Positions 1 through 64,000 of a DNA stretch of 64,000 bases are shown piece after piece. The notes under the pieces are model-generated. The model did not search any database. It saw nothing but the letters and a program-made list of their open reading frames with translations, and was not told the DNA's origin. Numbering within the stretch: position 1 is the first letter of the stretch; each line of letters begins with the position of its first letter. The DNA is taken from the NCBI RefSeq assembly GCF_900109615.1, contig NZ_FOIX01000001.1, positions 1 through 64,000 of the forward strand, written 5' to 3'. The stretch comes from Kaistella antarctica. Its GTDB lineage: Bacteria > Bacteroidota > Bacteroidia > Flavobacteriales > Weeksellaceae. The translations under genes and the position numbers were made by a program.

Positions 1-320
1 TATGTGCCTGATTTAACGATAAGTACAGTGAAAACAAAGTTATCCACTTTATCTAAATGTCTTAATTCAGGACGGACGTGTCAATCGGAGTCCTAGTCTG
101 CGGTAGGGATCGTAGTGGAATACCGCAAGGAGCGAAAGGAAATTTACGAGCTTGGACAATTGAAACGAACAGCCTGAAAACGAGATGTGGGAAAATCATC
201 AAAACACCTTAAGACGCAGAAAGAGCGAACGGACCACAAAAGGCACTATCAGGAAAAGTTTAACTTTAAGACGATGCAAGGTAAGGTCAAATAGTATAAA
301 AAGGAGATCGAAATTATTTC
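1..320. other. Unexplained non-coding segment, GC- and purine-rich, possibly a structured RNA
   Basis: No reading frame on either strand looks coding: the longest stretches are short, stop-interrupted and resemble no family I know. Unlike the AT-rich spacers elsewhere, 31 of 60 bases at 61-120 are G or C, and the plus strand from about 100 to 300 is strongly purine-rich. A 7-bp stem TGCGGTA/TACCGCA lies at about 99-127. TTCAGG (about 66) can pair with CCTGAA (about 172), and TTAAGACG occurs twice. These are traits of structured RNA. The style recalls group II intron RNA, but I found no domain V or maturase. It is not RNase P, SRP RNA or tmRNA by any conserved motif I could find. It may continue to the left of the window. 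Confidence 0.35.
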
Positions 321-332
321 AAACATAAAAAA

Positions 333-356
333 AATCCCAATCTTTCGATAGGGATT
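333..356 (-). terminator. Intrinsic terminator of the TPR gene
   Basis: A hairpin (AATCCCAATC / GATAGGGATT, one mismatch, TTTC loop) follows the TPR protein stop codon on the minus strand. It is followed by a run of eight or more T on that strand. Confidence 0.8.
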
Positions 357-378
357 ATGTGTGAATCGTAAATAAATG

Positions 379-2043
379 TTATTTATTCAGATCGTTATTC
401 AGTTTAACCGCATCTTCATATGAAGGATTTAACATAACCGATTTACTAGCGTAATCCTTTGCTTTTGCAGGATTACTGTCTTTGTCAAGGTAAGCAACCG
501 CAAAATACGCATACGATAGAACTTCTTTACTACTTTCTACCTCTTCAGTTTTTACAGTCGCAATATACTTCTCGTACGCTATTTTTGCTAACTCATTATT
601 TCCCGCTTGTTGCTGAGAATAACCCTGACTATAATAAGCAGGTGCCCAATTTGGCAGCAATCCGCTCATTTTTTGCCAAGAGTGGATCGCTCCGTCCCAG
701 TTTTTTACTTCTTGATAGGCATTTGCCAATTTAAACAAAGCATCGGTATCTTGCGGTTTAGCAGCAACTTGTTTTTTTAAAGCTTCAATTTCCGGACTTG
801 TTGTACCAGCATCTACAGAGGCTTGGTTCACACCACCACCACCTTTAATCTTCACTAATTCCTCATCCCACTTCATCGTATCGTCTTTGGCTGCCTTCGC
901 TATGGCTATTTTCTGAAGCGCTTCAGTCTTTAAAGATGCTTTTTTAACGGGATCGGTTTCATTCTGCGCTAAACCTGCAGCAATAAGTCCTTGTAATCCT
1001 TGGTCTGCTGCTTGAACTCTTGATTTCTCAGCTTTAGCTAAGAAAGAATCCATACTTGTTCTCGCATCGGCATAATCACCATCTGCATAAAGTAAATATG
1101 CTCTTAATTTATATTTAATAGGGTCTTCTACTTTATCAAAAACTTTATCCAAATACATTTTGGAGTTTCCGTAATCTTCGTTTGTGAAGAAGAGTTTAGA
1201 AATTTCCAGTTGAGTGTCGGGATCTTCGTCAGCATATTTTGCATAATTAATTAAATCCTGAGTTGCCAAGGCATTTTGCTGATATTTAATTTCATAACCC
1301 GCTTTCGCTTTATAAGCTGGAGCGTAAGTTGGATCAGAAGCTATTGCTTTATCTATGTTTTCTTTAGCTGGCTTCCATTGTTGCGCCTGCATCCAAAGTG
1401 TTCCAATTCTTGTAAATACCGACGCCTTATTTTTCGCGCTTGGTAGTGCTTTTTCATAAGCAGTCATCGCAGAACCTGCAACCTGAGGGCTATTTGTTAA
1501 TTTTAAACGATAAGCATCACCTAAAGTGTAATAATAGTGTGCTGGAGTTCCGTTTTTCGCGGATCTTTCGACGGCTTTGTTTAAATAGTCAATTGCCAAG
1601 TCAGCATTTGCCGCTCCACCAAACATTGTAATCGCTTCTGCGGCTCTATATAGAACTTCCGCATCTTTCTCTTTAGAATCCTTTACAATACTTTGAATTT
1701 CTGGAATTGCAGTTTTATTTCCCTTCCCCAATTTAACCGAAGCTAAACCAATCTTATTAAGATTGCTTTTCTTGTCGATGGCTAAACCTTTGTCAAAATC
1801 TTCCTGAGCTTTCTCAAAATTCGGTTCGAACTGTGTTAAATAAGAATTTCCTAAATAAAAATAGTTATCTGCAGTTGCAGATTTTGCAACCATCTCTGTA
1901 AATACTTTTCTTGCTTGAGCATATTTATGACTATCGGCACTATTTATTCCTTCTTGCAAAGTTTGACCAAAAGAAAAATTAGACAAAAAACCTACTGAAA
2001 CCCCGAAGGCGATTTTCTTCGTTAAATTCATTATATCTTTCAT
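379..2043 (-). CDS. Secreted tetratricopeptide repeat (TPR) protein of the TonB cluster
   Basis: A 554-residue protein with an N-terminal signal peptide (cleavage probably after SNFSFG) and helical TPR-like repeats over most of its length, for example residues 30-110, 165-260 and 430-540. A Gly/Ser/Thr-rich linker (GGGG, about residue 400) separates two repeat blocks. TPR proteins are scaffolds, so it probably acts in the periplasm or at the inner face of the outer membrane. It is the last gene after exbB-exbD-exbD-tonB and a PstS-like lipoprotein, and has its own promoter at 2102-2132. Two ATGs are possible: 2043 (MKDIMNLT) and 2031 (MNLTKK). The second gives the more typical signal peptide. 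Function beyond a TonB-linked scaffold is inferred from context only. Confidence 0.85.
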   Translation of the reverse strand: MKDIMNLTKKIAFGVSVGFLSNFSFGQTLQEGINSADSHKYAQARKVFTEMVAKSATADNYFYLGNSYLTQFEPNFEKAQEDFDKGLAIDKKSNLNKIGLASVKLGKGNKTAIPEIQSIVKDSKEKDAEVLYRAAEAITMFGGAANADLAIDYLNKAVERSAKNGTPAHYYYTLGDAYRLKLTNSPQVAGSAMTAYEKALPSAKNKASVFTRIGTLWMQAQQWKPAKENIDKAIASDPTYAPAYKAKAGYEIKYQQNALATQDLINYAKYADEDPDTQLEISKLFFTNEDYGNSKMYLDKVFDKVEDPIKYKLRAYLLYADGDYADARTSMDSFLAKAEKSRVQAADQGLQGLIAAGLAQNETDPVKKASLKTEALQKIAIAKAAKDDTMKWDEELVKIKGGGGVNQASVDAGTTSPEIEALKKQVAAKPQDTDALFKLANAYQEVKNWDGAIHSWQKMSGLLPNWAPAYYSQGYSQQQAGNNELAKIAYEKYIATVKTEEVESSKEVLSYAYFAVAYLDKDSNPAKAKDYASKSVMLNPSYEDAVKLNNDLNK

Positions 2044-2101
2044 TTTATATTGTTTAATTTATTATACTAACTATCGACTTGGTAATACCCAATTTTTATA
2101 C

Positions 2102-2132
2102 CAAAATTAAGGGGGATTGTTATGAACGCAAA
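2102..2132 (-). promoter_or_regulatory. Bacteroidota-type promoter of the TPR gene
   Basis: On the minus strand TTTG (2129-2132) is followed after 19 nt by TAATTTTG (2102-2109), matching the TTG-N17-23-TAnnTTTG consensus of Flavobacteriia. It lies in the 101-nt gap between the PstS-like gene and the TPR gene, so the TPR gene can be transcribed separately. Confidence 0.6.
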
Positions 2133-2144
2133 CTTTAATAAAAT

Positions 2145-3017
2145 TTAACGCATCTGAACTTCTCTTTTGAAAAGATGGTAAGGTTGTAAACCCTCTTTTG
2201 AAACTACAATTTGCCCTAACTGAGTGCACGAAAACCGAATAAATCCATTTCCTAGGCCAAAATATCTCTCATTTGTCAGAAAATACAATACTCGTGTAAA
2301 GGGATAAGACATATCTTTTAGATTTTCTACTCTTGGTTCGTAAGACTTATTATTTTCAACAACTTTTAATACTTTAACAGAGTTTCTCAAAAGTTCTGCT
2401 TCAGGGTCGTATGGTCTGCTCAAGGTATTAAAACCAATGGCACCAATCTTATCTGGAAACTTATTTAATTGCTCGACTAAATTTTTATTTCCATTAATTA
2501 TTGAAAACTGCAATTTGTCGGGCGTTGAATTAATTTTCTGGGCGACGAAATTTAGATTACTAGAATTAGTTCCGTCAAAAATAATATCCTTTTGGGAATT
2601 GTTTAAGATTTTTTTAATCTCTTCCACGGAGATGTTTTCACGCGGTGAATCTTTAGGAACAATAAATACCACAGCATCGGCAGCAAATTTTGCCGGCAGC
2701 CAATCTAAACTTGTTACTTTTTTATAAGCTCGTTTTTCACCTTCACTGAGATCACGAGACATAACGATTACTCGTGCCTTTCCTTCTAACAAATCTAAAA
2801 ATGCAAGATCTTCTTTCTTAATTTTTAAATTAATTTTAGTCGATGGATAAAGTGCCATATAGCGATTGGTCAACGCCTCTGAAACGCTGGCGAAAGACTC
2901 ATCAACTTCCATAGTAATTTCACCTTGTTGAGGACTATCAATTACCCGAGACGATTTCTTTTTGCACGATACTAAAAGCACAAAAAGACTTATCATTAAT
3001 AATAAACTATTCTTCAT
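2145..3017 (-). CDS. PstS-like substrate-binding lipoprotein
   Basis: A 290-residue lipoprotein: MKNSLLLM..., lipobox LVSC with Cys18, then a periplasmic-binding fold resembling the phosphate-binding PstS family (motifs such as VIVMSRDLSEGEKRAY, DAVVFIVPKDSP, IGAIGFNTLSRP). I chose the ATG at 3017 because it begins the signal peptide and overlaps the stop region of the upstream small gene by 11 nt, indicating translational coupling. A longer frame from 3068 would put 17 unrelated residues before the signal peptide. No PstCAB permease is nearby. In Bacteroidota such a protein is commonly found behind exbBD-tonB, so a role in TonB-linked transport is more likely than classical Pst uptake, but the ligand is unknown. 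Confidence 0.8.
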   Translation of the reverse strand: MKNSLLLMISLFVLLVSCKKKSSRVIDSPQQGEITMEVDESFASVSEALTNRYMALYPSTKINLKIKKEDLAFLDLLEGKARVIVMSRDLSEGEKRAYKKVTSLDWLPAKFAADAVVFIVPKDSPRENISVEEIKKILNNSQKDIIFDGTNSSNLNFVAQKINSTPDKLQFSIINGNKNLVEQLNKFPDKIGAIGFNTLSRPYDPEAELLRNSVKVLKVVENNKSYEPRVENLKDMSYPFTRVLYFLTNERYFGLGNGFIRFSCTQLGQIVVSKEGLQPYHLFKREVQMR

Positions 3018-3204
3018 TTCTTTGTTCTCGGATTCTGTAGATTGAGCGTACAATTCTGAAAGCGCCATATAGAATAAATAAACCGCCTAAACTATAAGCC
3101 ACATTCGGTTCTAAAAAAATGACGAAGAATTTATAGATGATGACGACTATTCCCAATAAGAGATAGAAAAAGCCAGCAACTATCGAAAGCCAATTAAATA
3201 TCAT
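3007..3204 (-). CDS. Small two-helix membrane protein of the tonB cluster
   Basis: The product of about 65 residues has two predicted membrane helices (IVAGFFYLLLGIVVIIYKFF and the segment AYSLGGLFILYGAFRIV) and a charged C-terminus (RIREQRNEE). I prefer the ATG at 3204, because an in-frame ATG at 3246 lies inside the tonB terminator hairpin (3231-3254). Its 3' end overlaps the start of the PstS-like lipoprotein gene, so the two are probably co-translated. No family recognised by name; similar small membrane proteins occur at this place in related genomes as far as I recall. Confidence 0.65.
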   Translation of the reverse strand: MIFNWLSIVAGFFYLLLGIVVIIYKFFVIFLEPNVAYSLGGLFILYGAFRIVRSIYRIREQRNEE

Positions 3205-3230
3205 ATCAACAAAACTACAAAAAAAATAAA

Positions 3231-3254
3231 AAAGAGAAGCTTTCACTCCTCTTT
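3231..3254 (-). terminator. Intrinsic terminator after tonB, inside the cluster
   Basis: On the minus strand AAAGAGGAG / CTTCTCTTT forms a 9-bp stem (one G-U pair) with a 6-nt loop, followed by a T-rich tract. It begins 22 nt after the tonB stop and precedes the small membrane protein gene, so it should uncouple exbBD-tonB expression from the downstream genes. Confidence 0.7.
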
Positions 3255-3276
3255 TCTATCTATTTATTTAAAAATA

Positions 3277-4116
3277 TTATTCGAACTGCATTGTTAGCGG
3301 TAATCTATAACGGTATCGTACCGCTTGACCATTAATTTTTGCAGGAGACCACTTATTTTTAACTGATTTCACGGTTCTGATTGCTTCAGAATTAAATCCT
3401 TTGTTAGGACCTTCAGCTTTAATATCAGTGATTGAACCATCACGTTCAACTACGAAAGTAATTGTTGTTTTTACAACACCTTCATCACCATCCATCACTC
3501 CAGTATCAAAGTTATTTTGAACACTGCTTCTAAATTTGTTAATCCCTCCCGGAAATTCTGCTAACTGCTCTACTTCAGTATAAACTTGTGTTGCAGAAAC
3601 TTGAGGTTTCACTTCCACTGTTGTAGATTTAGTAGGTCCTGGCGGAGGTGGCGGCGGAGCATAAGCTGGAGTCTTCACCCCTTCTTGTGCAACAACACCG
3701 GTAGTAGTTTTAAGCTGCTCGCTAATTGGTGGCGGCGGAGTTTCTACCTTTGGCGCCTTCACTGGTTCCGGCACTACGTTCTGAATCACCTCTTGTTTAG
3801 GTTCTTCTTTTGGTGGCGGCGGTGGTGGAGGTGGTTCATCCTTGGGTTGCTCAATAATTTGTTCTTGCTCCGGAAGAATGTCAATTAAATTGGCATTTAC
3901 TTCTGTTGTCTCTTTCGCCTGCATTTGTTTAATTTTCATTATTACAAACGGAGTGATCGCGGCAATACAGAACAAAACCGTCCCAAGTATGAAAGCTTTG
4001 GTTAACATTGATCGGTAAGAAGTTCTTAGATCATAGGCACCGTACGCTTTATTTCTATTTTCAAATACAATTTCATCCAATCCTGGACTACTGTTGTAAG
4101 TGTTTTCATCTGCCAT
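3277..4116 (-). CDS. tonB: Energy transducer TonB
   Basis: 279 residues. The N-terminus carries the Bacteroidota TonB signature VFENRNKAYGAYDLR (17-31). One membrane helix spans about 39-61. A proline-rich spacer follows (two poly-Pro stretches, about 95-102 and 154-159, within a Pro/Glu/Lys/Val-rich region 90-170). The C-terminal TonB domain (about 185-279) contains FPGG, a GxxNKGFNSEAI-type segment, and ends in LPLTMQFE. It carries proton-motive energy from ExbB/ExbD in the inner membrane to TonB-dependent receptors in the outer membrane. The three SusC proteins later in the window are plausible clients. The gene starts 32 nt after exbD2 and is followed by a terminator. Confidence 0.95.
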   Translation of the reverse strand: MADENTYNSSPGLDEIVFENRNKAYGAYDLRTSYRSMLTKAFILGTVLFCIAAITPFVIMKIKQMQAKETTEVNANLIDILPEQEQIIEQPKDEPPPPPPPPKEEPKQEVIQNVVPEPVKAPKVETPPPPISEQLKTTTGVVAQEGVKTPAYAPPPPPPGPTKSTTVEVKPQVSATQVYTEVEQLAEFPGGINKFRSSVQNNFDTGVMDGDEGVVKTTITFVVERDGSITDIKAEGPNKGFNSEAIRTVKSVKNKWSPAKINGQAVRYRYRLPLTMQFE

Positions 4117-4148
4117 TATTCTTTCTTTTAAATATTAAAAGTATTATT

Positions 4149-4718
4149 CTAGTTGGTAGCTGGTGTTGGGGCACTTGGTGCTCCACCTACTTTTTGATCG
4201 TAAACAATTTGTTCCGCTTTTTTGACATCAGTAATACCGTATATCTCATTTTTGGTAATTGCCATTTCATCCAGAATATCTACGAAATTCTTATATACTG
4301 CATCGTCAGTTGGCTTGATAATAACCGTAAATTTGGTTTGATCCTTAGCTCTGGCTTTTGCTTGCTCGATTACTTTTGTAATCCCATTTCTATCAAAACT
4401 AGTTTCCTGAAGTGCCGCTGGGGTAAGTTCGCTGGGAGCTAACTGGTGATAGAAAATTCTATTGTCTTTTCCTATAATTAATGAAATAGAGTTGGTTAAA
4501 TCAATTTCTGTATCAGGTTTTGGTTCATTTACTTTCGGTTTTGCCGGAAGCCCTAAATCCATCACATTCGGTTTGTTAAAAGTCGTCACTAACATAAAGA
4601 ATGTAATCAAAAGGAAAGCCAAATCCACCATTGGGGTAAGATCTACGTGAGGTACCGATTTCTTAGATCGAACCTTGCCGCCTTTCCCGCCTTTGTCTTG
4701 TACTTGTACGTCTGCCAT
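4149..4718 (-). CDS. exbD: Biopolymer transporter ExbD (second copy)
   Basis: 189 residues. A basic N-terminus is followed by VDLTPMVDLAFLLITFF (25-41), the single membrane helix of the ExbD/TolR family with the proton-path Asp at 32. The rest is a periplasmic domain ending in an Ala/Pro/Thr-rich tail. It forms the inner-membrane motor with ExbB. The start is 8 nt after the first exbD, so the two are surely co-transcribed. Two different exbD genes in a row, about 190 and 200 residues, are normal for Bacteroidota. Confidence 0.93.
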   Translation of the reverse strand: MADVQVQDKGGKGGKVRSKKSVPHVDLTPMVDLAFLLITFFMLVTTFNKPNVMDLGLPAKPKVNEPKPDTEIDLTNSISLIIGKDNRIFYHQLAPSELTPAALQETSFDRNGITKVIEQAKARAKDQTKFTVIIKPTDDAVYKNFVDILDEMAITKNEIYGITDVKKAEQIVYDQKVGGAPSAPTPATN

Positions 4719-4726
4719 TTCTTATA

Positions 4727-5329
4727 TTATTGTGCCGTTTCTTGACTTGTTATTAACCAGAACTTCAAGAAATCTATATCTCTTAATCCTTCAAATAAAG
4801 ATTTAACTTTAGGATACTTTGTTTCTACGTCTCCTTTGATTGCTAATTTGTAATCAGGATTAACGGCTAAACTTTGTTGTACCCAATCTATTAACTGCTT
4901 ATTTGTACTATCCATCGGAATTCCCGTTTTGCTTTTGTAAGCTTTACGGTCATCATCCGAAAGATCCAAGAATCCTTTTAATTGATTCATTGGAACTCCA
5001 ACTGACTGAACATTGGCAAAGGCTGCCTTTTCTTTATCAGTAAATGTCATACCATACTTCTCGCCCATATTATTCAGAAGAGCCATACGCTCGGTTCCGT
5101 TTTCAACTGGTGTAAAATAGAATCTTCCGTCTGTAGTACTAAGAATAGTCATAAGACTAGCGTCTGGAAGAAGCTTTTCAGATATAGAAGATGGCGTGGT
5201 TATCGTCTCGATATCAGGTTTTGCAAACTGAGCCGTGAGGATAAAAAACGTAAGGAGTAGAAATGATACATCGGTCATCGCCGTCATATCTACCCTTATA
5301 TTATGTCTTTTTGGTTTGACTCTCGCCAT
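4727..5329 (-). CDS. exbD: Biopolymer transporter ExbD (first copy)
   Basis: 200 residues. RVDMTAMTDVSFLLLTFFIL (12-31) is the ExbD membrane helix with the conserved Asp at 20. The periplasmic part is longer than in E. coli ExbD (about 140 residues) and carries a central insert around residues 95-140 (FTDKEKAAFANVQSVGV...DLSDDDRKAYKSKTG). It lies 71 nt after exbB and 8 nt before exbD2, inside the energising operon. Role as for exbD2; both copies may contribute to one motor. Confidence 0.92.
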   Translation of the reverse strand: MARVKPKRHNIRVDMTAMTDVSFLLLTFFILTAQFAKPDIETITTPSSISEKLLPDASLMTILSTTDGRFYFTPVENGTERMALLNNMGEKYGMTFTDKEKAAFANVQSVGVPMNQLKGFLDLSDDDRKAYKSKTGIPMDSTNKQLIDWVQQSLAVNPDYKLAIKGDVETKYPKVKSLFEGLRDIDFLKFWLITSQETAQ

Positions 5330-5400
5330 TGTAAATTATTTATTATTAAACTTCTGCATTTTGAGATCTTTTTTAAAGAACTCCAATCGGTCGAGAATTC

Positions 5401-6264
5401 TTAGTGGAATTCTGCGAATGACTGCTGGATTGACATAGCGATTTCGTCAATTTTGAACGTTAATCCATCAATCTTAGAAGTAAAATAGTTGTAGAAAATA
5501 ATCGCAACCGCAGAAGTACCAATACCTAAAGCCGTGTTAATTAACGCTTCAGAAATACCAACTGATAATGCAGCTGAATCTGGTGTTCCACCTCCTGAAC
5601 CTAGTGCGTGGAAAGCCTTAATCATCCCAATTACCGTTCCTAGTAGAGCAACCAATGTCGCTACAGTACCTAAGGTAGAAAGGATCATCATATTTTTCTC
5701 TAACATTGGCATTTCAAGAGTGGTAGCTTCTTCAATTGATTTATTAAGCGCAACCATTTTCTGTTCCTTATTCATCGTAGAATCATGAGATAATGCTTTA
5801 TAAGTAGTTAATCCTTCTTTCACAACATTTCCTACAGAACCTTGCTGTCTGTCACACTCTTCTAAAGCTTCATCAATTTTGTTTTGGCTAAGTAATCTTC
5901 TTACTGATAACACGAAGTTATCAACATTACCTGCTCCTGCAGCTTTCTTAAGAACTAAAGCACGCTCGATTGAGAAAACGATTACGATAATCATGAAAGA
6001 AATAAGAATAGGAACGATTGGTCCACCCATGTAGATAATTCCCATAAATCCTTCAGGAGAAATTTCTTTAATTTCTACATCAGAAAATGCTACAGAAGCA
6101 CCGGTTAACCTAGGATCTGGTTTGAAATTCCCTGGACTTCCTAAAACAAAATAATAGATTAAATACCCTATCGCTAAAAGAATAGGCAGTATTAGGGCAG
6201 GATTTAAACCTCCTAATTTTTTAGCAACTACTTGCTCCTCGTTGTTTGAAACATTCATTTCCAT
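5401..6264 (-). CDS. exbB: MotA/TolQ/ExbB proton channel family protein
   Basis: 287 residues with membrane segments at about 24-40, 78-100, 190-213 and 238-262. The ExbB/TolQ signature LLGTVIGMIKAF (about 208-219) and GISEALINTALG (about 235-246) are present, with the usual cytoplasmic region (about 100-190) between the second and third segments. It is the pentameric proton channel that drives TonB together with ExbD. It is the first gene of the minus-strand energising cluster. ATGs at 6264 (MEMNVSNN) and 6258 (MNVSNN) are both possible. I did not find a perfect promoter in the AT-rich 254-nt gap upstream. Confidence 0.93.
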   Translation of the reverse strand: MEMNVSNNEEQVVAKKLGGLNPALILPILLAIGYLIYYFVLGSPGNFKPDPRLTGASVAFSDVEIKEISPEGFMGIIYMGGPIVPILISFMIIVIVFSIERALVLKKAAGAGNVDNFVLSVRRLLSQNKIDEALEECDRQQGSVGNVVKEGLTTYKALSHDSTMNKEQKMVALNKSIEEATTLEMPMLEKNMMILSTLGTVATLVALLGTVIGMIKAFHALGSGGGTPDSAALSVGISEALINTALGIGTSAVAIIFYNYFTSKIDGLTFKIDEIAMSIQQSFAEFH

Positions 6265-6518
6265 ACTAAACTAAATTATAATTGTTATTTTAAATTTTCG
6301 ATTTGTAAAATAAAGTTAAAATATTTAATAATGCAAGTTCTTGACAGCTATTACAAATATTTTTTTGGACGATCCTTCAAAGTAAGATTAATATATCTTC
6401 AAAAAATGATTCAAATACTGACTATTATAGCCAGTTTTAAAAATACCTTTAAAAAATCATCAGTAATAGGTGGCAGCTATTTTTGATTGCACTATAAATA
6501 TTATTTTGATGTTTACCT

Positions 6519-9464
6519 TTAGAGAACAATATTAATTATTTTTTTCGGGACTATGATCACATTTTTGGGAATATTTCCTTGCAGTTGTTCCCGTGTTCGT
6601 TCCTCAGCCAACACTATTTCCTGAATCTCTGGTATCGATAAGCTTGCCGATAAACTTAATTTGAACCTCATCTTGCCATTAAAGCTTACAGGATAGTCGA
6701 TCTCGTCTTCCACGAGATACTTTTCTTCAAATTTCGGGAAAGGGGAAAACTCAATTGAATCAGCGTGACCTAACCTACTCCACAATTCTTCTGCGATGTG
6801 TGGCGCATAAGGTGAAACTATAATTGCCAATGGTTCTAAGATCGCTCTTTTATTCGTTTTCAATTTTTGCAATTCGTTTACTGCAATCATAAACTGCGAA
6901 ACCGAGGTGTTAAAGGAGAAATGATCAATATCAAACACCACTTTTTTAATTAAAGTATGCAGAATTTTATATTCCTGTTTGGTTGGTTCTTCATCGGACA
7001 CTTCGAAATCATCTCCATTGAAGTAGAGATTATAAAGCTTCTTCAAGAAACCATAAACTCCACTTAAACCTTGTGTATTCCACGGTTTTGATTGTTCCAA
7101 AGGGCCCAAGAACATTTCATACAATCGTAAACAGTCTGCTCCAAACTCATCACAGATATCATCCGGATTGACGACATTGTATTTGGATTTAGACATTTTT
7201 TCGACTTCACGTTCTGACAATAATTTTCCATCTACATTTTTAACGTAGACCGCATCTTTAAATTCAGCCCGCCAATCGCGAAGCGCTAAAGTATTAACAG
7301 CATTGGAACTATTGATTAGTAAAGAAATATCAATACTTTTCTTAACGAAAGTCACGTAAAAACTAAGTGCAGAAGGTTTCTGATCTCCAAATACTTTTTG
7401 TATTTCAGTAGGTAATTCTGAATATAAATATTTTTTATCATTTTCAATTAAGTCTTCAGAAACAACTACCAATTTTCCAAAGATTTCTGTGGTTGTACCA
7501 TCTTCTAAAATGACTTCGGTGGAATTACTTTGGTATACATGAGCACTCATGCCCAATATCATCCCCTGATTAATGAGTTTTTTGAAAGGTTCTTCATGAT
7601 TAATGTATCCTCGGTCTTTAATAAACATATTCCAGAAACGAGCATATAGTAAATGTCCGGTTGCATGCTCACTTCCACCTATATACAAATCAACTTGTCC
7701 CCAATAATCAGAAAGATTTTTATCTGCCAAAACTTCTTCATTATTCGGATCCATATATCTTAAGAAATACCAAGAACTCCCTGCCCAACCTGGCATGGTC
7801 GATAATTCTAATGGAAATACAGTGTCGTTATTAATTAGTTTTGTCGAAACCACTTTCTGATTCGCTTCATCCCAAGCGAAATTTTGGGCATTTCCTAAAG
7901 GTGGATCGCCATCTTCGGTTGGAAGATATTTCTCAACTTCTGGAAGTTCCAAAGGTAAAGCAGCAATCGGCAAGGTATAAGGCATTCCTTGTTTATAATA
8001 AACGGGAACTGGCTCTCCCCAGTATCTTTGACGTGAGAAAATCGCATCCCGCTGTCTGTAATTGGTAGTGCCGTGCCCGATATTTCTCTTTTCAATTTCG
8101 CTAATAATTAAAGTTTTGGCGTCGTCATATTTTAAACCGTTAAGAAATTCTGAATTCACACAAAGCGAAACTTTAGAATCAAAAGACTCTTCCTGAATAT
8201 CATTATCGTTCTCGATAACGTTTACAATCGATAAATCGAATTTTTTCGCAAAACGATGATCGCGTTCATCATGCGCTGGAACCGCCATCACAGCACCAGT
8301 TCCGTAACCCATCAATACGTAATCCGAAATATAGATTGGCATTTCCTTATTGGTAAATGGATTCAAAGCATAACTTCCCGTGAATGCACCACTCACGTTC
8401 TTCACGTCAGACATACGGTCGCGCTCGGTTTTCTTAGAAGTTTGTTCAATATAATTTTCAACTTCTTCTTGTTGACCTTCGATGGTTAAAGTTTTAACCA
8501 AAGGATTTTCCGGGGCTAAAACCATAAAGGTTGCTCCGAAAATCGTGTCGGGACGTGTGGTAAAAACTGAAATTTTTTCTGCAGAATCTTCCACATCAAA
8601 AGTCACCAAAGCTCCTTGAGATTTTCCAATCCAGTATTCTTGTGCATCTTTCAATGGTTGCGGCCAGTCTAAATTATTTAAACCTTGCAACAATCTTTCA
8701 GAGTACGCCGTAATGCGCATGCTCCACTGCATCATTTTCTTTTGGAAAACGGGATAGCCGCCACGTTCAGATTTACCATCTTTCACCTCATCATTGGCCA
8801 AAACGGTTCCTAAACCTGGACACCAATTCACGGTCGTTTCAGCTCGATAAGCCAAACGATAATTTAAAAGAATATCCTGTTGATCTAATTCAGAAGCATT
8901 CTTCCAGTCTTCTGAAGTGAAACTCAATGGGTCATTTTGAACAGCTGATAAATTTTGAGTTCCATGAGTTTCGAAATGTTTAATTAATTCTGAAATTGGT
9001 TCCGCCTTATCCGTTGATTGATTGTACCATGAATCAAAAAGCTGAATAAAAATCCACTGCGTCCATTTGTAATAAGAGGCATCAGAAGTTCTTACTTCGC
9101 GACTCCAATCAAACGAAAATCCAATTCTACGCATCTGCTGTTCGTACCGCGTAATATTTTCTTCCGTCGTAACCGCTGGATGCTGCCCAGTTTGAATGGC
9201 ATACTGTTCCGCTGGAAGACCAAAAGAATCATAACCAATCGGGTGCAAAACATTAAAACCTTGGTGTCTTTTATATCGCGCATAAATATCTGAAGCAATA
9301 TAACCTAGTGGGTGACCAACGTGTAAACCCGCTCCAGAAGGATAAGGAAACATATCCAAAACATAAAATTTTGGTTTATCGGTTGCGTTACTAGTTTTGT
9401 AGGTTTGATTTTCTTCCCAGAATTTCTGCCACTTCTTTTCGATGGATTGATGGTCGTAGAACAT
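6519..9464 (-). CDS. leuS: Leucyl-tRNA synthetase
   Basis: 981 residues. Class I signatures: HVGH at 48-51 (the HIGH motif, in YPSGAGLHVGHPLGY) and KMSKS at 756-760. The editing domain lies between (for example TRPDTIFGATFMVLAPENP and GTGAVMAVPAHDERD). A C-terminal anticodon-binding region follows KMSKS. It charges tRNA-Leu in the cytoplasm. The protein is about 120 residues longer than E. coli LeuRS (860). Extra sequence is visible around 160-210 and between about 640 and 740, just before KMSKS. A good -7 element lies at 9485-9492. It is separated from its neighbours and is probably a single-gene unit. Confidence 0.97.
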   Translation of the reverse strand: MFYDHQSIEKKWQKFWEENQTYKTSNATDKPKFYVLDMFPYPSGAGLHVGHPLGYIASDIYARYKRHQGFNVLHPIGYDSFGLPAEQYAIQTGQHPAVTTEENITRYEQQMRRIGFSFDWSREVRTSDASYYKWTQWIFIQLFDSWYNQSTDKAEPISELIKHFETHGTQNLSAVQNDPLSFTSEDWKNASELDQQDILLNYRLAYRAETTVNWCPGLGTVLANDEVKDGKSERGGYPVFQKKMMQWSMRITAYSERLLQGLNNLDWPQPLKDAQEYWIGKSQGALVTFDVEDSAEKISVFTTRPDTIFGATFMVLAPENPLVKTLTIEGQQEEVENYIEQTSKKTERDRMSDVKNVSGAFTGSYALNPFTNKEMPIYISDYVLMGYGTGAVMAVPAHDERDHRFAKKFDLSIVNVIENDNDIQEESFDSKVSLCVNSEFLNGLKYDDAKTLIISEIEKRNIGHGTTNYRQRDAIFSRQRYWGEPVPVYYKQGMPYTLPIAALPLELPEVEKYLPTEDGDPPLGNAQNFAWDEANQKVVSTKLINNDTVFPLELSTMPGWAGSSWYFLRYMDPNNEEVLADKNLSDYWGQVDLYIGGSEHATGHLLYARFWNMFIKDRGYINHEEPFKKLINQGMILGMSAHVYQSNSTEVILEDGTTTEIFGKLVVVSEDLIENDKKYLYSELPTEIQKVFGDQKPSALSFYVTFVKKSIDISLLINSSNAVNTLALRDWRAEFKDAVYVKNVDGKLLSEREVEKMSKSKYNVVNPDDICDEFGADCLRLYEMFLGPLEQSKPWNTQGLSGVYGFLKKLYNLYFNGDDFEVSDEEPTKQEYKILHTLIKKVVFDIDHFSFNTSVSQFMIAVNELQKLKTNKRAILEPLAIIVSPYAPHIAEELWSRLGHADSIEFSPFPKFEEKYLVEDEIDYPVSFNGKMRFKLSLSASLSIPEIQEIVLAEERTREQLQGNIPKNVIIVPKKIINIVL

Positions 9465-9484
9465 TTCGTAATTTAATTAAATCA

Positions 9485-9492
9485 CAAATTTA
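9485..9492 (-). promoter_or_regulatory. -7 element of the leuS promoter
   Basis: TAAATTTG on the minus strand, 21 nt before the leuS ATG, matches TAnnTTTG. No good TTG is present at the proper distance upstream, partly because the lipocalin gene terminator sits there. Confidence 0.45.
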
Positions 9493-9511
9493 AGGTTTTG
9501 AAATGAAAAAA

Positions 9512-9533
9512 TCCTCACCTGTGCAGATGAGGA
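9512..9533 (-). terminator. Terminator of the lipocalin-like gene
   Basis: An 8-bp stem (TCCTCATC / GGTGAGGA, one G-U pair) with a 6-nt loop is followed by TTTTTT on the minus strand, 26 nt after the stop codon. Confidence 0.7.
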
Positions 9534-9558
9534 AAATTCTTTAATAAAAACCAAGAAA

Positions 9559-10017
9559 TTAGTTGGGCACTTTGGTCGCAGAGATTTCCACCTTATTTAC
9601 AATTGCCGGATTACTCCGATCAATATAATTAACAACTAAACTATTATCTGTTAAGATAGAGACAATACCTTCCATTGTGTTATTATTGATGGTAATGGTA
9701 AATTGTTTCGTATCTGGATTGAACGTATACGCGAAATCTACATTGAGCGCTATTTCACACGTATCAGTCGCATCGTCCCAATATGTTACGTTACCAGATA
9801 AATTACTGTTAAAAAGTAATCTCCCTTTTTTCTGACAATCGTTGGTGACAATTGTTGTCGTAGTCGTTGTGCCGTTTTGCGTTGAAACCGATACAATTTT
9901 GTCTGGCCGCCAATTGCCGGTGAGCATTAACTGCTGTTCATCGTTATCACGGTCACTACGACAGCTTACCAATAACGCTAAAATAATTGCGGTGCTAATT
10001 ACCAATAACTTTTTCAT
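9559..10017 (-). CDS. Lipocalin-like lipoprotein
   Basis: 152 residues from the ATG at 10017. The signal sequence MKKLLVISTAIILALLVSC carries a lipobox (LVSC, Cys19). The mature part begins after an acidic stretch (RSDRDNDEQQ) with LTGNWRPDKIVSV and alternates short beta strands to the end, as in small lipocalin-like domains of Bacteroidota. A Thr-rich stretch (TTTTTT) lies near residue 51. An upstream in-frame ATG (10053) would add 12 residues before the signal peptide and is unlikely. Ligand unknown. The gene diverges from the glycosyltransferase gene. Confidence 0.7.
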   Translation of the reverse strand: MKKLLVISTAIILALLVSCRSDRDNDEQQLMLTGNWRPDKIVSVSTQNGTTTTTTIVTNDCQKKGRLLFNSNLSGNVTYWDDATDTCEIALNVDFAYTFNPDTKQFTITINNNTMEGIVSILTDNSLVVNYIDRSNPAIVNKVEISATKVPN

Positions 10018-10097
10018 ACTGTTTAGTTTTATGTTATGTATTACATATAACACAAACCTTGTACCGTTTATTATTTACCATTTGTTTTTTATTCAAT

Positions 10098-10105
10098 TAT
10101 CTTTG
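10098..10105 (+). promoter_or_regulatory. -7 element of the glycosyltransferase promoter
   Basis: TATCTTTG, a perfect TAnnTTTG, ends 19 nt before the glycosyltransferase ATG. A TTTG at 10081-10084 is only 13 nt upstream, closer than the usual 17-23. Confidence 0.55.
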
Positions 10106-10124
10106 CTTTGAAAACCTGAATAAC

Positions 10125-10877
10125 ATGCCCGAAGTTTCGATTATTACTCCTTGCTATAATTCTGCCCGATTTTTACCAGAAACCATTCAATCTGTTTTAA
10201 ACCAAACATTTACTGATTGGGAATGGTTGATTACCGATGATTGTTCTTCGGATAATTCAGTCGAAATTATCAAAAAAATTAATGATCCCCGAGTTGTTTT
10301 AACGATTGCAAAAAAAAATGCTGGCGCGGGAAATGCGCGAAACTTATCTTTAGAAAAAGCCAGCGGGAAATATATTACTTTTCTAGATGCTGATGATTTT
10401 TGGGAAGCTAACTTTTTAGAAGAAATGGTTTCCTTTATGAAAAGAGAAAAAGCCGAACTGGCTTATTCGAACTATGCGAGATGTGATGAAAATTTAGTTC
10501 CCAAGATTGCTGATTTCCAGGCTGACAAAGAGGTGACTTTTAAAAATCTGCTCAAAACTTGTCGCCTATCTTTATTAAGTTCAATGTATGACTCAGAAAG
10601 AGTTGGCAAAGAGTTTTTCCCCTCGGGAAGTAAACGCGAAGATCATGTCATGTGGCTGAATTTATTACAAAAAATTCCGGTCGGTAAACCATTAAACAAA
10701 ACAATGGCAAAATATAGAATGCATGCCAGCAGTATTTCTAGAAAGAAAACCAATATTATGAAAGATCAGTATTTGGTCTACAAAGATTATATGCATTTCT
10801 CAACTCTAAAATCTTTTTACTACACGGCAAACTGGGCTATAAATGGATTTATGAAATATTCAAAAATTTTTAATTGA
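10125..10877 (+). CDS. Glycosyltransferase family 2 protein
   Basis: 250 residues from the ATG at 10125 (MPEVSIITPCYNSARFLPE). The GT-A fold of family GT2 is clear: nucleotide-binding start VSIITPCYN, the motif ITDDCSSDNS, and the DxD-type metal site FLDADDFW. It transfers a sugar from an NDP-sugar, probably for cell-surface polysaccharide or LPS; acceptor and sugar cannot be told. The frame continues 22 codons upstream but those residues are not GT2-like, and the -7 element lies inside them, so the later ATG is used. The stop overlaps the next gene's ATG (TGATG), pointing to translational coupling. Confidence 0.9.
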   Translation: MPEVSIITPCYNSARFLPETIQSVLNQTFTDWEWLITDDCSSDNSVEIIKKINDPRVVLTIAKKNAGAGNARNLSLEKASGKYITFLDADDFWEANFLEEMVSFMKREKAELAYSNYARCDENLVPKIADFQADKEVTFKNLLKTCRLSLLSSMYDSERVGKEFFPSGSKREDHVMWLNLLQKIPVGKPLNKTMAKYRMHASSISRKKTNIMKDQYLVYKDYMHFSTLKSFYYTANWAINGFMKYSKIFN

Positions 10878-11488
10878 TGGAATACTCGAAAGAATTTAAG
10901 GAGGCAATTTCGAATTTCACCTCTGCTGAAAAAGATAAATTGATTATTCGTTTGCTCAAAAAAGATCGGATTTTATCGCACCGTCTTTATTTCGAACTCA
11001 TCGATCCTGAAACGGCGGATGAGAAAAGAAATCAAATGGAAACTTTAATTAAAGAAGAAGTTTTAGCTGCGGTAAAAAGGTACGGACGAACTAAATATTT
11101 CTTGCCAAGCATCCGAAGAATTAGTGCGAAAATAACGGAACACGTCAAAATTACGACTGATAAATTCGGCGAAGTTTCATTAGCCCTTTTATTGGTGAGT
11201 GAAACTTTGAAAAACCTATCCAAAAGTGCGGATCACTATAAACTCTTTATCTATCTGCTCAATAAAATTTTTCGCTCTTTAGTTTTAACTAAGAAATTAG
11301 ATCCTGATTACTTTTTGGACTTAAGGGAAAATTACAAAGAAGTTCAACAGCAAATTGTGCAAAACAAAAGTTTGGAAGAATTAGCACTTCACAATGGATT
11401 ATTCTGGAGTTGGCTCGAACCTGAAAATATTCCTGATGATATTGATTTGATTCTAAAAGGGATAAAAGCGGAAGGTTTATTAAAGTAA
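10877..11488 (+). CDS. Uncharacterised helical protein coupled to the glycosyltransferase
   Basis: 203 residues starting MEYSKEFKEAISNF. It is soluble and almost wholly helical with many Lys/Glu, without signal peptide or membrane segment. I recognise no domain. The region around 45-90 (IKEEVLAAVKRYGRTKYFLPSIRR...) is basic and could contact nucleic acid or a partner. The ATG shares its A with the TGA of the glycosyltransferase gene. The product is probably made together with it, but the pairing does not reveal a function. Convergent with the sigma factor gene, whose stop is 6 nt away. Confidence 0.7.
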   Translation: MEYSKEFKEAISNFTSAEKDKLIIRLLKKDRILSHRLYFELIDPETADEKRNQMETLIKEEVLAAVKRYGRTKYFLPSIRRISAKITEHVKITTDKFGEVSLALLLVSETLKNLSKSADHYKLFIYLLNKIFRSLVLTKKLDPDYFLDLRENYKEVQQQIVQNKSLEELALHNGLFWSWLEPENIPDDIDLILKGIKAEGLLK

Positions 11489-11494
11489 GAAGCT

Positions 11495-12139
11495 TTAAAT
11501 CATCAAACTAATTTTCGCCATGACGCGATTGACCATGGCATCGCAGTAGATCAGATTAAATTCAAATATCTCTTCCTTATTGTAAAATTTTTCAATTTCT
11601 GTTCTTAAGAAAGTCTTGGCGCGGTTGAGACGCACTTTTACATTGCTTTCGCTGATTTCCAAAACTTCTGCAGTTTCTGCAACGCTTAAACCATTCACTT
11701 CGCGCAAGGTAAAAACAGTTCGGTAATCCTCTGGAATGTGGAGTAAAGCTTTTTCTATGACTGAACTTAATTCTGTATTCATTACTTTATTCGATGTTTC
11801 GATACTAGATAGTTTGTTGAAAATTTGCGTATTATTTTCTAAAGACTCAATGTTTTTGGTACTCCATTTCTGGGTCTTTTTATAACATTGATTGACCATA
11901 ATCTTAGAAAGCCAGGTTTTTAGAGAAGATCTATTTTCAAACTGACCTAAATGTGAATAAGCCTGAATGTAAGATTCTTGCATCAAATCTTGCGTATCCT
12001 CATGATTGAAATGATACATTTTACCAATTCGGTAGAGGGACGGATTATTACGACGGATAATCAATTCAAAAAGAGCCGTTTCCTTATGAAGGATTTTCTG
12101 AATCAATTCTGAATCTGAGTATTGATTTTGCGTATTCAT
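11495..12139 (-). CDS. ECF-type RNA polymerase sigma factor
   Basis: 214 residues from the ATG at 12139 (MNTQNQYSDSELIQ). Region 2 spans about 25-90 (HEDTQDLMQESYIQAYSHL, then FENRSSLKTWLSKIMVN) and region 4 about 125-178 (helix-turn-helix GLSVAETAEVLEISESNVKVRLNRAK). A short C-terminal tail with YCDAMVNRVMAKI follows, a tail I associate with one flavobacterial ECF group. A frame from 12223 is open, but the added 28 residues are not sigma-like. No anti-sigma factor is adjacent. It follows waaA and may be read through from that unit or have its own promoter. Confidence 0.88.
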   Translation of the reverse strand: MNTQNQYSDSELIQKILHKETALFELIIRRNNPSLYRIGKMYHFNHEDTQDLMQESYIQAYSHLGQFENRSSLKTWLSKIMVNQCYKKTQKWSTKNIESLENNTQIFNKLSSIETSNKVMNTELSSVIEKALLHIPEDYRTVFTLREVNGLSVAETAEVLEISESNVKVRLNRAKTFLRTEIEKFYNKEEIFEFNLIYCDAMVNRVMAKISLMI

Positions 12140-12283
12140 AACTGCATTATTTTGTGATATCGACCTGCAACCTGGCTGAAGATTGCTCAAAAACCAATTT
12201 AAAGATGTAAAGATTTTTTTCAATGACGGTTACATTGTTCCCTTTTTAATAGAGTTCAGCGCCTGTGAAAAGGTTACAAATAA

Positions 12284-13528
12284 TTACGAATTACTGTTTT
12301 TAATAAGGTGTTCTACAATAATATTCGAAGCAATCGGTTGTTCTTCGATAAAAGCTCGTGCGTTATTCCCCATCTTTTCTAAAGAAGCAGCATCCTTTAA
12401 CAGGGCTAAAATATAGGGTGCGGCGAAGAATTCATCTTCAAACGATTTACCACCATTTTTTGCAATCAGTTCATCAGCCTCAGGATTTTTGGTATACTGA
12501 TCTCCGAAAAAAACGGGCATTCCAAAAGTTGCAGCTTCCAAAATGTTATGAAGCCCTTTTGAATGAAAACCACCTCCAACTACTGCGATATCTCCATAAG
12601 AATAAAGTTTAGAAAGCAAACCGATACAATCGATAATCAAAACTTTTACATTTGAATAACGAACGGATGACTTGTCGGTAATCTGCGAATACAGAACTGC
12701 GGCGGGAAAAATCGTCTGAATCGCAGCCACTCTTTTTAAATCGTGTGGAGCAATAATCAATTTAACGTCTTTATTATTTGCGGCAACAATTTCTGCCAGG
12801 CGTTCTTCAGCCTCCCAGGAGCTACCAAAAATAATTGTTTTGTGATCAAGTTTAAATTCCTCAATAAAGTCGACAGAATTATCTCTTGTTCTTAGTTTTC
12901 GAACTCGGTCGTAGCGAGTGTCGCCAGTGGTTATCGAATTTTTTAAACCAATTCCTTTGGCTAAGGCCGTAGAGTGTTTTGTTTGATGGAAAAAAAAGTC
13001 TACATTTTTCTTCAACTGTTTTACAAACCAACTTCCATAGGCCTTAAAGAAAACTTGAGTTTCATAAAACAGAGCAGAAACGACATAAATCTTCGCTTCT
13101 TGATTTTTCAATTCTTCCAGCAGATGATACCAGTAATCATATTTTACGGTGAAGAAAATATCTGTTTTAAAGTTGGAGGTAAATTCCTGCATCCATTTTT
13201 CAGTATCAAAGGGAAGATAGCAAACCACATCAGCGATCGTATCTTTTTTAATGACATTATCATAACCAGACGGTGAAAAGAACGTAACTAAGATTTTGTG
13301 AGTCGGATATTGATCCTTAAGTTTTTCGAGGACGGGAAGACCTTGTTCATATTCGCCCAAACTGGCAGCGTGCATCCAAATGACTTTGTCTTCGAGAGAT
13401 AATTTCGATTTTACAATATCACAGCTTTGCCGTCTTCCAGCCAGTCCTTTCTTTAATTTATAATTGAAAACGGCGCCGATCCTCATCGAAGATATCAGCA
13501 AGCGGATAAAGTTGTTGTAAAAAAACAT
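12284..13528 (-). CDS. waaA: 3-deoxy-D-manno-octulosonic acid (Kdo) transferase
   Basis: 414 residues. An N-terminal membrane anchor is followed by VIWMHAASLGEYEQ (about 49-62), the conserved loop of WaaA with the catalytic Glu. The C-terminal GT-B half holds VVGGGFHSKGLHNILEAATFGMPVFFG. It adds Kdo to lipid A precursors on the cytoplasmic face of the inner membrane. The start codon overlaps the stop of the DUF1648 gene (TAATG). Length matches the family (about 410-430). Confidence 0.92.
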   Translation of the reverse strand: MFFYNNFIRLLISSMRIGAVFNYKLKKGLAGRRQSCDIVKSKLSLEDKVIWMHAASLGEYEQGLPVLEKLKDQYPTHKILVTFFSPSGYDNVIKKDTIADVVCYLPFDTEKWMQEFTSNFKTDIFFTVKYDYWYHLLEELKNQEAKIYVVSALFYETQVFFKAYGSWFVKQLKKNVDFFFHQTKHSTALAKGIGLKNSITTGDTRYDRVRKLRTRDNSVDFIEEFKLDHKTIIFGSSWEAEERLAEIVAANNKDVKLIIAPHDLKRVAAIQTIFPAAVLYSQITDKSSVRYSNVKVLIIDCIGLLSKLYSYGDIAVVGGGFHSKGLHNILEAATFGMPVFFGDQYTKNPEADELIAKNGGKSFEDEFFAAPYILALLKDAASLEKMGNNARAFIEEQPIASNIIVEHLIKNSNS

Positions 13529-14013
13529 TAGGTAAGAGGATTTTGGAAACCGTTCTTTCTAGAAATCTTAAAGGAATAAATCATCATCGCGATCACTCCA
13601 ATAAAAAGTAAGACAATTAAATAATTGGTTACGGGACTTACCGCATCATATTTTCCAATACCAACCGCAATACTTTCGTACGTAATCACTGTTAAAACAA
13701 CCATTACAATAAGATGAAAAACACTCACGATTCGTTCAGCTTTCACAGTATTATCTTTAATTTTCTGCGGAATTCCTAATAAGGGAGAATTGATATTTCT
13801 GGTTAGATAAAAAATCAACAAATAAATAAAGGTGGCGATTCCAGCAAGAAACCAAATCATAATGCGCGGAACAAAAAAGTTAGGCTTGCCATCCCAATCA
13901 AAATGGATGGGCACAGACAGCGGTAAATTGCGATAGTTAATAAAAATATAATCCCAAATAAAAATCAAAAGGACAAAGGAAATAATCTTTAAATAAAAGG
14001 GTAGTTTTTTCAT
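13528..14013 (-). CDS. DUF1648 domain membrane protein
   Basis: 161 residues with about four membrane helices. The segment NLPLSVPIHFDWDGKPNFF (29-47) is the DUF1648 signature of SdpI-like immunity/regulator proteins and many uncharacterised membrane proteins. Its stop overlaps the waaA start by one base, so it is co-translated with waaA. Whether it has any role in lipid A or Kdo biology is not shown by the sequence. Confidence 0.8.
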   Translation of the reverse strand: MKKLPFYLKIISFVLLIFIWDYIFINYRNLPLSVPIHFDWDGKPNFFVPRIMIWFLAGIATFIYLLIFYLTRNINSPLLGIPQKIKDNTVKAERIVSVFHLIVMVVLTVITYESIAVGIGKYDAVSPVTNYLIVLLFIGVIAMMIYSFKISRKNGFQNPLT

Positions 14014-14060
14014 GATGATTCTAAATAAATAACAAGCCCTAAATTAGGCAATATATTTTT

Positions 14061-14771
14061 TCAAAAAATACTGCGCAGAAATCGCAGTTTATGGGTGTGT
14101 TTGTTGAGCTCTTTATTGAAAATTCCGGTGGAATCCAGCAAATCGACTCTTACTTTCCCGTAGGCGTGAATGATTTCTTGATTATTGAGCATCATCCCGA
14201 CATGCGTGATCAATCCGTCCGTATTTTCAAAAAAAGCTAAATCTCCAGCTTTACTTTCTTCAACGAAACTTAAAACCTTACCGATTTCAGCTTGTGGCTG
14301 GGCTTCTCTGGGCAAAGAAATACCGTGAACTTTATAGATGAGTTGCACAAATCCGCTACAATCAATTCCGAAAAAACTTCGGCCGCTCCAGAGATAGGGA
14401 ACATTTAAGAATTGTTTGGCGGTTTCTGCGACGTCTTGTTTCTTTAAAAATTCAGTTTCTGATTTTTCAGAATTCACTTCACTACCGATGGAAAGTAGAA
14501 TCGCGCCTTGGGAAGTATTGTACATTTGAAGCGTGCTGTTGACCAACTGCGTTTTCCGATGGTCGAAATAATCTTCAGATATTTTCGAAATTTGCTGAGC
14601 ATCGATCCAACCTTCATAGCCATCAAAATCCATTTTGATTTTGATGAATTTCCCTTTATCTTCCAAAACATCAACGGTTTCTCCATAAAGAAGCTGCGAA
14701 GTCATTTCTGACTGATGCGATTGTTCCGCCCGAATTGCAGCCACTGAAACTGTACAAATTCCTTTATCCAT
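14061..14771 (-). CDS. NlpC/P60 family peptidase with SH3-like domain
   Basis: 236 residues. An N-terminal SH3-like domain (about 1-65) contains VDVLEDKGKFIKIK and GYEGWIDAQQI. The C-terminal NlpC/P60 domain (about 112-236) has the catalytic Cys138 in FGIDCSGFVQ, His190 in LITHVGMML and a third polar residue near His202. Such enzymes hydrolyse D-Glu-meso-DAP bonds in cell-wall peptides. No signal peptide is visible, so it may work on imported or recycled muropeptides in the cytoplasm, or be exported another way. It starts 16 nt after the O-methyltransferase gene. Confidence 0.9.
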   Translation of the reverse strand: MDKGICTVSVAAIRAEQSHQSEMTSQLLYGETVDVLEDKGKFIKIKMDFDGYEGWIDAQQISKISEDYFDHRKTQLVNSTLQMYNTSQGAILLSIGSEVNSEKSETEFLKKQDVAETAKQFLNVPYLWSGRSFFGIDCSGFVQLIYKVHGISLPREAQPQAEIGKVLSFVEESKAGDLAFFENTDGLITHVGMMLNNQEIIHAYGKVRVDLLDSTGIFNKELNKHTHKLRFLRSIF

Positions 14772-14787
14772 CGTTATTGCTAAAAGT

Positions 14788-15435
14788 TTATTTCTTTCTG
14801 ATTAGGTGAAGTCCGTCTCGCAAAGGTAAAATAAGATTTTCAAAATCTTCATCTTTTGTAATCAGCTCATTCAATTCTTTGATTTTTTGCGTTGATTTCT
14901 GTTTCGGACTTTCTTCTAAGACTTTTCCGTACCACAACACATTATCAAAAAGGACAACTGCGCCACTTGCGATTCTTGGTTTTATCAAATTAAAATATTC
15001 GACATAATTTTCTTTATCAGCATCGATGAACACGAAATCAAAAAACTCATCGGTTTCTTTTAAAAACTCTTTCGCATCTTTTAATTGAAAATCAATCTGA
15101 GCGGAAAATTCACTTTCGTGAAAATACTTTTTGGGCAAATAAGCTAATTCTGCATTAATATCTAAAGTGGTGATTTTTCCTTCTTTTGCTAAACCTTCCG
15201 CAAGACACAAAGTCGCATAACCAGTAAAAGTTCCGATTTCTAAGATATTTTTAGGAGTAATCATTTTTGATAAAATCGCTAAAAGTCTTCCTTGAAGATA
15301 TCCCGAAATCATGTGAGGTTGGGTAGTTTTCTGAAAAGTTTCCCTTCTCAATCTTTTCAAAATATCAGGTTCTACAGAAGTGTGATTTTCTAAATAGCCA
15401 TCCATTTCTGGACATTGTTCCTCAAAAAAACTCAT
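14788..15435 (-). CDS. SAM-dependent O-methyltransferase
   Basis: 215 residues. The SAM-binding motif ILEIGTFTGYATLCLAEGL lies at about 63-81 and the acidic motif FVFIDADKENYVEY at about 130-143, as in the catechol/caffeoyl-CoA O-methyltransferase family. It probably methylates a small phenolic or similar hydroxyl substrate in the cytoplasm. It is the first gene of a tightly packed minus-strand run. A TAAATTTG -7 element lies 18 nt upstream. Confidence 0.88.
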   Translation of the reverse strand: MSFFEEQCPEMDGYLENHTSVEPDILKRLRRETFQKTTQPHMISGYLQGRLLAILSKMITPKNILEIGTFTGYATLCLAEGLAKEGKITTLDINAELAYLPKKYFHESEFSAQIDFQLKDAKEFLKETDEFFDFVFIDADKENYVEYFNLIKPRIASGAVVLFDNVLWYGKVLEESPKQKSTQKIKELNELITKDEDFENLILPLRDGLHLIRKK

Positions 15436-15452
15436 TAAATATTATTTAAATT

Positions 15453-15460
15453 CAAATTTA
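15453..15460 (-). promoter_or_regulatory. -7 element before the O-methyltransferase gene
   Basis: TAAATTTG on the minus strand, between the OmpA-gene terminator and the ATG at 15435. No TTG at proper spacing, since the terminator hairpin occupies that place. Confidence 0.4.
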
Positions 15461-15478
15461 AGCTTTTAAAACAAAAAA

Positions 15479-15511
15479 AGCGCTGTTAGAGCTTGAAGCT
15501 CTAACAGCGCT
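15479..15511 (-). terminator. Strong terminator of the OmpA-family gene
   Basis: A 14-bp perfect stem (AGCGCTGTTAGAGC / GCTCTAACAGCGCT) with a 5-nt loop is followed on the minus strand by a T-run. It starts 26 nt after the stop codon at 15537. Confidence 0.85.
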
Positions 15512-15536
15512 GAATTAATATTTAAAAGATTATTGC

Positions 15537-16373
15537 TTAGTTTTTCACTGGAGCAATTTCCATTAATTTCATAAACTCATCTAGTTTAGGCATGATGATG
15601 ATTTCCGTTCTTCTGTTTTCTGCTCTTCCAGTCACTGAAGCATTCGTCGTTTTCGGGTTGTACTCGCTTCGTCCACCAGCAGTAATTCTCGCTGGATTAA
15701 CACCGAATCTAGACTGTAGAACTTTGGCCATTGAAGTTGCTCTCAAGGCCGATAGATCCCAGTTGTCTTTTGGTAAATTGTTTGAAGTCAAAGGAACATT
15801 ATCAGTATTTCCTTCAATCAATACAGAATACGTGTCGTAGTCATTAATTACTTTCGCTACTTTTCCTAAGACATCTTGCGCTGCGGGTAAAATGTTATAA
15901 TCTCCGGTTTTGTACAACATATTGTCAGACAACGAAATCATAACCACTCCTTTTAGTACTTTCACCTGAACATCGTTATCGGCGATATTATCCAATGACC
16001 TTTTTAGTTTGTTCGATAAAGCCAAGTTCAAACTGTCATTTTTCGAGTTGGTCGAAATTAACTGCTTGATGTATTTGTTAGAAGAATTGATTTCTCCAAT
16101 TAATTTATCGATGTTGGCAGAACCTTTTCCAGTGTTTGAGAGACAAGCATCAAGAGAACTTTTCAAAGCTTCATTCTGACGGTTTAACAAAGCATTTTCG
16201 CTCGTTAAGCCAGAATTAACTCCTTTTAAATCTTGAATTTCACGTTGTCTTTCGCCGATGTTGGTGATACATTGACCGTAGTTGGTATTCAATGCGTCAA
16301 ACTTTTTTTGGCTTACACATGAAGTCATCAATACTGCCATTCCCAGAACAGCTCCTATTTTTCCGATATTCAT
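15537..16373 (-). CDS. OmpA-family lipoprotein with coiled coil
   Basis: 278 residues. The signal peptide MNIGKIGAVLGMAVLMTSC has a lipobox with Cys19. A coiled-coil region spans about 35-125. The C-terminal OmpA/MotB-like peptidoglycan-binding domain (about 135-265) contains LIEGNTDNVPL, NWDLSALRATSMAKVL, RITAGGRSEYNP and GRAENRRTEIII. It tethers the outer membrane to peptidoglycan or acts in envelope integrity. Divergent from tilS; the two promoters overlap. Confidence 0.9.
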   Translation of the reverse strand: MNIGKIGAVLGMAVLMTSCVSQKKFDALNTNYGQCITNIGERQREIQDLKGVNSGLTSENALLNRQNEALKSSLDACLSNTGKGSANIDKLIGEINSSNKYIKQLISTNSKNDSLNLALSNKLKRSLDNIADNDVQVKVLKGVVMISLSDNMLYKTGDYNILPAAQDVLGKVAKVINDYDTYSVLIEGNTDNVPLTSNNLPKDNWDLSALRATSMAKVLQSRFGVNPARITAGGRSEYNPKTTNASVTGRAENRRTEIIIMPKLDEFMKLMEIAPVKN

Positions 16374-16393
16374 AATTTTTATTTTTAGATATC

Positions 16394-16401
16394 CAAAAAT
16401 A
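16394..16401 (-). promoter_or_regulatory. -7 element of the OmpA-family gene
   Basis: TATTTTTG on the minus strand, 20 nt upstream of the ATG at 16373. It is 5 nt from the -33 TTG of the divergent tilS promoter. Confidence 0.45.
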
Positions 16402-16406
16402 GAGAA

Positions 16407-16434
16407 TTGAATTTGATTAGAAGAATTATCTTTG
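16407..16434 (+). promoter_or_regulatory. tilS promoter, TTG-N17-TATCTTTG
   Basis: TTG (16407-16409) and TATCTTTG (16427-16434) are separated by 17 nt, within the flavobacterial range, and end 28 nt before the tilS start codon. Confidence 0.65.
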
Positions 16435-16462
16435 CTAAATATTCCTTAAAAACCCTTAACGA

Positions 16463-17764
16463 TTGCTTAACAGAAAGACTTTTCAGCACGCTCTACAGGA
16501 ACTTTGCGCTAATTATCAAAACAAAAAATTTCTACTTGCTATAAGTGGTGGAGCAGATTCTATGGTTTTGCTTGATTTGTTTAAGGGCTTCAATCTCAAT
16601 TTTGAAGTTGCACACCTTAATTACAAACTTCGTGGTGATGATTCTGAAGATGATCAGAAGTTAGTGGAAAGAATTTGCAGAATCAATGAAATTCCATTTC
16701 ATCTCTATTCTATTTCGGAAAAAGACAACCAACCGAAAAATTCGATTCAGGATTGGGCCAGAATCATTCGTTATGGTTTTTTTAGAAAAATTCAGAAAGA
16801 TCAAAATCTGGATTTTATTGTTACGGCTCACCATTTAAATGATCAGCTGGAAACCTTTATCATCCATCTTTCAAAAGCGTCTGGGATTAAAGGGTTGAGT
16901 GGAATTCCGGCAAATCAAAATAATATCCTCAGACCGCTTCTAAGCTTTTCTAAAGAAGAGATTTACACTTACGCTAATGATTATACGGTTGAATTCAGAG
17001 AAGATCTGTCCAATCAAAAAAGCGATTATCTGAGAAATCGTATCCGGAATGAAATCGTACCGAAGTTGCTGGAAGTCAATGACAATTTCTTAGAAAACTT
17101 TGGTAAAAGTATTTCGTACTTAAACCAAGGAAAAGATTTTATTGACGATAAGATTTTAGAAATTGAAAAAAAAATCATTGCTAACGTTGATGATTATTCA
17201 ACTTTAAATAAAGAAAAATTTCTAAATCAAAGTCACTTCATTCAATTTGAAATTCTTAGAAAATTTGGGTTTAATGATATTAAGGAAATCTCAAAAATCA
17301 GCAAAGCGAAGACGGGAAAGAAATTCATTTCCAGTGAATATGAATTAACAGTAGATAGGGAAATCTTTATTATCAGAAAAATCGTAATTCAATTAAGGGA
17401 TAGTCTTGATGAAGAGATTATTTTGGAATTAGATACCGATAATCAAATCGTCACTCCTGAATTACTTCATCAAAAAATAAAAGAATTAGGAACCTTTGAT
17501 TGGAAATTTGATGGCGAGAAAATTCAGTTGCCTTTAAAATTTAGACACAGAAAACAGGGCGACTTATTCCATCCAATCGGGATGATAGGTAAAAAGAAAA
17601 TCTCAAAATTTTTTAAGGATGAAAAAATTCCTATTTTAGCCCAGCAAAAAATCTGGCTTTTGTGCGATGGAAACGACCGAATTTTGGGTGTTATCCCTTT
17701 TCGTCAAGATGGTAGATTTGCAGCAACGAATGAAAGTTCAGAAATCATAAAAGTAAAATTATAG
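16463..17764 (+). CDS. tilS: tRNA(Ile)-lysidine synthase
   Basis: 433 residues. The ATP-pyrophosphatase loop SGGADS lies at 28-33, followed by the N-type domain (NDQLETF-type motif around 128) and a C-terminal domain (about 350-433) with RHRKQGDLFHPIGMIGKKKISKFFKDE. It changes C34 of tRNA-Ile(CAU) to lysidine so that AUA is read as Ile. The start is a TTG at 16463: an in-frame TAA lies two codons upstream and the next Met is after the catalytic loop, so no ATG start is possible. It has its own promoter and is followed by dsbD. Confidence 0.93.
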   Translation: MLNRKTFQHALQELCANYQNKKFLLAISGGADSMVLLDLFKGFNLNFEVAHLNYKLRGDDSEDDQKLVERICRINEIPFHLYSISEKDNQPKNSIQDWARIIRYGFFRKIQKDQNLDFIVTAHHLNDQLETFIIHLSKASGIKGLSGIPANQNNILRPLLSFSKEEIYTYANDYTVEFREDLSNQKSDYLRNRIRNEIVPKLLEVNDNFLENFGKSISYLNQGKDFIDDKILEIEKKIIANVDDYSTLNKEKFLNQSHFIQFEILRKFGFNDIKEISKISKAKTGKKFISSEYELTVDREIFIIRKIVIQLRDSLDEEIILELDTDNQIVTPELLHQKIKELGTFDWKFDGEKIQLPLKFRHRKQGDLFHPIGMIGKKKISKFFKDEKIPILAQQKIWLLCDGNDRILGVIPFRQDGRFAATNESSEIIKVKL

Positions 17765-17804
17765 CAATCATTATTTTAATGAATTGTAAAAAAGCAAAAT
17801 AAAT

Positions 17805-19877
17805 ATGAAATTTAAAAATTGGTTGATCCTTATAGTTCTCTTTCTTTTTCAAGGAATTACTGCTCAAATCAAAGATCCTGTAAAATTCAAATACACTATC
17901 AATTCGCTTCCTAACAATGAATATGAAGCAGTGTTAACCGCCACGATTGATAAAAACTGGCATATTTATTCTCAAGACTTACCTGAAGATTCGGGCATTC
18001 CGACCGAAATGAAATTAAGTTCTAAAGACGGAATTACCCTCATTGGTAAAGTTTTAGAAGTTGGTAAAAAACACGATGAGTTTTCCGAGGCCTTCGGTGC
18101 TCAAATCGTTTACTACTCTAATTCGGTTTTATTCAAGCAAAAATTCAAACTAAAAAATAACGCAAAGCCTGCGAATGTTACGGCAGAAATCACTTACCAA
18201 ACTTGTGATGACCGCGTTTGTTTGGCGCCGAATACTTTAGAATTCGAACAGAAAGTAACACCATCTTCAGTTTCGCCAGATACGCCAACATCATCTGAAG
18301 ATGTAATTCTTCCGCCAGTTGACGGAGTAGATGGTGATAGTTTGCGAACAGCTGATATTCAAGAAACGTCAATCGTTGCGCCTGTTGCAGCTGTACAAGA
18401 AGGACTAAAAGTAGCTTCCATAGATTTTGAAAATCCACAAACCGACTGCGGTGTTGCGAAACAAAATAATACAGAAAATTTCTGGACCTATTTATTACTA
18501 GGATTTTTCGGAGGATTAATTGCTTTGTTGACGCCTTGCGTTTTCCCAATGATTCCGTTGACGGTTTCCTTCTTTACCAAAGGATCGAAAGATAAAGCGA
18601 AAGGAAAAAGAGACGCATTTATTTATGGTTTCTTCATTTTGTTAATCTTCGTTTTACTAAGTGTGCCCTTCCACATTATTGATGGAATTGCCGGAAACAT
18701 CTTTAATCAAATCTCGACTTCAGTTTGGCTGAACGTTGCCTTCTTCGTGATTTTCTTATTCTTTGCCGGAAGTTTCTTCGGGTACTACGATATCACTTTA
18801 CCAAGTTCCATCGCCAACAAATCTTCCAAAGCAGAAGACGCCGGTGGAATTATTGGAATCTTCTTCATGGCTTTAACATTGGTGATCGTATCGTTCTCCT
18901 GTACGGGCCCAATCTTAGGAAGTTTGTTAGGAAGCGCAGTCACGGGTTCCTCCAATGTTCCAATGTTGTTGACCTATGCTTTAGCTGGATTTGGATTCTC
19001 GTGGGCAATCGTTTTCGGATTGCTGGCTTTCTTCCCGCAAGCACTACAAAGCTTACCAAAATCTGGTGGCTGGATGAATACCGTGAAAGTAGTTTTAGGT
19101 TTCATCGAACTAGGTTTGGCTTTAAAATTCTTATCGAAAGCAGATTTAGTTTCAAAAACATTCCTATTAAAAAGAGAATTATTTATCGTGATTTGGATCT
19201 TGATTTCAATTGGATTAGTTCTTTATTTATTCGGGAAAATCAGATTTCCACATGATGATAAAAATGCCAAGATTTCATTGCCAAGAAAAATATTCGGAGT
19301 GTTAGGAATTGGATTTGTAATTTATTTGATTCAAGGATTATTTCCAGCCGAAAGACCAACTCTTCAGCATTTAAGTGGGATATTACCTCCGATTAATGTA
19401 AGTTATTTGCATAAAGAAGGCGATGGAATTTTAGGAATGCATCCTTCTCACGATTATTTCGAAGCCCTAGAAATTGCCAAAAAAGAAAACAAACCGATGT
19501 TGGTTGACTTCACTGGTTACGGTTGTGAAAACTGTCGTAAAATGGAGGAATTCGTTTGGAGCGAACCAGATATTTTGCCAATTCTACAGAATGAAGTGAT
19601 TCTTGTTTCATTGTATATTGATGACAAAGAAGCGCTTCCTGAATCTGAGCAAACCTCTATCGATATGGGGAATGGGCAGAAGAAAAAGATTAAAACGATT
19701 GGTGATAAATGGAGTTTATTCCAGCAAATTAACTTTAATAATAATTCGCAACCTCACTATGTTTTGATTTCACCTGATGGAAAAGTAATCAATACTCCAA
19801 TTTCGGGCTATATGCCGAAAGAGGATTTCAAAGCATTCTTAGAATGTGGAATCGCTTATTTTAAGAAAGGGAAATAA
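17805..19877 (+). CDS. dsbD: DsbD-family thiol:disulfide interchange protein
   Basis: 690 residues. Signal peptide (cleavage near ITAQ). The N-terminal periplasmic domain has a Cys pair C134/C139 (TCDDRVC). A Thr/Pro/Val-rich linker (about 155-210) leads to eight or so membrane helices with Cys245 in LLTPCVFPMIPL and Cys366 in SFSCTGPILG. The C-terminal thioredoxin-like domain holds C574-E-N-C577. It passes electrons from cytoplasmic thioredoxin across the inner membrane to periplasmic disulfide isomerases or cytochrome maturation. All three redox Cys pairs are present. Ends at a terminator. Confidence 0.93.
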   Translation: MKFKNWLILIVLFLFQGITAQIKDPVKFKYTINSLPNNEYEAVLTATIDKNWHIYSQDLPEDSGIPTEMKLSSKDGITLIGKVLEVGKKHDEFSEAFGAQIVYYSNSVLFKQKFKLKNNAKPANVTAEITYQTCDDRVCLAPNTLEFEQKVTPSSVSPDTPTSSEDVILPPVDGVDGDSLRTADIQETSIVAPVAAVQEGLKVASIDFENPQTDCGVAKQNNTENFWTYLLLGFFGGLIALLTPCVFPMIPLTVSFFTKGSKDKAKGKRDAFIYGFFILLIFVLLSVPFHIIDGIAGNIFNQISTSVWLNVAFFVIFLFFAGSFFGYYDITLPSSIANKSSKAEDAGGIIGIFFMALTLVIVSFSCTGPILGSLLGSAVTGSSNVPMLLTYALAGFGFSWAIVFGLLAFFPQALQSLPKSGGWMNTVKVVLGFIELGLALKFLSKADLVSKTFLLKRELFIVIWILISIGLVLYLFGKIRFPHDDKNAKISLPRKIFGVLGIGFVIYLIQGLFPAERPTLQHLSGILPPINVSYLHKEGDGILGMHPSHDYFEALEIAKKENKPMLVDFTGYGCENCRKMEEFVWSEPDILPILQNEVILVSLYIDDKEALPESEQTSIDMGNGQKKKIKTIGDKWSLFQQINFNNNSQPHYVLISPDGKVINTPISGYMPKEDFKAFLECGIAYFKKGK

Positions 19878-19929
19878 AAGACGAGAAGATGATAGACTGA
19901 TAGATAATAGACGTGTATCTTTAAAGTAA

Positions 19930-19956
19930 AATAGCCGGCAGTAATTGTCGGTTATT
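19930..19956 (+). terminator. Terminator of dsbD
   Basis: An 11-bp stem (AATAGCCGGCA / TGTCGGTTATT, two G-U pairs) with a 5-nt loop is followed by TTT, 52 nt after the stop codon. Confidence 0.7.
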
Positions 19957-19982
19957 TTTGTGGTTAAAGAAAACGGATTTAA

Positions 19983-20717
19983 TTATTTATGATCCTCGTT
20001 CCAATAATAACTATCGGGATGAATTCTTTGTCCGAAGATGGCGGTGCCGACTCTGACGATGGTAGAACCTTCTTCGATGGCAGTTTCTAAATCTCCGCTC
20101 ATTCCCATGGAGAGTTCTTTCATTAGAACGTTTGGAATATGTAGAGAAATTACTTTTTGCTGAATGTTTTTGAGTAATTGAAAACACATGCGGACTTTTT
20201 CAGTTTCAGCGCTGAATAATCCAATCGTCATCAGCCCTTTTATTTTTAAAGTTTCTAGTTGTGAAACTGCTTTAATAAATTCGATGGCTTGATCTGGATG
20301 AACACCGAATTTACTTTCTTCATTGGAAGTGTTGACTTGAATTAAAACCTCCATTGTTTTCTTTTCGTACAATAATCGTTGATGAAGTTTCTGCGCCAGG
20401 TCGAGACGGTCGAGTGATTGAATGCACGAAATCTCGCACTTCAAAAGATCTTTTATTTTGTTGCTTTGAAGATTTCCAATAAAATGGCTCTCGTGCGGAA
20501 TTGATTTTAAAGATTCGTATTTCTCCTTTACTTCCTGAACCTTATTTTCTGCTATTAAAGTCTGCCCCGCTTCGAGTGCAACTTTAATATTTTCTGAAGA
20601 AACCGTTTTAGTAGCAAGCAATAGCCGAACTTCACTCGGATTTCTGTTGCTTTCAAAACATGCATTTTCTATTCTTTGAAGAATAAGTTTCAAATTTTCT
20701 AAAATAGATTCTGTCAT
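19983..20717 (-). CDS. YggS family pyridoxal phosphate enzyme/homeostasis protein
   Basis: 244 residues, a single alanine-racemase-like TIM barrel. LLLATKTVSSENI (33-45) carries the PLP Lys37. HFIGNLQSNKI, QVNTSNEESKFGV and LSMGMSGDLETAI, all typical of YggS/PROSC, follow. It binds PLP and buffers vitamin B6 and amino-acid pools. Its ATG overlaps the stop of the AAA ATPase gene (ATGA), so the two are translationally coupled. Confidence 0.93.
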   Translation of the reverse strand: MTESILENLKLILQRIENACFESNRNPSEVRLLLATKTVSSENIKVALEAGQTLIAENKVQEVKEKYESLKSIPHESHFIGNLQSNKIKDLLKCEISCIQSLDRLDLAQKLHQRLLYEKKTMEVLIQVNTSNEESKFGVHPDQAIEFIKAVSQLETLKIKGLMTIGLFSAETEKVRMCFQLLKNIQQKVISLHIPNVLMKELSMGMSGDLETAIEEGSTIVRVGTAIFGQRIHPDSYYWNEDHK

Positions 20718-21463
20718 TTTTCTACTGATTTTTCCAGTTTTTCTAATTCGTCGAGTTGATCTAACTTTTCGAATTGTTCAATGAGTAAAGATTTAATTTT
20801 GGTAAACGCATAATCCTTGGCTTCGGCAAAAGAGATATTGTATTTTCGGTCGAAGTTGAGCATCTCTCTCGGAAACGGACGTAAAATCTTATCGTAATAG
20901 GTATCCAGAACTTCTGAAGTTGGCATTTCGAAATTAATGCGCAACTGAAAACGCCGCATTAAAGCGAAATCAATAATCTCAGCATGATTGGTAGCGGCGA
21001 TCAGCAAAGCGTTTGCTGGATAATAATCGATGAGTTGAATAATGGTATTGACCAACCTTCTCATTTCACCAACATCTTTATCATCGCTTCCTCTTTCCTT
21101 TCCGATTTGATCGAATTCATCAAGAAAAAGAACGGCTTTTTCACGCGCTGCTTTATCGAAAACCTGTTTGATATTTTGGGAAGTTTCGCCAATTCTGGAA
21201 CAAACAATATTGCTTAAATTTAAAATTAAGATTGGTTTTCCAAGTGCGTTGGCAATTGCTTTGGCCGTCGTTGTTTTACCACAACCAGAATGTCCTTGCA
21301 AAAGAATCTTATTGTTGACTGGCAATCCATACTTAGTGAGTTCATCAACATATTTATATTCCTTAATGAGTTGCAGAATGTGTTGGTGATTGTACTCATT
21401 CAGAAAAACATCATCTAAAGAAACTATTTCTTTGTCGTTGATAATAAGATCGTATACATTCAT
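20714..21463 (-). CDS. Small AAA+ ATPase
   Basis: 249 residues, essentially one AAA module. Walker A GHSGCGKT (57-64), Walker B VLFLDEFD (111-118), sensor-1 ATNH (157-160) and an RRF arginine-finger region (170-172) are all present. The C-terminal tail is rich in Leu/Glu/Lys (LDQLDELEKLEK) and probably forms a coiled coil. It resembles the ATPase domain of FtsH/SpoVK-like proteins without a protease. Partner unknown. It is the first gene of a two-gene unit with YggS, and a -7 element lies at 21483-21490. Confidence 0.85.
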   Translation of the reverse strand: MNVYDLIINDKEIVSLDDVFLNEYNHQHILQLIKEYKYVDELTKYGLPVNNKILLQGHSGCGKTTTAKAIANALGKPILILNLSNIVCSRIGETSQNIKQVFDKAAREKAVLFLDEFDQIGKERGSDDKDVGEMRRLVNTIIQLIDYYPANALLIAATNHAEIIDFALMRRFQLRINFEMPTSEVLDTYYDKILRPFPREMLNFDRKYNISFAEAKDYAFTKIKSLLIEQFEKLDQLDELEKLEKSVEK

Positions 21464-21482
21464 GAGTACAAATTTCTAAGTA

Positions 21483-21490
21483 CAAATTTA
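21483..21490 (-). promoter_or_regulatory. -7 element before the AAA ATPase gene
   Basis: TAAATTTG on the minus strand, 19 nt upstream of the ATG at 21463. No TTG at a good distance. Confidence 0.4.
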
Positions 21491-21567
21491 GCGAAGATAA
21501 GTGACATTGGAAAAGGTGATAGATTTTAAAATGGAAAATATTGCACAGCGATTGTAACGATTTGCGT

Positions 21568-22414
21568 TTAGAATCTAGGATACACAATCAATCGATCCAA
21601 TTCAATTGGATTATTAAATTTCTTAAGAATAGTTCGAAAGCGTTCATTGATTTCTCTAGTGTTCGTAGTGCTTACGACTGTTCCATCATTAAGGAAAAAA
21701 TCGGAATTGCCGGTTCGCCCGTTTGCGTTTTTGATGAAACCTACGGGCGATTCGTAAAATTTTAATTTGGCCGTTTTATATTTTTCCCAAGTAACTGGAA
21801 TACTGATTTCCATCGCATATCCCATCATTTGGATCTTCTGCAGATTCTTTTAAATTTTCTGATTTAGCGAGCGAGAATTTATAATTCTTTTGATCATCTG
21901 AAACCTCCATAATTAATCCCGGCAAGCCATGAAATTTGTAAGGCCCTTCTTGGAAAGGGATTTCTGTAGCAAACCAGGCGATCCAATTTCTGCCGCACCA
22001 AGTTGTGGTGGCTTTTTGAAGAGTAATCTCTTTCACTTGTTTTTTCTCCGTTGTTAAAGTCCAGGCTTGAACGTCTTTCGTCTCCAAATCTAAAACCGTA
22101 CTTTCTAATAAATCATATTCATTGAAATTGGAACTTCCTTTTTTGTGTTTTAAAATCGTAGAAGCACTTAATTTCAGATCTGCGGGAAAAGGAATATTAT
22201 TTTTTGTTAAAGAATCTGCCGTAAAATAATCTCTCGAATAATAGAGAACCTCATCGCCCGTGATATCCAGATGGTAATTTTGTTTGGTAGTCACTTGTAT
22301 AGTTGAATCTTTTCGAAATTCCACATCATAAATGAAACGGTGAGTTTGAGCAGTTGTGCAAAAACTGAACAATAGAATGAATAGCGTCAATTTAATTTTC
22401 ATTTTCATTTTCAT
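21568..22414 (-). pseudogene. GLPGLI family secreted protein, broken by a frameshift
   Basis: The first part (22414 to 21776) encodes a signal peptide (MKIKLTLFILLFSFCTTAQ), the conserved AWFATEIP segment and the family signature GLPGLI at 163-168. It then runs into a short nonsense tail and a stop. The expected end (MEISIPVTWEKYKTAKLKFYE..., to 21568) lies in the +1 frame, overlapping the first part. One extra base, perhaps in the AAAA run near 21849-21852, explains the break. So it is one gene with a one-base insertion or a sequencing error. Start may be 22414, 22408 or 22402, because ATGAAA is repeated three times. It overlaps the upstream gene by up to 23 nt. GLPGLI proteins are of unknown role, often paired with carboxypeptidase-regulatory-domain proteins as here. 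Confidence 0.75.
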
Positions 22415-23558
22415 TTATAAAGTTTTGCTCTTCTTGGCTTAAGTCTACAAAGCCCTTGTCATCACTCACTTTCATATTTTCCCAGAACGGCTCACTTATT
22501 TCTACTGGTTTTTTTAAACCATTTTCATCACTGGGTTTAAAATTTTTATATATAATTTCGCGCGAAGACCGATATTCAAAACTTCTATCTCCCTGCATGT
22601 ATTTGGATCCTTCATAATTAATGCTTGTTTTGGAGGGCACATATTTTTCACCGCTTTTATAAAAATCAAAAGTGAATATTCCGTCTGGATATTGAAACTT
22701 ATATATTTCCCCAGTTTCATCTCTATATTGCCGAGGTTCGTGATTTTTCTGTTCGAAAATCATTTGATAATGCGTAATAACACGATCCGATTTATTAAAA
22801 ATGACCGTTCCTTTGTAAATCAAATCAACATCTGTTTTCACTTTGAAGGATATTTCCTGATGATTTTCATCCTCATACAAAACTCTTGCTGAGGTAACCG
22901 CTTTTCTTTGATTACTCAGGCTTATAATTCGATGCAATTCATAATTGAAAAATAGATTTCCGATAAATTGATTATGCCCTTTTTGAGGTTTAACTTTAAT
23001 ATCAAAATCACGCTTTTCACTTTTCAAATATCGAAGATTATCAATTTGCATTTGTACAAAATTGTCGAACTTTTTATGAAACGCCTCTTTACCATTAAAA
23101 CTTCCGTCCCTTGTCCAGTATTTTCCATCTGCGACCATCAGTAATTTCATTTGGTTATTTTCAAAAGATTTCTGCCTAAAGGTAATATCATAAATAGCAG
23201 GTTTATCGTAATACTTATCAGCATAATTTTTAGACACTTCTTTAAAAATCTTTTTGATATCAATAGAAATAATTTTTATTTCGTCAATATCATTGTACAG
23301 CGGTTTTAGGTTAATTGTAGATTGCTGCTTTGCGCTTTTCAACGTTTCATATCCAGCGACGGAAACTTCAAATTGTTTCGCCTCTTTGGGTAAAGAGATA
23401 AAACCATCATCATTAGAATAGAAAATTTGATCCGCCAGAATAATACGCGCATTTGGAATCGCGGCTCCAGTTTCGGAATCTGCGATTTTTATCTTCTTCA
23501 ATGTTTGAGAAAATAAGGAGCAGGAACAAAAAATAAAAAGGAGTAAAGGTTTTTTCAT
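22392..23558 (-). CDS. Secreted carboxypeptidase-regulatory-like domain protein
   Basis: 388 residues from the ATG at 23558 (MKKPLLLFIFCSCSLFSQ, signal peptide). An N-terminal carboxypeptidase-regulatory-like beta-sandwich (about 18-85) includes ADSETGAAIPNARIILADQ and SVAGYETL. A long domain of unknown function follows, rich in aromatic and charged residues. The C-terminus ends in NENENEN, encoded by the same repeat that supplies the start codons of the GLPGLI gene. This pairing with GLPGLI is common in Flavobacteriia. A 16-bp palindrome (23582-23597) and a long inverted repeat lie just upstream. Confidence 0.8.
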   Translation of the reverse strand: MKKPLLLFIFCSCSLFSQTLKKIKIADSETGAAIPNARIILADQIFYSNDDGFISLPKEAKQFEVSVAGYETLKSAKQQSTINLKPLYNDIDEIKIISIDIKKIFKEVSKNYADKYYDKPAIYDITFRQKSFENNQMKLLMVADGKYWTRDGSFNGKEAFHKKFDNFVQMQIDNLRYLKSEKRDFDIKVKPQKGHNQFIGNLFFNYELHRIISLSNQRKAVTSARVLYEDENHQEISFKVKTDVDLIYKGTVIFNKSDRVITHYQMIFEQKNHEPRQYRDETGEIYKFQYPDGIFTFDFYKSGEKYVPSKTSINYEGSKYMQGDRSFEYRSSREIIYKNFKPSDENGLKKPVEISEPFWENMKVSDDKGFVDLSQEEQNFINENENEN

Positions 23559-23564
23559 AAAAGT

Positions 23565-23696
23565 CAATAATGGGTTAATATTTTTGAACGTTCAAAATTA
23601 TATTTATAATCGAAGTTAAAATGATAAGGAAATGATAAATTTTTAAACTATTTAGTTAATTAATACTAATTAAATTAAACGTTTAACCCATTATTG
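23565..23696. repeat. Inverted repeat (14-bp arms) around an AT-rich core with a 16-bp palindrome
   Basis: CAATAATGGGTTAA at 23565-23578 and its exact reverse complement at 23683-23696 bracket 104 bp of AT-rich sequence. Inside lies TTTTGAACGTTCAAAA (23582-23597), a perfect palindrome that looks like an operator. The left arm begins 7 nt upstream of the ATG at 23558. It could be a regulatory region or a small mobile-element remnant. No open frame is inside. Confidence 0.6.
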
Positions 23697-23724
23697 TTAA
23701 AATACTCAAAAGTATAACACAAAA

Positions 23725-23753
23725 AAATAACCAACGATAAGGGTTGGTTATTT
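23725..23753 (-). terminator. Bidirectional-looking terminator
   Basis: An 11-bp stem (AAATAACCAAC / GTTGGTTATTT) with a 7-nt loop, flanked by A-runs on the left and T-runs on the right. It should stop transcription coming from the minus-strand lipoprotein gene at 23888-24394. Confidence 0.7.
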
Positions 23754-23778
23754 TTAAAAGAAAAACTGATTTTTATTT

Positions 23779-23884
23779 TAGCCCGGATGGAAGTGTAAAT
23801 CCTTTTTTTGCGCTAGCAGAAAAAGATTGCAACGGACAGCCGGAACGTCATTTGTAAAAAGCAAAAATCTTGTTGCTCCTAAAA
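23779..23884 (+). repeat. Dispersed hairpin element, copy A
   Basis: Starts AGCCCGGATGGAAGTG, continues AAATCC, a hairpin, GATTGCAACGGACAGCC, and ends near GCTCCTAAAA. The hairpin is AATC, a bulged C, TTTTTTTGC / GCAGAAAAA, GATT with a GCTA loop. A second copy (32885-32980) has the same flanking words and the same bulged C but a different stem. Related sequences occur widely in flavobacterial spacers as far as I recall; I know no confirmed function. Confidence 0.6.
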
Positions 23885-23887
23885 TTT

Positions 23888-24394
23888 TTAATTCGTCACG
23901 GGAGCACTATTGAAACCAATTGAGGTTTTCAAAGAAATATCTGAGGTAGGTGATTGTTTTAAAACATATACTATTTTCGCTTGTACATTGCCAGATTTCA
24001 TCATGTTGTCAAACGTATTCGTCGTACTCACATCCATTGAAAGTGAATTCCCTACATTATCTGGAATGGATTCGCGAGAGGCGACCAAAACTTGATTGCT
24101 TCCGCTATTAGAAAGATAAACCTTCACTGATTTAAAAACACCCATGCTCGTTCCTGAACCGACCGAAAGGGTGGCATTGGTTACTCTGATGTCTTTCACA
24201 TTCGCACCAGATCCTGTAATCTGATTAATACTTTGCGCTGCAGACACACTTGATAATTCTGTATTTGCGGGCGAACCTGCAGCAACTAAAACCGTCGCGT
24301 TATAAGGAAACGTATTTTGTAAAATCGAAGAAACAGTAGAACAACTTGCAAGTGTTGCTGTCGCGACGATTGCTGATAAAAACATATTTTTCAT
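23888..24394 (-). CDS. Hypothetical lipoprotein
   Basis: 168 residues. The signal peptide MKNMFLSAIVATATLASC carries a lipobox with Cys18. The mature part is rich in Ser, Val, Ala and Asn with alternating beta pattern and no Cys. I recognise no family. It looks like a small beta-structured envelope lipoprotein. It stands alone between a dispersed repeat/terminator downstream and the divergent DUF892 gene upstream. Confidence 0.7.
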   Translation of the reverse strand: MKNMFLSAIVATATLASCSTVSSILQNTFPYNATVLVAAGSPANTELSSVSAAQSINQITGSGANVKDIRVTNATLSVGSGTSMGVFKSVKVYLSNSGSNQVLVASRESIPDNVGNSLSMDVSTTNTFDNMMKSGNVQAKIVYVLKQSPTSDISLKTSIGFNSAPVTN

Positions 24395-24531
24395 AATGGT
24401 AGTATTTTATTAATGGCTGTCATTCAGAAATTAGACCAATTGAGCGGTTTAACATAAGATTAACTATTCAAACCCTTGAATGGAAAGGTAATTGCACTTA
24501 TCACCTCATTAACATCTAAAAAATAAATATT

Positions 24532-25044
24532 ATGATTTCAGACAAAATGAAAAACTCGGACTTTCACAAATTTTTTGTAGATGAATTGAAAGATTTGTAT
24601 TGGGCAGAAAACGCTTTATTAAAAGAGTTGCCAAAGATGGAGAAAGCAGCGACAAGTAAAGAATTAGCAGAGAGTTTTGCCAAGCACCATGAAGAAACAA
24701 AAGAACATATTTCTCGTCTTGAAAAAGTTTTCGAAAGTTTAGGCGAAAAAGCAGAAGGAATAAAATGTGAGGCGATGGAAGGAATTCTAAAAGAAGGAAA
24801 ATCCATTATTGAAGATACAGCAAAAGATACCTTTACCAGAGATGCTGGACTGGTTTTAGCTGCTCAAAAAGTAGAACATTATGAGATTGCAACATATGGA
24901 ACTTTGAAAGTTTTTGCAAGTCACATGGGACATAAAGAAGCCGAAAGATTATTAGCCGAAACGCTGGATAATGAAAAAGCAACCAACGGAACATTAACGG
25001 GACTTGCTGAAAGATTTATCAATCAAAAAGCAGTTTCTGAATAG
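24532..25044 (+). CDS. DUF892 (YciE/YciF-type) ferritin-like protein
   Basis: 170 residues, all helical. FHKFFVDELKDLYWAENALLKELPKM is split here for length: the first helix (about 9-34) is the DUF892 signature. AKHHEETKEHISRLEKVF and AAQKVEHYEIATYGTLKVFA carry the Glu/His residues of the ferritin-like di-iron fold. E. coli relatives are stress-induced. ATGs at 24532 and 24547 are both possible; the second (MKNSDFHKFF) is the closer match to the family. Followed by a bidirectional terminator. Confidence 0.88.
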   Translation: MISDKMKNSDFHKFFVDELKDLYWAENALLKELPKMEKAATSKELAESFAKHHEETKEHISRLEKVFESLGEKAEGIKCEAMEGILKEGKSIIEDTAKDTFTRDAGLVLAAQKVEHYEIATYGTLKVFASHMGHKEAERLLAETLDNEKATNGTLTGLAERFINQKAVSE

Positions 25045-25070
25045 TTGAAATAAATTGACGACAATAAAAA

Positions 25071-25091
25071 AATCCATCGTTACGATGGATT
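25071..25091 (+). terminator. Bidirectional terminator between convergent genes
   Basis: A 9-bp perfect stem (AATCCATCG / CGATGGATT) with a TTA loop, A-run on the left and T-run on the right. It serves both the DUF892 gene and the convergent lipoprotein gene. Confidence 0.85.
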
Positions 25092-25101
25092 TTTTTTGTT
25101 C

Positions 25102-25623
25102 TTATTTTATGTTGACGGTAAATTTACCTTTTGCTTCTCCAGAAGCCATCAAACTTTTACCGATGATTAACCAAACTTCACCGGGTTTGCTAATATCTTG
25201 TGACATTTCTAAACCGAAAGGACCATCATACTCACCATTCGCCAATTTGATTTGGTTAAAACGAATATTCATATTGGAATTAGATGGAGTGATTTTTCCT
25301 ACTATTTTCTTGCCATCAAAATTTTTAATTTTTAAAACAAATTTTTGTTGATCAGTCGTGAACTCATCAGAGATCGTCAACGGAATCATATCTGCATTTA
25401 CGGTTTTGATAATACTGTCGCCAGCTATGACGCGGAATGTTTTTGAAACTGTTTTTGGTTTTTCTTGATCGAGAATGACGAGGCCGTTTGCTGAAGAATC
25501 CATTTCTAGAGGTTTACCATCAGAAACGATGATTGAGTCTTCATTCATTACGGTTTCTGTAACTGCCTCATTTTTCTGACAAGACATCATTAATAAAGGA
25601 AGGATTGCGAGTAATTTTTTCAT
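25102..25623 (-). CDS. Hypothetical lipoprotein
   Basis: 173 residues. MKKLLAILPLLMMSC is a signal peptide with a lipobox Cys15, followed by Gln-Lys-Asn-Glu. The mature part is acidic at first, then beta-rich (for example SKTFRVIAGDSII, KFVLKIKNFDGKKIVGKITP) and ends KGKFTVNIK. No domain recognised. Convergent with the DUF892 gene, sharing a terminator. Confidence 0.7.
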   Translation of the reverse strand: MKKLLAILPLLMMSCQKNEAVTETVMNEDSIIVSDGKPLEMDSSANGLVILDQEKPKTVSKTFRVIAGDSIIKTVNADMIPLTISDEFTTDQQKFVLKIKNFDGKKIVGKITPSNSNMNIRFNQIKLANGEYDGPFGLEMSQDISKPGEVWLIIGKSLMASGEAKGKFTVNIK

Positions 25624-25740
25624 TTTAGAATAGATTTTTAATTACAATTAGAAGTTGCTAATTAGTGTTTTTAATTTTATCAGTCTTTCAAACTGTTTCA
25701 TTCATCAACAGCAAGTTAGGGCTTTTAAAAACAAGTTTCG

Positions 25741-25748
25741 TACCTTTG
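25741..25748 (+). promoter_or_regulatory. -7 element of the PspC/GNAT unit
   Basis: TACCTTTG, a perfect TAnnTTTG, lies 21 nt upstream of the ATG at 25770. Confidence 0.5.
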
Positions 25749-25769
25749 GACTTCTAAAAACGGATAAAA

Positions 25770-25991
25770 ATGTTAAGCAACTTGCGTCACAATCTGGAAA
25801 AGCAATGGTTTGGTGTCCTCACAAGAATGGGCGCTAAATTGGGTATTCCGGTTTCTAAATTGCGCGTGTTTTTTATCTACTCTACTTTTGCGACCGCGGG
25901 AGTTTTCTTCCTCATTTATTTAGGATTGGCCTTCACGCTGTGGATTAAAGATATGTTTATTACCAGACGACCCAGCGTTTTCGACTTATGA
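25770..25991 (+). CDS. Small PspC-domain membrane protein
   Basis: 73 residues. The PspC-like core GVLTRMGAKLGIPVSKLRVFFIY is visible at about 15-38. A membrane helix (about 40-62) follows, then a basic tail. PspC domains are membrane parts of phage-shock-type envelope stress responses; free-standing small versions are common in Bacteroidota. Its TGA overlaps the ATG of the acetyltransferase gene (ATGA). Confidence 0.75.
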   Translation: MLSNLRHNLEKQWFGVLTRMGAKLGIPVSKLRVFFIYSTFATAGVFFLIYLGLAFTLWIKDMFITRRPSVFDL

Positions 25992-26503
25992 TTTGGTTTG
26001 AAGAATTGCAGACGCGAAAAAAACTTTCGAGAATATATGCTGCGTATGAATCGACCTTCCCGATTGATGAACGGCGAGATGAAAACCAGTTTCTTGCCTT
26101 ATTGGATAATCCTGCCAGTTTTATTTTCATTGTTAAAAATGACGAAACCCCCGTTGGTTATGTCATTCTTTGGAAATTGGAAACTTGTCATTACTTAGAG
26201 CATTTTGAAGTCTTTGAAGAATTTCGCAACTTGAAACTCGGTTCTAAAGTTATTGCACAATTGCAGGAAAAATTTGGCGATCTACTTTTGGAATCCGAAC
26301 CGAGCAATTTAGATGAAATGGCGGCGCGAAGAATTAACTTCTATTTACGGAATGGGTTTGCAATCGTTTCTGAAGAATACATTCAACCAAGTTATGGACC
26401 TGGAAAAAATTCAATGAACTTATTTCTGCTGAGCAACTATACTCTGGAAAATGTGAAAACAATCGAGCAGGAACTTCATCGCAAGGTTTACGGAGTTTTT
26501 TGA
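25988..26503 (+). CDS. GNAT family N-acetyltransferase
   Basis: 171 residues. Central GNAT motifs: PVGYVILWKLE (beta 4), HYLEHFEVFEEFRNLKLGSKVIAQLQEKF (acetyl-CoA loop and helix, with the R/Q-x-x-G-x-G/A-type segment), then RRINFYLRNGFAIV. It transfers an acetyl group to an unknown amine. Coupled to the PspC-like gene by a 4-nt overlap; a functional link is not evident. Confidence 0.85.
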   Translation: MIWFEELQTRKKLSRIYAAYESTFPIDERRDENQFLALLDNPASFIFIVKNDETPVGYVILWKLETCHYLEHFEVFEEFRNLKLGSKVIAQLQEKFGDLLLESEPSNLDEMAARRINFYLRNGFAIVSEEYIQPSYGPGKNSMNLFLLSNYTLENVKTIEQELHRKVYGVF

Positions 26504-26716
26504 TTAGCAATTAAAACCTCATCAAATATCCTGCAGTTTCATCGCAGGCATTCTGTATTTGTTGCTGCGTAAATTTAATTCCTTTACTGGTTTGATTTAA
26601 TAATCAAGTCTTTCTAAAACTTGCAAATTTTTCTCTTAAAATAAATTCACTGTAAAAAAGGGTGAAAACCTCGTAATAGATATCGTGTTTTCTCATTAAT
26701 TTTATAAAAAAAAATT

Positions 26717-29437
26717 ATGGGATTTCTAGAACGCTCTTTAGAAATGTTATTCAACACCATTAAATATAATGGCTTGTATATCTTTTTGAGTCTGCTATTT
26801 CCGCTGATGTTTTACAAACTTGATGCAGGAAGAGAAATTGTTTTGTTTTTGCTGAATGATAAGCAGCAATACAATATTAGTTTAATCGCGTTCTCATTTT
26901 CGCTCATCAGCTTAGCGATTTGGTGCATTCCTGTTTTGGCGATTGACTACTTTAAAATCGTCACCGATGGAAAAGTTGATAAGAATGAACTCTTTGAAAA
27001 GCTCGACAATAATTACAACGGCACTATACAAGAATCTGTAACCCCATCAAACAACAAGACAATTACGCCGCAAATTCCCGTAAAATATCTATCTATTTTT
27101 CCCTGGATTATTTTTGTTTCTACCATGGCCGTAGTTTTCTACAATAACAAAGCTCTTTTTTTCGTAGGTATCATTTGTTGTGTCGCTCCAATAGTCTTGG
27201 TTAATATTTTAATTAAGAGAAATGTAACCAAACTTAGAAATATATTTTGGGAAAAAGAAACAAAAAAATGGGTGTTTTTCTATTCGATTAGTGGCTTTTT
27301 TATTATTTATCTGCTGCTCCCGTTTTTATTTCGCAATTATGATCAACACCGGTTTGCCTTAATCCTTTATTATATTCTGGGATTTGTAATGCATTATTCT
27401 TTTATCTACCTCTACGATCTCATCCGAAAATTAGAAATTGATGATCCGCTAGACAGCGCAGCGCAACAAGGCAAACCCTTGGCTTTTAATTATCAGTCTG
27501 CCCGACTTATTCATGTAGGCGTTATCGTTTCAGTCATTGTGTTGCTGGTTGTTTTTTACATTTATAATCAAAAAGCTAACCTAGGAGAATTCAATCCTAT
27601 TGTGGTTTCGGTGGCCATTTCTTGCTTTTTAATTCTTGGTTTTGAGTTTTTTATTTCGTCTCAAATTCTAATTGTCAATATGGTCGGAAATGATACTTTA
27701 AAATTGAAACTGTATAAGTTCGCTGTGATTATCGGTTCCGTGGTGTTGCTTTACGCGTACTTTTTTTCCTCCTTTAATAATCATTTAATCAGAAAAGAAA
27801 ATATTGTGAATTATGAAAAGACTGATTATGACCGGTTGAAATTGGAGGACTATTTCCAAAAATGGTACGACGAAAAAAACACAGACCTTAACAATAATCA
27901 AAAAGATAGTGTTTTCACCGTATATCTGGTTTCTGGACAGGGCGGAGGCTCACGAGCTGGAGCTTGGTTTTTGATGAACATGCTTTATATGGATGCGAAA
28001 AATGCAAGTTTTTACGATCATGTTTTTAGCATTTCTACCGTGTCAGGATCCTCGTCGGGAGCCAATATGTATTACGCCATGCATCAATTAGGAACGGTTG
28101 TTAACCCTAACAGACAGCAATACGATGAGACCACCAAGAAAACAGATAGTATTACTTATAATAAAATTAAAAATTTTACCAAAAACATCTATAATAGGAA
28201 CTACTTAAATAGTGGCATTTTCGGACTTATTTTGAATGATTTCTCCGTAGATGCCCTTACCAATAGTTTTTTTAATGAGAGAAAAGACCGCAATTACACT
28301 TTGCAAAAGGAAGAATTAAAAGCTTTTGAAGAAAGCTATTTTAGATTGTATCCGACTGGAATGCAGCAGGAAAAAAACGCGTCGAGGAAGCAAACTATGA
28401 TCAATGACTCTCTGGCAAAAATAAAAACAATCAGAAATTACTTTGAAGGAGATTTTCTCAGTATTTATAAAAATAATTATTCAAATCCTTTATTTTTCTT
28501 AAACACTACCATTATCGATGATGGCACCAAAGGTATTTTCAGTCCAGTAAAAATGGGCTTCTCGATGTTTCGGGATTTGTATGGCGATTACAGAATGTGC
28601 AACGCGAGCGATAATTATGCCTTGCCAATGGTTGCTTGCGTCAATCAAAGCCAAGCTTTTCCCATGATGAATGCCTATAGTTATTTGCACGGATCTGGCA
28701 GACTAGGAGATGGCGGAATGTACGAGAATTCGGGAACTGAAACAACCTTAGAAATCTACAAAACCCTTCGGAAATATTGCGATGAGAAAAAAATAAAAGT
28801 AGAATTTGTGTTACTTAATTTAATGAATAGTAAAATTAACGGCAGACAAAACAACGATTTTTCAAAAGCGTCTTACCTCAACACCCTTTCTGCAATGGCA
28901 AACAACCCTTTCTTCGGACACGAATTTATTGCCTACGAAAAATTGAAAAATGAAATTACCAATCCGACGGATTTCATATCGATCATCCCAGAAAACAAAT
29001 ATACTTTAACCAGAATGCTGAGCGCCGCAACCATTGATTCTCTCTTCAAAAATATCACTGTGAAAAATAAAACCATCAGCGATAACGCGCTGAACAAAAT
29101 TTCTAGGGGATATAAAAGCAGCTCCGAAACCGACTCAGCAGCAATCGACGGAAATTTAACCAAAGTTTTTATTCAGTATTCCGGGCAAGTTGGATTAGCA
29201 ACCAGATTGAAACAAAATCTTACAAAAAAGGGTTACAAGGTTCAGGCGCTGGATTTTGTACCGTCGGAAAATTCAATAAACAGCGTTCGATATTTTCATG
29301 ATGAAGATGAAGGTCTAGCAAAGAGATTAAAATATGAAGTAAAACTCCAAACCAAAAGAAATGTTGAGGTTGAAAATTTTGGGAAAATCTATCCTTTTGT
29401 TCCTAAAAAACAAATTGAAGTTTGGCTGGCGGAGTGA
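26717..29437 (+). CDS. Membrane-anchored patatin-like phospholipase
   Basis: 906 residues in three parts. The first about 370 contain eight or nine membrane helices. The middle is a patatin-type acyl hydrolase: oxyanion loop SGQGGGSRAG (406-415), nucleophile Ser446 in GSSSG (444-448), and catalytic Asp665 in GDGG. A C-terminal segment of about 85 residues (FIQYSGQVGLATRLKQNL ... SVRYFHDEDEGLAKRL) resembles the small LytR-C-like alpha/beta domains found at the ends of some effector and envelope proteins. All catalytic residues are present, so it is probably an active lipase acting at the membrane. It stands alone. Substrate unknown. Confidence 0.8.
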   Translation: MGFLERSLEMLFNTIKYNGLYIFLSLLFPLMFYKLDAGREIVLFLLNDKQQYNISLIAFSFSLISLAIWCIPVLAIDYFKIVTDGKVDKNELFEKLDNNYNGTIQESVTPSNNKTITPQIPVKYLSIFPWIIFVSTMAVVFYNNKALFFVGIICCVAPIVLVNILIKRNVTKLRNIFWEKETKKWVFFYSISGFFIIYLLLPFLFRNYDQHRFALILYYILGFVMHYSFIYLYDLIRKLEIDDPLDSAAQQGKPLAFNYQSARLIHVGVIVSVIVLLVVFYIYNQKANLGEFNPIVVSVAISCFLILGFEFFISSQILIVNMVGNDTLKLKLYKFAVIIGSVVLLYAYFFSSFNNHLIRKENIVNYEKTDYDRLKLEDYFQKWYDEKNTDLNNNQKDSVFTVYLVSGQGGGSRAGAWFLMNMLYMDAKNASFYDHVFSISTVSGSSSGANMYYAMHQLGTVVNPNRQQYDETTKKTDSITYNKIKNFTKNIYNRNYLNSGIFGLILNDFSVDALTNSFFNERKDRNYTLQKEELKAFEESYFRLYPTGMQQEKNASRKQTMINDSLAKIKTIRNYFEGDFLSIYKNNYSNPLFFLNTTIIDDGTKGIFSPVKMGFSMFRDLYGDYRMCNASDNYALPMVACVNQSQAFPMMNAYSYLHGSGRLGDGGMYENSGTETTLEIYKTLRKYCDEKKIKVEFVLLNLMNSKINGRQNNDFSKASYLNTLSAMANNPFFGHEFIAYEKLKNEITNPTDFISIIPENKYTLTRMLSAATIDSLFKNITVKNKTISDNALNKISRGYKSSSETDSAAIDGNLTKVFIQYSGQVGLATRLKQNLTKKGYKVQALDFVPSENSINSVRYFHDEDEGLAKRLKYEVKLQTKRNVEVENFGKIYPFVPKKQIEVWLAE

Positions 29438-29514
29438 TAAAATTACTTGCAAAAATCTTTTAGAAATTTGCGTAATCGATTTTAATTAAAAAAGTGAAAT
29501 TTAATTCTAGTTCT

Positions 29515-29886
29515 TTATTGATTTTCAGATTCGTCGGACGTTTTATTCTCGGGAGTAATCGGCGTCGCGTGAGTCAGTAATTTCTCGATCACTTTCTCGG
29601 TTTCCTGGTCGGACGAAATTCCATACCCATTGACTAATGTTCCTTTAATATTAAATTTAGGAGAAGAAATTACGTACAAAATCGACTGATCATCCGGATT
29701 AGATTCACCTTCAAAACGATACACTTTATCAATTTGAAATTCGGTCGGCGACAATTTAACATTGGCCTGATGACAAACGATACATTCTTCGTGAATATTA
29801 AAATCGTGGATATACCCTATTTTGACTAACCCGTTGATTGTTTCAGATAAAGTTCCAAAACTTTCTTTTAAAAGATCTGCATTCAT
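29515..29886 (-). CDS. Small conserved hypothetical protein
   Basis: 123 residues, soluble. Short homologues in Bacteroidota are sometimes labelled phosphoribosylpyrophosphate synthetase, but nothing of that enzyme (no PRPP-binding motif) is present. It contains CIVCHQ (about 36-41) and a segment VYRFEGESNPDDQSILYVISSP with an alternating beta pattern. The C-terminus is Thr/Glu-rich. Function unknown. It follows the SIMPL gene with a gap of 89 nt. Confidence 0.65.
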   Translation of the reverse strand: MNADLLKESFGTLSETINGLVKIGYIHDFNIHEECIVCHQANVKLSPTEFQIDKVYRFEGESNPDDQSILYVISSPKFNIKGTLVNGYGISSDQETEKVIEKLLTHATPITPENKTSDESENQ

Positions 29887-29975
29887 TTTTTTAGGTATTT
29901 AATTAGTGTAAAACTACGTTCGGTTTCAACTTTTATAAGAAGTTTTTCACTTCAGATTCTACTTTAGCAAAAACC

Positions 29976-30707
29976 TTAGTTGACTTGATATTCCAGTTTA
30001 ATGGTAATGCTGGCCTCTTTATCTTTGGAAGAGGTATTGAAAGTTCCGCCATAAGAATATTCTTCAGTAGAATTGGGCGCGGTAATTTGCGTAATTCCCA
30101 TGGTAGCTTTTTTAAGATTTCCCAATTTCGCACCTGCATTTTCGGCGATTTTCTCAGCGCGCTGTTTTGCATCTTTGGTGGCGTCAGCAATCATTTGATG
30201 TTTAACATCTCCTAATTTTGTATAGAAATAATTGGGTGGTGAAGAAGTAAACTCTATTCCCAAATTGATAATTTCGGTAATGTTTCTGGAAAGATTTTCA
30301 ACTTTAGCCACGTCTTTACTGTCGATAGAAACCGTTTGTGAAAGTTGATAGCCGGAGAAAGTTTGGGTACTTCTTCCATTTGCATCGCTGCCGTAATTAA
30401 ATTGTTTCTGGATATCTACGGCAGAAAAAACCATTTGGTCTTTAGCAATTCCTTTCGACACCAAATAATTTTCAATCACTTTTTTATCGTTGGCGAGTTC
30501 ATCGTAGGCGGACTTTAATTCAAAACTGTTCCGCGAGAAATTCCCACTCCAGGCAATAAGATCTGACGTAAATCTATTCGTGCCCAATCCCGTAACTGAA
30601 ATCGTATTATCAGCTTTGTTTCTATTTTTAATAGCACTGCCTAAAAAAGCAAGTCCGATAATAAAACCCGCAGCTGCAATAGCGATGGCTATAATATTTC
30701 TGTTCAT
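29976..30707 (-). CDS. SIMPL domain protein (DUF541)
   Basis: 243 residues. An N-terminal membrane anchor or signal (about 5-27) is followed by the SIMPL fold: ISVTGLGTNRFTSDLIAW, then YQLSQTVSIDSKDVAKVENLSRNIT and AIKDAKQRAEKIAENAGAKLG-like helices (here DATKDAKQRAEKIAENAG), ending ASITIKLEYQVN. SIMPL proteins are periplasmic or surface proteins of poorly known role. Probably single or leading the small downstream gene. Confidence 0.88.
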   Translation of the reverse strand: MNRNIIAIAIAAAGFIIGLAFLGSAIKNRNKADNTISVTGLGTNRFTSDLIAWSGNFSRNSFELKSAYDELANDKKVIENYLVSKGIAKDQMVFSAVDIQKQFNYGSDANGRSTQTFSGYQLSQTVSIDSKDVAKVENLSRNITEIINLGIEFTSSPPNYFYTKLGDVKHQMIADATKDAKQRAEKIAENAGAKLGNLKKATMGITQITAPNSTEEYSYGGTFNTSSKDKEASITIKLEYQVN

Positions 30708-30815
30708 GAGTTTAAGTTTTGTTAGTGCTTTGTTGTATACAATTTAATGATGATTAAAGATAGGTAATAATTATTTCCCTTGGTTAAAAAAGAATTTAAG
30801 GGATAGTAGATTTTT

Positions 30816-31577
30816 TTATTGCCGAAGATATAGCGGTAGGGTGTCTTCGAGCATAAAAAGTACTTTTGAAAGATTCTGAGCTTTGATGTATGATTTAATT
30901 TCTGGTTTTAATCCAATTGAAAACTGCAAAAATTCAGAAATTCTCTCGGCTGGAATTTCCATTTTTTCAAAGTAATCATCGCCGACCTTACCTCTGATCC
31001 ATAAAATATTGTCTTGAAGATCATCATATCGGTATTGTGCTTTTTTCCTGCGTGCATAACCACTAATTAAATTATAAATCGCTTGTGGCTTTAAACTCAG
31101 CCCTAACAAGGGTAACAAAACATCATTTTTAAAATCAGCTGGCGTTTCTCTGGATTTCTCTGGCGGTGCTGGAGCGCCTACCTCTCTTCTCAGCTGCGCC
31201 ACTTTATCGAATCTTGTTAGATTTCGGGAATCTTGATTTAAATCGCCAGTCAATCGAATAGCGGGTATTTTCACTTCTTCAATTTCTTGAACACTCCGGA
31301 TAATGATAATCGACAACGGATTACTGAAATCCTGGGTGTTCAAAATTTTAAAACTTCTTTCGAAACCATCTTTAATGAAACGCAATTCATCATTCAATGA
31401 AGCTGCGATCGTAAATGTACCGTTTAGATTGGTGTAAACTTTCTGCTCGGTTTTCATATTGAAAACGAGAACTGCAGAAATCGGATTCTGATCTTCATCT
31501 TTCACCGTTCCAGAAACTTCCTGAGAACATAGAGAAATTGAAAACAAGAAAGAGAATAATGAAATTAACCGAAACAT
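30816..31577 (-). CDS. Carboxypeptidase-regulatory-like domain protein (paralogue 2)
   Basis: 253 residues. Signal peptide (MFRLISLFSFLFSISLCSQ), then a carboxypeptidase-regulatory-like beta-sandwich (about 20-95: VSGTVKDEDQNPISAVLVFN, DELRFIKDGFERSF), then a helical region with basic patches. It shares the DELRFIK-G motif and overall layout with the gene upstream (31577-32374); the two are diverged tandem duplicates. Its ATG overlaps the upstream stop by one base (TAATG). Function unknown; probably periplasmic or outer-membrane associated. Confidence 0.78.
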   Translation of the reverse strand: MFRLISLFSFLFSISLCSQEVSGTVKDEDQNPISAVLVFNMKTEQKVYTNLNGTFTIAASLNDELRFIKDGFERSFKILNTQDFSNPLSIIIIRSVQEIEEVKIPAIRLTGDLNQDSRNLTRFDKVAQLRREVGAPAPPEKSRETPADFKNDVLLPLLGLSLKPQAIYNLISGYARRKKAQYRYDDLQDNILWIRGKVGDDYFEKMEIPAERISEFLQFSIGLKPEIKSYIKAQNLSKVLFMLEDTLPLYLRQ

Positions 31578-32374
31578 TAAGAACCTACTTTATGCGTTCT
31601 GATATATTCTTTGTAGGCTAATCTCATCGCCCAGCTGATGGCGCCAACATCAAAGTTCTTACGATACAGTTTAGCTAGCGACTGAGTTTGGTCAGCATAA
31701 ATGAGGAATCTGTCGATTTGTTCTTCACCCCAGCCTTGGGAAGTATAGAAACTTAAATCTAAATTTCTTTTTACTTGGCGGTAAAACTCTTGAGTTTCTG
31801 CATAGTTCGCCGTGGTGATAGGCGGATTTTTAGATTTCTTTATGATCCCAAAGACTGCCGAAGTAATCCCTAGAATATTAACCTGTCCGGCACTATAATC
31901 TGGCGCTGTAAAGGCGGACGGTGTTGAAAGCTTAGGTGCAACTACGGTAAATGGCGTCATCATATAAGATTTCATGGTTGAATTTAATGCCACCACTCTT
32001 TTCGATGGATCTAAAGCTTTGATGTCTCTTATTAAATCTCCCGTGGCTTGAAATTTAAGTTCAATTTCTGCGATATCGTAAGGAGATTGTGTGAGGATTA
32101 TATTTAAAGATTGCGTGAAACTTTGGGTGGAAATAATGCTGGATCTTCGGTCGTAGCCACTTTTGATAAAACGAAGTTCGTCCGCTTGTTTGGCTACAAT
32201 CATAAAGTTTCCTTCTTTATCTGACAAAACTTTCTCATCAGTTCTGGTATTATAAATCACAACGGACTGCAAGGCTGTATCAAATTCAGAACTTACTTTT
32301 CCGATAACATATTGTTGAGCAAACGCTTTAACTGAAAGGGTGAGGAATAAGAAAAATAGTAGTTTTATTTTCAT
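31577..32374 (-). CDS. Carboxypeptidase-regulatory-like domain protein (paralogue 1)
   Basis: 265 residues. Signal peptide MKIKLLFFLFLTLSVKAFA, then a carboxypeptidase-regulatory-like domain (about 20-100, with DELRFIKSGYDRRSS) and a less conserved C-terminal half (about 110-265, ending SWAMRLAYKEYIRTHKVGS). Paired with the paralogue at 30816-31577. Proteins with this domain and no barrel are frequent in Flavobacteriia and uncharacterised. Confidence 0.78.
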   Translation of the reverse strand: MKIKLLFFLFLTLSVKAFAQQYVIGKVSSEFDTALQSVVIYNTRTDEKVLSDKEGNFMIVAKQADELRFIKSGYDRRSSIISTQSFTQSLNIILTQSPYDIAEIELKFQATGDLIRDIKALDPSKRVVALNSTMKSYMMTPFTVVAPKLSTPSAFTAPDYSAGQVNILGITSAVFGIIKKSKNPPITTANYAETQEFYRQVKRNLDLSFYTSQGWGEEQIDRFLIYADQTQSLAKLYRKNFDVGAISWAMRLAYKEYIRTHKVGS

Positions 32375-32765
32375 GCAGTATATTTTAGTAAAAGTAATGG
32401 GATATAAATATGATTCCGTGTTTTTGAATTTTGAGGTAAAAAGTTTAACCTGATTTAACGGCTTTTATGATTATTTTAGAAATTGCGGATTTATTATTTG
32501 TTAAAATTTCTAATAAACAGTATCGAAGTTCTGGATTTTTTAACGCAAAAACGCAAAGATTTACAAGAGATTTGATGCTAAAATTACGAGCGCAAAGGCG
32601 TTTCACTTAGCGAAGGGCGCAAAGTATTTTTTAATTATAAATACCAAAAATGATGATTTGGTCATGTATTTTCGACCTGGAAATCCTTACAGATATTCGA
32701 TGTAGAAATGACGCCTAGAAAAGTGGTGCATTTAGGTAGGCATGTAAAGAAAACCTTAATGAAAA

Positions 32766-32798
32766 AACCTTGTCAGGGTTTGAAACCCTGACAAGGTT
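32766..32798. repeat. Palindromic intergenic hairpin
   Basis: Arms AACCTTGTCAGGGTTT and its exact complement, separated by one base, form a long hairpin. An A-run on the left makes it look like a minus-strand terminator, but no minus-strand gene precedes it. Very similar palindromes are, to my recollection, dispersed in Bacteroidota spacers. Confidence 0.7.
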
Positions 32799-32884
32799 GA
32801 GCGCAGATGGAATGAGGGAAATAAGATTTTTGGCAGTAGCAAATTGCTGTTGTTTCTGAATTTTAACGGAATCGGTGAAGAAGC

Positions 32885-32980
32885 GCAATCCTGCGTAAGG
32901 GATTGAAGTGGAAATCCTTTTTTATCTTGTCATCAGACGAGATAAAAAAGATTGCAACGGAAAGCCCGACCTGAAAGAGG
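32885..32980 (+). repeat. Dispersed hairpin element, copy B
   Basis: Contains GATTGAAGTGGAAATCC, then a 14-bp hairpin stem (TTTTTTATCTTGTC / GACGAGATAAAAAA, one G-U, ATCA loop) above AATC/GATT with the same bulged C as copy A. GATTGCAACGGAAAGCCCG follows. Compared with copy A the flanks are alike and the stem is different but still paired. Located 120-220 nt upstream of ssrA. Confidence 0.6.
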
Positions 32981-33094
32981 GAAATCGGTGCGATCTGCCT
33001 TGGCGGAGAGCGGCGATTTCCCGACTGAAGGATACGCCCACACTTCGACTAGGCTCAGTCTAAAAATGATTTTAATTTAAGAACTTTTTTTGTT

Positions 33095-33102
33095 TATCTT
33101 TG
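33095..33102 (+). promoter_or_regulatory. -7 element of the ssrA promoter
   Basis: TATCTTTG, a perfect TAnnTTTG, ends 17 nt before the first base of mature tmRNA. No TTG at ideal spacing. Confidence 0.55.
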
Positions 33103-33119
33103 TAGTCTTACAAAAACAT

Positions 33120-33515
33120 GGGGTTGACTGGTTTCGACAGCAAGATCGATGGATAAGTAAGCATGCAGAGAACCGTAGCGCGATCTCTTTAATCCCTTGC
33201 TGCAAACCTTTAACTGGCAACCAAGAGTTCGCTCTTGCAGCTTAATCTGAATAAAGTAGGATTCAAGCGCTCTCCCGAAGATAGTAAGGAGGCAAGATGT
33301 CTCGCAAATGCTCCGTTCTGCGGCGTTTGATTCTGAGGCATAGCAATGCAGAAATAAGTCTCGAAAGACTTCGGTTCGAGATCGAAAACTTAAGAAGTTA
33401 AGCTATAAATTGGGTGTCTGTGCTCTGTTTATAGTCGAAAACCAATCGCAGAATAAGCATGTAGAAACCTTATGTGTTGCTTGTTTGGACGAGGGTTCGA
33501 ATCCCTCCAACTCCA
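33120..33515 (+). ncRNA. ssrA: Transfer-messenger RNA (tmRNA)
   Basis: The 5' end GGGGTTGACTGGTTTCGACAG is split here as GGGGTTG plus the tmRNA hallmark GACTGGTTTCGACAG. The 3' end has the T-loop GGGTTCGAATCCC and the arm CAACTCC pairing with GGGGTTG (one G-U). CCA is not encoded. The tag frame at 33216-33245 reads GNQEFALAA then TAA. The RNA rescues stalled ribosomes with SmpB and marks the broken product for proteolysis. It has its own promoter and terminator. The tag ends in the usual ALAA. Confidence 0.97.
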
Positions 33516-33526
33516 CTTTTTATTTA

Positions 33527-33556
33527 AATAACTCGCCGAGATTCGGCGAGTTATTT
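33527..33556 (+). terminator. Terminator of ssrA
   Basis: A stem of 13-14 bp (core AACTCGCCGA / TCGGCGAGTT, GAT loop) is followed by ATTTTT, 11 nt after the mature tmRNA end. Confidence 0.88.
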
Positions 33557-33680
33557 TTGTATAATTGTATGAATTCAGACACTTGGAAAGTAAAATTAGC
33601 ATTTCAGAAAAAGGATAAGAAAATGGAAAGTGCTAAGAAACTCCCGCATTATCTCTATCTTTATATATAACAAAATTGCG

Positions 33681-33842
33681 ATGGAAAATAAAAAAATTTG
33701 GTGGTCTGCAGTTGCAGGAACTATTATCGCTTCCGGAATTTTTTTAAGTCGCTATCACGACTATTTTATCATGATTTGTTTTTTGGGTCTTCTTATTTTT
33801 GGCTTCATCTTGACACCACCGAAAGAAAATCCGAAAAAGTAA
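33681..33842 (+). CDS. Small membrane protein
   Basis: 53 residues from the ATG at 33681 (MENKKIWWSAVAGTII). Two hydrophobic segments (about 9-24 and 29-45) and a basic, Pro-rich tail (TPPKENPKK). No family recognised. The A-rich upstream region and typical composition support translation. It lies downstream of tmRNA but after its terminator. Confidence 0.55.
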   Translation: MENKKIWWSAVAGTIIASGIFLSRYHDYFIMICFLGLLIFGFILTPPKENPKK

Positions 33843-33913
33843 TTTCGTTATAACTCTTCTCCACTTTGCTAGCATTTACGCGATCATTAATTTTTGTATT
33901 GATAACAATTTAA

Positions 33914-34345
33914 CTATCGCTCAGCCAATTCTTTTAATTCAAGATTCATCTGTTCGAACCCTGTTTTGGTATTATTCAAATTATTTTTAAAGACACCAAC
34001 AAGAATTCCGGTAAAGGTTTCGCTTTGAATAAAAGTGGTCGTTCCGTTTTTGTTGTCGATTAGTTTGAATTGGTGTTCGCCATCAAATACTCCTTTAATA
34101 AAAAACTTCCCTAGCCAGCGCAATTCTTTCGGCGGGTCGTAGGCAACAACTACGGGTTTAAATGTCAATCCGTTCCCATTTGGCGGCTCAATTCTAACTG
34201 AGATGATATTGCCCACTTTTATATTCCCTTCTATCGATTTTACAAAAGAATTCCACTCTGGATAGTTTTCAAAATCGGTCAGTATTTCCCAAACTTTCTT
34301 TGGTTGAGCTTCGATTAGGATTTCGGTGAAAATTTCTACAGTCAT
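33914..34345 (-). CDS. SRPBCC (START-like) domain protein
   Basis: 143 residues from the ATG at 34345 (MTVEIFTEILIEAQPKKVWEIL). The pattern IEAQPKKVWEILTDFENYPEWNSFV, here cited in parts, is the classical start of the SRPBCC fold. TTTFIQSETFTGILVGVF and a C-terminal helix complete it. It forms a hydrophobic-ligand cavity; ligand unknown. The frame is open to 34381 but the extra 12 residues are atypical. Confidence 0.82.
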   Translation of the reverse strand: MTVEIFTEILIEAQPKKVWEILTDFENYPEWNSFVKSIEGNIKVGNIISVRIEPPNGNGLTFKPVVVAYDPPKELRWLGKFFIKGVFDGEHQFKLIDNKNGTTTFIQSETFTGILVGVFKNNLNNTKTGFEQMNLELKELAER

Positions 34346-34419
34346 TTTATTTTGAGTTAATATTTCGGGATTACTAGTCATTCAAATATAAACAGATTTC
34401 TGATTGCTAACAACAAAAA

Positions 34420-34445
34420 ATTCCCTCAGCAAAAACTGAGGGAAT
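34420..34445 (-). terminator. Terminator of pckA
   Basis: A 10-bp perfect stem (ATTCCCTCAG / CTGAGGGAAT) with a 6-nt loop is followed by TTTTT on the minus strand, 22 nt after the pckA stop. Confidence 0.85.
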
Positions 34446-34467
34446 CTATATTTAAAAACTGCAATTT

Positions 34468-36072
34468 TTACAACTGCGGTCCTGCTGCGATTAAGTTTTT
34501 GGCTTCGTCATTATCGCAATACTGTTCAAAGTTTTTGATATAACGTGCTGCCAAATCTTTTGCTTTTACTTCCCACTCAGATTCGTTAGCATACGTTGAT
34601 CTTGGATCCAAGATTCCCTCTGAAACATTTGGTAATGTTGTAGGGATTTCAAGATTCATTACCGGAATTGTAATTTTCTCTGCTTTGTCAATTGATCCGT
34701 CGATAATCGCGTCAATAATTGCACGAGTATCTTTCAAAGAAATTCTTTTTCCAGTTCCGTTCCAACCAGTGTTTACCAAGTAAGCTTTAGCACCGTGCTC
34801 TTTCATTTTACCAATTAATGTTTTAGAATACATTGTTGGGTGTAATGATAAGAACGCTTCACCAAATGCTGGTGAGAATGATGGCTCTGGCTCAGTAATT
34901 CCTCTTTCAGTTCCGGCTAATTTTGAAGTATAACCGCAAAGGAAGTGGTATTGTGCCTGAGCTTCATCTAAAACAGATACTGGAGGTAAAACTCCAAAGG
35001 CATCTGCTGATAAATAAACGATTTTGCTGGCGTGTCCTGCTTTTGAAGGCAACACAATTTTACTCATGTGGTAAATTGGATACGAAACTCTGGTGTTTTC
35101 TGTAATTGAATTATCGGTGTAATCTGCTTCACCATATTCGTTCACCACCACGTTTTCTAACAATGCATCTCTTCTGATGGCATTAAAAATATCCGGTTCT
35201 TTTTCTTCAGTTAGGTCAATCACTTTCGCATAACATCCGCCTTCAAAATTGAAAACTCCGTTATCATCCCAACCGTGCTCATCGTCACCGATTAAGTATC
35301 TTTTTGGATCTGCAGAAAGGGTAGTTTTACCAGTTCCAGAAAGTCCGAAGAACAAAGCAACATCTCCTTCCTCACCCACGTTCGCTGAACAGTGCATAGA
35401 AGCCATTCCTTTTAATGGAAGGTAATAATTCATCATGGAGAACATTCCTTTTTTCATTTCACCACCGTACCAAGTCCCACCAATAATCTGCATTTTCTGA
35501 GTTAAATTAAACATCACGAAATTTTCAGAGTTTAATCCTTGCTCTTTCCAGTTTGGATTGGTTGTTTTAGAACCGTTCATTACGATAAAATCTGGTTCAC
35601 CATAATTTTCTAATTCATAATTAGAAGGGCGGATGAACATATTGGTTACGAAATGCGCTTGCCACGCCACTTCCATAATGAAACGAACTTTTAATCTTGT
35701 GTCAGGATTGGTTCCACAGAAAGAATCAACCACATATATTTTTTTCGACGAAGACAACTGCTTTAAAACTAGTTTTTTACAACTTTCGAAAGTTTCCAGA
35801 GTAGTCGGCAAATTCACTTTACCATCCCAGTGAATGGTGTCTTTGCTCACGTCATCTTTTACGATGAAACGGTCTTTCGGAGAACGACCTGTGAATACTC
35901 CAGTTTTTACAGCGACAGCACCAGAAGCGGTTACGGCACCTTTTTCAAAACCTATATTTTTACTCGACATTTCCGCAACGAATAATTCCTCATAAGAAGG
36001 ATTATAAGATACTTCTTCATACCCGGTAATTCCTAGGTCATGCAGTTGCTGAATAATTTTAATGTTCTTCAT
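34468..36072 (-). CDS. pckA: Phosphoenolpyruvate carboxykinase (ATP)
   Basis: 534 residues. The kinase-1a Walker A loop [11 protein letters not shown] lies at 241-251, the metal and substrate motif [10 protein letters not shown] at 261-270, and TGRSPKDRF at 61-69. It converts oxaloacetate and ATP to PEP, CO2 and ADP in gluconeogenesis. Length and motifs match the ATP-dependent family exactly. Single-gene unit with a -7 element at 36107 and its own terminator. Confidence 0.97.
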
Positions 36073-36106
36073 AACGTCTTTATATTTTCTGATTTTTATT
36101 AAAAAA

Positions 36107-36134
36107 CAAATTTACTGATTATTATGCATCCAAA
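36107..36134 (-). promoter_or_regulatory. pckA promoter
   Basis: On the minus strand TTTG (36131-36134) precedes TAAATTTG (36107-36114) by 16 nt, one less than the usual range. The -7 element is 34 nt upstream of the ATG. Confidence 0.5.
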
Positions 36135-36199
36135 GAGATTTAAAAATGATGATATCAATCAGAGTGCGCAAAAGTTTACGAATTCTACAAAAAGATTTT

Positions 36200-37099
36200 T
36201 CATCTGTAGATTAATTCTTTATAAGAAAAAACTGATGAAAATCCCTTTGCTTGAAAATAGTCTTGCCAGCCTGAAAATTTAGAACTCATTACAAAATCGC
36301 CACCCCAAGCTCCTAAGCTTTTGACAAATGAAGGACAATTGTTGAAATGTTTTTCTTTAACAGTTTCAAGATCTAGAAAAGCACTCAATTTACTCTCGTG
36401 CAGAATCATTAATTCTGAAAAACTTTCTAAAGTTTCCACTTCCAAAACCTGACGTGTTATTTCTGAAAACTCGGCGATTAACTCTGGTGATTTTTCTTTC
36501 GACCGATAAAGCTGAATTCCTTCCCGACTGTTTTGTTTTTGATTAAGATGAATAAAGATTAAATCTTCTTTAAAAGTAGGGTCAAAGTTTATTTTCTGAA
36601 TCTTCCTGTCTGGTTGATTTTGATAAAGAATCGCTGACTGTTCTTGCGCCACTGCAATATCATAACCGCTTCCGCCTAGGCATGTTTCGTTAAGATGGAA
36701 AGGATCAATGTGAGCCCATTGTGCCAGATTATTCATTAAAGTAGAACTGCTTCCTAAACCGAAATTGGCCGGAAATTGTAAATTAGTCGTGATAGAATAA
36801 GAAGAATCTGTTTTAAGTTGAATGGCAGAAAGCTCTTTTATTTTCATTAAAACCTTTAAAATAAATTCCGCAGAATCTGGAATATTGGTTGAAATTAAGT
36901 GACCATTTCGATAATCTATTCTCGCATTCAACCAAGTTTTCCCTTGATGAAGGGCGGTCCAGCTAACCAAAGATTTTCCATCAGCTATTTCTTCAACAAA
37001 AAACTCTTGCCCCCATTTTGTAGGTAGAGCAAGAGCCAGAGCGCCATCTAGGACGACATATTCGGAGGTGAGCAATAATTTTCCGTGGGAAAAAATCAT
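36200..37099 (-). CDS. GYDIA family GHMP kinase
   Basis: 299 residues. The start SHGKLLLTSEYVVLDGALALALP is typical of mevalonate-type GHMP kinases. The ATP loop NFGLGSSSTLMNNLA lies at about 112-126 and the family-naming motif GSGYDIAVA at 143-151. It may phosphorylate an isoprenoid intermediate such as mevalonate, but the GYDIA branch in Bacteroidota is not characterised in detail. It follows fabD by 12 nt. Confidence 0.88.
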   Translation of the reverse strand: MIFSHGKLLLTSEYVVLDGALALALPTKWGQEFFVEEIADGKSLVSWTALHQGKTWLNARIDYRNGHLISTNIPDSAEFILKVLMKIKELSAIQLKTDSSYSITTNLQFPANFGLGSSSTLMNNLAQWAHIDPFHLNETCLGGSGYDIAVAQEQSAILYQNQPDRKIQKINFDPTFKEDLIFIHLNQKQNSREGIQLYRSKEKSPELIAEFSEITRQVLEVETLESFSELMILHESKLSAFLDLETVKEKHFNNCPSFVKSLGAWGGDFVMSSKFSGWQDYFQAKGFSSVFSYKELIYR

Positions 37100-37111
37100 T
37101 CTCGACTATTT

Positions 37112-37990
37112 TTAAATGGCAGACGAAACGTCTACGCTATTATTAATTTTTTTAATCAATCCTTGTAACGTTTTTCCAGGGCCCACTTCTACGAACGAAG
37201 TCGCTCCTTTCTTAATCATATTTTGTACAGATTGTGTCCATTTTACGGGGCCAGTTAATTGCGCGATAAGATTGAGTTTAATCTCTTCGGGATCGAAAAC
37301 TGCGGTCGTTGTAATATTTTGGTAAACCGGCATTGTCGGTTTGTAAAATTTAGTATTGTGAACTGCAGCGGCTAATTTCTCTTGCGCCGGCATCATCAAT
37401 GGCGAATGAAATGCGCCATTCACGGGTAGCATCAGAGCACGTTTGGCACCAGCATCTTTCATATTCTGACAAGCTAATTCCACTGCGGCAGTTTCGCCAG
37501 AAATCACTAATTGCCCAGGACAGTTGTAATTGGCAGGAACAACGATTCCAGGAGTTTCCTCACAGATTCTTTCAACAAGATCATCGGCTAAACCAAGAAT
37601 TGCTGCCATCGAACTAGGGTTTGCGTTACAAGCTTCCTGCATTGCTTTTGCACGCGCTGAAACCAACTTTAACCCATCTTCGAAACTTAAGACACCATTC
37701 GCAACCAACGCTGAAAACTCTCCAAGAGAATGTCCCGCAACCATTTCTGGTGCTACGCCATTCAAAGCTGTTTTCAAAGCGGCAACAGAGTAGATAAATA
37801 TAGCTGGTTGGGTAACTTCGGTTTTTTTCAAATCTTCTTCGGTACCTTTAAACATCACCGACAGAATATCGAAACCTAGAATGTAATTGGCAGAGTCCAT
37901 CAAATCTTTTATGTCTTTTCGGGACTCATAGAGTTCTTTTCCCATCCCGACATATTGTGAACCTTGTCCAGGAAATACAAGTGCTTTCAT
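37112..37990 (-). CDS. fabD: Malonyl-CoA:ACP transacylase
   Basis: 292 residues. FPGQGSQYVGMG (6-17), active-site Ser88 in AGHSLGEF and His195 in GAFHSPLM are all present, with TFVEVGPGKTLQGLIKKI near the end. It loads malonyl on acyl carrier protein for fatty-acid elongation. It lies between the LysM protein and the GYDIA kinase, all in the same direction with short gaps. Confidence 0.96.
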   Translation of the reverse strand: MKALVFPGQGSQYVGMGKELYESRKDIKDLMDSANYILGFDILSVMFKGTEEDLKKTEVTQPAIFIYSVAALKTALNGVAPEMVAGHSLGEFSALVANGVLSFEDGLKLVSARAKAMQEACNANPSSMAAILGLADDLVERICEETPGIVVPANYNCPGQLVISGETAAVELACQNMKDAGAKRALMLPVNGAFHSPLMMPAQEKLAAAVHNTKFYKPTMPVYQNITTTAVFDPEEIKLNLIAQLTGPVKWTQSVQNMIKKGATSFVEVGPGKTLQGLIKKINNSVDVSSAI

Positions 37991-38047
37991 ATAGTTATTT
38001 ACAGATAAATCGGCTTAAAACATAACACTTCAAGCCAATGCTTTTTA

Positions 38048-39967
38048 TTAGTTAGGAATCAAACGTACAACTCGGTATCCTTTGTTGACGTATGCTCCGG
38101 TTTTTGTTTTTTCAAATTCGAATTTTGTAGCCAACTGGGTTTGCACTTTATTCATTTGCTTGAAAATTTCTCCTTTTTTATTTTCGCGACTTAACATATC
38201 ATTGACAACATCGAACCCGATGACAGCGTATTTAGAAGGGCTTTTGCAATATTTCTTTTGATAATCGGCTAAGATTTCTTTTTCAAAAGTTCCCTCAGTA
38301 TCAATCTTGCGATCCATTAAATAGACCAAATTGCTTTGACTTAACTCATCAACTTTTTTCTCAAAAATCGGCGAGTAATACATGCTGAAAGATTTCAAAC
38401 CATCTACTTCTTTAGAAAGGGCAATCATTCTGTTGCCAAAGGAGTCGCCAGCATCATCACTTTTGTTGGCTAAAACTGCAATAACAGGCGCAGGTTTGCC
38501 CGTCATCATATTCTGATCTGGCTGAATGTCTGAAGCAGATTTCACCACCACCACATTCGCATTCTTTATATTCATTTTCAGATTGGTTTCTAAATACTTT
38601 GCATAGGTTTGATCAGCATCAGCAACGATGTAAATCTTCTGATCAGAGAAGGCGTCTTTTACTTCTTTAACAATACGATCTGCATAAATGTAATCATTGG
38701 TTTCAATAATAATTAAATTTTGGTGACCCAACAAATCATCAGAATTCGCAAAGGGTGCTACTACCGGAATTTTACTCGCTTTCACATAATCCAACACTTC
38801 TAAAACACTTGATTTAAAGAAAGGTCCAATGATTAAATCAGTATTTGCAGGATTAATTTGAGTTAAAGAATTTTTAAAACTCTTTTCATTACCAGCATCG
38901 ATAACTTTGATCTCGAGGTTTTTACCACTTTTCACATTTCGCTCAATGGCTAATTTTGCGCCAGCTAAAAAATCAAGCGACAAATTTCTGTATTTAGAAT
39001 CACCACTATCAAAGCCGAATGGAAGCATTAACACGACGTTTAAGGCATCACCTGATTTTTTCACGTAAGCCGTTTCTAATTTTTTAATTTTTAAAACCAT
39101 TCCTGATTTTAAACCTTGCGAAAGATTCTGATTTAAGGAAAGTAATTCATCGAGCGTAATGCCGAATTTATTTAAAAGTCCGAAAACGGTATCTCCCTCT
39201 TGAACCGTATAGGTTACATAATCATCCAAAACTGAAGTTGTAGAATAGGTTTGTGTAGAAGTTGGCTGAGAAACTACCGTAGCTTTCGGTTCAGTTTTCG
39301 TTGGCGCAGAATTCCCTTTTATTTGAATGACATCACCAGGCTGCAAACCCTTTTCTTCTAAACCTGGATTCAGGGCAAAAAGTTCTTTTTGGTTGAGGTT
39401 AAATTTTCGGGCAAGTTTGAAATAGTTGTCTTTTGATTGAACGATATAGGAGTTCTCATCTGCTACCACCACTTCTGAAGTTTTGGTTGGTTCGGCCTGT
39501 ACAACAGGCTTCACAGTTTCAGTGACTACCGCAACTTCTTGCTGATCACCGCCAAACTTTTGAATATTTACTAACGGTAAAATCACTTCATCACCAATTT
39601 TCATATTGGAGTCTAGGTTTGGATTCAAAGCTCTCAATTCTGATTCTGAAATCTGAAATTGCTTGGTAATTCCGTAAATGGTTTGCTTTGGTTTCAGAAT
39701 AATCTTGCCTAATTTAGCAGCAGTGGAAGTTGATTTTACTGGTGTAGCGGCTGTGTTGTTGGCAGATTTGTTAATTACCAAAACATCTCCGATGGAAACT
39801 TTACCATCTTTTGAACTGGGATTTAACTTCACCAAATCATCAACGGTCATGCCGTATCTTTTTGCGATATTGTAAGGATTGTCGCCCTTTACCACAATAT
39901 GCGTCTTCTGGGCAGATAGACCTGCAAATGCTGTTAGACCAGCTATAATGAGAAACTTTTTGATCAT
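38048..39967 (-). CDS. LysM-repeat protein with a PBP1-like domain
   Basis: 639 residues. Signal peptide (MIKKFLIIAGLTAFAGLSAQ). Four LysM repeats follow at about 22-67, 87-132, 172-217 and 251-297, separated by Thr/Pro/Val-rich linkers. Then comes a type-1 periplasmic-binding-like domain (about 308-639: VVLMLPFGFDSGD, IIGPFFKSSVLEVLDYVK, PVVAPFANSDDLL). LysM binds peptidoglycan. The PBP1-like part may bind a ligand or act structurally, as in LpoA-like activators. It lies 37 nt after bshC. Confidence 0.87.
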   Translation of the reverse strand: MIKKFLIIAGLTAFAGLSAQKTHIVVKGDNPYNIAKRYGMTVDDLVKLNPSSKDGKVSIGDVLVINKSANNTAATPVKSTSTAAKLGKIILKPKQTIYGITKQFQISESELRALNPNLDSNMKIGDEVILPLVNIQKFGGDQQEVAVVTETVKPVVQAEPTKTSEVVVADENSYIVQSKDNYFKLARKFNLNQKELFALNPGLEEKGLQPGDVIQIKGNSAPTKTEPKATVVSQPTSTQTYSTTSVLDDYVTYTVQEGDTVFGLLNKFGITLDELLSLNQNLSQGLKSGMVLKIKKLETAYVKKSGDALNVVLMLPFGFDSGDSKYRNLSLDFLAGAKLAIERNVKSGKNLEIKVIDAGNEKSFKNSLTQINPANTDLIIGPFFKSSVLEVLDYVKASKIPVVAPFANSDDLLGHQNLIIIETNDYIYADRIVKEVKDAFSDQKIYIVADADQTYAKYLETNLKMNIKNANVVVVKSASDIQPDQNMMTGKPAPVIAVLANKSDDAGDSFGNRMIALSKEVDGLKSFSMYYSPIFEKKVDELSQSNLVYLMDRKIDTEGTFEKEILADYQKKYCKSPSKYAVIGFDVVNDMLSRENKKGEIFKQMNKVQTQLATKFEFEKTKTGAYVNKGYRVVRLIPN

Positions 39968-40004
39968 CTTTTAGATAAATATTTACAAAAATACTGCTTT
40001 AAAA

Positions 40005-41639
40005 TTAAATAGTAAAAATTATTAATTCTGAATTTTCAACTTCCAGCTCTTGGTAACAATTATGAAGCCACTCACGCCCTAAGTCGGCGTAGAACACCGA
40101 GAAATTGTAGTTTCTTTCTTGCCAAGTATTCCCTGGATGAATCTTTTGAAATAGATTTTCTAACCGTTCCAGTCGTTCACTTTGCTTGATTTTTTCAGCA
40201 CGCAGCAATCTTTTTTTCATGCGGGCAAATGATTTTAATTGTCGAGTCTCTTCCGCTTCTACCAAATTGCCGAAAGTCTTTTCCGTTAATGCTGCCTTTT
40301 GTTTTAAATTAATGAATTGCTCTTTCAAATCAATCTCCTGTTGATTTAAAAGGGGCAAGATTTCATTTCCATTCATTAAAAGTTCATTTGTAACCGTGGC
40401 GAAATTTTTAAAAAAATCATTCAATTCTAAACCGGACTTTTCAATTTTAGAAACGGTTTTTTCAGAAATCATTAACATCGAATTTCTAGGAATTAAGATT
40501 GGAAAAGGAAGATTGAGCTTTTCAAAATAATTTTTGAGTTCGAGCCAATACATGATTTCAGCATTGCCGCCAATGTAAGCGATATTGGGCAAAATCATCT
40601 CCTGATAAACTGGACGCATCAACGCATTCGGACTAAACCGTTCTGGATGATTTTCCAATTCTGCTAAAATTTCTTCTTCGGTAAAGTACTGGTCTGTGTC
40701 GACGATAACAAATTTATCATCTTCAAAAGCGATTCTATCCCGCGTTTCCGAAAGGAAAAATAAATTAATCTCTCTGGGATTTACCTGAACTTTCCCGTAT
40801 TTCTCTGTTAGAAAGTTAACCGTTTCCTCGGTTGTCTCAAATAGGTTTTGATGGAGAAGCTCACCTTTGAAAACCGACTTCATTTGGGCTTTCAATTTTG
40901 CTTCATCACCATCAAGAACTACCAATCCGTACTCCGAAAAAAGTTCCTGGACGATAATGCTCGTCGCATGAGAAAGGGTGTTCCCTTTTTTGTAGGCGCG
41001 CTTTAATAATTGAATTAGTTCTGTTCCGAAGATGGAATTTTTATATTCCTCTTCAAACTGAGAAATGAAAAATTCATCTTCAACTTTAATTCTACCAACT
41101 GCTCCGCCCGATTTTGCTTTGATTTCGTAATAATGGTTTTCCGTTTTGAAATGATTAATTTCTTCAAAATCATGATCTTCGGAAGCCAGCCAAAATAAAG
41201 GCACAAAATTCTTAGTTGGAAATTTCTCCTTTAAAAGCTCCGCCAGTTTGATAGTTTGTAAAATTTTATAAATAAAGAAAACTGGTCCCGTGAAGAGATT
41301 CAGTTGATGCCCAGTTGTCACCGTAAAAGTTTGATCTAAAGCTAAATAATCAAGATTGGTTTGTTGCTTTTCTGATAATTTAAATTTGGAATACTGGTCT
41401 TTTAAAACCTCGCAAAGCACTTCTCTTTTGTCCGCAGAAAAAGACTGTTCCTTTTGTTGAAATTGTTTCTCAATATTCTCCACGTTAAAAAAATCAGATT
41501 CGAAACCGGGAATTTTTTGAGTCAAAAAATCTTTGATCAGCAAAGGAATGCTTTCAATATTTACAAAAGGGATGTTGGTGAATTTTTTCAAAATAATCTT
41601 ATATATAGATTTGCTTTTAACCGTAATACTCTTTGTCAA
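40005..41639 (-). CDS. bshC: Bacillithiol biosynthesis cysteine-adding enzyme BshC
   Basis: 544 residues. The BshC signature TVTTGHQLNLFTGPVFFIYK (about 111-130), PLFWLASEDHDFEEIN (about 157-172) and the C-terminal coiled coil (about 430-500) are present. It adds cysteine to GlcN-malate in the last step of bacillithiol synthesis. The only ATG (41639) adds about 16 residues before the usual start (KKFTNIPF); a TTG at 41591 would give the normal length. No bshA or bshB is in this window. Confidence 0.93.
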   Translation of the reverse strand: MTKSITVKSKSIYKIILKKFTNIPFVNIESIPLLIKDFLTQKIPGFESDFFNVENIEKQFQQKEQSFSADKREVLCEVLKDQYSKFKLSEKQQTNLDYLALDQTFTVTTGHQLNLFTGPVFFIYKILQTIKLAELLKEKFPTKNFVPLFWLASEDHDFEEINHFKTENHYYEIKAKSGGAVGRIKVEDEFFISQFEEEYKNSIFGTELIQLLKRAYKKGNTLSHATSIIVQELFSEYGLVVLDGDEAKLKAQMKSVFKGELLHQNLFETTEETVNFLTEKYGKVQVNPREINLFFLSETRDRIAFEDDKFVIVDTDQYFTEEEILAELENHPERFSPNALMRPVYQEMILPNIAYIGGNAEIMYWLELKNYFEKLNLPFPILIPRNSMLMISEKTVSKIEKSGLELNDFFKNFATVTNELLMNGNEILPLLNQQEIDLKEQFINLKQKAALTEKTFGNLVEAEETRQLKSFARMKKRLLRAEKIKQSERLERLENLFQKIHPGNTWQERNYNFSVFYADLGREWLHNCYQELEVENSELIIFTI

Positions 41640-41684
41640 TGCAAAGACTCTAGCGTTTGGCTCAGCAGCTAATGCAAACTTTGT

Positions 41685-43613
41685 TTAACTAAAAAGATAC
41701 CAAACAATTCCCAGATTCAGTCGGAAATCATACAGTGGATAATAGGGCGCGGTGAAGGATTTATTCTTCATAAAGGTAGTGTTTAGATGTTGCGCCTCTA
41801 CAAAGAAAAACATTCTTTTCACTTTCAAATTAAAATAAACATCAGCGATTGGTTGCCCACCGATCGAGTATGAATTCGAGTTAGGTAATATAAATTCATT
41901 TAATACTGGAGAAAAATCACGTGAGGCAAATTTAGAGAAGTAATAGACTTTTACGCCAGTTTGAATTTCAGCAGCATTTTTAAAGGCTTTGGTTTGATAA
42001 AAAAGATTGGCTCTGGCAACGAGATTAGGCATGGGTAAAAGATCTTTATTTCCGATGGCTGATTGAACAAGCAGTTTTGGATTCAGATGAAATTTACCGT
42101 ACGAGAAAGTTGCTTCACCACCGATTTGGGAAACATTTACTGACGATGAACTTTGTTGGGGAAGTGACTGCGCATCTAAATAGGTGTAATTGTCGATTCT
42201 AAAATAATTCGCAAAGACGCTGCTTTTGAACCATTTTAAATTAACATCACCGCCAATTTCGGTAATGGTTTGATTTTTAGGATCGGCGAAATAATAATTG
42301 AACTTTTTATAAACCGACGGATTGATCAACAAATTAAAACTGGGTGAAGCCGACTGGAAATTTACTTTACCATTAACAAAATAATCTGGAATCGGCTCAA
42401 ATCTTATTAAGTTTTGAGAACGGATAAAACTGCCAAATTCTTTTCCGCTGGAAAATTCTAAATTTGAGTTTAAGGCTACTTTGCCCCACAGCTTGATAAC
42501 GAGATTTCCCACAGCGCCAATTCTGTTTTCTGAAAGTTCTTCAGGGAAATTTAAAGAAGCTGGGAACGGCGTACCGACGCCTAACTTAATCATTTGATGG
42601 CGAACTCCTGCATCTAATTTAAAGTTTTCTTTATCGAAGAGAATACTTACGGTATTGCTTAAATTCTTTGAATATTTTTTGGAATACGAAGGATAATCAT
42701 ATAATTCTAAGCCGTCTGTAAAATAATAGGGCTCCGGTGAAGATTGATTATAGAAATATTTATTTCCCTGATGAAAAATGGTATGTCGGATTTTAAAAGG
42801 AAACTTTTCAGAATTGAACGGTTTAAACTCTTGACTAAAATAATATCTACGGTAAGCGAACTGGGAATTAGAACCTTTGAGGTTGACTTCTAAATTCTCT
42901 CGATTGTTGAAATCAGAATCGCCATTTAGAAACAAATTGACATCGGAAATTCCGCCGTTTTCCTGGTTGTTCACGTTCTGATGAATGAAGTGAGCGAAAG
43001 CTTTATACTTACCATTTTTAGAAAGATAATTTCCGGAAAACAGCACTTCATTATTTGCCGCTAAAGAATTAAGATAATGACCTTGCGAACGAAGGCCCGT
43101 ATATTCTACAGCAAAGTTGAATTCTTTGCCAATATTCTGAGTGTATGTCGATTGTAGGACTGCGCCATTTCGCACGGAGTTGTGATAGATAAAAGCCGTG
43201 GTTGGTGTTTTTACATCGTAATATTGAACATCTGTAATTCTTTTAATCAAATACGATTTATTGGTTGGAAGCAACGATAAATTTTGTTCAGGATCTACTT
43301 CGAAAACCAAAGGATTAAAGCCAGAACCTACATTGGCAAACTGCACTTTTCCAAAATTATCGCGATTATTGTATTGTGAAAAAATGAAAGTTTTGTCGTG
43401 GGTAAAAGCTGTATCAAAGATTTTCTTTTCGGAGAACTGGGTTCTGTAGGTATAATCGTAAATGGTCGGTTTAAAAACTTTCAGGGAATCTTTGAAACCA
43501 GAATCAACCACTAAAGTATCGCCAGGTTTCACCCGATTAGAATCAGTTTTATTGACAATCTGTGCATTGAGGTGATAACTGAAAAGAAAAAGGCAGAAAA
43601 GGATGAATCTCAT
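41685..43613 (-). CDS. Putative outer-membrane porin (Porin_10 type)
   Basis: 642 residues from the ATG at 43613 (MRFILFCLFLFSYHLNAQ, signal peptide). The rest is a long series of amphipathic beta strands rich in Asn, Phe and Tyr, ending in a hydrophobic-aromatic strand (FRLNLGIVWYLFS), as expected of a beta-barrel ending in Phe or a neighbouring residue. It matches the putative porin family common in Flavobacteriia. A frame open to 43682 adds residues without signal-peptide logic. Stop is 45 nt before bshC begins. Confidence 0.82.
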   Translation of the reverse strand: MRFILFCLFLFSYHLNAQIVNKTDSNRVKPGDTLVVDSGFKDSLKVFKPTIYDYTYRTQFSEKKIFDTAFTHDKTFIFSQYNNRDNFGKVQFANVGSGFNPLVFEVDPEQNLSLLPTNKSYLIKRITDVQYYDVKTPTTAFIYHNSVRNGAVLQSTYTQNIGKEFNFAVEYTGLRSQGHYLNSLAANNEVLFSGNYLSKNGKYKAFAHFIHQNVNNQENGGISDVNLFLNGDSDFNNRENLEVNLKGSNSQFAYRRYYFSQEFKPFNSEKFPFKIRHTIFHQGNKYFYNQSSPEPYYFTDGLELYDYPSYSKKYSKNLSNTVSILFDKENFKLDAGVRHQMIKLGVGTPFPASLNFPEELSENRIGAVGNLVIKLWGKVALNSNLEFSSGKEFGSFIRSQNLIRFEPIPDYFVNGKVNFQSASPSFNLLINPSVYKKFNYYFADPKNQTITEIGGDVNLKWFKSSVFANYFRIDNYTYLDAQSLPQQSSSSVNVSQIGGEATFSYGKFHLNPKLLVQSAIGNKDLLPMPNLVARANLFYQTKAFKNAAEIQTGVKVYYFSKFASRDFSPVLNEFILPNSNSYSIGGQPIADVYFNLKVKRMFFFVEAQHLNTTFMKNKSFTAPYYPLYDFRLNLGIVWYLFS

Positions 43614-43656
43614 TCTATTTGTTTGGTGTACAAATGTAAGAAATATGACGAAATAA

Positions 43657-43691
43657 AAAAGGACTGTAATTTTGATGATCACAGTCCTTTT
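43657..43691 (-). terminator. Terminator of the first susCD cassette
   Basis: An 11-bp perfect stem (AAAAGGACTGT / ACAGTCCTTTT) with a 13-nt loop is followed by T on the minus strand, 19 nt after the susD stop. Confidence 0.75.
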
Positions 43692-43710
43692 AATAATTAC
43701 CGACAGGTAT

Positions 43711-45243
43711 TTAGTTATAACCTGGGTATTGTGTTAGATTAATGTTTGCATTCAAAGCTCGTTGAGACATTGGTAGTACAAATAATTTATTATCTGGCGT
43801 TACGGTACAATTTACGGTACAGTTCGAAGGTCTAACCATTGGTAGATTGTGTCTTTTCAGATCTAAAAACCTTTGTCCTTCTGCGTAAAATTCTTTCCCT
43901 TTTTCAGTTAAGATATCTTGTAATAAATTAGTACCCGTGTAAGTGGAACCATTTCTAGAAGTTGCAAAGGCATTCAATTCTGAAAGAGCAAGGCCAGTTT
44001 GACCTGTTAAAAACAAGGCTTCAATTCTGTTTAACTGTGCTTCTGCAAATCTGAATACTTTGATATTTCTAAAATAATTTCCTTCTGTGGTAAACCTTGG
44101 GTATTTATTTGTCCAGAATCCTTTCGGATTATCCGTTGCTGGTGTACCAACACTGATAAGTAATCCACTTGAAGGCGAACCTCTTCTAACATCGGTTGTT
44201 GGGAAACTATTGTAAAAACTTTGGTTAAATAGCATACATTTTCTAGAATCTGTTCTGTTGTAATAACCAGGCAGGGAAACATTTGAACCAATACCTGTTG
44301 CTCTATTCGTGTCGATATTTAAGTCGAGTTCCCAAATCGTTTCTGGGTGATTTTCTGTTCCGTCTAAATTGTAAGTTTGATTTTGGTAAGTCACGGTAGC
44401 AGCATCTTCATTGCTTCCAGAGAAATATTGCTGATAATTGCTTGCACTTGCAACGTTTGCAGGTACAGTAAGCGTTTTAGCATCAATTTTAGAAAAACCA
44501 GCTGGCGAACTCGTTACAATTTCAGTAGCGTATTGTAAAGCCAAGGCCGCGTCACCTGCTGCTCTTCTTGTTAAATATACTCTAGACAAAAGTAATTTTG
44601 CCGCAGTTTTGCTCAAGAGTACTTTTTTCGCAGGAGTGGCACTTGCTGAATTTACGCCTTCTTTCAAATCTAAAATCACCTGATCATAAATCTGAGCTAC
44701 GGTTGCTCTGGCAGGTTTAATGTTCACATCATAATCCTCTAAAACTAAAGGCACACCGTATTCTTGATTTACTCCCGAAGTTGGAGTTGGTGAATAATAA
44801 TTGACCAAAGTGAAGTAAGCTAATCCTCTGATAATTCTAGCTTCACCTTTAATTCTCTTCACATTTGCATTGTTTGTAACAAGGGTGTTGTTAATTACCA
44901 AGTTGCAATTCATAATAACGTCATACAACGGACCATAAAATCCGAAATCACTTTGAGACGAATTATAATTGTAATTGAAAGTGTTTAGGTAAGAAGGATT
45001 ACTGTTGGACACAAATAACTTGTCTCCCAATAGATCCCCAAACAACATTACTTCAGTCCCAAAAACGCTGGTAGAACCCATCGAGATATATGCGCCGTTG
45101 AGCAGCATCTGCAACTGACCTTCTGAATTTACATTGGTGATTTCATCTTTGTCTGGTGGAAATAAATCCAATTCTCTCTCGCTGCATGAGGTATGCGCGA
45201 AGAAGAGTAAAAAGCCTGATATAATTAATAAATACTTTTTCAT
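43711..45243 (-). CDS. SusD/RagB nutrient-binding outer-membrane lipoprotein (cassette 1)
   Basis: 510 residues. Signal peptide with lipobox Cys20 followed by acidic residues (CSERELD), which fits the surface-export signal of Bacteroidota lipoproteins. TPR-like helices and the SusD end (FRFAEAQLNRIEALFLTG, EKGKEFYAEGQRFLDLKRHNL, LPMSQRALNANINLTQYPGYN) are clear. It binds the substrate as a lid on the SusC barrel encoded 17 nt upstream. Substrate unknown: no enzyme genes are adjacent. Confidence 0.93.
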   Translation of the reverse strand: MKKYLLIISGFLLFFAHTSCSERELDLFPPDKDEITNVNSEGQLQMLLNGAYISMGSTSVFGTEVMLFGDLLGDKLFVSNSNPSYLNTFNYNYNSSQSDFGFYGPLYDVIMNCNLVINNTLVTNNANVKRIKGEARIIRGLAYFTLVNYYSPTPTSGVNQEYGVPLVLEDYDVNIKPARATVAQIYDQVILDLKEGVNSASATPAKKVLLSKTAAKLLLSRVYLTRRAAGDAALALQYATEIVTSSPAGFSKIDAKTLTVPANVASASNYQQYFSGSNEDAATVTYQNQTYNLDGTENHPETIWELDLNIDTNRATGIGSNVSLPGYYNRTDSRKCMLFNQSFYNSFPTTDVRRGSPSSGLLISVGTPATDNPKGFWTNKYPRFTTEGNYFRNIKVFRFAEAQLNRIEALFLTGQTGLALSELNAFATSRNGSTYTGTNLLQDILTEKGKEFYAEGQRFLDLKRHNLPMVRPSNCTVNCTVTPDNKLFVLPMSQRALNANINLTQYPGYN

Positions 45244-45260
45244 TTTAATTTAATTTAATG

Positions 45261-48200
45261 TTAGAAACCGATTTGAATACCCATTGATATCGTTCTCAAT
45301 ACTGGAGACGCATACCAATATCTTCCTTTACCAACCCATGACCAAGAATTTGAAGTAGATTCAGGATCATAATTCAGATCTTTATCAAATACGTAAGTGA
45401 GCAAATTTGTTCCTCTTGCGTAAATGGTCAAATTGTTAATGCCTGTTGAGTTTTTAAACATTTCGCCGAATGAATAAGCAATTTTCATTTCCTTCAATCT
45501 GATATGATCTCCTTTGTTCAGGAAACGAGAAGACTCTAATCTTGAACTGCTTGGATTTCCAATCACCGCTTTTGGTCCATCTGCGTTGAAGTTTTCAGCG
45601 CCTGGTGCATCTGTCCAGCTGTTGTACAAAGCATCTGTAATTTGATTTCTAGTAATGAAACGACCATCATGCTGGGTGTAAGAACGAACCCCATTCTGCA
45701 CCATAAAATCAAACTGACCCGTAAGCAAGACGCTTAGTGAGATATTTTTATATTTGAATTCATTGGTTAAACCAACATTGTAAGTAGGGAAGGCGTTTTT
45801 GCCAATCCAAGCTTCCGTAGCTTTTAATTTATCATTTGTTACAGCGCTTTTGGTACCGTCTGTAAACCACAATCCATCTCCAGCTTTAATACCGTTTGCG
45901 GCGTCATCTGCTTTTGCAGTTCCTGCCCAAAGGTAAGTATAGTACTCTCCTAATAAGTGTCCTGGCGCTAAAGCAACCAGTTCATTACTTGCATCAGAGG
46001 TATCTCCTTTGAACTGAACCAGAGGCACATTTAATTTTTCAACGATTGACTTTCCGTAAGAACCATTGGCATTAATATTCCAAGAGAAATTATCAGTACG
46101 AACTGGTACTGCATCAATAACTATTTCAAAACCGCGATTTCTAATGTCGCCAACATTTCCGTAGTAGGAGTTGGGCCCACCTGATTCCAGTGCGGGATAC
46201 TCTTCAAAGATTGCTTCTTTGGTTAATTTATCGTAATAATCTAAAGTAAACTTCAATCGTTCATTGAAAAAACCGAAGTCGGCACCAACATCTAAATGAG
46301 AAGATTCTTCCCAAACCAAAGCTTTATTTCCAGGAGAACTAATTCCGCCATAACCGCCATAAGGTCCCCAATTGATGGTCGAGTTATAACCCAAAGTGGC
46401 AAATTGACTGTATTGCGGTCCCCACTGATCAGCGTAAGGAATATTTCCCAGCACTCCGTAACTGGCTCTTAAAGTTAGAGAAGAAAATGCAGCTGGAATA
46501 AAGGATTCATTAATTGCATTCCAAGATCCACCGGCAGACCAGAAGTTCCCCCATTTTTTTTCTCCCAAAGTAGAGTTTCCATCTCTTCTGATTTGACCAG
46601 ATAAGGTGTATTTACTATCTAAAGTATAATTTAATCTACCGAAGTAAGAGATCTGACGCCATTGTAAATTGCTGTTACCAGCGATTTGGGTATCGGAAAA
46701 ATCAAAGTAAGGTCTTGGATCGTTCATGGTATAACTCACCACGCCTAAATTATTGTAGGTGTGATCTTGGTATTCCATTCCGGCATAAGCTTGCACGTTA
46801 TGTCTACCACCAAAAATATTACGATACGATACGGTATTCGACCAGTTCCAATCAAAAATAGTACTTCTGAAATCACCAAGGAAACCTTTGTCCTGACTCA
46901 TGATGGTATAGACAGGGTGTCCAGCTAAAACAGATTGAATTTCTGTCATAAACTGCGCCTGCATTCCATACAGTGAGTTGAAGTAAAAGTTTTTCGCAAA
47001 CTGATAGTCCATATTTACCGATCCAATAATAGTATTGATCGTAGAACTCTGATTGGTTTCATCTAAAATTGAAACCGGGTTAAAGCCAGGAGTAGGCGAA
47101 CCTTCTCCCAAATCTTGATTATAAGAACCATCTGCATTATAGACTGCCCGCAATGGAGAAATCATAATTGATGAAGTTACAGGATTCGCAGATGCTCTTC
47201 CTCCAAAATAGGTTCTTCTCTTAATATTTGAATAATTTAAGTTCAACCCAAACTTAATTTTCTCTGAAGCTTTATGATCCAGTGCCGTATTAATACTGAT
47301 ACGGTCGAATCCTGAAGTTTTAACCAGTGGAGTATTTTGATAATAAGAACCTCCAATCCTATAAGAAGTATTGCTACCTCCACCTGACACACCAAAGTTG
47401 TAAGTATTAACAACAGATGAAGTTCTGGTGACTGCTTTTACCCAATCTGTATTCTGGCTTCCATCATATTGTGGTTCATAATTCTCCAAGAAATAATCGG
47501 TAGCTTGTTGCAAACCAGTAAATGTTCTGCCCAATTGACTCTGGCTGTTCCACATTAAAATACCACCGTACTTTATATATTCATCAGCATTCATCAAATC
47601 TAACTTATCATAGGCTCGGTCTTGAACACCGGTCTCCGTAGAGAATTCGAATTTTGTTTTTTGATTATACTTCCCTTTTTTGGTAGTAATAAGGATTACC
47701 CCATTTGCTCCTCTAGAACCATATAATGCAGTTGCAGAAGCGTCTTTTAAAACAGAAACTGATTCAATAGCATTCGGGTCAATGGAAGAAAGTGGATTCC
47801 AGGACTCCATTAATGAAGCATTATCTGAACCTTTCCCTACAACTACTCCATCAATTACATATAAGGGATTTGGCGTTCCAATTAAAGAACTTACTCCTCT
47901 AATGGTTACCATATTTGACGATCCCGGATCACCACTCGCAGATGAGAAGTTTAGTCCCGCAACTCTACCATTCAACACATCATCAACTGAAGAAAACGGT
48001 GTTGATTCGAAATTAGCTTTGGAAACTACATTGTAAGCCCCTACTTTTTGCGCAGGATCTAACTTGATTCCACCAACCAAAATCACTTCCTCAATGTCTT
48101 TGACTTTTGATGTGGTATCCTTCTTTGCTTTTTGAGCCATTAGCGTATGTCCCGCAAAGAACAAAACACCAACAGTTAAAACTCGTAATTTTACATTCAT
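45261..48200 (-). CDS. SusC/RagA TonB-linked outer-membrane transporter (cassette 1)
   Basis: 979 residues. Signal peptide ending LMAQ, TonB box EEVILVG (37-43), plug domain (about 60-170; [41 protein letters not shown] in parts), then a 22-strand barrel ending SMGIQIGF. The usual N-terminal carboxypeptidase-regulatory-like domain of SusC is missing, as in the other two SusC here. Imports an unknown substrate with its SusD. The leader (48200-48242) is conserved with the other two cassettes. Confidence 0.94.
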
Positions 48201-48242
48201 ATTAACACACTTTAATATTTTAATGAGGCAAATATGTTAATA
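48200..48242 (-). promoter_or_regulatory. Conserved susC leader with inverted repeat (cassette 1)
   Basis: TATTAACA (48235-48242, minus strand) and TGTTAATA (48200-48207) enclose 27 nt that begin with TATTTGC (a near -7 element CATATTTG). The second arm runs into the ATG. The same layout precedes the other two susC genes. Confidence 0.6.
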
Positions 48243-48409
48243 TTTTTTAACAAATGCAAATTTAATTCAAAAATTGGCAATGATTTTTTTCATTCTTTAG
48301 CAAAATTGTTACAATACCACCGTAATGTTTTGGAAATGGTAATATTGCTAATTGCCAAAATCTGTTAAAACAGAAAGGGCCACGGTGATTTACGTAGATT
48401 GTAGAAATC

Positions 48410-48439
48410 AAAAGAACCGCCATTGCTGGCGGTTCTTTT
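48410..48439 (-). terminator. Terminator of the second susCD cassette
   Basis: A 13-bp perfect stem (AAAAGAACCGCCA / TGGCGGTTCTTTT) with a TTGC loop, 30 nt after the susD stop. Confidence 0.75.
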
Positions 48440-48469
48440 TTGAAAAAACTTAACTTGAGTATTTAAATA

Positions 48470-50068
48470 CTACAAATTAGGATTGGCAATAACTTCTGCC
48501 TGAGGAATTTTCAGATATAATCTGTTATCATCATAACTAAACGACTGACCTACGAAGAACAAATGGTTTGCTCCTCTGGTTACAGATGCCATGTTACGTT
48601 TCATAGCAAAGTAAGATTTACCTTCACCCCAGAATTCAATTCTGGTGTTGGTGTAAATATCTGCTTTCAAAGCTGCATCGGATAAACCATCAACATAACT
48701 AGTATCAGTTAATCTATTAGATAAGAAGTTTTTGTAAGCAGTTTTTGCTAAAGCAGTTTGACCTGTTTTTGCTAATGCCTCTGCATACAACATATGGAAT
48801 TCATCACTTCTCATGTAAAGGTAATCAGTTTCGATAACTCTTTGTCCACCTACGATTTTCTTAGGATCATAGAATTTACCTCCTGGTACAGCAGAATAAG
48901 AAATGTCAGCAAAGCTCACTTTCATATATTCATTTCTATTAGGATCTGTAGGATCAAAGAAAGCGCTTTCGATTACATAACCTTTAGGGTATTTGGTAAT
49001 TGATTTAATAGGCACTCCATTTTCTAAAACTGGGTTACCGGTCGCGTCTAAAACTACACTCTTCACTTCATCAAATTCAACAACAGTGATGAACTGATTT
49101 CTTCTGATGTCATCTGCTCTGATTGCGTTGAATAAGTTTTCGTCAATAGCTTTTGGATCACCTGCCCAAGCGTAGCTATAGGTAAACACATCTGTTTGAC
49201 CCCACCAGCTGATTAGATCTAAACTGTTATCTAAAGTAACATCAAAGCCCCACATCCAACTTGGTGCAGATAAACTATTGAATCCACCAGTTGCAGCACC
49301 TGCAGTTGTGATAGGAAGTCCACCATTAACAAGTTCTCCGGCAACCGTTACTACTTTAGCATAGTCTCCTTGTGCAGCATAAACGTAAGCTAACATTCCT
49401 TTTGCAACATTTTTGTCAATCGTTCCTTTGTTAGGACGAGCAAAACCATCTAAAAGAGATATTGCATTAGTTAAATCTTCGATCATGAATGCATAAACTT
49501 CTGATTGAGCCGCTCTAGCGCCAGATTCAGGTGTAGGCATTTTATAGATCGGGATTGATTTAGCAGATGGATCATATTTCGGCGTGTACATTTGTACCAA
49601 ATTGAAATAAGAGTGAGCTCTAATTGCTTTTGCCTGACCCATCGCAGCCTTATCTTTCGTAGAAGTAAGTTGCGCATCATTTCCACCTAATCCTTCGATT
49701 ACGTCATTTGCAGCATAAATCAATCTGTAGTAATATCTCCAAGGAATATAATTAGTATTTCTTGTAAAATCTACAGGATCTGAATAGTTTGCAATATTAG
49801 AATACCAACCGTAGTTAACTCCGGCTAATACCATATCTGAAGAAAGAAGATCTTTATAAATATCATAAGCCTTTTGACCGAAATCATCATGACCTGTCGT
49901 ACCTCCAGTTTCGGTATTTACCATCAACAAATAAAGACCGTTAAGTTTAAATTGTGCGGATGGGTTTGAAACCGTCTCGGTGGGTTCTGTCTGTAAAAAT
50001 TCTTCTCTACATGAGGTCGTAAATGCAAGCAATGCGACCATTAGAGATAAAATTGGAATTTTTTTCAT
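48470..50068 (-). CDS. SusD/RagB nutrient-binding outer-membrane lipoprotein (cassette 2)
   Basis: 532 residues. Lipobox TTSC with Cys20, followed by REEFLQTEPTE (acidic export signal). SusD features: RAHSYFNLVQMYTPKYDPS, EDLTNAISLLDGF, LRSDEFHMLYAEALAKTG (as MRSDEFHMLYAEALAKTG) and a C-terminus with IEFWGEGKSYFAMKRNM, LKIPQAEVIANPNL. Coupled to its SusC, 13 nt upstream. Confidence 0.94.
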   Translation of the reverse strand: MKKIPILSLMVALLAFTTSCREEFLQTEPTETVSNPSAQFKLNGLYLLMVNTETGGTTGHDDFGQKAYDIYKDLLSSDMVLAGVNYGWYSNIANYSDPVDFTRNTNYIPWRYYYRLIYAANDVIEGLGGNDAQLTSTKDKAAMGQAKAIRAHSYFNLVQMYTPKYDPSAKSIPIYKMPTPESGARAAQSEVYAFMIEDLTNAISLLDGFARPNKGTIDKNVAKGMLAYVYAAQGDYAKVVTVAGELVNGGLPITTAGAATGGFNSLSAPSWMWGFDVTLDNSLDLISWWGQTDVFTYSYAWAGDPKAIDENLFNAIRADDIRRNQFITVVEFDEVKSVVLDATGNPVLENGVPIKSITKYPKGYVIESAFFDPTDPNRNEYMKVSFADISYSAVPGGKFYDPKKIVGGQRVIETDYLYMRSDEFHMLYAEALAKTGQTALAKTAYKNFLSNRLTDTSYVDGLSDAALKADIYTNTRIEFWGEGKSYFAMKRNMASVTRGANHLFFVGQSFSYDDNRLYLKIPQAEVIANPNL

Positions 50069-50081
50069 TATAAATTATTTT

Positions 50082-53000
50082 TTAGAAATTAAATTTAGCG
50101 CCAAATGTTATTGTAGAAAGTGGCGAATATCTATACATGTTAGAAGATCCCGTTTCTGAGGTAGAAGGGTTGAAACCATCTCTCTTGGCATTGATCCAAA
50201 GGTTATCTCCTGAAACTGACAACTGTAAAGTGTTGATTCCCATATTTGCCAAAAGCATTTTCGGCACTGTGTATCCTACTGTTACGTTGTTAAGTACTAA
50301 ATAGTCTGATTTCGTTAAGAATCTAGAAGATAGTGAAGCGTAGTTCGTATCTCCTGCTCTGTTAGAAGTCAATCTTGGTACATTTGTAATGTCTCCTGGG
50401 TTCTGCCATCTATCTCTGATGTCAGTATGCCAGTTGTTACCACCAATCTGTCCGTTCTGCATCAATGTTGCGTAAGCACCATCGTAAGAATAACCACCAA
50501 ATGAATATAACATTTGAGCTGCTACGAAGAATCCTTTGAATTCTGCGTTAAGGTTAAATGCTCCTCTAATATCTGGAATTGCAGATTTGTCAAGGAATTT
50601 TTGTGTTGCCTGAGCATATACTTCAGTCGTTCCTTGCAAAATATTTGAAGCACCTGGATTTGCTTGTTCATATTCATAAAGCGAAGCGATTTGCTCACCT
50701 ACATCGAACGTACCGTTGTTATTCTTATCTACGAAGTTAACAAACCACTGTGCTGCACCTGTTTGCGCATTCACACCAGCATATTCTCTCATGTAGTAAT
50801 CATAAATTGATCTTCCTTCAACTCTACCGAAGCTTGCTTCTGAAACATCAATTACCTTATCTTTTCCTGTAGATTTATCAAATGGCATTTTGGTTAACTT
50901 GTTGTTAAGCATTTCTCCATTGAAACCTAAACTCAACTTGAAATTTTCTTTTCTGAAAATATCAGCATTCAAAGTAAATTCAACTCCTGAGTTGATTAAT
51001 TCACCACTGTTTACTTTTTCGATAGCATTACCTGTAGAAGGTGCAATTCTACTGTCGAAAATTAAGTTGTCAGTTTTTTTGTTATAGTAATCTACACTAC
51101 CTGTAATTGCTCTCGACTTCAATAAAGCGAATTCAATACCTGTCTGGAAAATGTTAGCACGTTCCCAAGTTAGATCTGGGTAACCAGAACGTAAGAAGTT
51201 GGTTGCAATGTCTCCCATGAAGTTTCCAGGGTTGTAAACATTGTACCCAGGGTAGAATCCTACACCTGCTTGATCTCCTACTGTACCGTAACTTGCTTTC
51301 AATTTAAGAGTCTTGATCGCATCTACATTCTGGAAGAAGTTTTCTTTCGAAACCATCCATCCAATACCAGCTGAGTAGAAATTATCCCATTTCTCATTCA
51401 AGAAACGAGAAGTTCCATCCCTTCTTCCTGTTAAGGAAAGGAAATATTTGTTTGCAAAGTCATAAGTAACTTGTCCAAAATAACTTTCTAAAGCATAATC
51501 ATTGATATATGAATACGCCTGATTCTGAACCGTTGCGTTATTGAATTCAGGAATATCCGGATCGATTAGACCAGAACGTGACGCTGACATATATTTCTGC
51601 TCGTAATAGTTACTCTCATGAGCTACTAACGCTTCGATTGTATGTTCTCCGTAGCTTTTGTTTGCTCTCAATAACTGAAGGAAGTTCCAAGAAAACAATT
51701 CTGTTTTCGATTTGAAAATACTACCACCTTGACTTGCTGAAGAACCATAGAATGGATTATTCAATAAATCACGGCTATTGTTATAGTACTGTCCTGCTAG
51801 TCTTGTTTCAAATTTTAACCAAGGTAAAATGGTTGCCTCTAAGAATAAGTTAGCGTTCATCTCGTGCTTATAACGACGATCTTTATCAATTGTAGCATCA
51901 GCAATTGCATTGGTTAAAGCACCAAAACCACGACCTACACCATAATCATATTGATTACCACCATAAATAGGGTCAGCAACGATACCACCTGTATTATCTC
52001 TAAGGAATAATGGGTAAATGGCAGGAATGTTATCTACGAACCAGAAAACACTTCCTGAATCTTCAGATTGACCATTGTTCTTAGCTTTCGAGAATGAGTA
52101 ACCGAAGTTAAAATCACCTTTCAACCAATCTTTGGCTTGATGAGATAAGTTCAATCTACCAGTGTATCTTTCGAATCCACTATTGATTGAGTAACCTTCA
52201 TCTTTCAAATAACCGATACCTGCATAGTAAGTAGTTTTATCTGAACCACCACTCATGTTGAAGTTATTTTCTGTACGGATAGAAGGTTGGAAAGCATAAT
52301 CTTCCCAATTTTCTGGATTGTACTTTCTAGCAGTACCTGGACGAACTTGCTTGGTTGCAGGGTCGATTAGGTTTGCTGCAGGAACTCCCCACATGTTGTA
52401 CTTAGGACTGATCCCTGCTGAAGAGAACAATCTTGCGTTTGCATAAGCAGTTGGATTTGCGTTTCCGTTAAATTTTCCCTGATTATACAATGCTTCCCAG
52501 CTTAGGCCAATATACTCCTCAGGAGATTCTAGCACATCATATCTAGGTAGCAAGTTGACGTTAAAACCAACTTTAGATTCAAACTGAATCGTAGATCTGT
52601 TAGAACGACCTTTCTTAGTATTGATTAATACTACTCCATTCGCACCTCTACTTCCGTAGATTGCAGTTGCTGTAGCATCTTTCAAAATCGTCATACTTTC
52701 AATATCATCCGGACTGATAGCAGATACGTTTCCGGTATAAGGCGCTCCATCTAACACGTAGAGTGGACTCCTGTTACCATTTACCGATCCGAATCCACGG
52801 ATTCGAATGGTTGCATCTGTACCCGGTTGACCCGAAGTATTAATTACTCGTACCCCCGCAACTTCACCTGCAAGTGCCTGAGTAACGGTAGAAACACTTT
52901 TCCTGTCCACGGAGGATTGGTCAACTGCAGAAGCTGTTCCCGTGTAGGATTCTTTTTTCACTTTACTATATCCTACCACAATCACCTCATCGATGTCTTG

Positions 53001-53090
53001 AGTAGATATAGTATCTCTCTTTTGCGCAACTAGCACCGCTCCAGTAAAGAAAACTGCCGCCATACTTATCGCACGTAATTTCACATTCAT
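50082..53090 (-). CDS. SusC/RagA TonB-linked outer-membrane transporter (cassette 2)
   Basis: 1002 residues. Signal peptide ending LVAQ, TonB box DEVIVVGY (34-41), plug domain with SPLYVLDGAPYTGNVSAISP and [20 protein letters not shown], then the large barrel ending TITFGAKFNF. No N-terminal carboxypeptidase-regulatory domain. Its leader (53090-53129) is like those of the other two susC genes. It is the middle of three consecutive cassettes. Substrate not evident. Confidence 0.94.
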   Translation of the reverse strand: MNVKLRAISMAAVFFTGAVLVAQKRDTISTQDIDEVIVVGYSKVKKESYTGTASAVDQSSVDRKSVSTVTQALAGEVAGVRVINTSGQPGTDATIRIRGFGSVNGNRSPLYVLDGAPYTGNVSAISPDDIESMTILKDATATAIYGSRGANGVVLINTKKGRSNRSTIQFESKVGFNVNLLPRYDVLESPEEYIGLSWEALYNQGKFNGNANPTAYANARLFSSAGISPKYNMWGVPAANLIDPATKQVRPGTARKYNPENWEDYAFQPSIRTENNFNMSGGSDKTTYYAGIGYLKDEGYSINSGFERYTGRLNLSHQAKDWLKGDFNFGYSFSKAKNNGQSEDSGSVFWFVDNIPAIYPLFLRDNTGGIVADPIYGGNQYDYGVGRGFGALTNAIADATIDKDRRYKHEMNANLFLEATILPWLKFETRLAGQYYNNSRDLLNNPFYGSSASQGGSIFKSKTELFSWNFLQLLRANKSYGEHTIEALVAHESNYYEQKYMSASRSGLIDPDIPEFNNATVQNQAYSYINDYALESYFGQVTYDFANKYFLSLTGRRDGTSRFLNEKWDNFYSAGIGWMVSKENFFQNVDAIKTLKLKASYGTVGDQAGVGFYPGYNVYNPGNFMGDIATNFLRSGYPDLTWERANIFQTGIEFALLKSRAITGSVDYYNKKTDNLIFDSRIAPSTGNAIEKVNSGELINSGVEFTLNADIFRKENFKLSLGFNGEMLNNKLTKMPFDKSTGKDKVIDVSEASFGRVEGRSIYDYYMREYAGVNAQTGAAQWFVNFVDKNNNGTFDVGEQIASLYEYEQANPGASNILQGTTEVYAQATQKFLDKSAIPDIRGAFNLNAEFKGFFVAAQMLYSFGGYSYDGAYATLMQNGQIGGNNWHTDIRDRWQNPGDITNVPRLTSNRAGDTNYASLSSRFLTKSDYLVLNNVTVGYTVPKMLLANMGINTLQLSVSGDNLWINAKRDGFNPSTSETGSSNMYRYSPLSTITFGAKFNF

Positions 53091-53129
53091 ATTAACACTT
53101 TTTAATATTTAAGACGCAAAGATGTTAAT
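53090..53129 (-). promoter_or_regulatory. Conserved susC leader with inverted repeat (cassette 2)
   Basis: ATTAACA (53123-53129, minus strand) and TGTTAATA (53090-53097) enclose 25 nt beginning with TCTTTGCG (a near -7 element CATCTTTG). The second arm runs into the ATG. Confidence 0.6.
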
Positions 53130-53427
53130 TATATTTAATATAAACAAGCGAACACAATGGTTAACAACATTATAGCACTAACTATTTATTATGGTATCAT
53201 CTATGTTTTAATCTATTTGTTTTAACAAAGTCAAACAATTAACATAAATTCTCTTCATCTATCAACACGAAAGAGGTTTACTTGTGTAAAACATAAATAT
53301 GTTAAAATTAAATATTATGTAATAATATTTAAACGGTATCCGCTGTATATCCCCTTAGAGAAATGTCTAGGCATCGATATCTGCAAGATTTGGAAAAAGC
53401 TATGCACTGCCTAATATTAAATAAAAA
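53130..53427. other. AT-rich spacer upstream of the second susC
   Basis: About 300 bp of very AT-rich sequence with no gene, no tRNA and no clear repeat. It probably carries upstream promoter sequence for cassette 2. Confidence 0.6.
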
Positions 53428-53449
53428 AAACCGCCATTTCTGGCGGTTT
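53428..53449 (-). terminator. Terminator of the third susCD cassette
   Basis: A 9-bp perfect stem (AAACCGCCA / TGGCGGTTT) with a TTTC loop is followed by TTTTT on the minus strand, 62 nt after the susD stop. Confidence 0.75.
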
Positions 53450-53511
53450 CTTTATGAAAACCTTCTATGCAAGACTTAAATCATCTCACTTTTTAACTTT
53501 TATACTAAAGT

Positions 53512-55023
53512 TTAAAGGTCATTTTGTTTAACTATTCCTTGAGAAGCGTTAATCTCATCTTGTGGGATTAACCAAGTCCATCTTTTATCTCCGGCTGGTA
53601 CAGTATCTAAGTTATTATTCACAACTGAAGAAACGTTAGTTCCGGTTCTGTCTAAAGGTAAATTCTGTCTCTTTAAGTCTAAAAATCTAAAACCTTCACC
53701 CCAAAGCTCTAATCTTCTGCTTGTAAGAACTTCATCAATATAGGCTTGACCTGTTTTAACAGATGAAACGTAAGCTGGATTTCTATTCTTTTCAAACTCA
53801 GTAAACACAATTTTAGATTGTGCTTCTTTGTTATCTTTAGCCAAAGCTTCGGCTTCAATCAAATACAATTCAGCAGCTCTCATCATTGGGATGTCACCTA
53901 AACTTACGCTACTATTGATAGCTCCCTGAGAATCTGTAGACAAATACTTTTGAGAAGTATAAGGAAACTTACTGTAGTTAGCCGGCAAGTTAAGCGACAG
54001 GTGTTTTCCTGTTGGATCAATTACTTGCGTTCTTACGTCCGTTGCAGGAAACTTATCAAACAACAATTTGTTAACCACTTTCGGAGCTTGACGTATTTGT
54101 GAGGAGTTATAGTTTCTAGACATATAAGCCATATAATTCGCAAAATAATCCGTTGTTGCATCGATCGGGTTGTAACCCCACATCCACTCACCATTTGAAT
54201 AGGTGTTAAATCCAGCTTTATAAGTGGCATTGCTCATTAAAGGGAAACCAGCTCTTGCTTCTTTAGCGTAAAGTGCAGCTTCAGGAAATTTCCCTTGAGT
54301 TAAGGCAACCCTAGCCATCAAACCTTTAACAACATTCGTATTAAAATGCGACTTATTGCTTCTGGTTTTACCACTTAAAAGGGTAAAAGCCTTCATCAAA
54401 TCATCGTTGATCACTGCATAATTTTCTTCTACTGTATTACGTGGAATCGGATCAAAAGCGGTATCTAATCTTAATGGCATTCCCATCTGACTATTGGCTG
54501 CTCCAGGAACATATCTTTTAGCATAAATCTGATTCAGCATAAAATAGCTAAGGGCACGGAAGGCATACGCTTCCCCCATCAATCGATCTTTATCAGCTTG
54601 ATCACCTGCTGCTGTGGGCGCATTAATTAGGATACCATTCGCCATTCTGATCTGCTCATAATAAAAATCATAAGGATAGAACAAGTTACGCGAACTAGCG
54701 TTATCGTTATCTTGCCATCTGATGGTACTTACAAACCAGTTTGGGCCAGTTGCAGGAAAGATCAAATCCTCACCCATAACATCCATATAGATCATGATAC
54801 CAATTGTACCACCTTGTCCCTGACTGGAGTTATGTCTACGGTACATATTACGATGCATTCCGTTGATTACGGTGGACAAGTTTGCTACTGTGCCGTTAAT
54901 AGTGGTTTCACTAACCGAATCGGTAGGATCCTCATTCAAATAATCTCTTTCGCATGACGCGGTCATACTCAATACTACTGAGGCTGCAGCAAAAAGAATT
55001 GTTTTTTTATTGATAAATTTCAT
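53512..55023 (-). CDS. SusD/RagB nutrient-binding outer-membrane lipoprotein (cassette 3)
   Basis: 503 residues. Lipobox with Cys24 followed by ERDYLNEDPTDS (acidic export signal). Typical SusD segments: AYAFRALSYFMLNQIYAKRYVPG, MMRAAELYLIEAEALAKDN, RRLELWGEGFRFLDLKRQNLPLDR and a C-terminus WLIPQDEINASQGIVKQNDL. Translated 10 nt after its SusC. Substrate unknown. Confidence 0.94.
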   Translation of the reverse strand: MKFINKKTILFAAASVVLSMTASCERDYLNEDPTDSVSETTINGTVANLSTVINGMHRNMYRRHNSSQGQGGTIGIMIYMDVMGEDLIFPATGPNWFVSTIRWQDNDNASSRNLFYPYDFYYEQIRMANGILINAPTAAGDQADKDRLMGEAYAFRALSYFMLNQIYAKRYVPGAANSQMGMPLRLDTAFDPIPRNTVEENYAVINDDLMKAFTLLSGKTRSNKSHFNTNVVKGLMARVALTQGKFPEAALYAKEARAGFPLMSNATYKAGFNTYSNGEWMWGYNPIDATTDYFANYMAYMSRNYNSSQIRQAPKVVNKLLFDKFPATDVRTQVIDPTGKHLSLNLPANYSKFPYTSQKYLSTDSQGAINSSVSLGDIPMMRAAELYLIEAEALAKDNKEAQSKIVFTEFEKNRNPAYVSSVKTGQAYIDEVLTSRRLELWGEGFRFLDLKRQNLPLDRTGTNVSSVVNNNLDTVPAGDKRWTWLIPQDEINASQGIVKQNDL

Positions 55024-55033
55024 TTCTGTAATT

Positions 55034-57973
55034 TTAAAAAGTTGTACTTAAACCAAAGGTAATAATTCTAGATGGACTATATCTGTTCTGGGTTGTACCA
55101 GCAAAGTTTGCATAAGGCTCCAAACCTTTTCTCTTGCTGCTCATCCAAAGGTTTTCACCACTGACAAATAGTTTTAAGCTATTTACCCCGACAGTTTTTA
55201 CCACATCTTTATTAAAGTTATATCCGATACTTGCGTTTCTAAGCATCACATAACTTGCGTCTACCAACCATCTAGATGAAGCTGCAGCTGGACCTGTAAC
55301 GTAAGAAGAGTTAAGAACTGGCACGTCTGTAATTTGTCCAGGAGTCGTCCATCTGTTTAAAATATCAGTATGAAGAGCACCACCTTGGGCGTAAGCATCC
55401 ATTAGATTTGCATAATTACTGTCATAAATTTTCCCTCCAAATTGATAGTTAAATGCTGCAGAAAGTTCCCAGTTTTTAACATTTAAAGTGGTTGAAACGT
55501 TACCGAAGAAATCAGGAATTGCTGAACCATGGTATTCGTACAATGCTTTATTTTGATTCGTTGTTACAGATTGACCATTCACTGTTCTTTCGTCAAGCTT
55601 ATCAGCTGGCGTTGCACCTGCTTTTTCTGCATCTAGCAAGAAAAGCGCTTGCCCGTCTGTAGCATCAACTCCTGCCCAAGATCTTAACCAGAATGCGTAA
55701 ATATCTTTTCCTTCTGATAATTTTTTAGTTCCATTAATATAAGGTTCTTCTAACTTAGTGACCTCATTTTTATAACTAGTTCCATAACCTGTAACATTCC
55801 ACTTTACATTTTCATTTCTGATAACATCTGCAGAAATCGTAATCTCGTATCCTTTATTAACCATCGAACCAATGTTGGTTTCGATTTCATTATTATTAAT
55901 ACCTCCTGTTAGAGTTTTTTTACTGCCAAGAAGCAGATCTTTGGTTTCGGAAATATAATATTCGAATGTACCTTTAATTCTTCTGTCAAATAACTCAAAT
56001 TCTAAAGCCAAATCAGATTGTGCTTTTGTCTCCCAACTGACAATAGGATCTGCAATTTTAGTTAAAAGTGTACCAGGTTCAGTTCCGTTATTATATCCTA
56101 ATTCATAAAGAGACCTATAAGAATAGAAAGTATCTAAACCATCATTCCCTACTTCACCATAAGAACCTCTCAATTTCAGGAAGTTGATATATTTTGAATT
56201 AGCAAGAAAATTTTCTTTAGAGATTACCCAACCTGCACCTGCAGACCAGAAAGATTGCCATCTTGTATCAGACGAAAATCGAGAAGAGGCATCCCAGCGG
56301 ATTGATCCTTCTAACAAATATTTCTCCTGGAAATCATAATTCAAACGACCAAAATATCCTTCTTTACTTCTTCTTCTAAAATATGAACTTATACTAGAGT
56401 TATCAACAAAGTTTTCGAATTCATATTGATCATCTAAAATCTGATTTCTTTTGGAGCCATATACATAGTCATACTTGTATTCTGAGTTTTCATGACCAGC
56501 AAGCAAAGTGAAGTTATGATCACCAAATGATTTATCGTAAGTTAAGATTTGATTCCAAGTAAAATCACGTCTGAAGTAAGTAGTTCTTGAGGCAGATCCA
56601 ATTCCCAAGGCATCACCAATAAGCTTATTGCCATAAGTCTTATTTAATGAGCCACTAAAGTTATACGCTACGTTTGTTCTGAAAGTTAATTCAGGAAGCA
56701 ACTTCATTTCTAAAAATGAATTACTTTGCATACTGTAAGTGTTCGTAGTGTTTTTGTTTAAAAGAGTTTCCCAAACAACGTTACGGCCTGAAGCTGCACT
56801 TGATCCTCTCATTCCACCTGAATCATAAAGAACGCTACCGTCTTCACCATACAATCTCTCACCAGTAACTGGGTCATGCTGATATACACTGTAAATCGGT
56901 CCCATTGTTCTGGTCCAACGGTAAGGATTGATAAAACTTGCGTTGCTATCTACTCCATCAACTGCGTTTTCACCGCTTGAAATTGTACCGCTTAAACTTG
57001 TTCCTACCTTCAACCAAGATTTAACTTGTGAGTCCGCATTTAAACGAAGACCAATTCTTTCGAAATCAGACTTAATTACGTATCCTTCTTCTTTCATATA
57101 ACTCAAAGAGCTATAGAAGGTACTCTTATCAGATCCGCCCGAGAAACTTAGATTATGTTCGTTTCTTAGACCAACACCTATCACAGCATCTGCCCAGTCA
57201 AAATCGTTATATTTCAATTGTGCGTTAGGATTTAAAACTCCATTTACTACCAATTGATCATCTGGCACATTATAAACATTGGTTTTTAAGTTATCCTTAA
57301 TTAAAACGCCGCTAGCCCAAGCATTAGAAGCTGCTAAAGTTTCACTACCTTTTTTAGAAGTAACTCTTCCATTTCTCATCGCCTCCCAAGCTAAAGGATA
57401 ATAGTCAGCGGGTCCAACACGATCATATTCTTCAATAAATCTGCTGATAATCCCAGTACTGCTATTTAAAGTGACTCTTGTAGAGTTCTTTTTTCCTTTT
57501 TTAGTTGTGACTAAAATAACACCATTCGCTGCCGAAGATCCGTACAATGAGGTAGAAGCCGCATCTTTCAGAACGTTTAAGCTTTCGATGTCATTTGGAT
57601 TAATTGAATTTAGGTTTCCTGGAAAAGGAACTCCGTCTACAACGATGAGTGGTTCGTTACTTGCAAGAATTGAACCTGTTCCTCTAATTCTGATGGTAGG
57701 TCCGTCTCCTGGTTGTCCTGATCCCGAAGCAATTTGAATACCCGCTCCAGCACCATCTAATGCAGAAAGCACGTTGGAGATTGGACGTTCTTCGATTTGC
57801 TTTGCACTAACCTGAACGTTTGCTCCAGTTAATGTAGATTTCTTCTGAACACCATACGCAACAACTACAACCTCTTCAATGTTCTGAACTTTGGTTGTAT
57901 CTTTTTGCGCTAGTACCGCCTGCCCTGTAAAAAACAATACACCTGCGGTTAAAATTCTTAATTTCACTTTCAT
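55034..57973 (-). CDS. SusC/RagA TonB-linked outer-membrane transporter (cassette 3)
   Basis: 979 residues. Signal peptide ending VLAQ, TonB box EEVVVVAYG (33-41), plug with EPLIVVDGVPFPGNLNSINP and LNVLKDAASTSLYGSSAANG, barrel ending RIITFGLSTTF. No N-terminal carboxypeptidase-regulatory domain. First of the three cassettes in the direction of transcription. The leader lies at 57973-58013. Confidence 0.94.
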   Translation of the reverse strand: MKVKLRILTAGVLFFTGQAVLAQKDTTKVQNIEEVVVVAYGVQKKSTLTGANVQVSAKQIEERPISNVLSALDGAGAGIQIASGSGQPGDGPTIRIRGTGSILASNEPLIVVDGVPFPGNLNSINPNDIESLNVLKDAASTSLYGSSAANGVILVTTKKGKKNSTRVTLNSSTGIISRFIEEYDRVGPADYYPLAWEAMRNGRVTSKKGSETLAASNAWASGVLIKDNLKTNVYNVPDDQLVVNGVLNPNAQLKYNDFDWADAVIGVGLRNEHNLSFSGGSDKSTFYSSLSYMKEEGYVIKSDFERIGLRLNADSQVKSWLKVGTSLSGTISSGENAVDGVDSNASFINPYRWTRTMGPIYSVYQHDPVTGERLYGEDGSVLYDSGGMRGSSAASGRNVVWETLLNKNTTNTYSMQSNSFLEMKLLPELTFRTNVAYNFSGSLNKTYGNKLIGDALGIGSASRTTYFRRDFTWNQILTYDKSFGDHNFTLLAGHENSEYKYDYVYGSKRNQILDDQYEFENFVDNSSISSYFRRRSKEGYFGRLNYDFQEKYLLEGSIRWDASSRFSSDTRWQSFWSAGAGWVISKENFLANSKYINFLKLRGSYGEVGNDGLDTFYSYRSLYELGYNNGTEPGTLLTKIADPIVSWETKAQSDLALEFELFDRRIKGTFEYYISETKDLLLGSKKTLTGGINNNEIETNIGSMVNKGYEITISADVIRNENVKWNVTGYGTSYKNEVTKLEEPYINGTKKLSEGKDIYAFWLRSWAGVDATDGQALFLLDAEKAGATPADKLDERTVNGQSVTTNQNKALYEYHGSAIPDFFGNVSTTLNVKNWELSAAFNYQFGGKIYDSNYANLMDAYAQGGALHTDILNRWTTPGQITDVPVLNSSYVTGPAAASSRWLVDASYVMLRNASIGYNFNKDVVKTVGVNSLKLFVSGENLWMSSKRKGLEPYANFAGTTQNRYSPSRIITFGLSTTF

Positions 57974-58013
57974 ATTAACACATTTTAATATTTAATTCGC
58001 AAATATGTTAATA
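57973..58013 (-). promoter_or_regulatory. Conserved susC leader with inverted repeat (cassette 3)
   Basis: TATTAACA (58006-58013, minus strand) and TGTTAATA (57973-57980) enclose 25 nt starting TATTTGCG (near -7 element CATATTTG). The second arm runs into the ATG. Confidence 0.6.
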
Positions 58014-58220
58014 AAAGTTAACATACACAATGTGAATTTGTGTGCTAGCTATTAGAGCTCATCTTTTATTGATATATTACCAAAAGCTAATAGTAGTATA
58101 CATAGAAATAAGAGTATAAAACCTTAAACCATGCAAATTATCAAATGAATATCCCACCATCCTAATTAAAAACATAATTTTAAAAACGTTATTTAGAATG
58201 ATTACAAAAGAGTAAAACAA

Positions 58221-58248
58221 AAATAACCTGCTAAATAGCAGGTTATTT
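58221..58248 (-). terminator. Terminator of the rimP-nusA-infB operon
   Basis: A 12-bp perfect stem (AAATAACCTGCT / AGCAGGTTATTT) with a 4-nt loop, followed by T-rich sequence on the minus strand, 15 nt after the infB stop. Confidence 0.82.
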
Positions 58249-58263
58249 ATAATATTTGAAGAT

Positions 58264-61125
58264 TTACTTTAGTTTTTTCTTCACCGAAATCACTTCATAG
58301 ACTTCTAAAATGTCGCCAGCTTCAATATCATTGTAGCCTTTAATATTCAAACCACATTCGTAGCCTTTGGTAACTTCTTTCGCATCGTCTTTGAAACGTT
58401 TCAAACTTTCCAGCTCTCCATCGAATTTCACAATACCATCGCGCAACAGCCGAATTTTTGAGTTTCGCGTCACTTTTCCAGTAAGAACCATACATCCTGC
58501 AATAGTACCGATTTTTGAGATTTTAAATACCTCACGGATTTCTACGTTACCGATGACCTGTTCCTTAATTTCTGGCGAAAGCATTCCTTCCATCGCTTCT
58601 TTAACCTCATCGATAGCGGCATAGATGATAGAATAAGTTCTGATTTCTATTTCTTCTTTGTCGGCTAACTCTTTTGCATTAACACCGGCTCTAACATTAA
58701 ACCCGATCATAATTGCATCTGAAGCTGCTGCTAACAATACATCTGACTCGGTAATCTGACCGACACCTTGGTGAATAATTTTCACACTGATTTCTTCGGT
58801 AGATAATTTTTGAAGTTGATCAGATAATGCTTCCACGGAACCATCCACGTCCCCTTTAAGGATAATGTTTAATTCTTTGAAATCACCCAGAGCAATTCTT
58901 CGTCCGATTTCATCTAGCGTCAAGTGTTTCTTCGTTCTTACAGACTGCTCGCGTTGCAATTGCTCTCTTTTGGTTGCAATTGTTTTCGCTTCTCTTTCAT
59001 CTGCAAATACTCTGAAACGATCTCCAGCAGTTGGTGCGCCATCTAATCCTAAGACCGTAACTGGAATTGAAGGTCCAGCTTCGTTCATTGATTTTCCTCG
59101 TTCATCAAGTAAAGCTTTCACTTTACCGTGATTTTTACCGGCTAGAATATAATCTCCAACTTTTAAGGTTCCTGCTTGTACAAGAATGGTTGAAATGTAA
59201 CCACGACCTTTATCTAAAGAGGCTTCGATTACAACACCACTTGCATTTTTATCTGGATTGGCTTTTAAATCTAATAATTCAGCTTGCAGCAATACTTTCT
59301 CCAATAAGGTGTCCATATTGTTACCAAACTTGGCAGATACTTCTTGCGACTGTACGCTACCGCCCCATTCTTCAACCAAAACATTCATTGCTGACAGTTG
59401 TTGACGAATATTATCTGGGTTAGAGTTCGGCTTATCTACTTTATTAATAGCAATAATCATTGGAACTCCGGCAGCTTGTGCGTGAGAAATTGCTTCTTTA
59501 GTTTGAGGCATCACATCATCATCAGCTGCGATTACGATAATTGCAATATCGGTAATCTGCGCCCCTCTGGCTCTCATCGCCGTAAATGCCTCGTGACCTG
59601 GCGTATCTAAGAATGTAATTCTTTGACCGTCTTCCAACTTCACATTATAAGCACCAATGTGCTGTGTAATTCCACCAGATTCACCGGCGATCACATTTGT
59701 TTTTCTAATATAATCCAGGAGGGAAGTTTTACCGTGATCCACGTGACCCATTACGGTAACGATCGGCGCTCTGAATTCTAAATCCTCGGCAGTATCGGTA
59801 TCTTCTTCTAGGGCAGATTCTTCAACATCAGCATCAGAGAATTCAATAGAATATCCGAATTCATCGGCTACAAGTAACAAAGTGTCAGCTTCTAAACGCT
59901 GATTCATGGTTACCATTACTCCCAAGGAGAAACAAGCAGAAATTACTTCAGTAGGACTAACATTCATTAATGATGCTAATTCCCCAACGGTAATAAACTC
60001 GGTTACTTTAAGAGTTCTGTCAGCTGCATCAATTTCATCTTGACGCTCATCCTGTTCTCTTCTGTAAACTCTTTTCTCTTTTCTATATTTGGCACCTTTA
60101 TTTTTACCGGCCTTGCTTGTCAGTTTTTCTAAAGTTTCCTTAATTTGATTTTTAACTTGCTCGTCCGTCAATTCAACTGGCATTACAGGACCTCTTCTTA
60201 CAGGGCCTCTATTCGCACCACCGCCACCTTGATAACCAGGTCGGTTTCCACCACCACCTTGACCAGGCGGGCGATTGCCTTGACCAGGACCAGGAGGACG
60301 ATTACCTTGACCCGGACCAGGAGGGCGATTGCCTTGAGCAGCTCCACCCGCAGGATTTGGCTTCTCAATACGCTTTCTTTTCTTCTTAGCTGCAGCTGAA
60401 TTTGCAGAAGGTTTTGGTTTATTAAACTGTGATAAATCAACAGTTTGTTTTAGGATTTTCACCCCTTGTAACTGCTTGTATACCGTTTCAATTTTGTCAG
60501 ACTCAGGAGCTTCTTCCGTTTTCGGAGCTTCAGCTTCTGGAGCAGGAGTTGAGACTGGTGCAGCTGCAACAGCTACTTCCTCTATTGTTGGTACAGGTGC
60601 TTTTTCAGCAACAGGTTCGGTAGTTTTGGACTGATCTTTTTTCGAAGATCTCGGCTTATTGCCTTCGATTTTCGATAAATCAATTTTGTCTAAAACTTTG
60701 AATTCCTGCTTTTCAGGAGCAGTTGCTTTTTCAACAACAGGAGTTGCTTCAACTACTGGTTTGGGCTCTTCAGCTGGCGGAGCTGGTTGCTCTGCTTTCA
60801 CTTCAGATTTCTTTTGATCTAAGTCTATTTTACCCAAAATTCTCGTTTCGGGTCTTTGACTTGATCTGGCTCTTATTACCTCAGGTTGCGATGGCTCGAT
60901 TTCCAGTTTTTCTTCCGGAACTTTAGCGATCACTACCTCATGAGAAGCCTTTCTTTGTTCCCCGTCTTTGCGGAACTCAGCTTCTAATGCAGAATATGCC
61001 GATTCGTCCAATTGAGCGTTCGGATTGCTTTCTACCTCGATTCCCTTGGCATGTAGAAATTCTACCAGCCTCGTCATCGAAATATTAAATTCCTTAACTG
61101 CTTTGTTTAATCTAATTTTTGGCAT
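58264..61125 (-). CDS. infB: Translation initiation factor IF-2
   Basis: 953 residues. The G domain has GHVDHGKT (460-467), DTPGHEAF and NKVDKP, followed by domains II-IV of IF-2. The first about 450 residues are a long N-terminal extension: an IF-2N-like start ([20 protein letters not shown] in part), an Ala/Pro/Glu/Lys-rich region, and a Gly/Pro/Asn/Arg-rich block (about 268-310) with three copies of GNRPPGPGQ-like units. It places initiator tRNA on the ribosome. Last gene of the operon; a possible internal -7 element lies at 61158-61165. Confidence 0.97.
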
Positions 61126-61157
61126 GTATACTTTATACTTTTATTTTAATTTTGGCA

Positions 61158-61165
61158 AAGTTAAC
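61158..61165 (-). promoter_or_regulatory. Possible internal promoter element before infB
   Basis: TAACTTTG on the minus strand, in the 74-nt gap between nusA and infB, matches TAnnTTTG. No TTG at correct spacing, so it is weak. Confidence 0.3.
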
Positions 61166-61199
61166 CTATTTTAACTTTAAATATAGTTTCTAGAAAAAC

Positions 61200-62447
61200 T
61201 TAATCTTCTAACTCCTCTTTCAGGATACGTTTTACCTCTGCGATGGTTTCTTCTTCCAGATCAGTTATGCTTAAGAGCGCCTCTGTTTCTTTATCTAAAA
61301 TACTTTTCGCAGTATTCAAACCAACTTTACGGAACTCATCAATTATCCACTGTTCGATATCACCTTCTTCAGTTCCTACGAATTCTCTTAATTCAACATC
61401 ATCATCTTCACTCGCTTCTCTATAAACATCGATATCATAACCGCTTAGCCAAGAAGCTAATCTGATGTTTTGACCTTGCTTACCAATCACTCTAGAAATT
61501 TCTTCTACCGGCGTGTAAACCAAGGCGTAGTTTGTTTCTTCGTTGATTTCGATTTTGTTAATGGTGATGTTTCCTAAAGCACGTTTTACCATAATTTCAG
61601 GATTTTTTGACCACTGTATAACGTCGATGTTTTCGTTTTTCAATTCTCTTACCACGCCGTGGATTCTAGAACCTTTCACTCCAACACAAGCTCCAACAGG
61701 ATCAATTCTGTCATCATAAGCATCAACCGCGATCTTCGCTTTTTCACCTGGAATACGAACTACTTTTTTCAAAATAATCGTACCATCTTGGATTTCTGGA
61801 ATCTCCATTTCCAGTAATTTCTCCAAAAATCTTGGTGAAGTTCTGGAAACAATAATCTGAGGTTTAGCTCCTTTAAAATCAACACTCTCTACAATCGCAC
61901 GAATGCTTTCTCCTTTTTTGAAAAAGTCAGAAGGAATCTGATTTTCCTTGGGCATGATGAATTCATTGTCGTCATCATCCAACAAAATAACATGTTTGTG
62001 ACGAATATGATGAACTTCTCCCATAACGATTTCTCCGATTTTATCTCGGAACTGATCGTAAAGAACGGCGTTATTATGTTCCTGAAGTTTAGTCGCTAAA
62101 ATTTGTTTCAGCGTCAAAATGCTTCTTCTTCCTAATTGTTCAATCGGAATTTCTACGGAAAAATCATCCCCAATTTCGAAAGTTGGATCTATTTTTTTTG
62201 CTTCAGAAATTTCAATTTCTAAGTCATCGTCCTCAGACATTTCGTCTGCTACAATTTCTTTATTTAAAAATATCTGAAAATCTCCTTTATCAGGATTTAC
62301 GATAACGTCAAAATGATCATCAGAATCAAACCTTTTTCTTAGTAAAGTTTTCAATGAGTCTTCGATAATCGCCATCAGATCTATCTTGCTGATGTTTTTG
62401 TCTTCTTTGAAATCGCCAAATGCTTCAATCAATGCTAAACCGTCCAT
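61200..62447 (-). CDS. nusA: Transcription termination/antitermination factor NusA
   Basis: 415 residues. N-terminal RNA-polymerase-binding domain, S1 domain (about 130-200: RDKIGEIVMGEVHHIRHKHVILLDDD in parts), and two KH domains (GACVGVKGSRIHGVVREL; VIGKQGQNIRLASWLSGYDIDVY). No acidic C-terminal repeats, as usual outside Proteobacteria. It modulates pausing and termination. Middle gene of rimP-nusA-infB. Confidence 0.96.
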   Translation of the reverse strand: MDGLALIEAFGDFKEDKNISKIDLMAIIEDSLKTLLRKRFDSDDHFDVIVNPDKGDFQIFLNKEIVADEMSEDDDLEIEISEAKKIDPTFEIGDDFSVEIPIEQLGRRSILTLKQILATKLQEHNNAVLYDQFRDKIGEIVMGEVHHIRHKHVILLDDDDNEFIMPKENQIPSDFFKKGESIRAIVESVDFKGAKPQIIVSRTSPRFLEKLLEMEIPEIQDGTIILKKVVRIPGEKAKIAVDAYDDRIDPVGACVGVKGSRIHGVVRELKNENIDVIQWSKNPEIMVKRALGNITINKIEINEETNYALVYTPVEEISRVIGKQGQNIRLASWLSGYDIDVYREASEDDDVELREFVGTEEGDIEQWIIDEFRKVGLNTAKSILDKETEALLSITDLEEETIAEVKRILKEELED

Positions 62448-62515
62448 TAATATATGTTTTGTTTAAGGTTCGAAATATAAAGTTTTTACACTTTAAATTT
62501 AATTCAATTTATCAT

Positions 62516-62549
62516 AAAAGAGTGCCTAATACTAAATTATCACTCTTTT
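62516..62549 (-). terminator. Possible weak terminator between rimP and nusA
   Basis: A 9-bp perfect stem (AAAAGAGTG / CACTCTTTT) with a 16-nt loop, 4 nt after the rimP stop; only four T follow. It may allow partial read-through, or act as a processing site. Confidence 0.4.
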
Positions 62550-62552
62550 GTC

Positions 62553-63020
62553 TTAGAACTTTATTGCAACGAGTGCTTTTTTAATATCGGAATACGGGAT
62601 TTCTCTTTCTTCAACAACATCTACTTTTCCCTTTCCTATGTCTTTCGGTTTACGGTATTTTAAAACTAAAGTAATTTTATCCTCTTCCACATTAATCAAT
62701 TCACCTTCAATCTCTGAAGCATCGTTCATTAATAACTCGAGTGATCTTCCAACATTCTTTCGATACTGCCTTGGTGATTTAAGCGGCTCGCTTAATCCAG
62801 CGCTCATCACTTCCATCGAGAAATCATGTTCATCGCGATCCATATTGAATTCAATCGCACGACTCGCATCCAGACAATCTTGAAGAGAAACTCCATCGTC
62901 ACCATCAAGAATTACCCGAATATGATCTGCAGCAGAAAATTTAATATCGATTAAAAAAAGATCTTCTCTTTCTGCTAAAAACTCGTTTAATAATTGCTGT
63001 ATGTGCTCTTTAAATTCCAT
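62553..63020 (-). CDS. rimP: Ribosome maturation factor RimP
   Basis: 155 residues. The N-terminal alpha/beta domain contains LDASRAIEFNMDRDEHDFSMEVMSAGLSEPLKS in parts, with SAGLSEPLKSPRQYRKNVG the RimP hallmark. The C-terminal Sm-like domain contains GELINVEEDKITLVLKYRKPKD in parts. It is needed for 30S assembly. First gene of the operon. A promoter (63096-63126) and a terminator-like hairpin (63045-63070) lie in the leader. Confidence 0.95.
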   Translation of the reverse strand: MEFKEHIQQLLNEFLAEREDLFLIDIKFSAADHIRVILDGDDGVSLQDCLDASRAIEFNMDRDEHDFSMEVMSAGLSEPLKSPRQYRKNVGRSLELLMNDASEIEGELINVEEDKITLVLKYRKPKDIGKGKVDVVEEREIPYSDIKKALVAIKF

Positions 63021-63044
63021 ATCTTACTAAAATTCTCTTACGAA

Positions 63045-63070
63045 AAAAGGCATTCTTCCGAAGGCCTTTT
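63045..63070 (-). promoter_or_regulatory. Terminator-like hairpin in the rimP leader (candidate attenuator)
   Basis: On the minus strand AAAAGGC-CTT-CGG-AAG-AAT-GCCTTTT followed by TT forms a G+C-containing stem with an AAT bulge and a T-run, as in an intrinsic terminator. It sits between the promoter at 63096-63126 and the rimP ATG, with no minus-strand gene before it inside the window. In E. coli this operon is controlled by NusA through leader termination; a similar role here is an inference. Confidence 0.55.
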
Positions 63071-63095
63071 CATTATAATTTCCGTAAATCCGTGG

Positions 63096-63126
63096 CAAAT
63101 ATACACAATATTAATAAAATGACAAA
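63096..63126 (-). promoter_or_regulatory. rimP-nusA-infB promoter
   Basis: TTTG (63123-63126, minus strand) and TATATTTG (63096-63103) are 19 nt apart, a perfect match in both sequence and spacing to the flavobacterial consensus. Transcription should begin near 63090, leaving a leader of about 70 nt. Confidence 0.68.
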
Positions 63127-63179
63127 ATAATTACATTTTATTGAAAGAGTAATAAACAGTCCTACAAATGATTAATTCC

Positions 63180-63187
63180 TATATTTG
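63180..63187 (+). promoter_or_regulatory. -7 element of the UDP-glucose dehydrogenase gene
   Basis: TATATTTG, a perfect TAnnTTTG, 22 nt upstream of the GTG start. No TTG at proper spacing. Confidence 0.5.
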
Positions 63188-63209
63188 CCAGAATAAAAAA
63201 ACTCTAATT

Positions 63210-64000
63210 GTGAATATTACAATCGTTGGAACAGGCTATGTCGGGTTGGTTACCGGAACTACTTTAGCAGAATTGGGCAACACGGTTTATTGTGTTGATA
63301 TCGATGCAAAAAAAGTAGAACGCATGAAGAAAGGAATCGTCCCTATTTATGAACCAGGTCTAGAAGAAATTTTCCTTCGAAATATTCAAGCACAACGTTT
63401 ATTTTTCACCACTGATCTTAAAGAAGCACTCGAAAAAAGTGAAGTTATTTATCTTGCGTTGCCGACTCCGCCTGGCGAAGACGGTTCAGCAGATCTTTCT
63501 TATGTTATTTCGGTAGCCAACCAAATTGGTGATTTGATTACGGATTATAAAGTCATCGTTAATAAATCTACTGTTCCAGTGGGAACAGCCGAGATCGTGC
63601 GAAAAACGATTGCGGCAAAAACAGATGTCCCGTTTGATGTTGTTTCTAATCCAGAATTTTTACGGGAAGGTTTCGCGATTGATGATTCGATGAATCCTGC
63701 GCGAGTCATAGTTGGCAGTGAGTCGGAGAAAGCTCAGGAAATCATGGCAAAAATTTATCAGCCCTTTACCAATATCGGAATTCCAATTATTTTCATGGAT
63801 GAGAAATCGTCTGAATTAACCAAGTACGCAGCCAATTCTTTTCTTGCCGTAAAGATTACCTTTATGAATGAGATTGCGAATTACTGCGAAAAAGTCGGTG
63901 CTGATGTTGATAAAGTTCGTTTAGGAATGGGTTCTGACGACCGAATCGGCCACCGTTTTCTTTTTCCTGGAATCGGTTACGGCGGAAGTTGTTTCCCGAA
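63210..64000 (+). CDS. UDP-glucose 6-dehydrogenase, cut by the window edge
   Basis: 263 full codons are visible and the frame runs off the right edge. NITIVGTGYVGLVTGTTLAE (2-21) is the NAD-binding start, LALPTPPGEDGSADLSYV, NKSTVPVGTAE and NPEFLREGFAIDD follow, and GIGYGGSCFP at the very end carries the catalytic Cys261. It oxidises UDP-glucose to UDP-glucuronate for surface polysaccharide. The start is GTG at 63210; no ATG exists before residue 40. It diverges from rimP. The related UDP-sugar dehydrogenases (for example UDP-ManNAc) cannot be wholly excluded, but the motifs favour UDP-glucose. Confidence 0.92.
   Translation, partial: MNITIVGTGYVGLVTGTTLAELGNTVYCVDIDAKKVERMKKGIVPIYEPGLEEIFLRNIQAQRLFFTTDLKEALEKSEVIYLALPTPPGEDGSADLSYVISVANQIGDLITDYKVIVNKSTVPVGTAEIVRKTIAAKTDVPFDVVSNPEFLREGFAIDDSMNPARVIVGSESEKAQEIMAKIYQPFTNIGIPIIFMDEKSSELTKYAANSFLAVKITFMNEIANYCEKVGADVDKVRLGMGSDDRIGHRFLFPGIGYGGSCFP

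Follow-up and report, generated by a model that had tools for sequence, protein, structure and literature searches.

A terminator in the leader of rimP was described in 2010 under the name rimP-leader (Naville and Gautheret, PMC2965389). The passages of that paper devoted to it report no visible antiterminator, give NusA as the best candidate and name Firmicutes and Gammaproteobacteria, and words beginning with Bacteroidetes or Flavobacter do not occur in its main text. The clearest precedent for control by NusA comes from B. subtilis, where, according to the relevant part of a review, NusA autoregulates through NusA-stimulated termination in its own 5' leader (PMC12288461). In E. coli, the passage concerned places terminators t1 and t2 upstream of rimP and gives NusA a role in regulating its own operon (PMC6511841). 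By reading the E. coli rimP leader directly, we found a hairpin GGGC..GCCC followed by seven T, 5' of rimP. A structured 5' element ahead of rimP was reported from Flavobacterium psychrophilum in 2021; it is present in other Flavobacteriaceae genera and gave no Rfam hit, and the section on rimP in that paper states neither a terminator nor a mechanism (PMC9723704). The first-pass annotation of our sequence had stated that no counterpart was described in Flavobacteriia, which is not right since this element had been reported. Beyond that paper and a B. thetaiotaomicron transcriptome paper whose main text is without rimP or nusA (PMC7366714), our search of open-licence papers returned nothing on rimP-leader termination in Bacteroidota, and little on termination in Bacteroidota.

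We analyzed a window of 64,000 nt from Kaistella antarctica, a genus that the NCBI taxonomy places in the Weeksellaceae, Flavobacteriales. On its minus strand, rimP (62553-63020; Pfam RimP_N and RimP C-terminal domain) is the first gene of the operon rimP-nusA-infB, followed by nusA (61200-62447; NusA_N, KH_5) and infB, encoding IF2 (58264-61125; IF-2, GTP_EFTU, IF2_N), and the leader element lies inside the 5' UTR of rimP. Three anatomical claims of the first-pass annotation, namely a perfect promoter before rimP, a leader hairpin with a T-run and a divergent upstream gene, were all confirmed. First, we located a perfect Bacteroidota promoter, TTTG-N19-TATATTTG, on the minus strand, with the -33 element TTTG at 63123-63126 and, after the N19 spacer, the -7 element TATATTTG at 63096-63103, whose TAnnTTTG is conserved in relatives. 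Second, the leader (63018-63093, minus strand, rimP ATG included), whose start is placed from the promoter, runs for about 70 nt to the ATG at 63018-63020; from 63094 the minus strand reads CACGGATTTACGGAAATTATAATGAAAAGGCCTTCGGAAGAATGCCTTTTTTCGTAAGAGAATTTTAGTAAGATATG. It contains the hairpin AAAAGGC-C-UUC-GGAA-GAA-U-GCCUUUU (63045-63070, minus strand), in which AAAAGGC pairs with GCCUUUU and UUC with GAA around one C.U mismatch, leaving the loop GGAA. A run of six U (63043-63048) ends 22 nt before the rimP ATG; the A-run is a possible pairing partner of 63045-63048, while 63043-63044 can take part in an outer helix that encloses the hairpin, formed by UUACGGA (63081-63087, minus strand) and UUCGUAA (63038-63044, minus strand). 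Third, the gene upstream of the leader is ugd (UDP-glucose dehydrogenase by Pfam), divergent on the plus strand. The leader stretch GGA[T/A]TTACGG may resemble a 16S rRNA stretch.

Some other features of the window were noticed in passing. The sequence TATATTTG also occurs at 63180-63187 (plus strand), shortly 3' of the annotated ugd ATG at 63168; because of this position the true ugd start is probably the GTG at 63210 (VNITIVGTGYVG), which would give a very short leader. Two Flavo-1 RNAs (RF01705) score above the gathering threshold, at 23776-23850 and 32884-32975 (both plus strand); about 145 nt separate the second from the tmRNA gene (33120-33518) that follows it. At the rimP leader itself, an Rfam search gave no match, including with RF01770 (rimP), the family named for this same gene leader. 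RF01770 matched one of 14 control genomes, that of E. coli, and a match to it below the gathering threshold (37.5 bits against 47) was seen elsewhere in the Kaistella genome (L098, G000:C2:357648-357749).

Then, we asked how far the fold of this one leader stands out. The isolated inner stem has a free energy of -8.0 kcal/mol, or -9.8 kcal/mol when the AAAA/UUUU pairs are included, and the fold of the whole leader has a z-score of -1.66, with 12 of 200 shuffled sequences equally stable. Since the whole leader only modestly beats its shuffles, single-sequence folding alone is insufficient as proof; a generic terminator scan of the window also left the rimP-leader hairpin off its list. Conservation, and not single-sequence folding, is what decisively makes the hairpin more than chance. 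With a detector for a hairpin plus U-run at -7 kcal/mol or better, all 36 leaders of the genus were positive. As background we took the 68 genes, within about 462 kb of the Kaistella genome, whose upstream gene is divergent; only one was positive. This control drew on 20 stretches, two of which overlap by 2,250 bases, and excluded the rimP of the window, whose divergent neighbour runs off the window. A promoter-anchored control gave no detector match among only three qualifying genes, too few to be informative. The 3' ends of genes in the same genome provided a scale for strength: 47 of 90 convergent gene ends carry a hit, with a median of -12.8 kcal/mol, and only six of these 47 are weaker than -8.5 kcal/mol. 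At -8.0 kcal/mol by the same measure, the rimP leader stem is weaker than most 3'-end terminators of its own genome.

The first-pass annotation had pointed to close relatives as the place where a spurious hairpin would be missing. All 36 genomes of the genus have RimP, and every one of them carries the hairpin in a nearly identical leader. TAnnTTTG precedes it in 35 of the 36, the remaining sequence (L028) ending before the promoter position. In an alignment of 19 genus leaders picked from the 36 for their differences (A1), 42 columns are invariant, among them TTTTTTCGTA and the TTTTTT of the U-run, and the loop varies across the genus between GGAA, GCAA and GAAA. We also inspected named loci, taking the best 80 of 101; they come mostly from Chryseobacterium, with three from Kaistella and one from a Bacteroidetes MAG, and each of the 80 has the hairpin. 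At the level of the family, a search with model R1 matched 254 of 296 genomes in 24 of 33 genera; in 13 genomes that were searched again there was one strong match per genome, other hits having E values of 5e-4 or worse. In 32 genomes from the other genera of the family, a search found rimP in 31, and in all 30 loci read the order is promoter, hairpin, U-run and rimP. The detector recovered this in 27 of the 29 loci parsed (in L093 it picked an upstream hairpin) and the remainder were judged by eye; in the whole survey the loci judged by eye were L072, L080, L081, L093, L120 and L153.

The same arrangement extends well beyond the family. Of 119 genomes of the order, 81 had rimP, and 67 of the 81 belong to other families. 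We read the rimP loci of 56 of these 67, and hairpin plus U-run was found in every one, 54 by the detector and two by eye (L153, with an N in the loop, and L120, with a U-run of four). In other orders of the class, which we take to be Bacteroidia in GTDB, rimP was present in 110 of 119 genomes, and 66 loci were read of the 106 not already covered. Here hairpin plus U-run was found in 62 of 66, 59 by the detector and three after repositioning (L168, L170 and L184); in L207 the detector chose a different hairpin and the leader hairpin was identified by reading. The four exceptions are L183 and L200, whose hairpins have a poor U-run, and L229 and L230, without such a hairpin. In other classes of the phylum, 15 loci were read from 46 genomes using the upstream region alone, some start codons being uncertain, and each of the 15 shows some hairpin plus U-run in the 150 nt preceding rimP. 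Family, order and class together gave 138 loci for a promoter count, from which L093, L207 and any row whose hairpin fell short of -5 kcal/mol are omitted. TAnnTTTG stands 6-30 nt (median 23) ahead of the hairpin in 136 of them, compared with 6.5% for shuffled sequences. For 106 of 112 loci in order and class, the start codon follows 5-40 nt after the end of the hairpin. These results extend the leader-terminator layout of rimP-nusA-infB to nearly every rimP locus read in the class, from about 60 families. The layout is uniform and takes up very little space, with about 23 nt from promoter to terminator and about 15 nt from terminator to rimP. Two further arrangements were observed in this survey. 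In five of five loci from f83, a family that does not belong to the class (L341, L342, L343, L345 and L348), rimP is preceded by a leader hairpin that looks similar but differs, for example GGTGAGCGTCG..GGCACTCGCTTTTTTTT. In L344, L347, L349, L350 and L351, a tandem pair of hairpins with T-runs lies 5' of rimP, which recalls the tandem rimP-leader of Gammaproteobacteria in the passages describing it (PMC2965389).

The stem itself changes while pairing is kept. Among the 112 stems detected in order and class (L207 omitted, as well as any row whose hairpin fell short of -5 kcal/mol), 104 contain GGG..CCC and 60 contain GGGGAC..GTCCCC, the stems being mostly followed by TTTTTATA or similar; versions include GAGGCACGC..GCGTGCCTC, CAGGGGAC..GTCCCCTG and GATGGGGC..GCCCCATC. 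Family stems are mostly weaker than those in order and class. Because GGG..CCC is found in 104 of 112 stems of other families while the Kaistella stem is AAAAGGC..GCCUUUU, the Weeksellaceae lineage seems to have diverged from the GGG..CCC stem. In 22 class and order leaders every cell is paired and changes on both sides occur in five of eight stem pairs, a count reached by none of 500 shuffles, in a set chosen by folding with a 5-nt loop, which favours pairing. In the family, both-sided changes occur in 11 of 17 pairs, including five of six in the main part of the outer helix, again with none of 500 shuffles as high, in an alignment that had been adjusted to the structure and includes a false row. 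These counts used alignments A5 and A6, both of which lean towards structure, A6 including the false minus-strand row L072. Plain MAFFT alignments (A3, from which L082, L090, L091, L092, L094 and L096 were left out, and A4) were set aside for counting, as variable loops misplaced the stem arms. The outer helix has 97.7% of its cells paired in A1 and is absent from the minimum-energy fold of the single Kaistella leader. Within the genus, no covariation was counted in A1, because the stem hardly varies there; for want of covariation, conservation within the genus could serve something other than pairing. Finally, the class model R2 matched 18 of 21 genomes, and by comparison of coordinates its top match was the rimP leader in 10 of the 18; further hits fell elsewhere in the genomes, so the R2 stem is not exclusive to rimP. 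A search of the Kaistella genome with R2 at E 0.01 gave no match, and against E. coli it gave a weak match, on both strands.

We consider it likely that the leader element is an intrinsic terminator that attenuates rimP-nusA-infB, most likely through the NusA encoded by the same operon. Three observations speak for this: the layout of the leader, its conservation across the class with compensatory changes, and its constant place between promoter and start codon. The first-pass annotation had proposed a likely attenuator of this operon; anatomy and conservation support that proposal, and the functional reading keeps the grade of likely. Transcription would start about 70 nt 5' of rimP and the hairpin would fold once its 3' arm emerges from RNA polymerase. 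The U-run would then cause some transcripts to be released as leader RNAs, about 50 nt long, while the remaining transcripts would read through into rimP, nusA and infB. By eye, we found no complement to the 5' arm that could act as antiterminator in the 20-odd nt 5' of the hairpin. As the stem is weak and the short leader has no antiterminator segment, a factor acting on the paused polymerase probably sets the outcome; this would most likely be NusA, with more NusA leading to more termination. We infer that termination takes place and is partial and, by analogy with other bacteria, that NusA controls it. The operon encodes ribosome-assembly and transcription factors, and a stop signal of this kind would tune how much of it gets copied. 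The compact, uniform layout makes NusA autoregulation directly testable in these bacteria, and the divergent, nearly invariant form of the Kaistella-Chryseobacterium family offers a ready-made comparison of a weak terminator with a strong one in the same position.

The terminator could also be real and respond to something other than NusA, such as RimP, a ribosomal protein, NusG, or pausing alone, a reading that we hold to be a genuine possibility while short of probable. The near-invariance of the leader within the genus is what would be expected of a protein site, and RimP was raised as a hypothetical alternative in the passages on rimP-leader (PMC2965389). However, the operon itself encodes NusA, with the direct precedent of B. 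subtilis, and the stem sequence differs between families while the hairpin is kept, which argues against one strict sequence-specific RNA site.

In the Weeksellaceae, attenuation could instead be coupled to translation, with a ribosome on an AUG frame covering the hairpin and blocking termination, so that the operon would be tied to initiation capacity. An AUG directly adjoins the hairpin on its 5' side in 36 of 36 genus leaders and opens a possible uORF of 11 codons plus stop in the window (63038-63073, minus strand), reading ATG AAA AGG CCT TCG GAA GAA TGC CTT TTT TCG TAA. Within the best 80 of 101 named loci, an AUG lies within 10 nt of the hairpin in all 80, preceded by a variable A-rich spacer. 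In a fixed window 5' of the stem, an AUG was found in 33 of 36 genus leaders against 10.7 expected, a clear enrichment was also seen in the family (19 of 26 against 8.7) and a mild one in the order (26 of 54 against 16.1), whereas there was none in the class (13 of 58 against 17.3). The operon also encodes IF2, as this reading would have it. However, the peptide is not conserved: a frame shift turns MKRPSEECLFS into MGRLRKKAFFR between lineages, the stop codon is lost in two of 36 genus leaders, and the distinct genus substitutions in the frame are seven nonsynonymous and two synonymous. In the best 80 of 101 named loci, 34 frames stop before rimP, 45 overlap its start and one is fused to it. 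In addition, an AUG abutting the hairpin is absent in at least five family loci: L079 (GTG), L087, L090 (TTG), L091 and L095. Since the AUG pairs with CGU in the single-leader fold, it may be a start codon, a structural element or both. We thus regard translation coupling as unlikely. The idea of a leader peptide, which came from MKRPS[EQK]E[CSR]LFS looking conserved in 36 genomes, was downgraded because the frame is shifted in Chryseobacterium with the AUG kept, and at least five family genera are without a hairpin-adjacent AUG. In L112, L114, L117, L121, L124 and L125, a terminator-abutting ATG begins an uninterrupted frame that continues into rimP, which could there lengthen RimP by about 12 residues encoded across the terminator.

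A post-transcriptional role, as a 5' stabiliser of the mRNA or a translational operator of rimP with an incidental U-run, would suit the place of the hairpin near the 5' end and, in 106 of 112 order and class loci, 5-40 nt from the start codon, and the outer helix would be completed only by read-through. Neither role requires a U-run, yet one adjoins the stem in nearly every locus read, and we consider such a role quite improbable.

For the Weeksellaceae we also conceived, as a long shot, that the ancestral strong terminator was rebuilt as a two-state switch, in which the presence or absence of a ribosome starting at the conserved AUG would decide between termination and read-through. The CGU(AA) 3' of the U-run would have two alternative partners, the upstream ACGG, with which it forms the outer helix, and the AUG that precedes the hairpin. 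If this were true, an operon encoding IF2 and NusA would sense translation initiation directly.

That the hairpin arose by chance, or terminates some unannotated transcript at its 3' end, is hardly credible and already largely refuted by the conserved order of promoter, hairpin and start codon. Gene ends do often carry a hairpin with a T-run (47 of 90 convergent ends), but the neighbour is divergent, the promoter is directly upstream in 136 of 138 loci and the background is one in 68.

Compared with the described systems, the preferred reading, a terminator attenuating rimP-nusA-infB, belongs to a kind that is already known, rimP-leader. As described in the passages on that element (PMC2965389), both have a hairpin plus T-run in the 5' UTR of rimP-nusA-infB and, in the general form, no antiterminator; the 22 nt of Kaistella fit its range of 4-130 nt from the gene, and the GGG..CCC stems of the other order and class families are close to its GGGc..gCCC. 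In contrast, the Kaistella stem AAAAGGC..GCCUUUU fails the conserved motif GGGc(...)gCCC (PMC2965389). For the NusA leader of B. subtilis, the part of the review that treats it reports, on experimental grounds, intrinsic termination that governs transcription into the gene and sets the NusA level (PMC12288461), whereas the Kaistella leader is known from its anatomy. The order-wide conservation suggests that the F. psychrophilum element upstream of rimP and the Kaistella leader element may be one and the same. What is new is the near-universal presence of the terminator in the class loci read and its uniform, compact layout, and also the diverged form of the Weeksellaceae, which combines a weaker stem with an outer helix and with an AUG immediately 5' of the hairpin.
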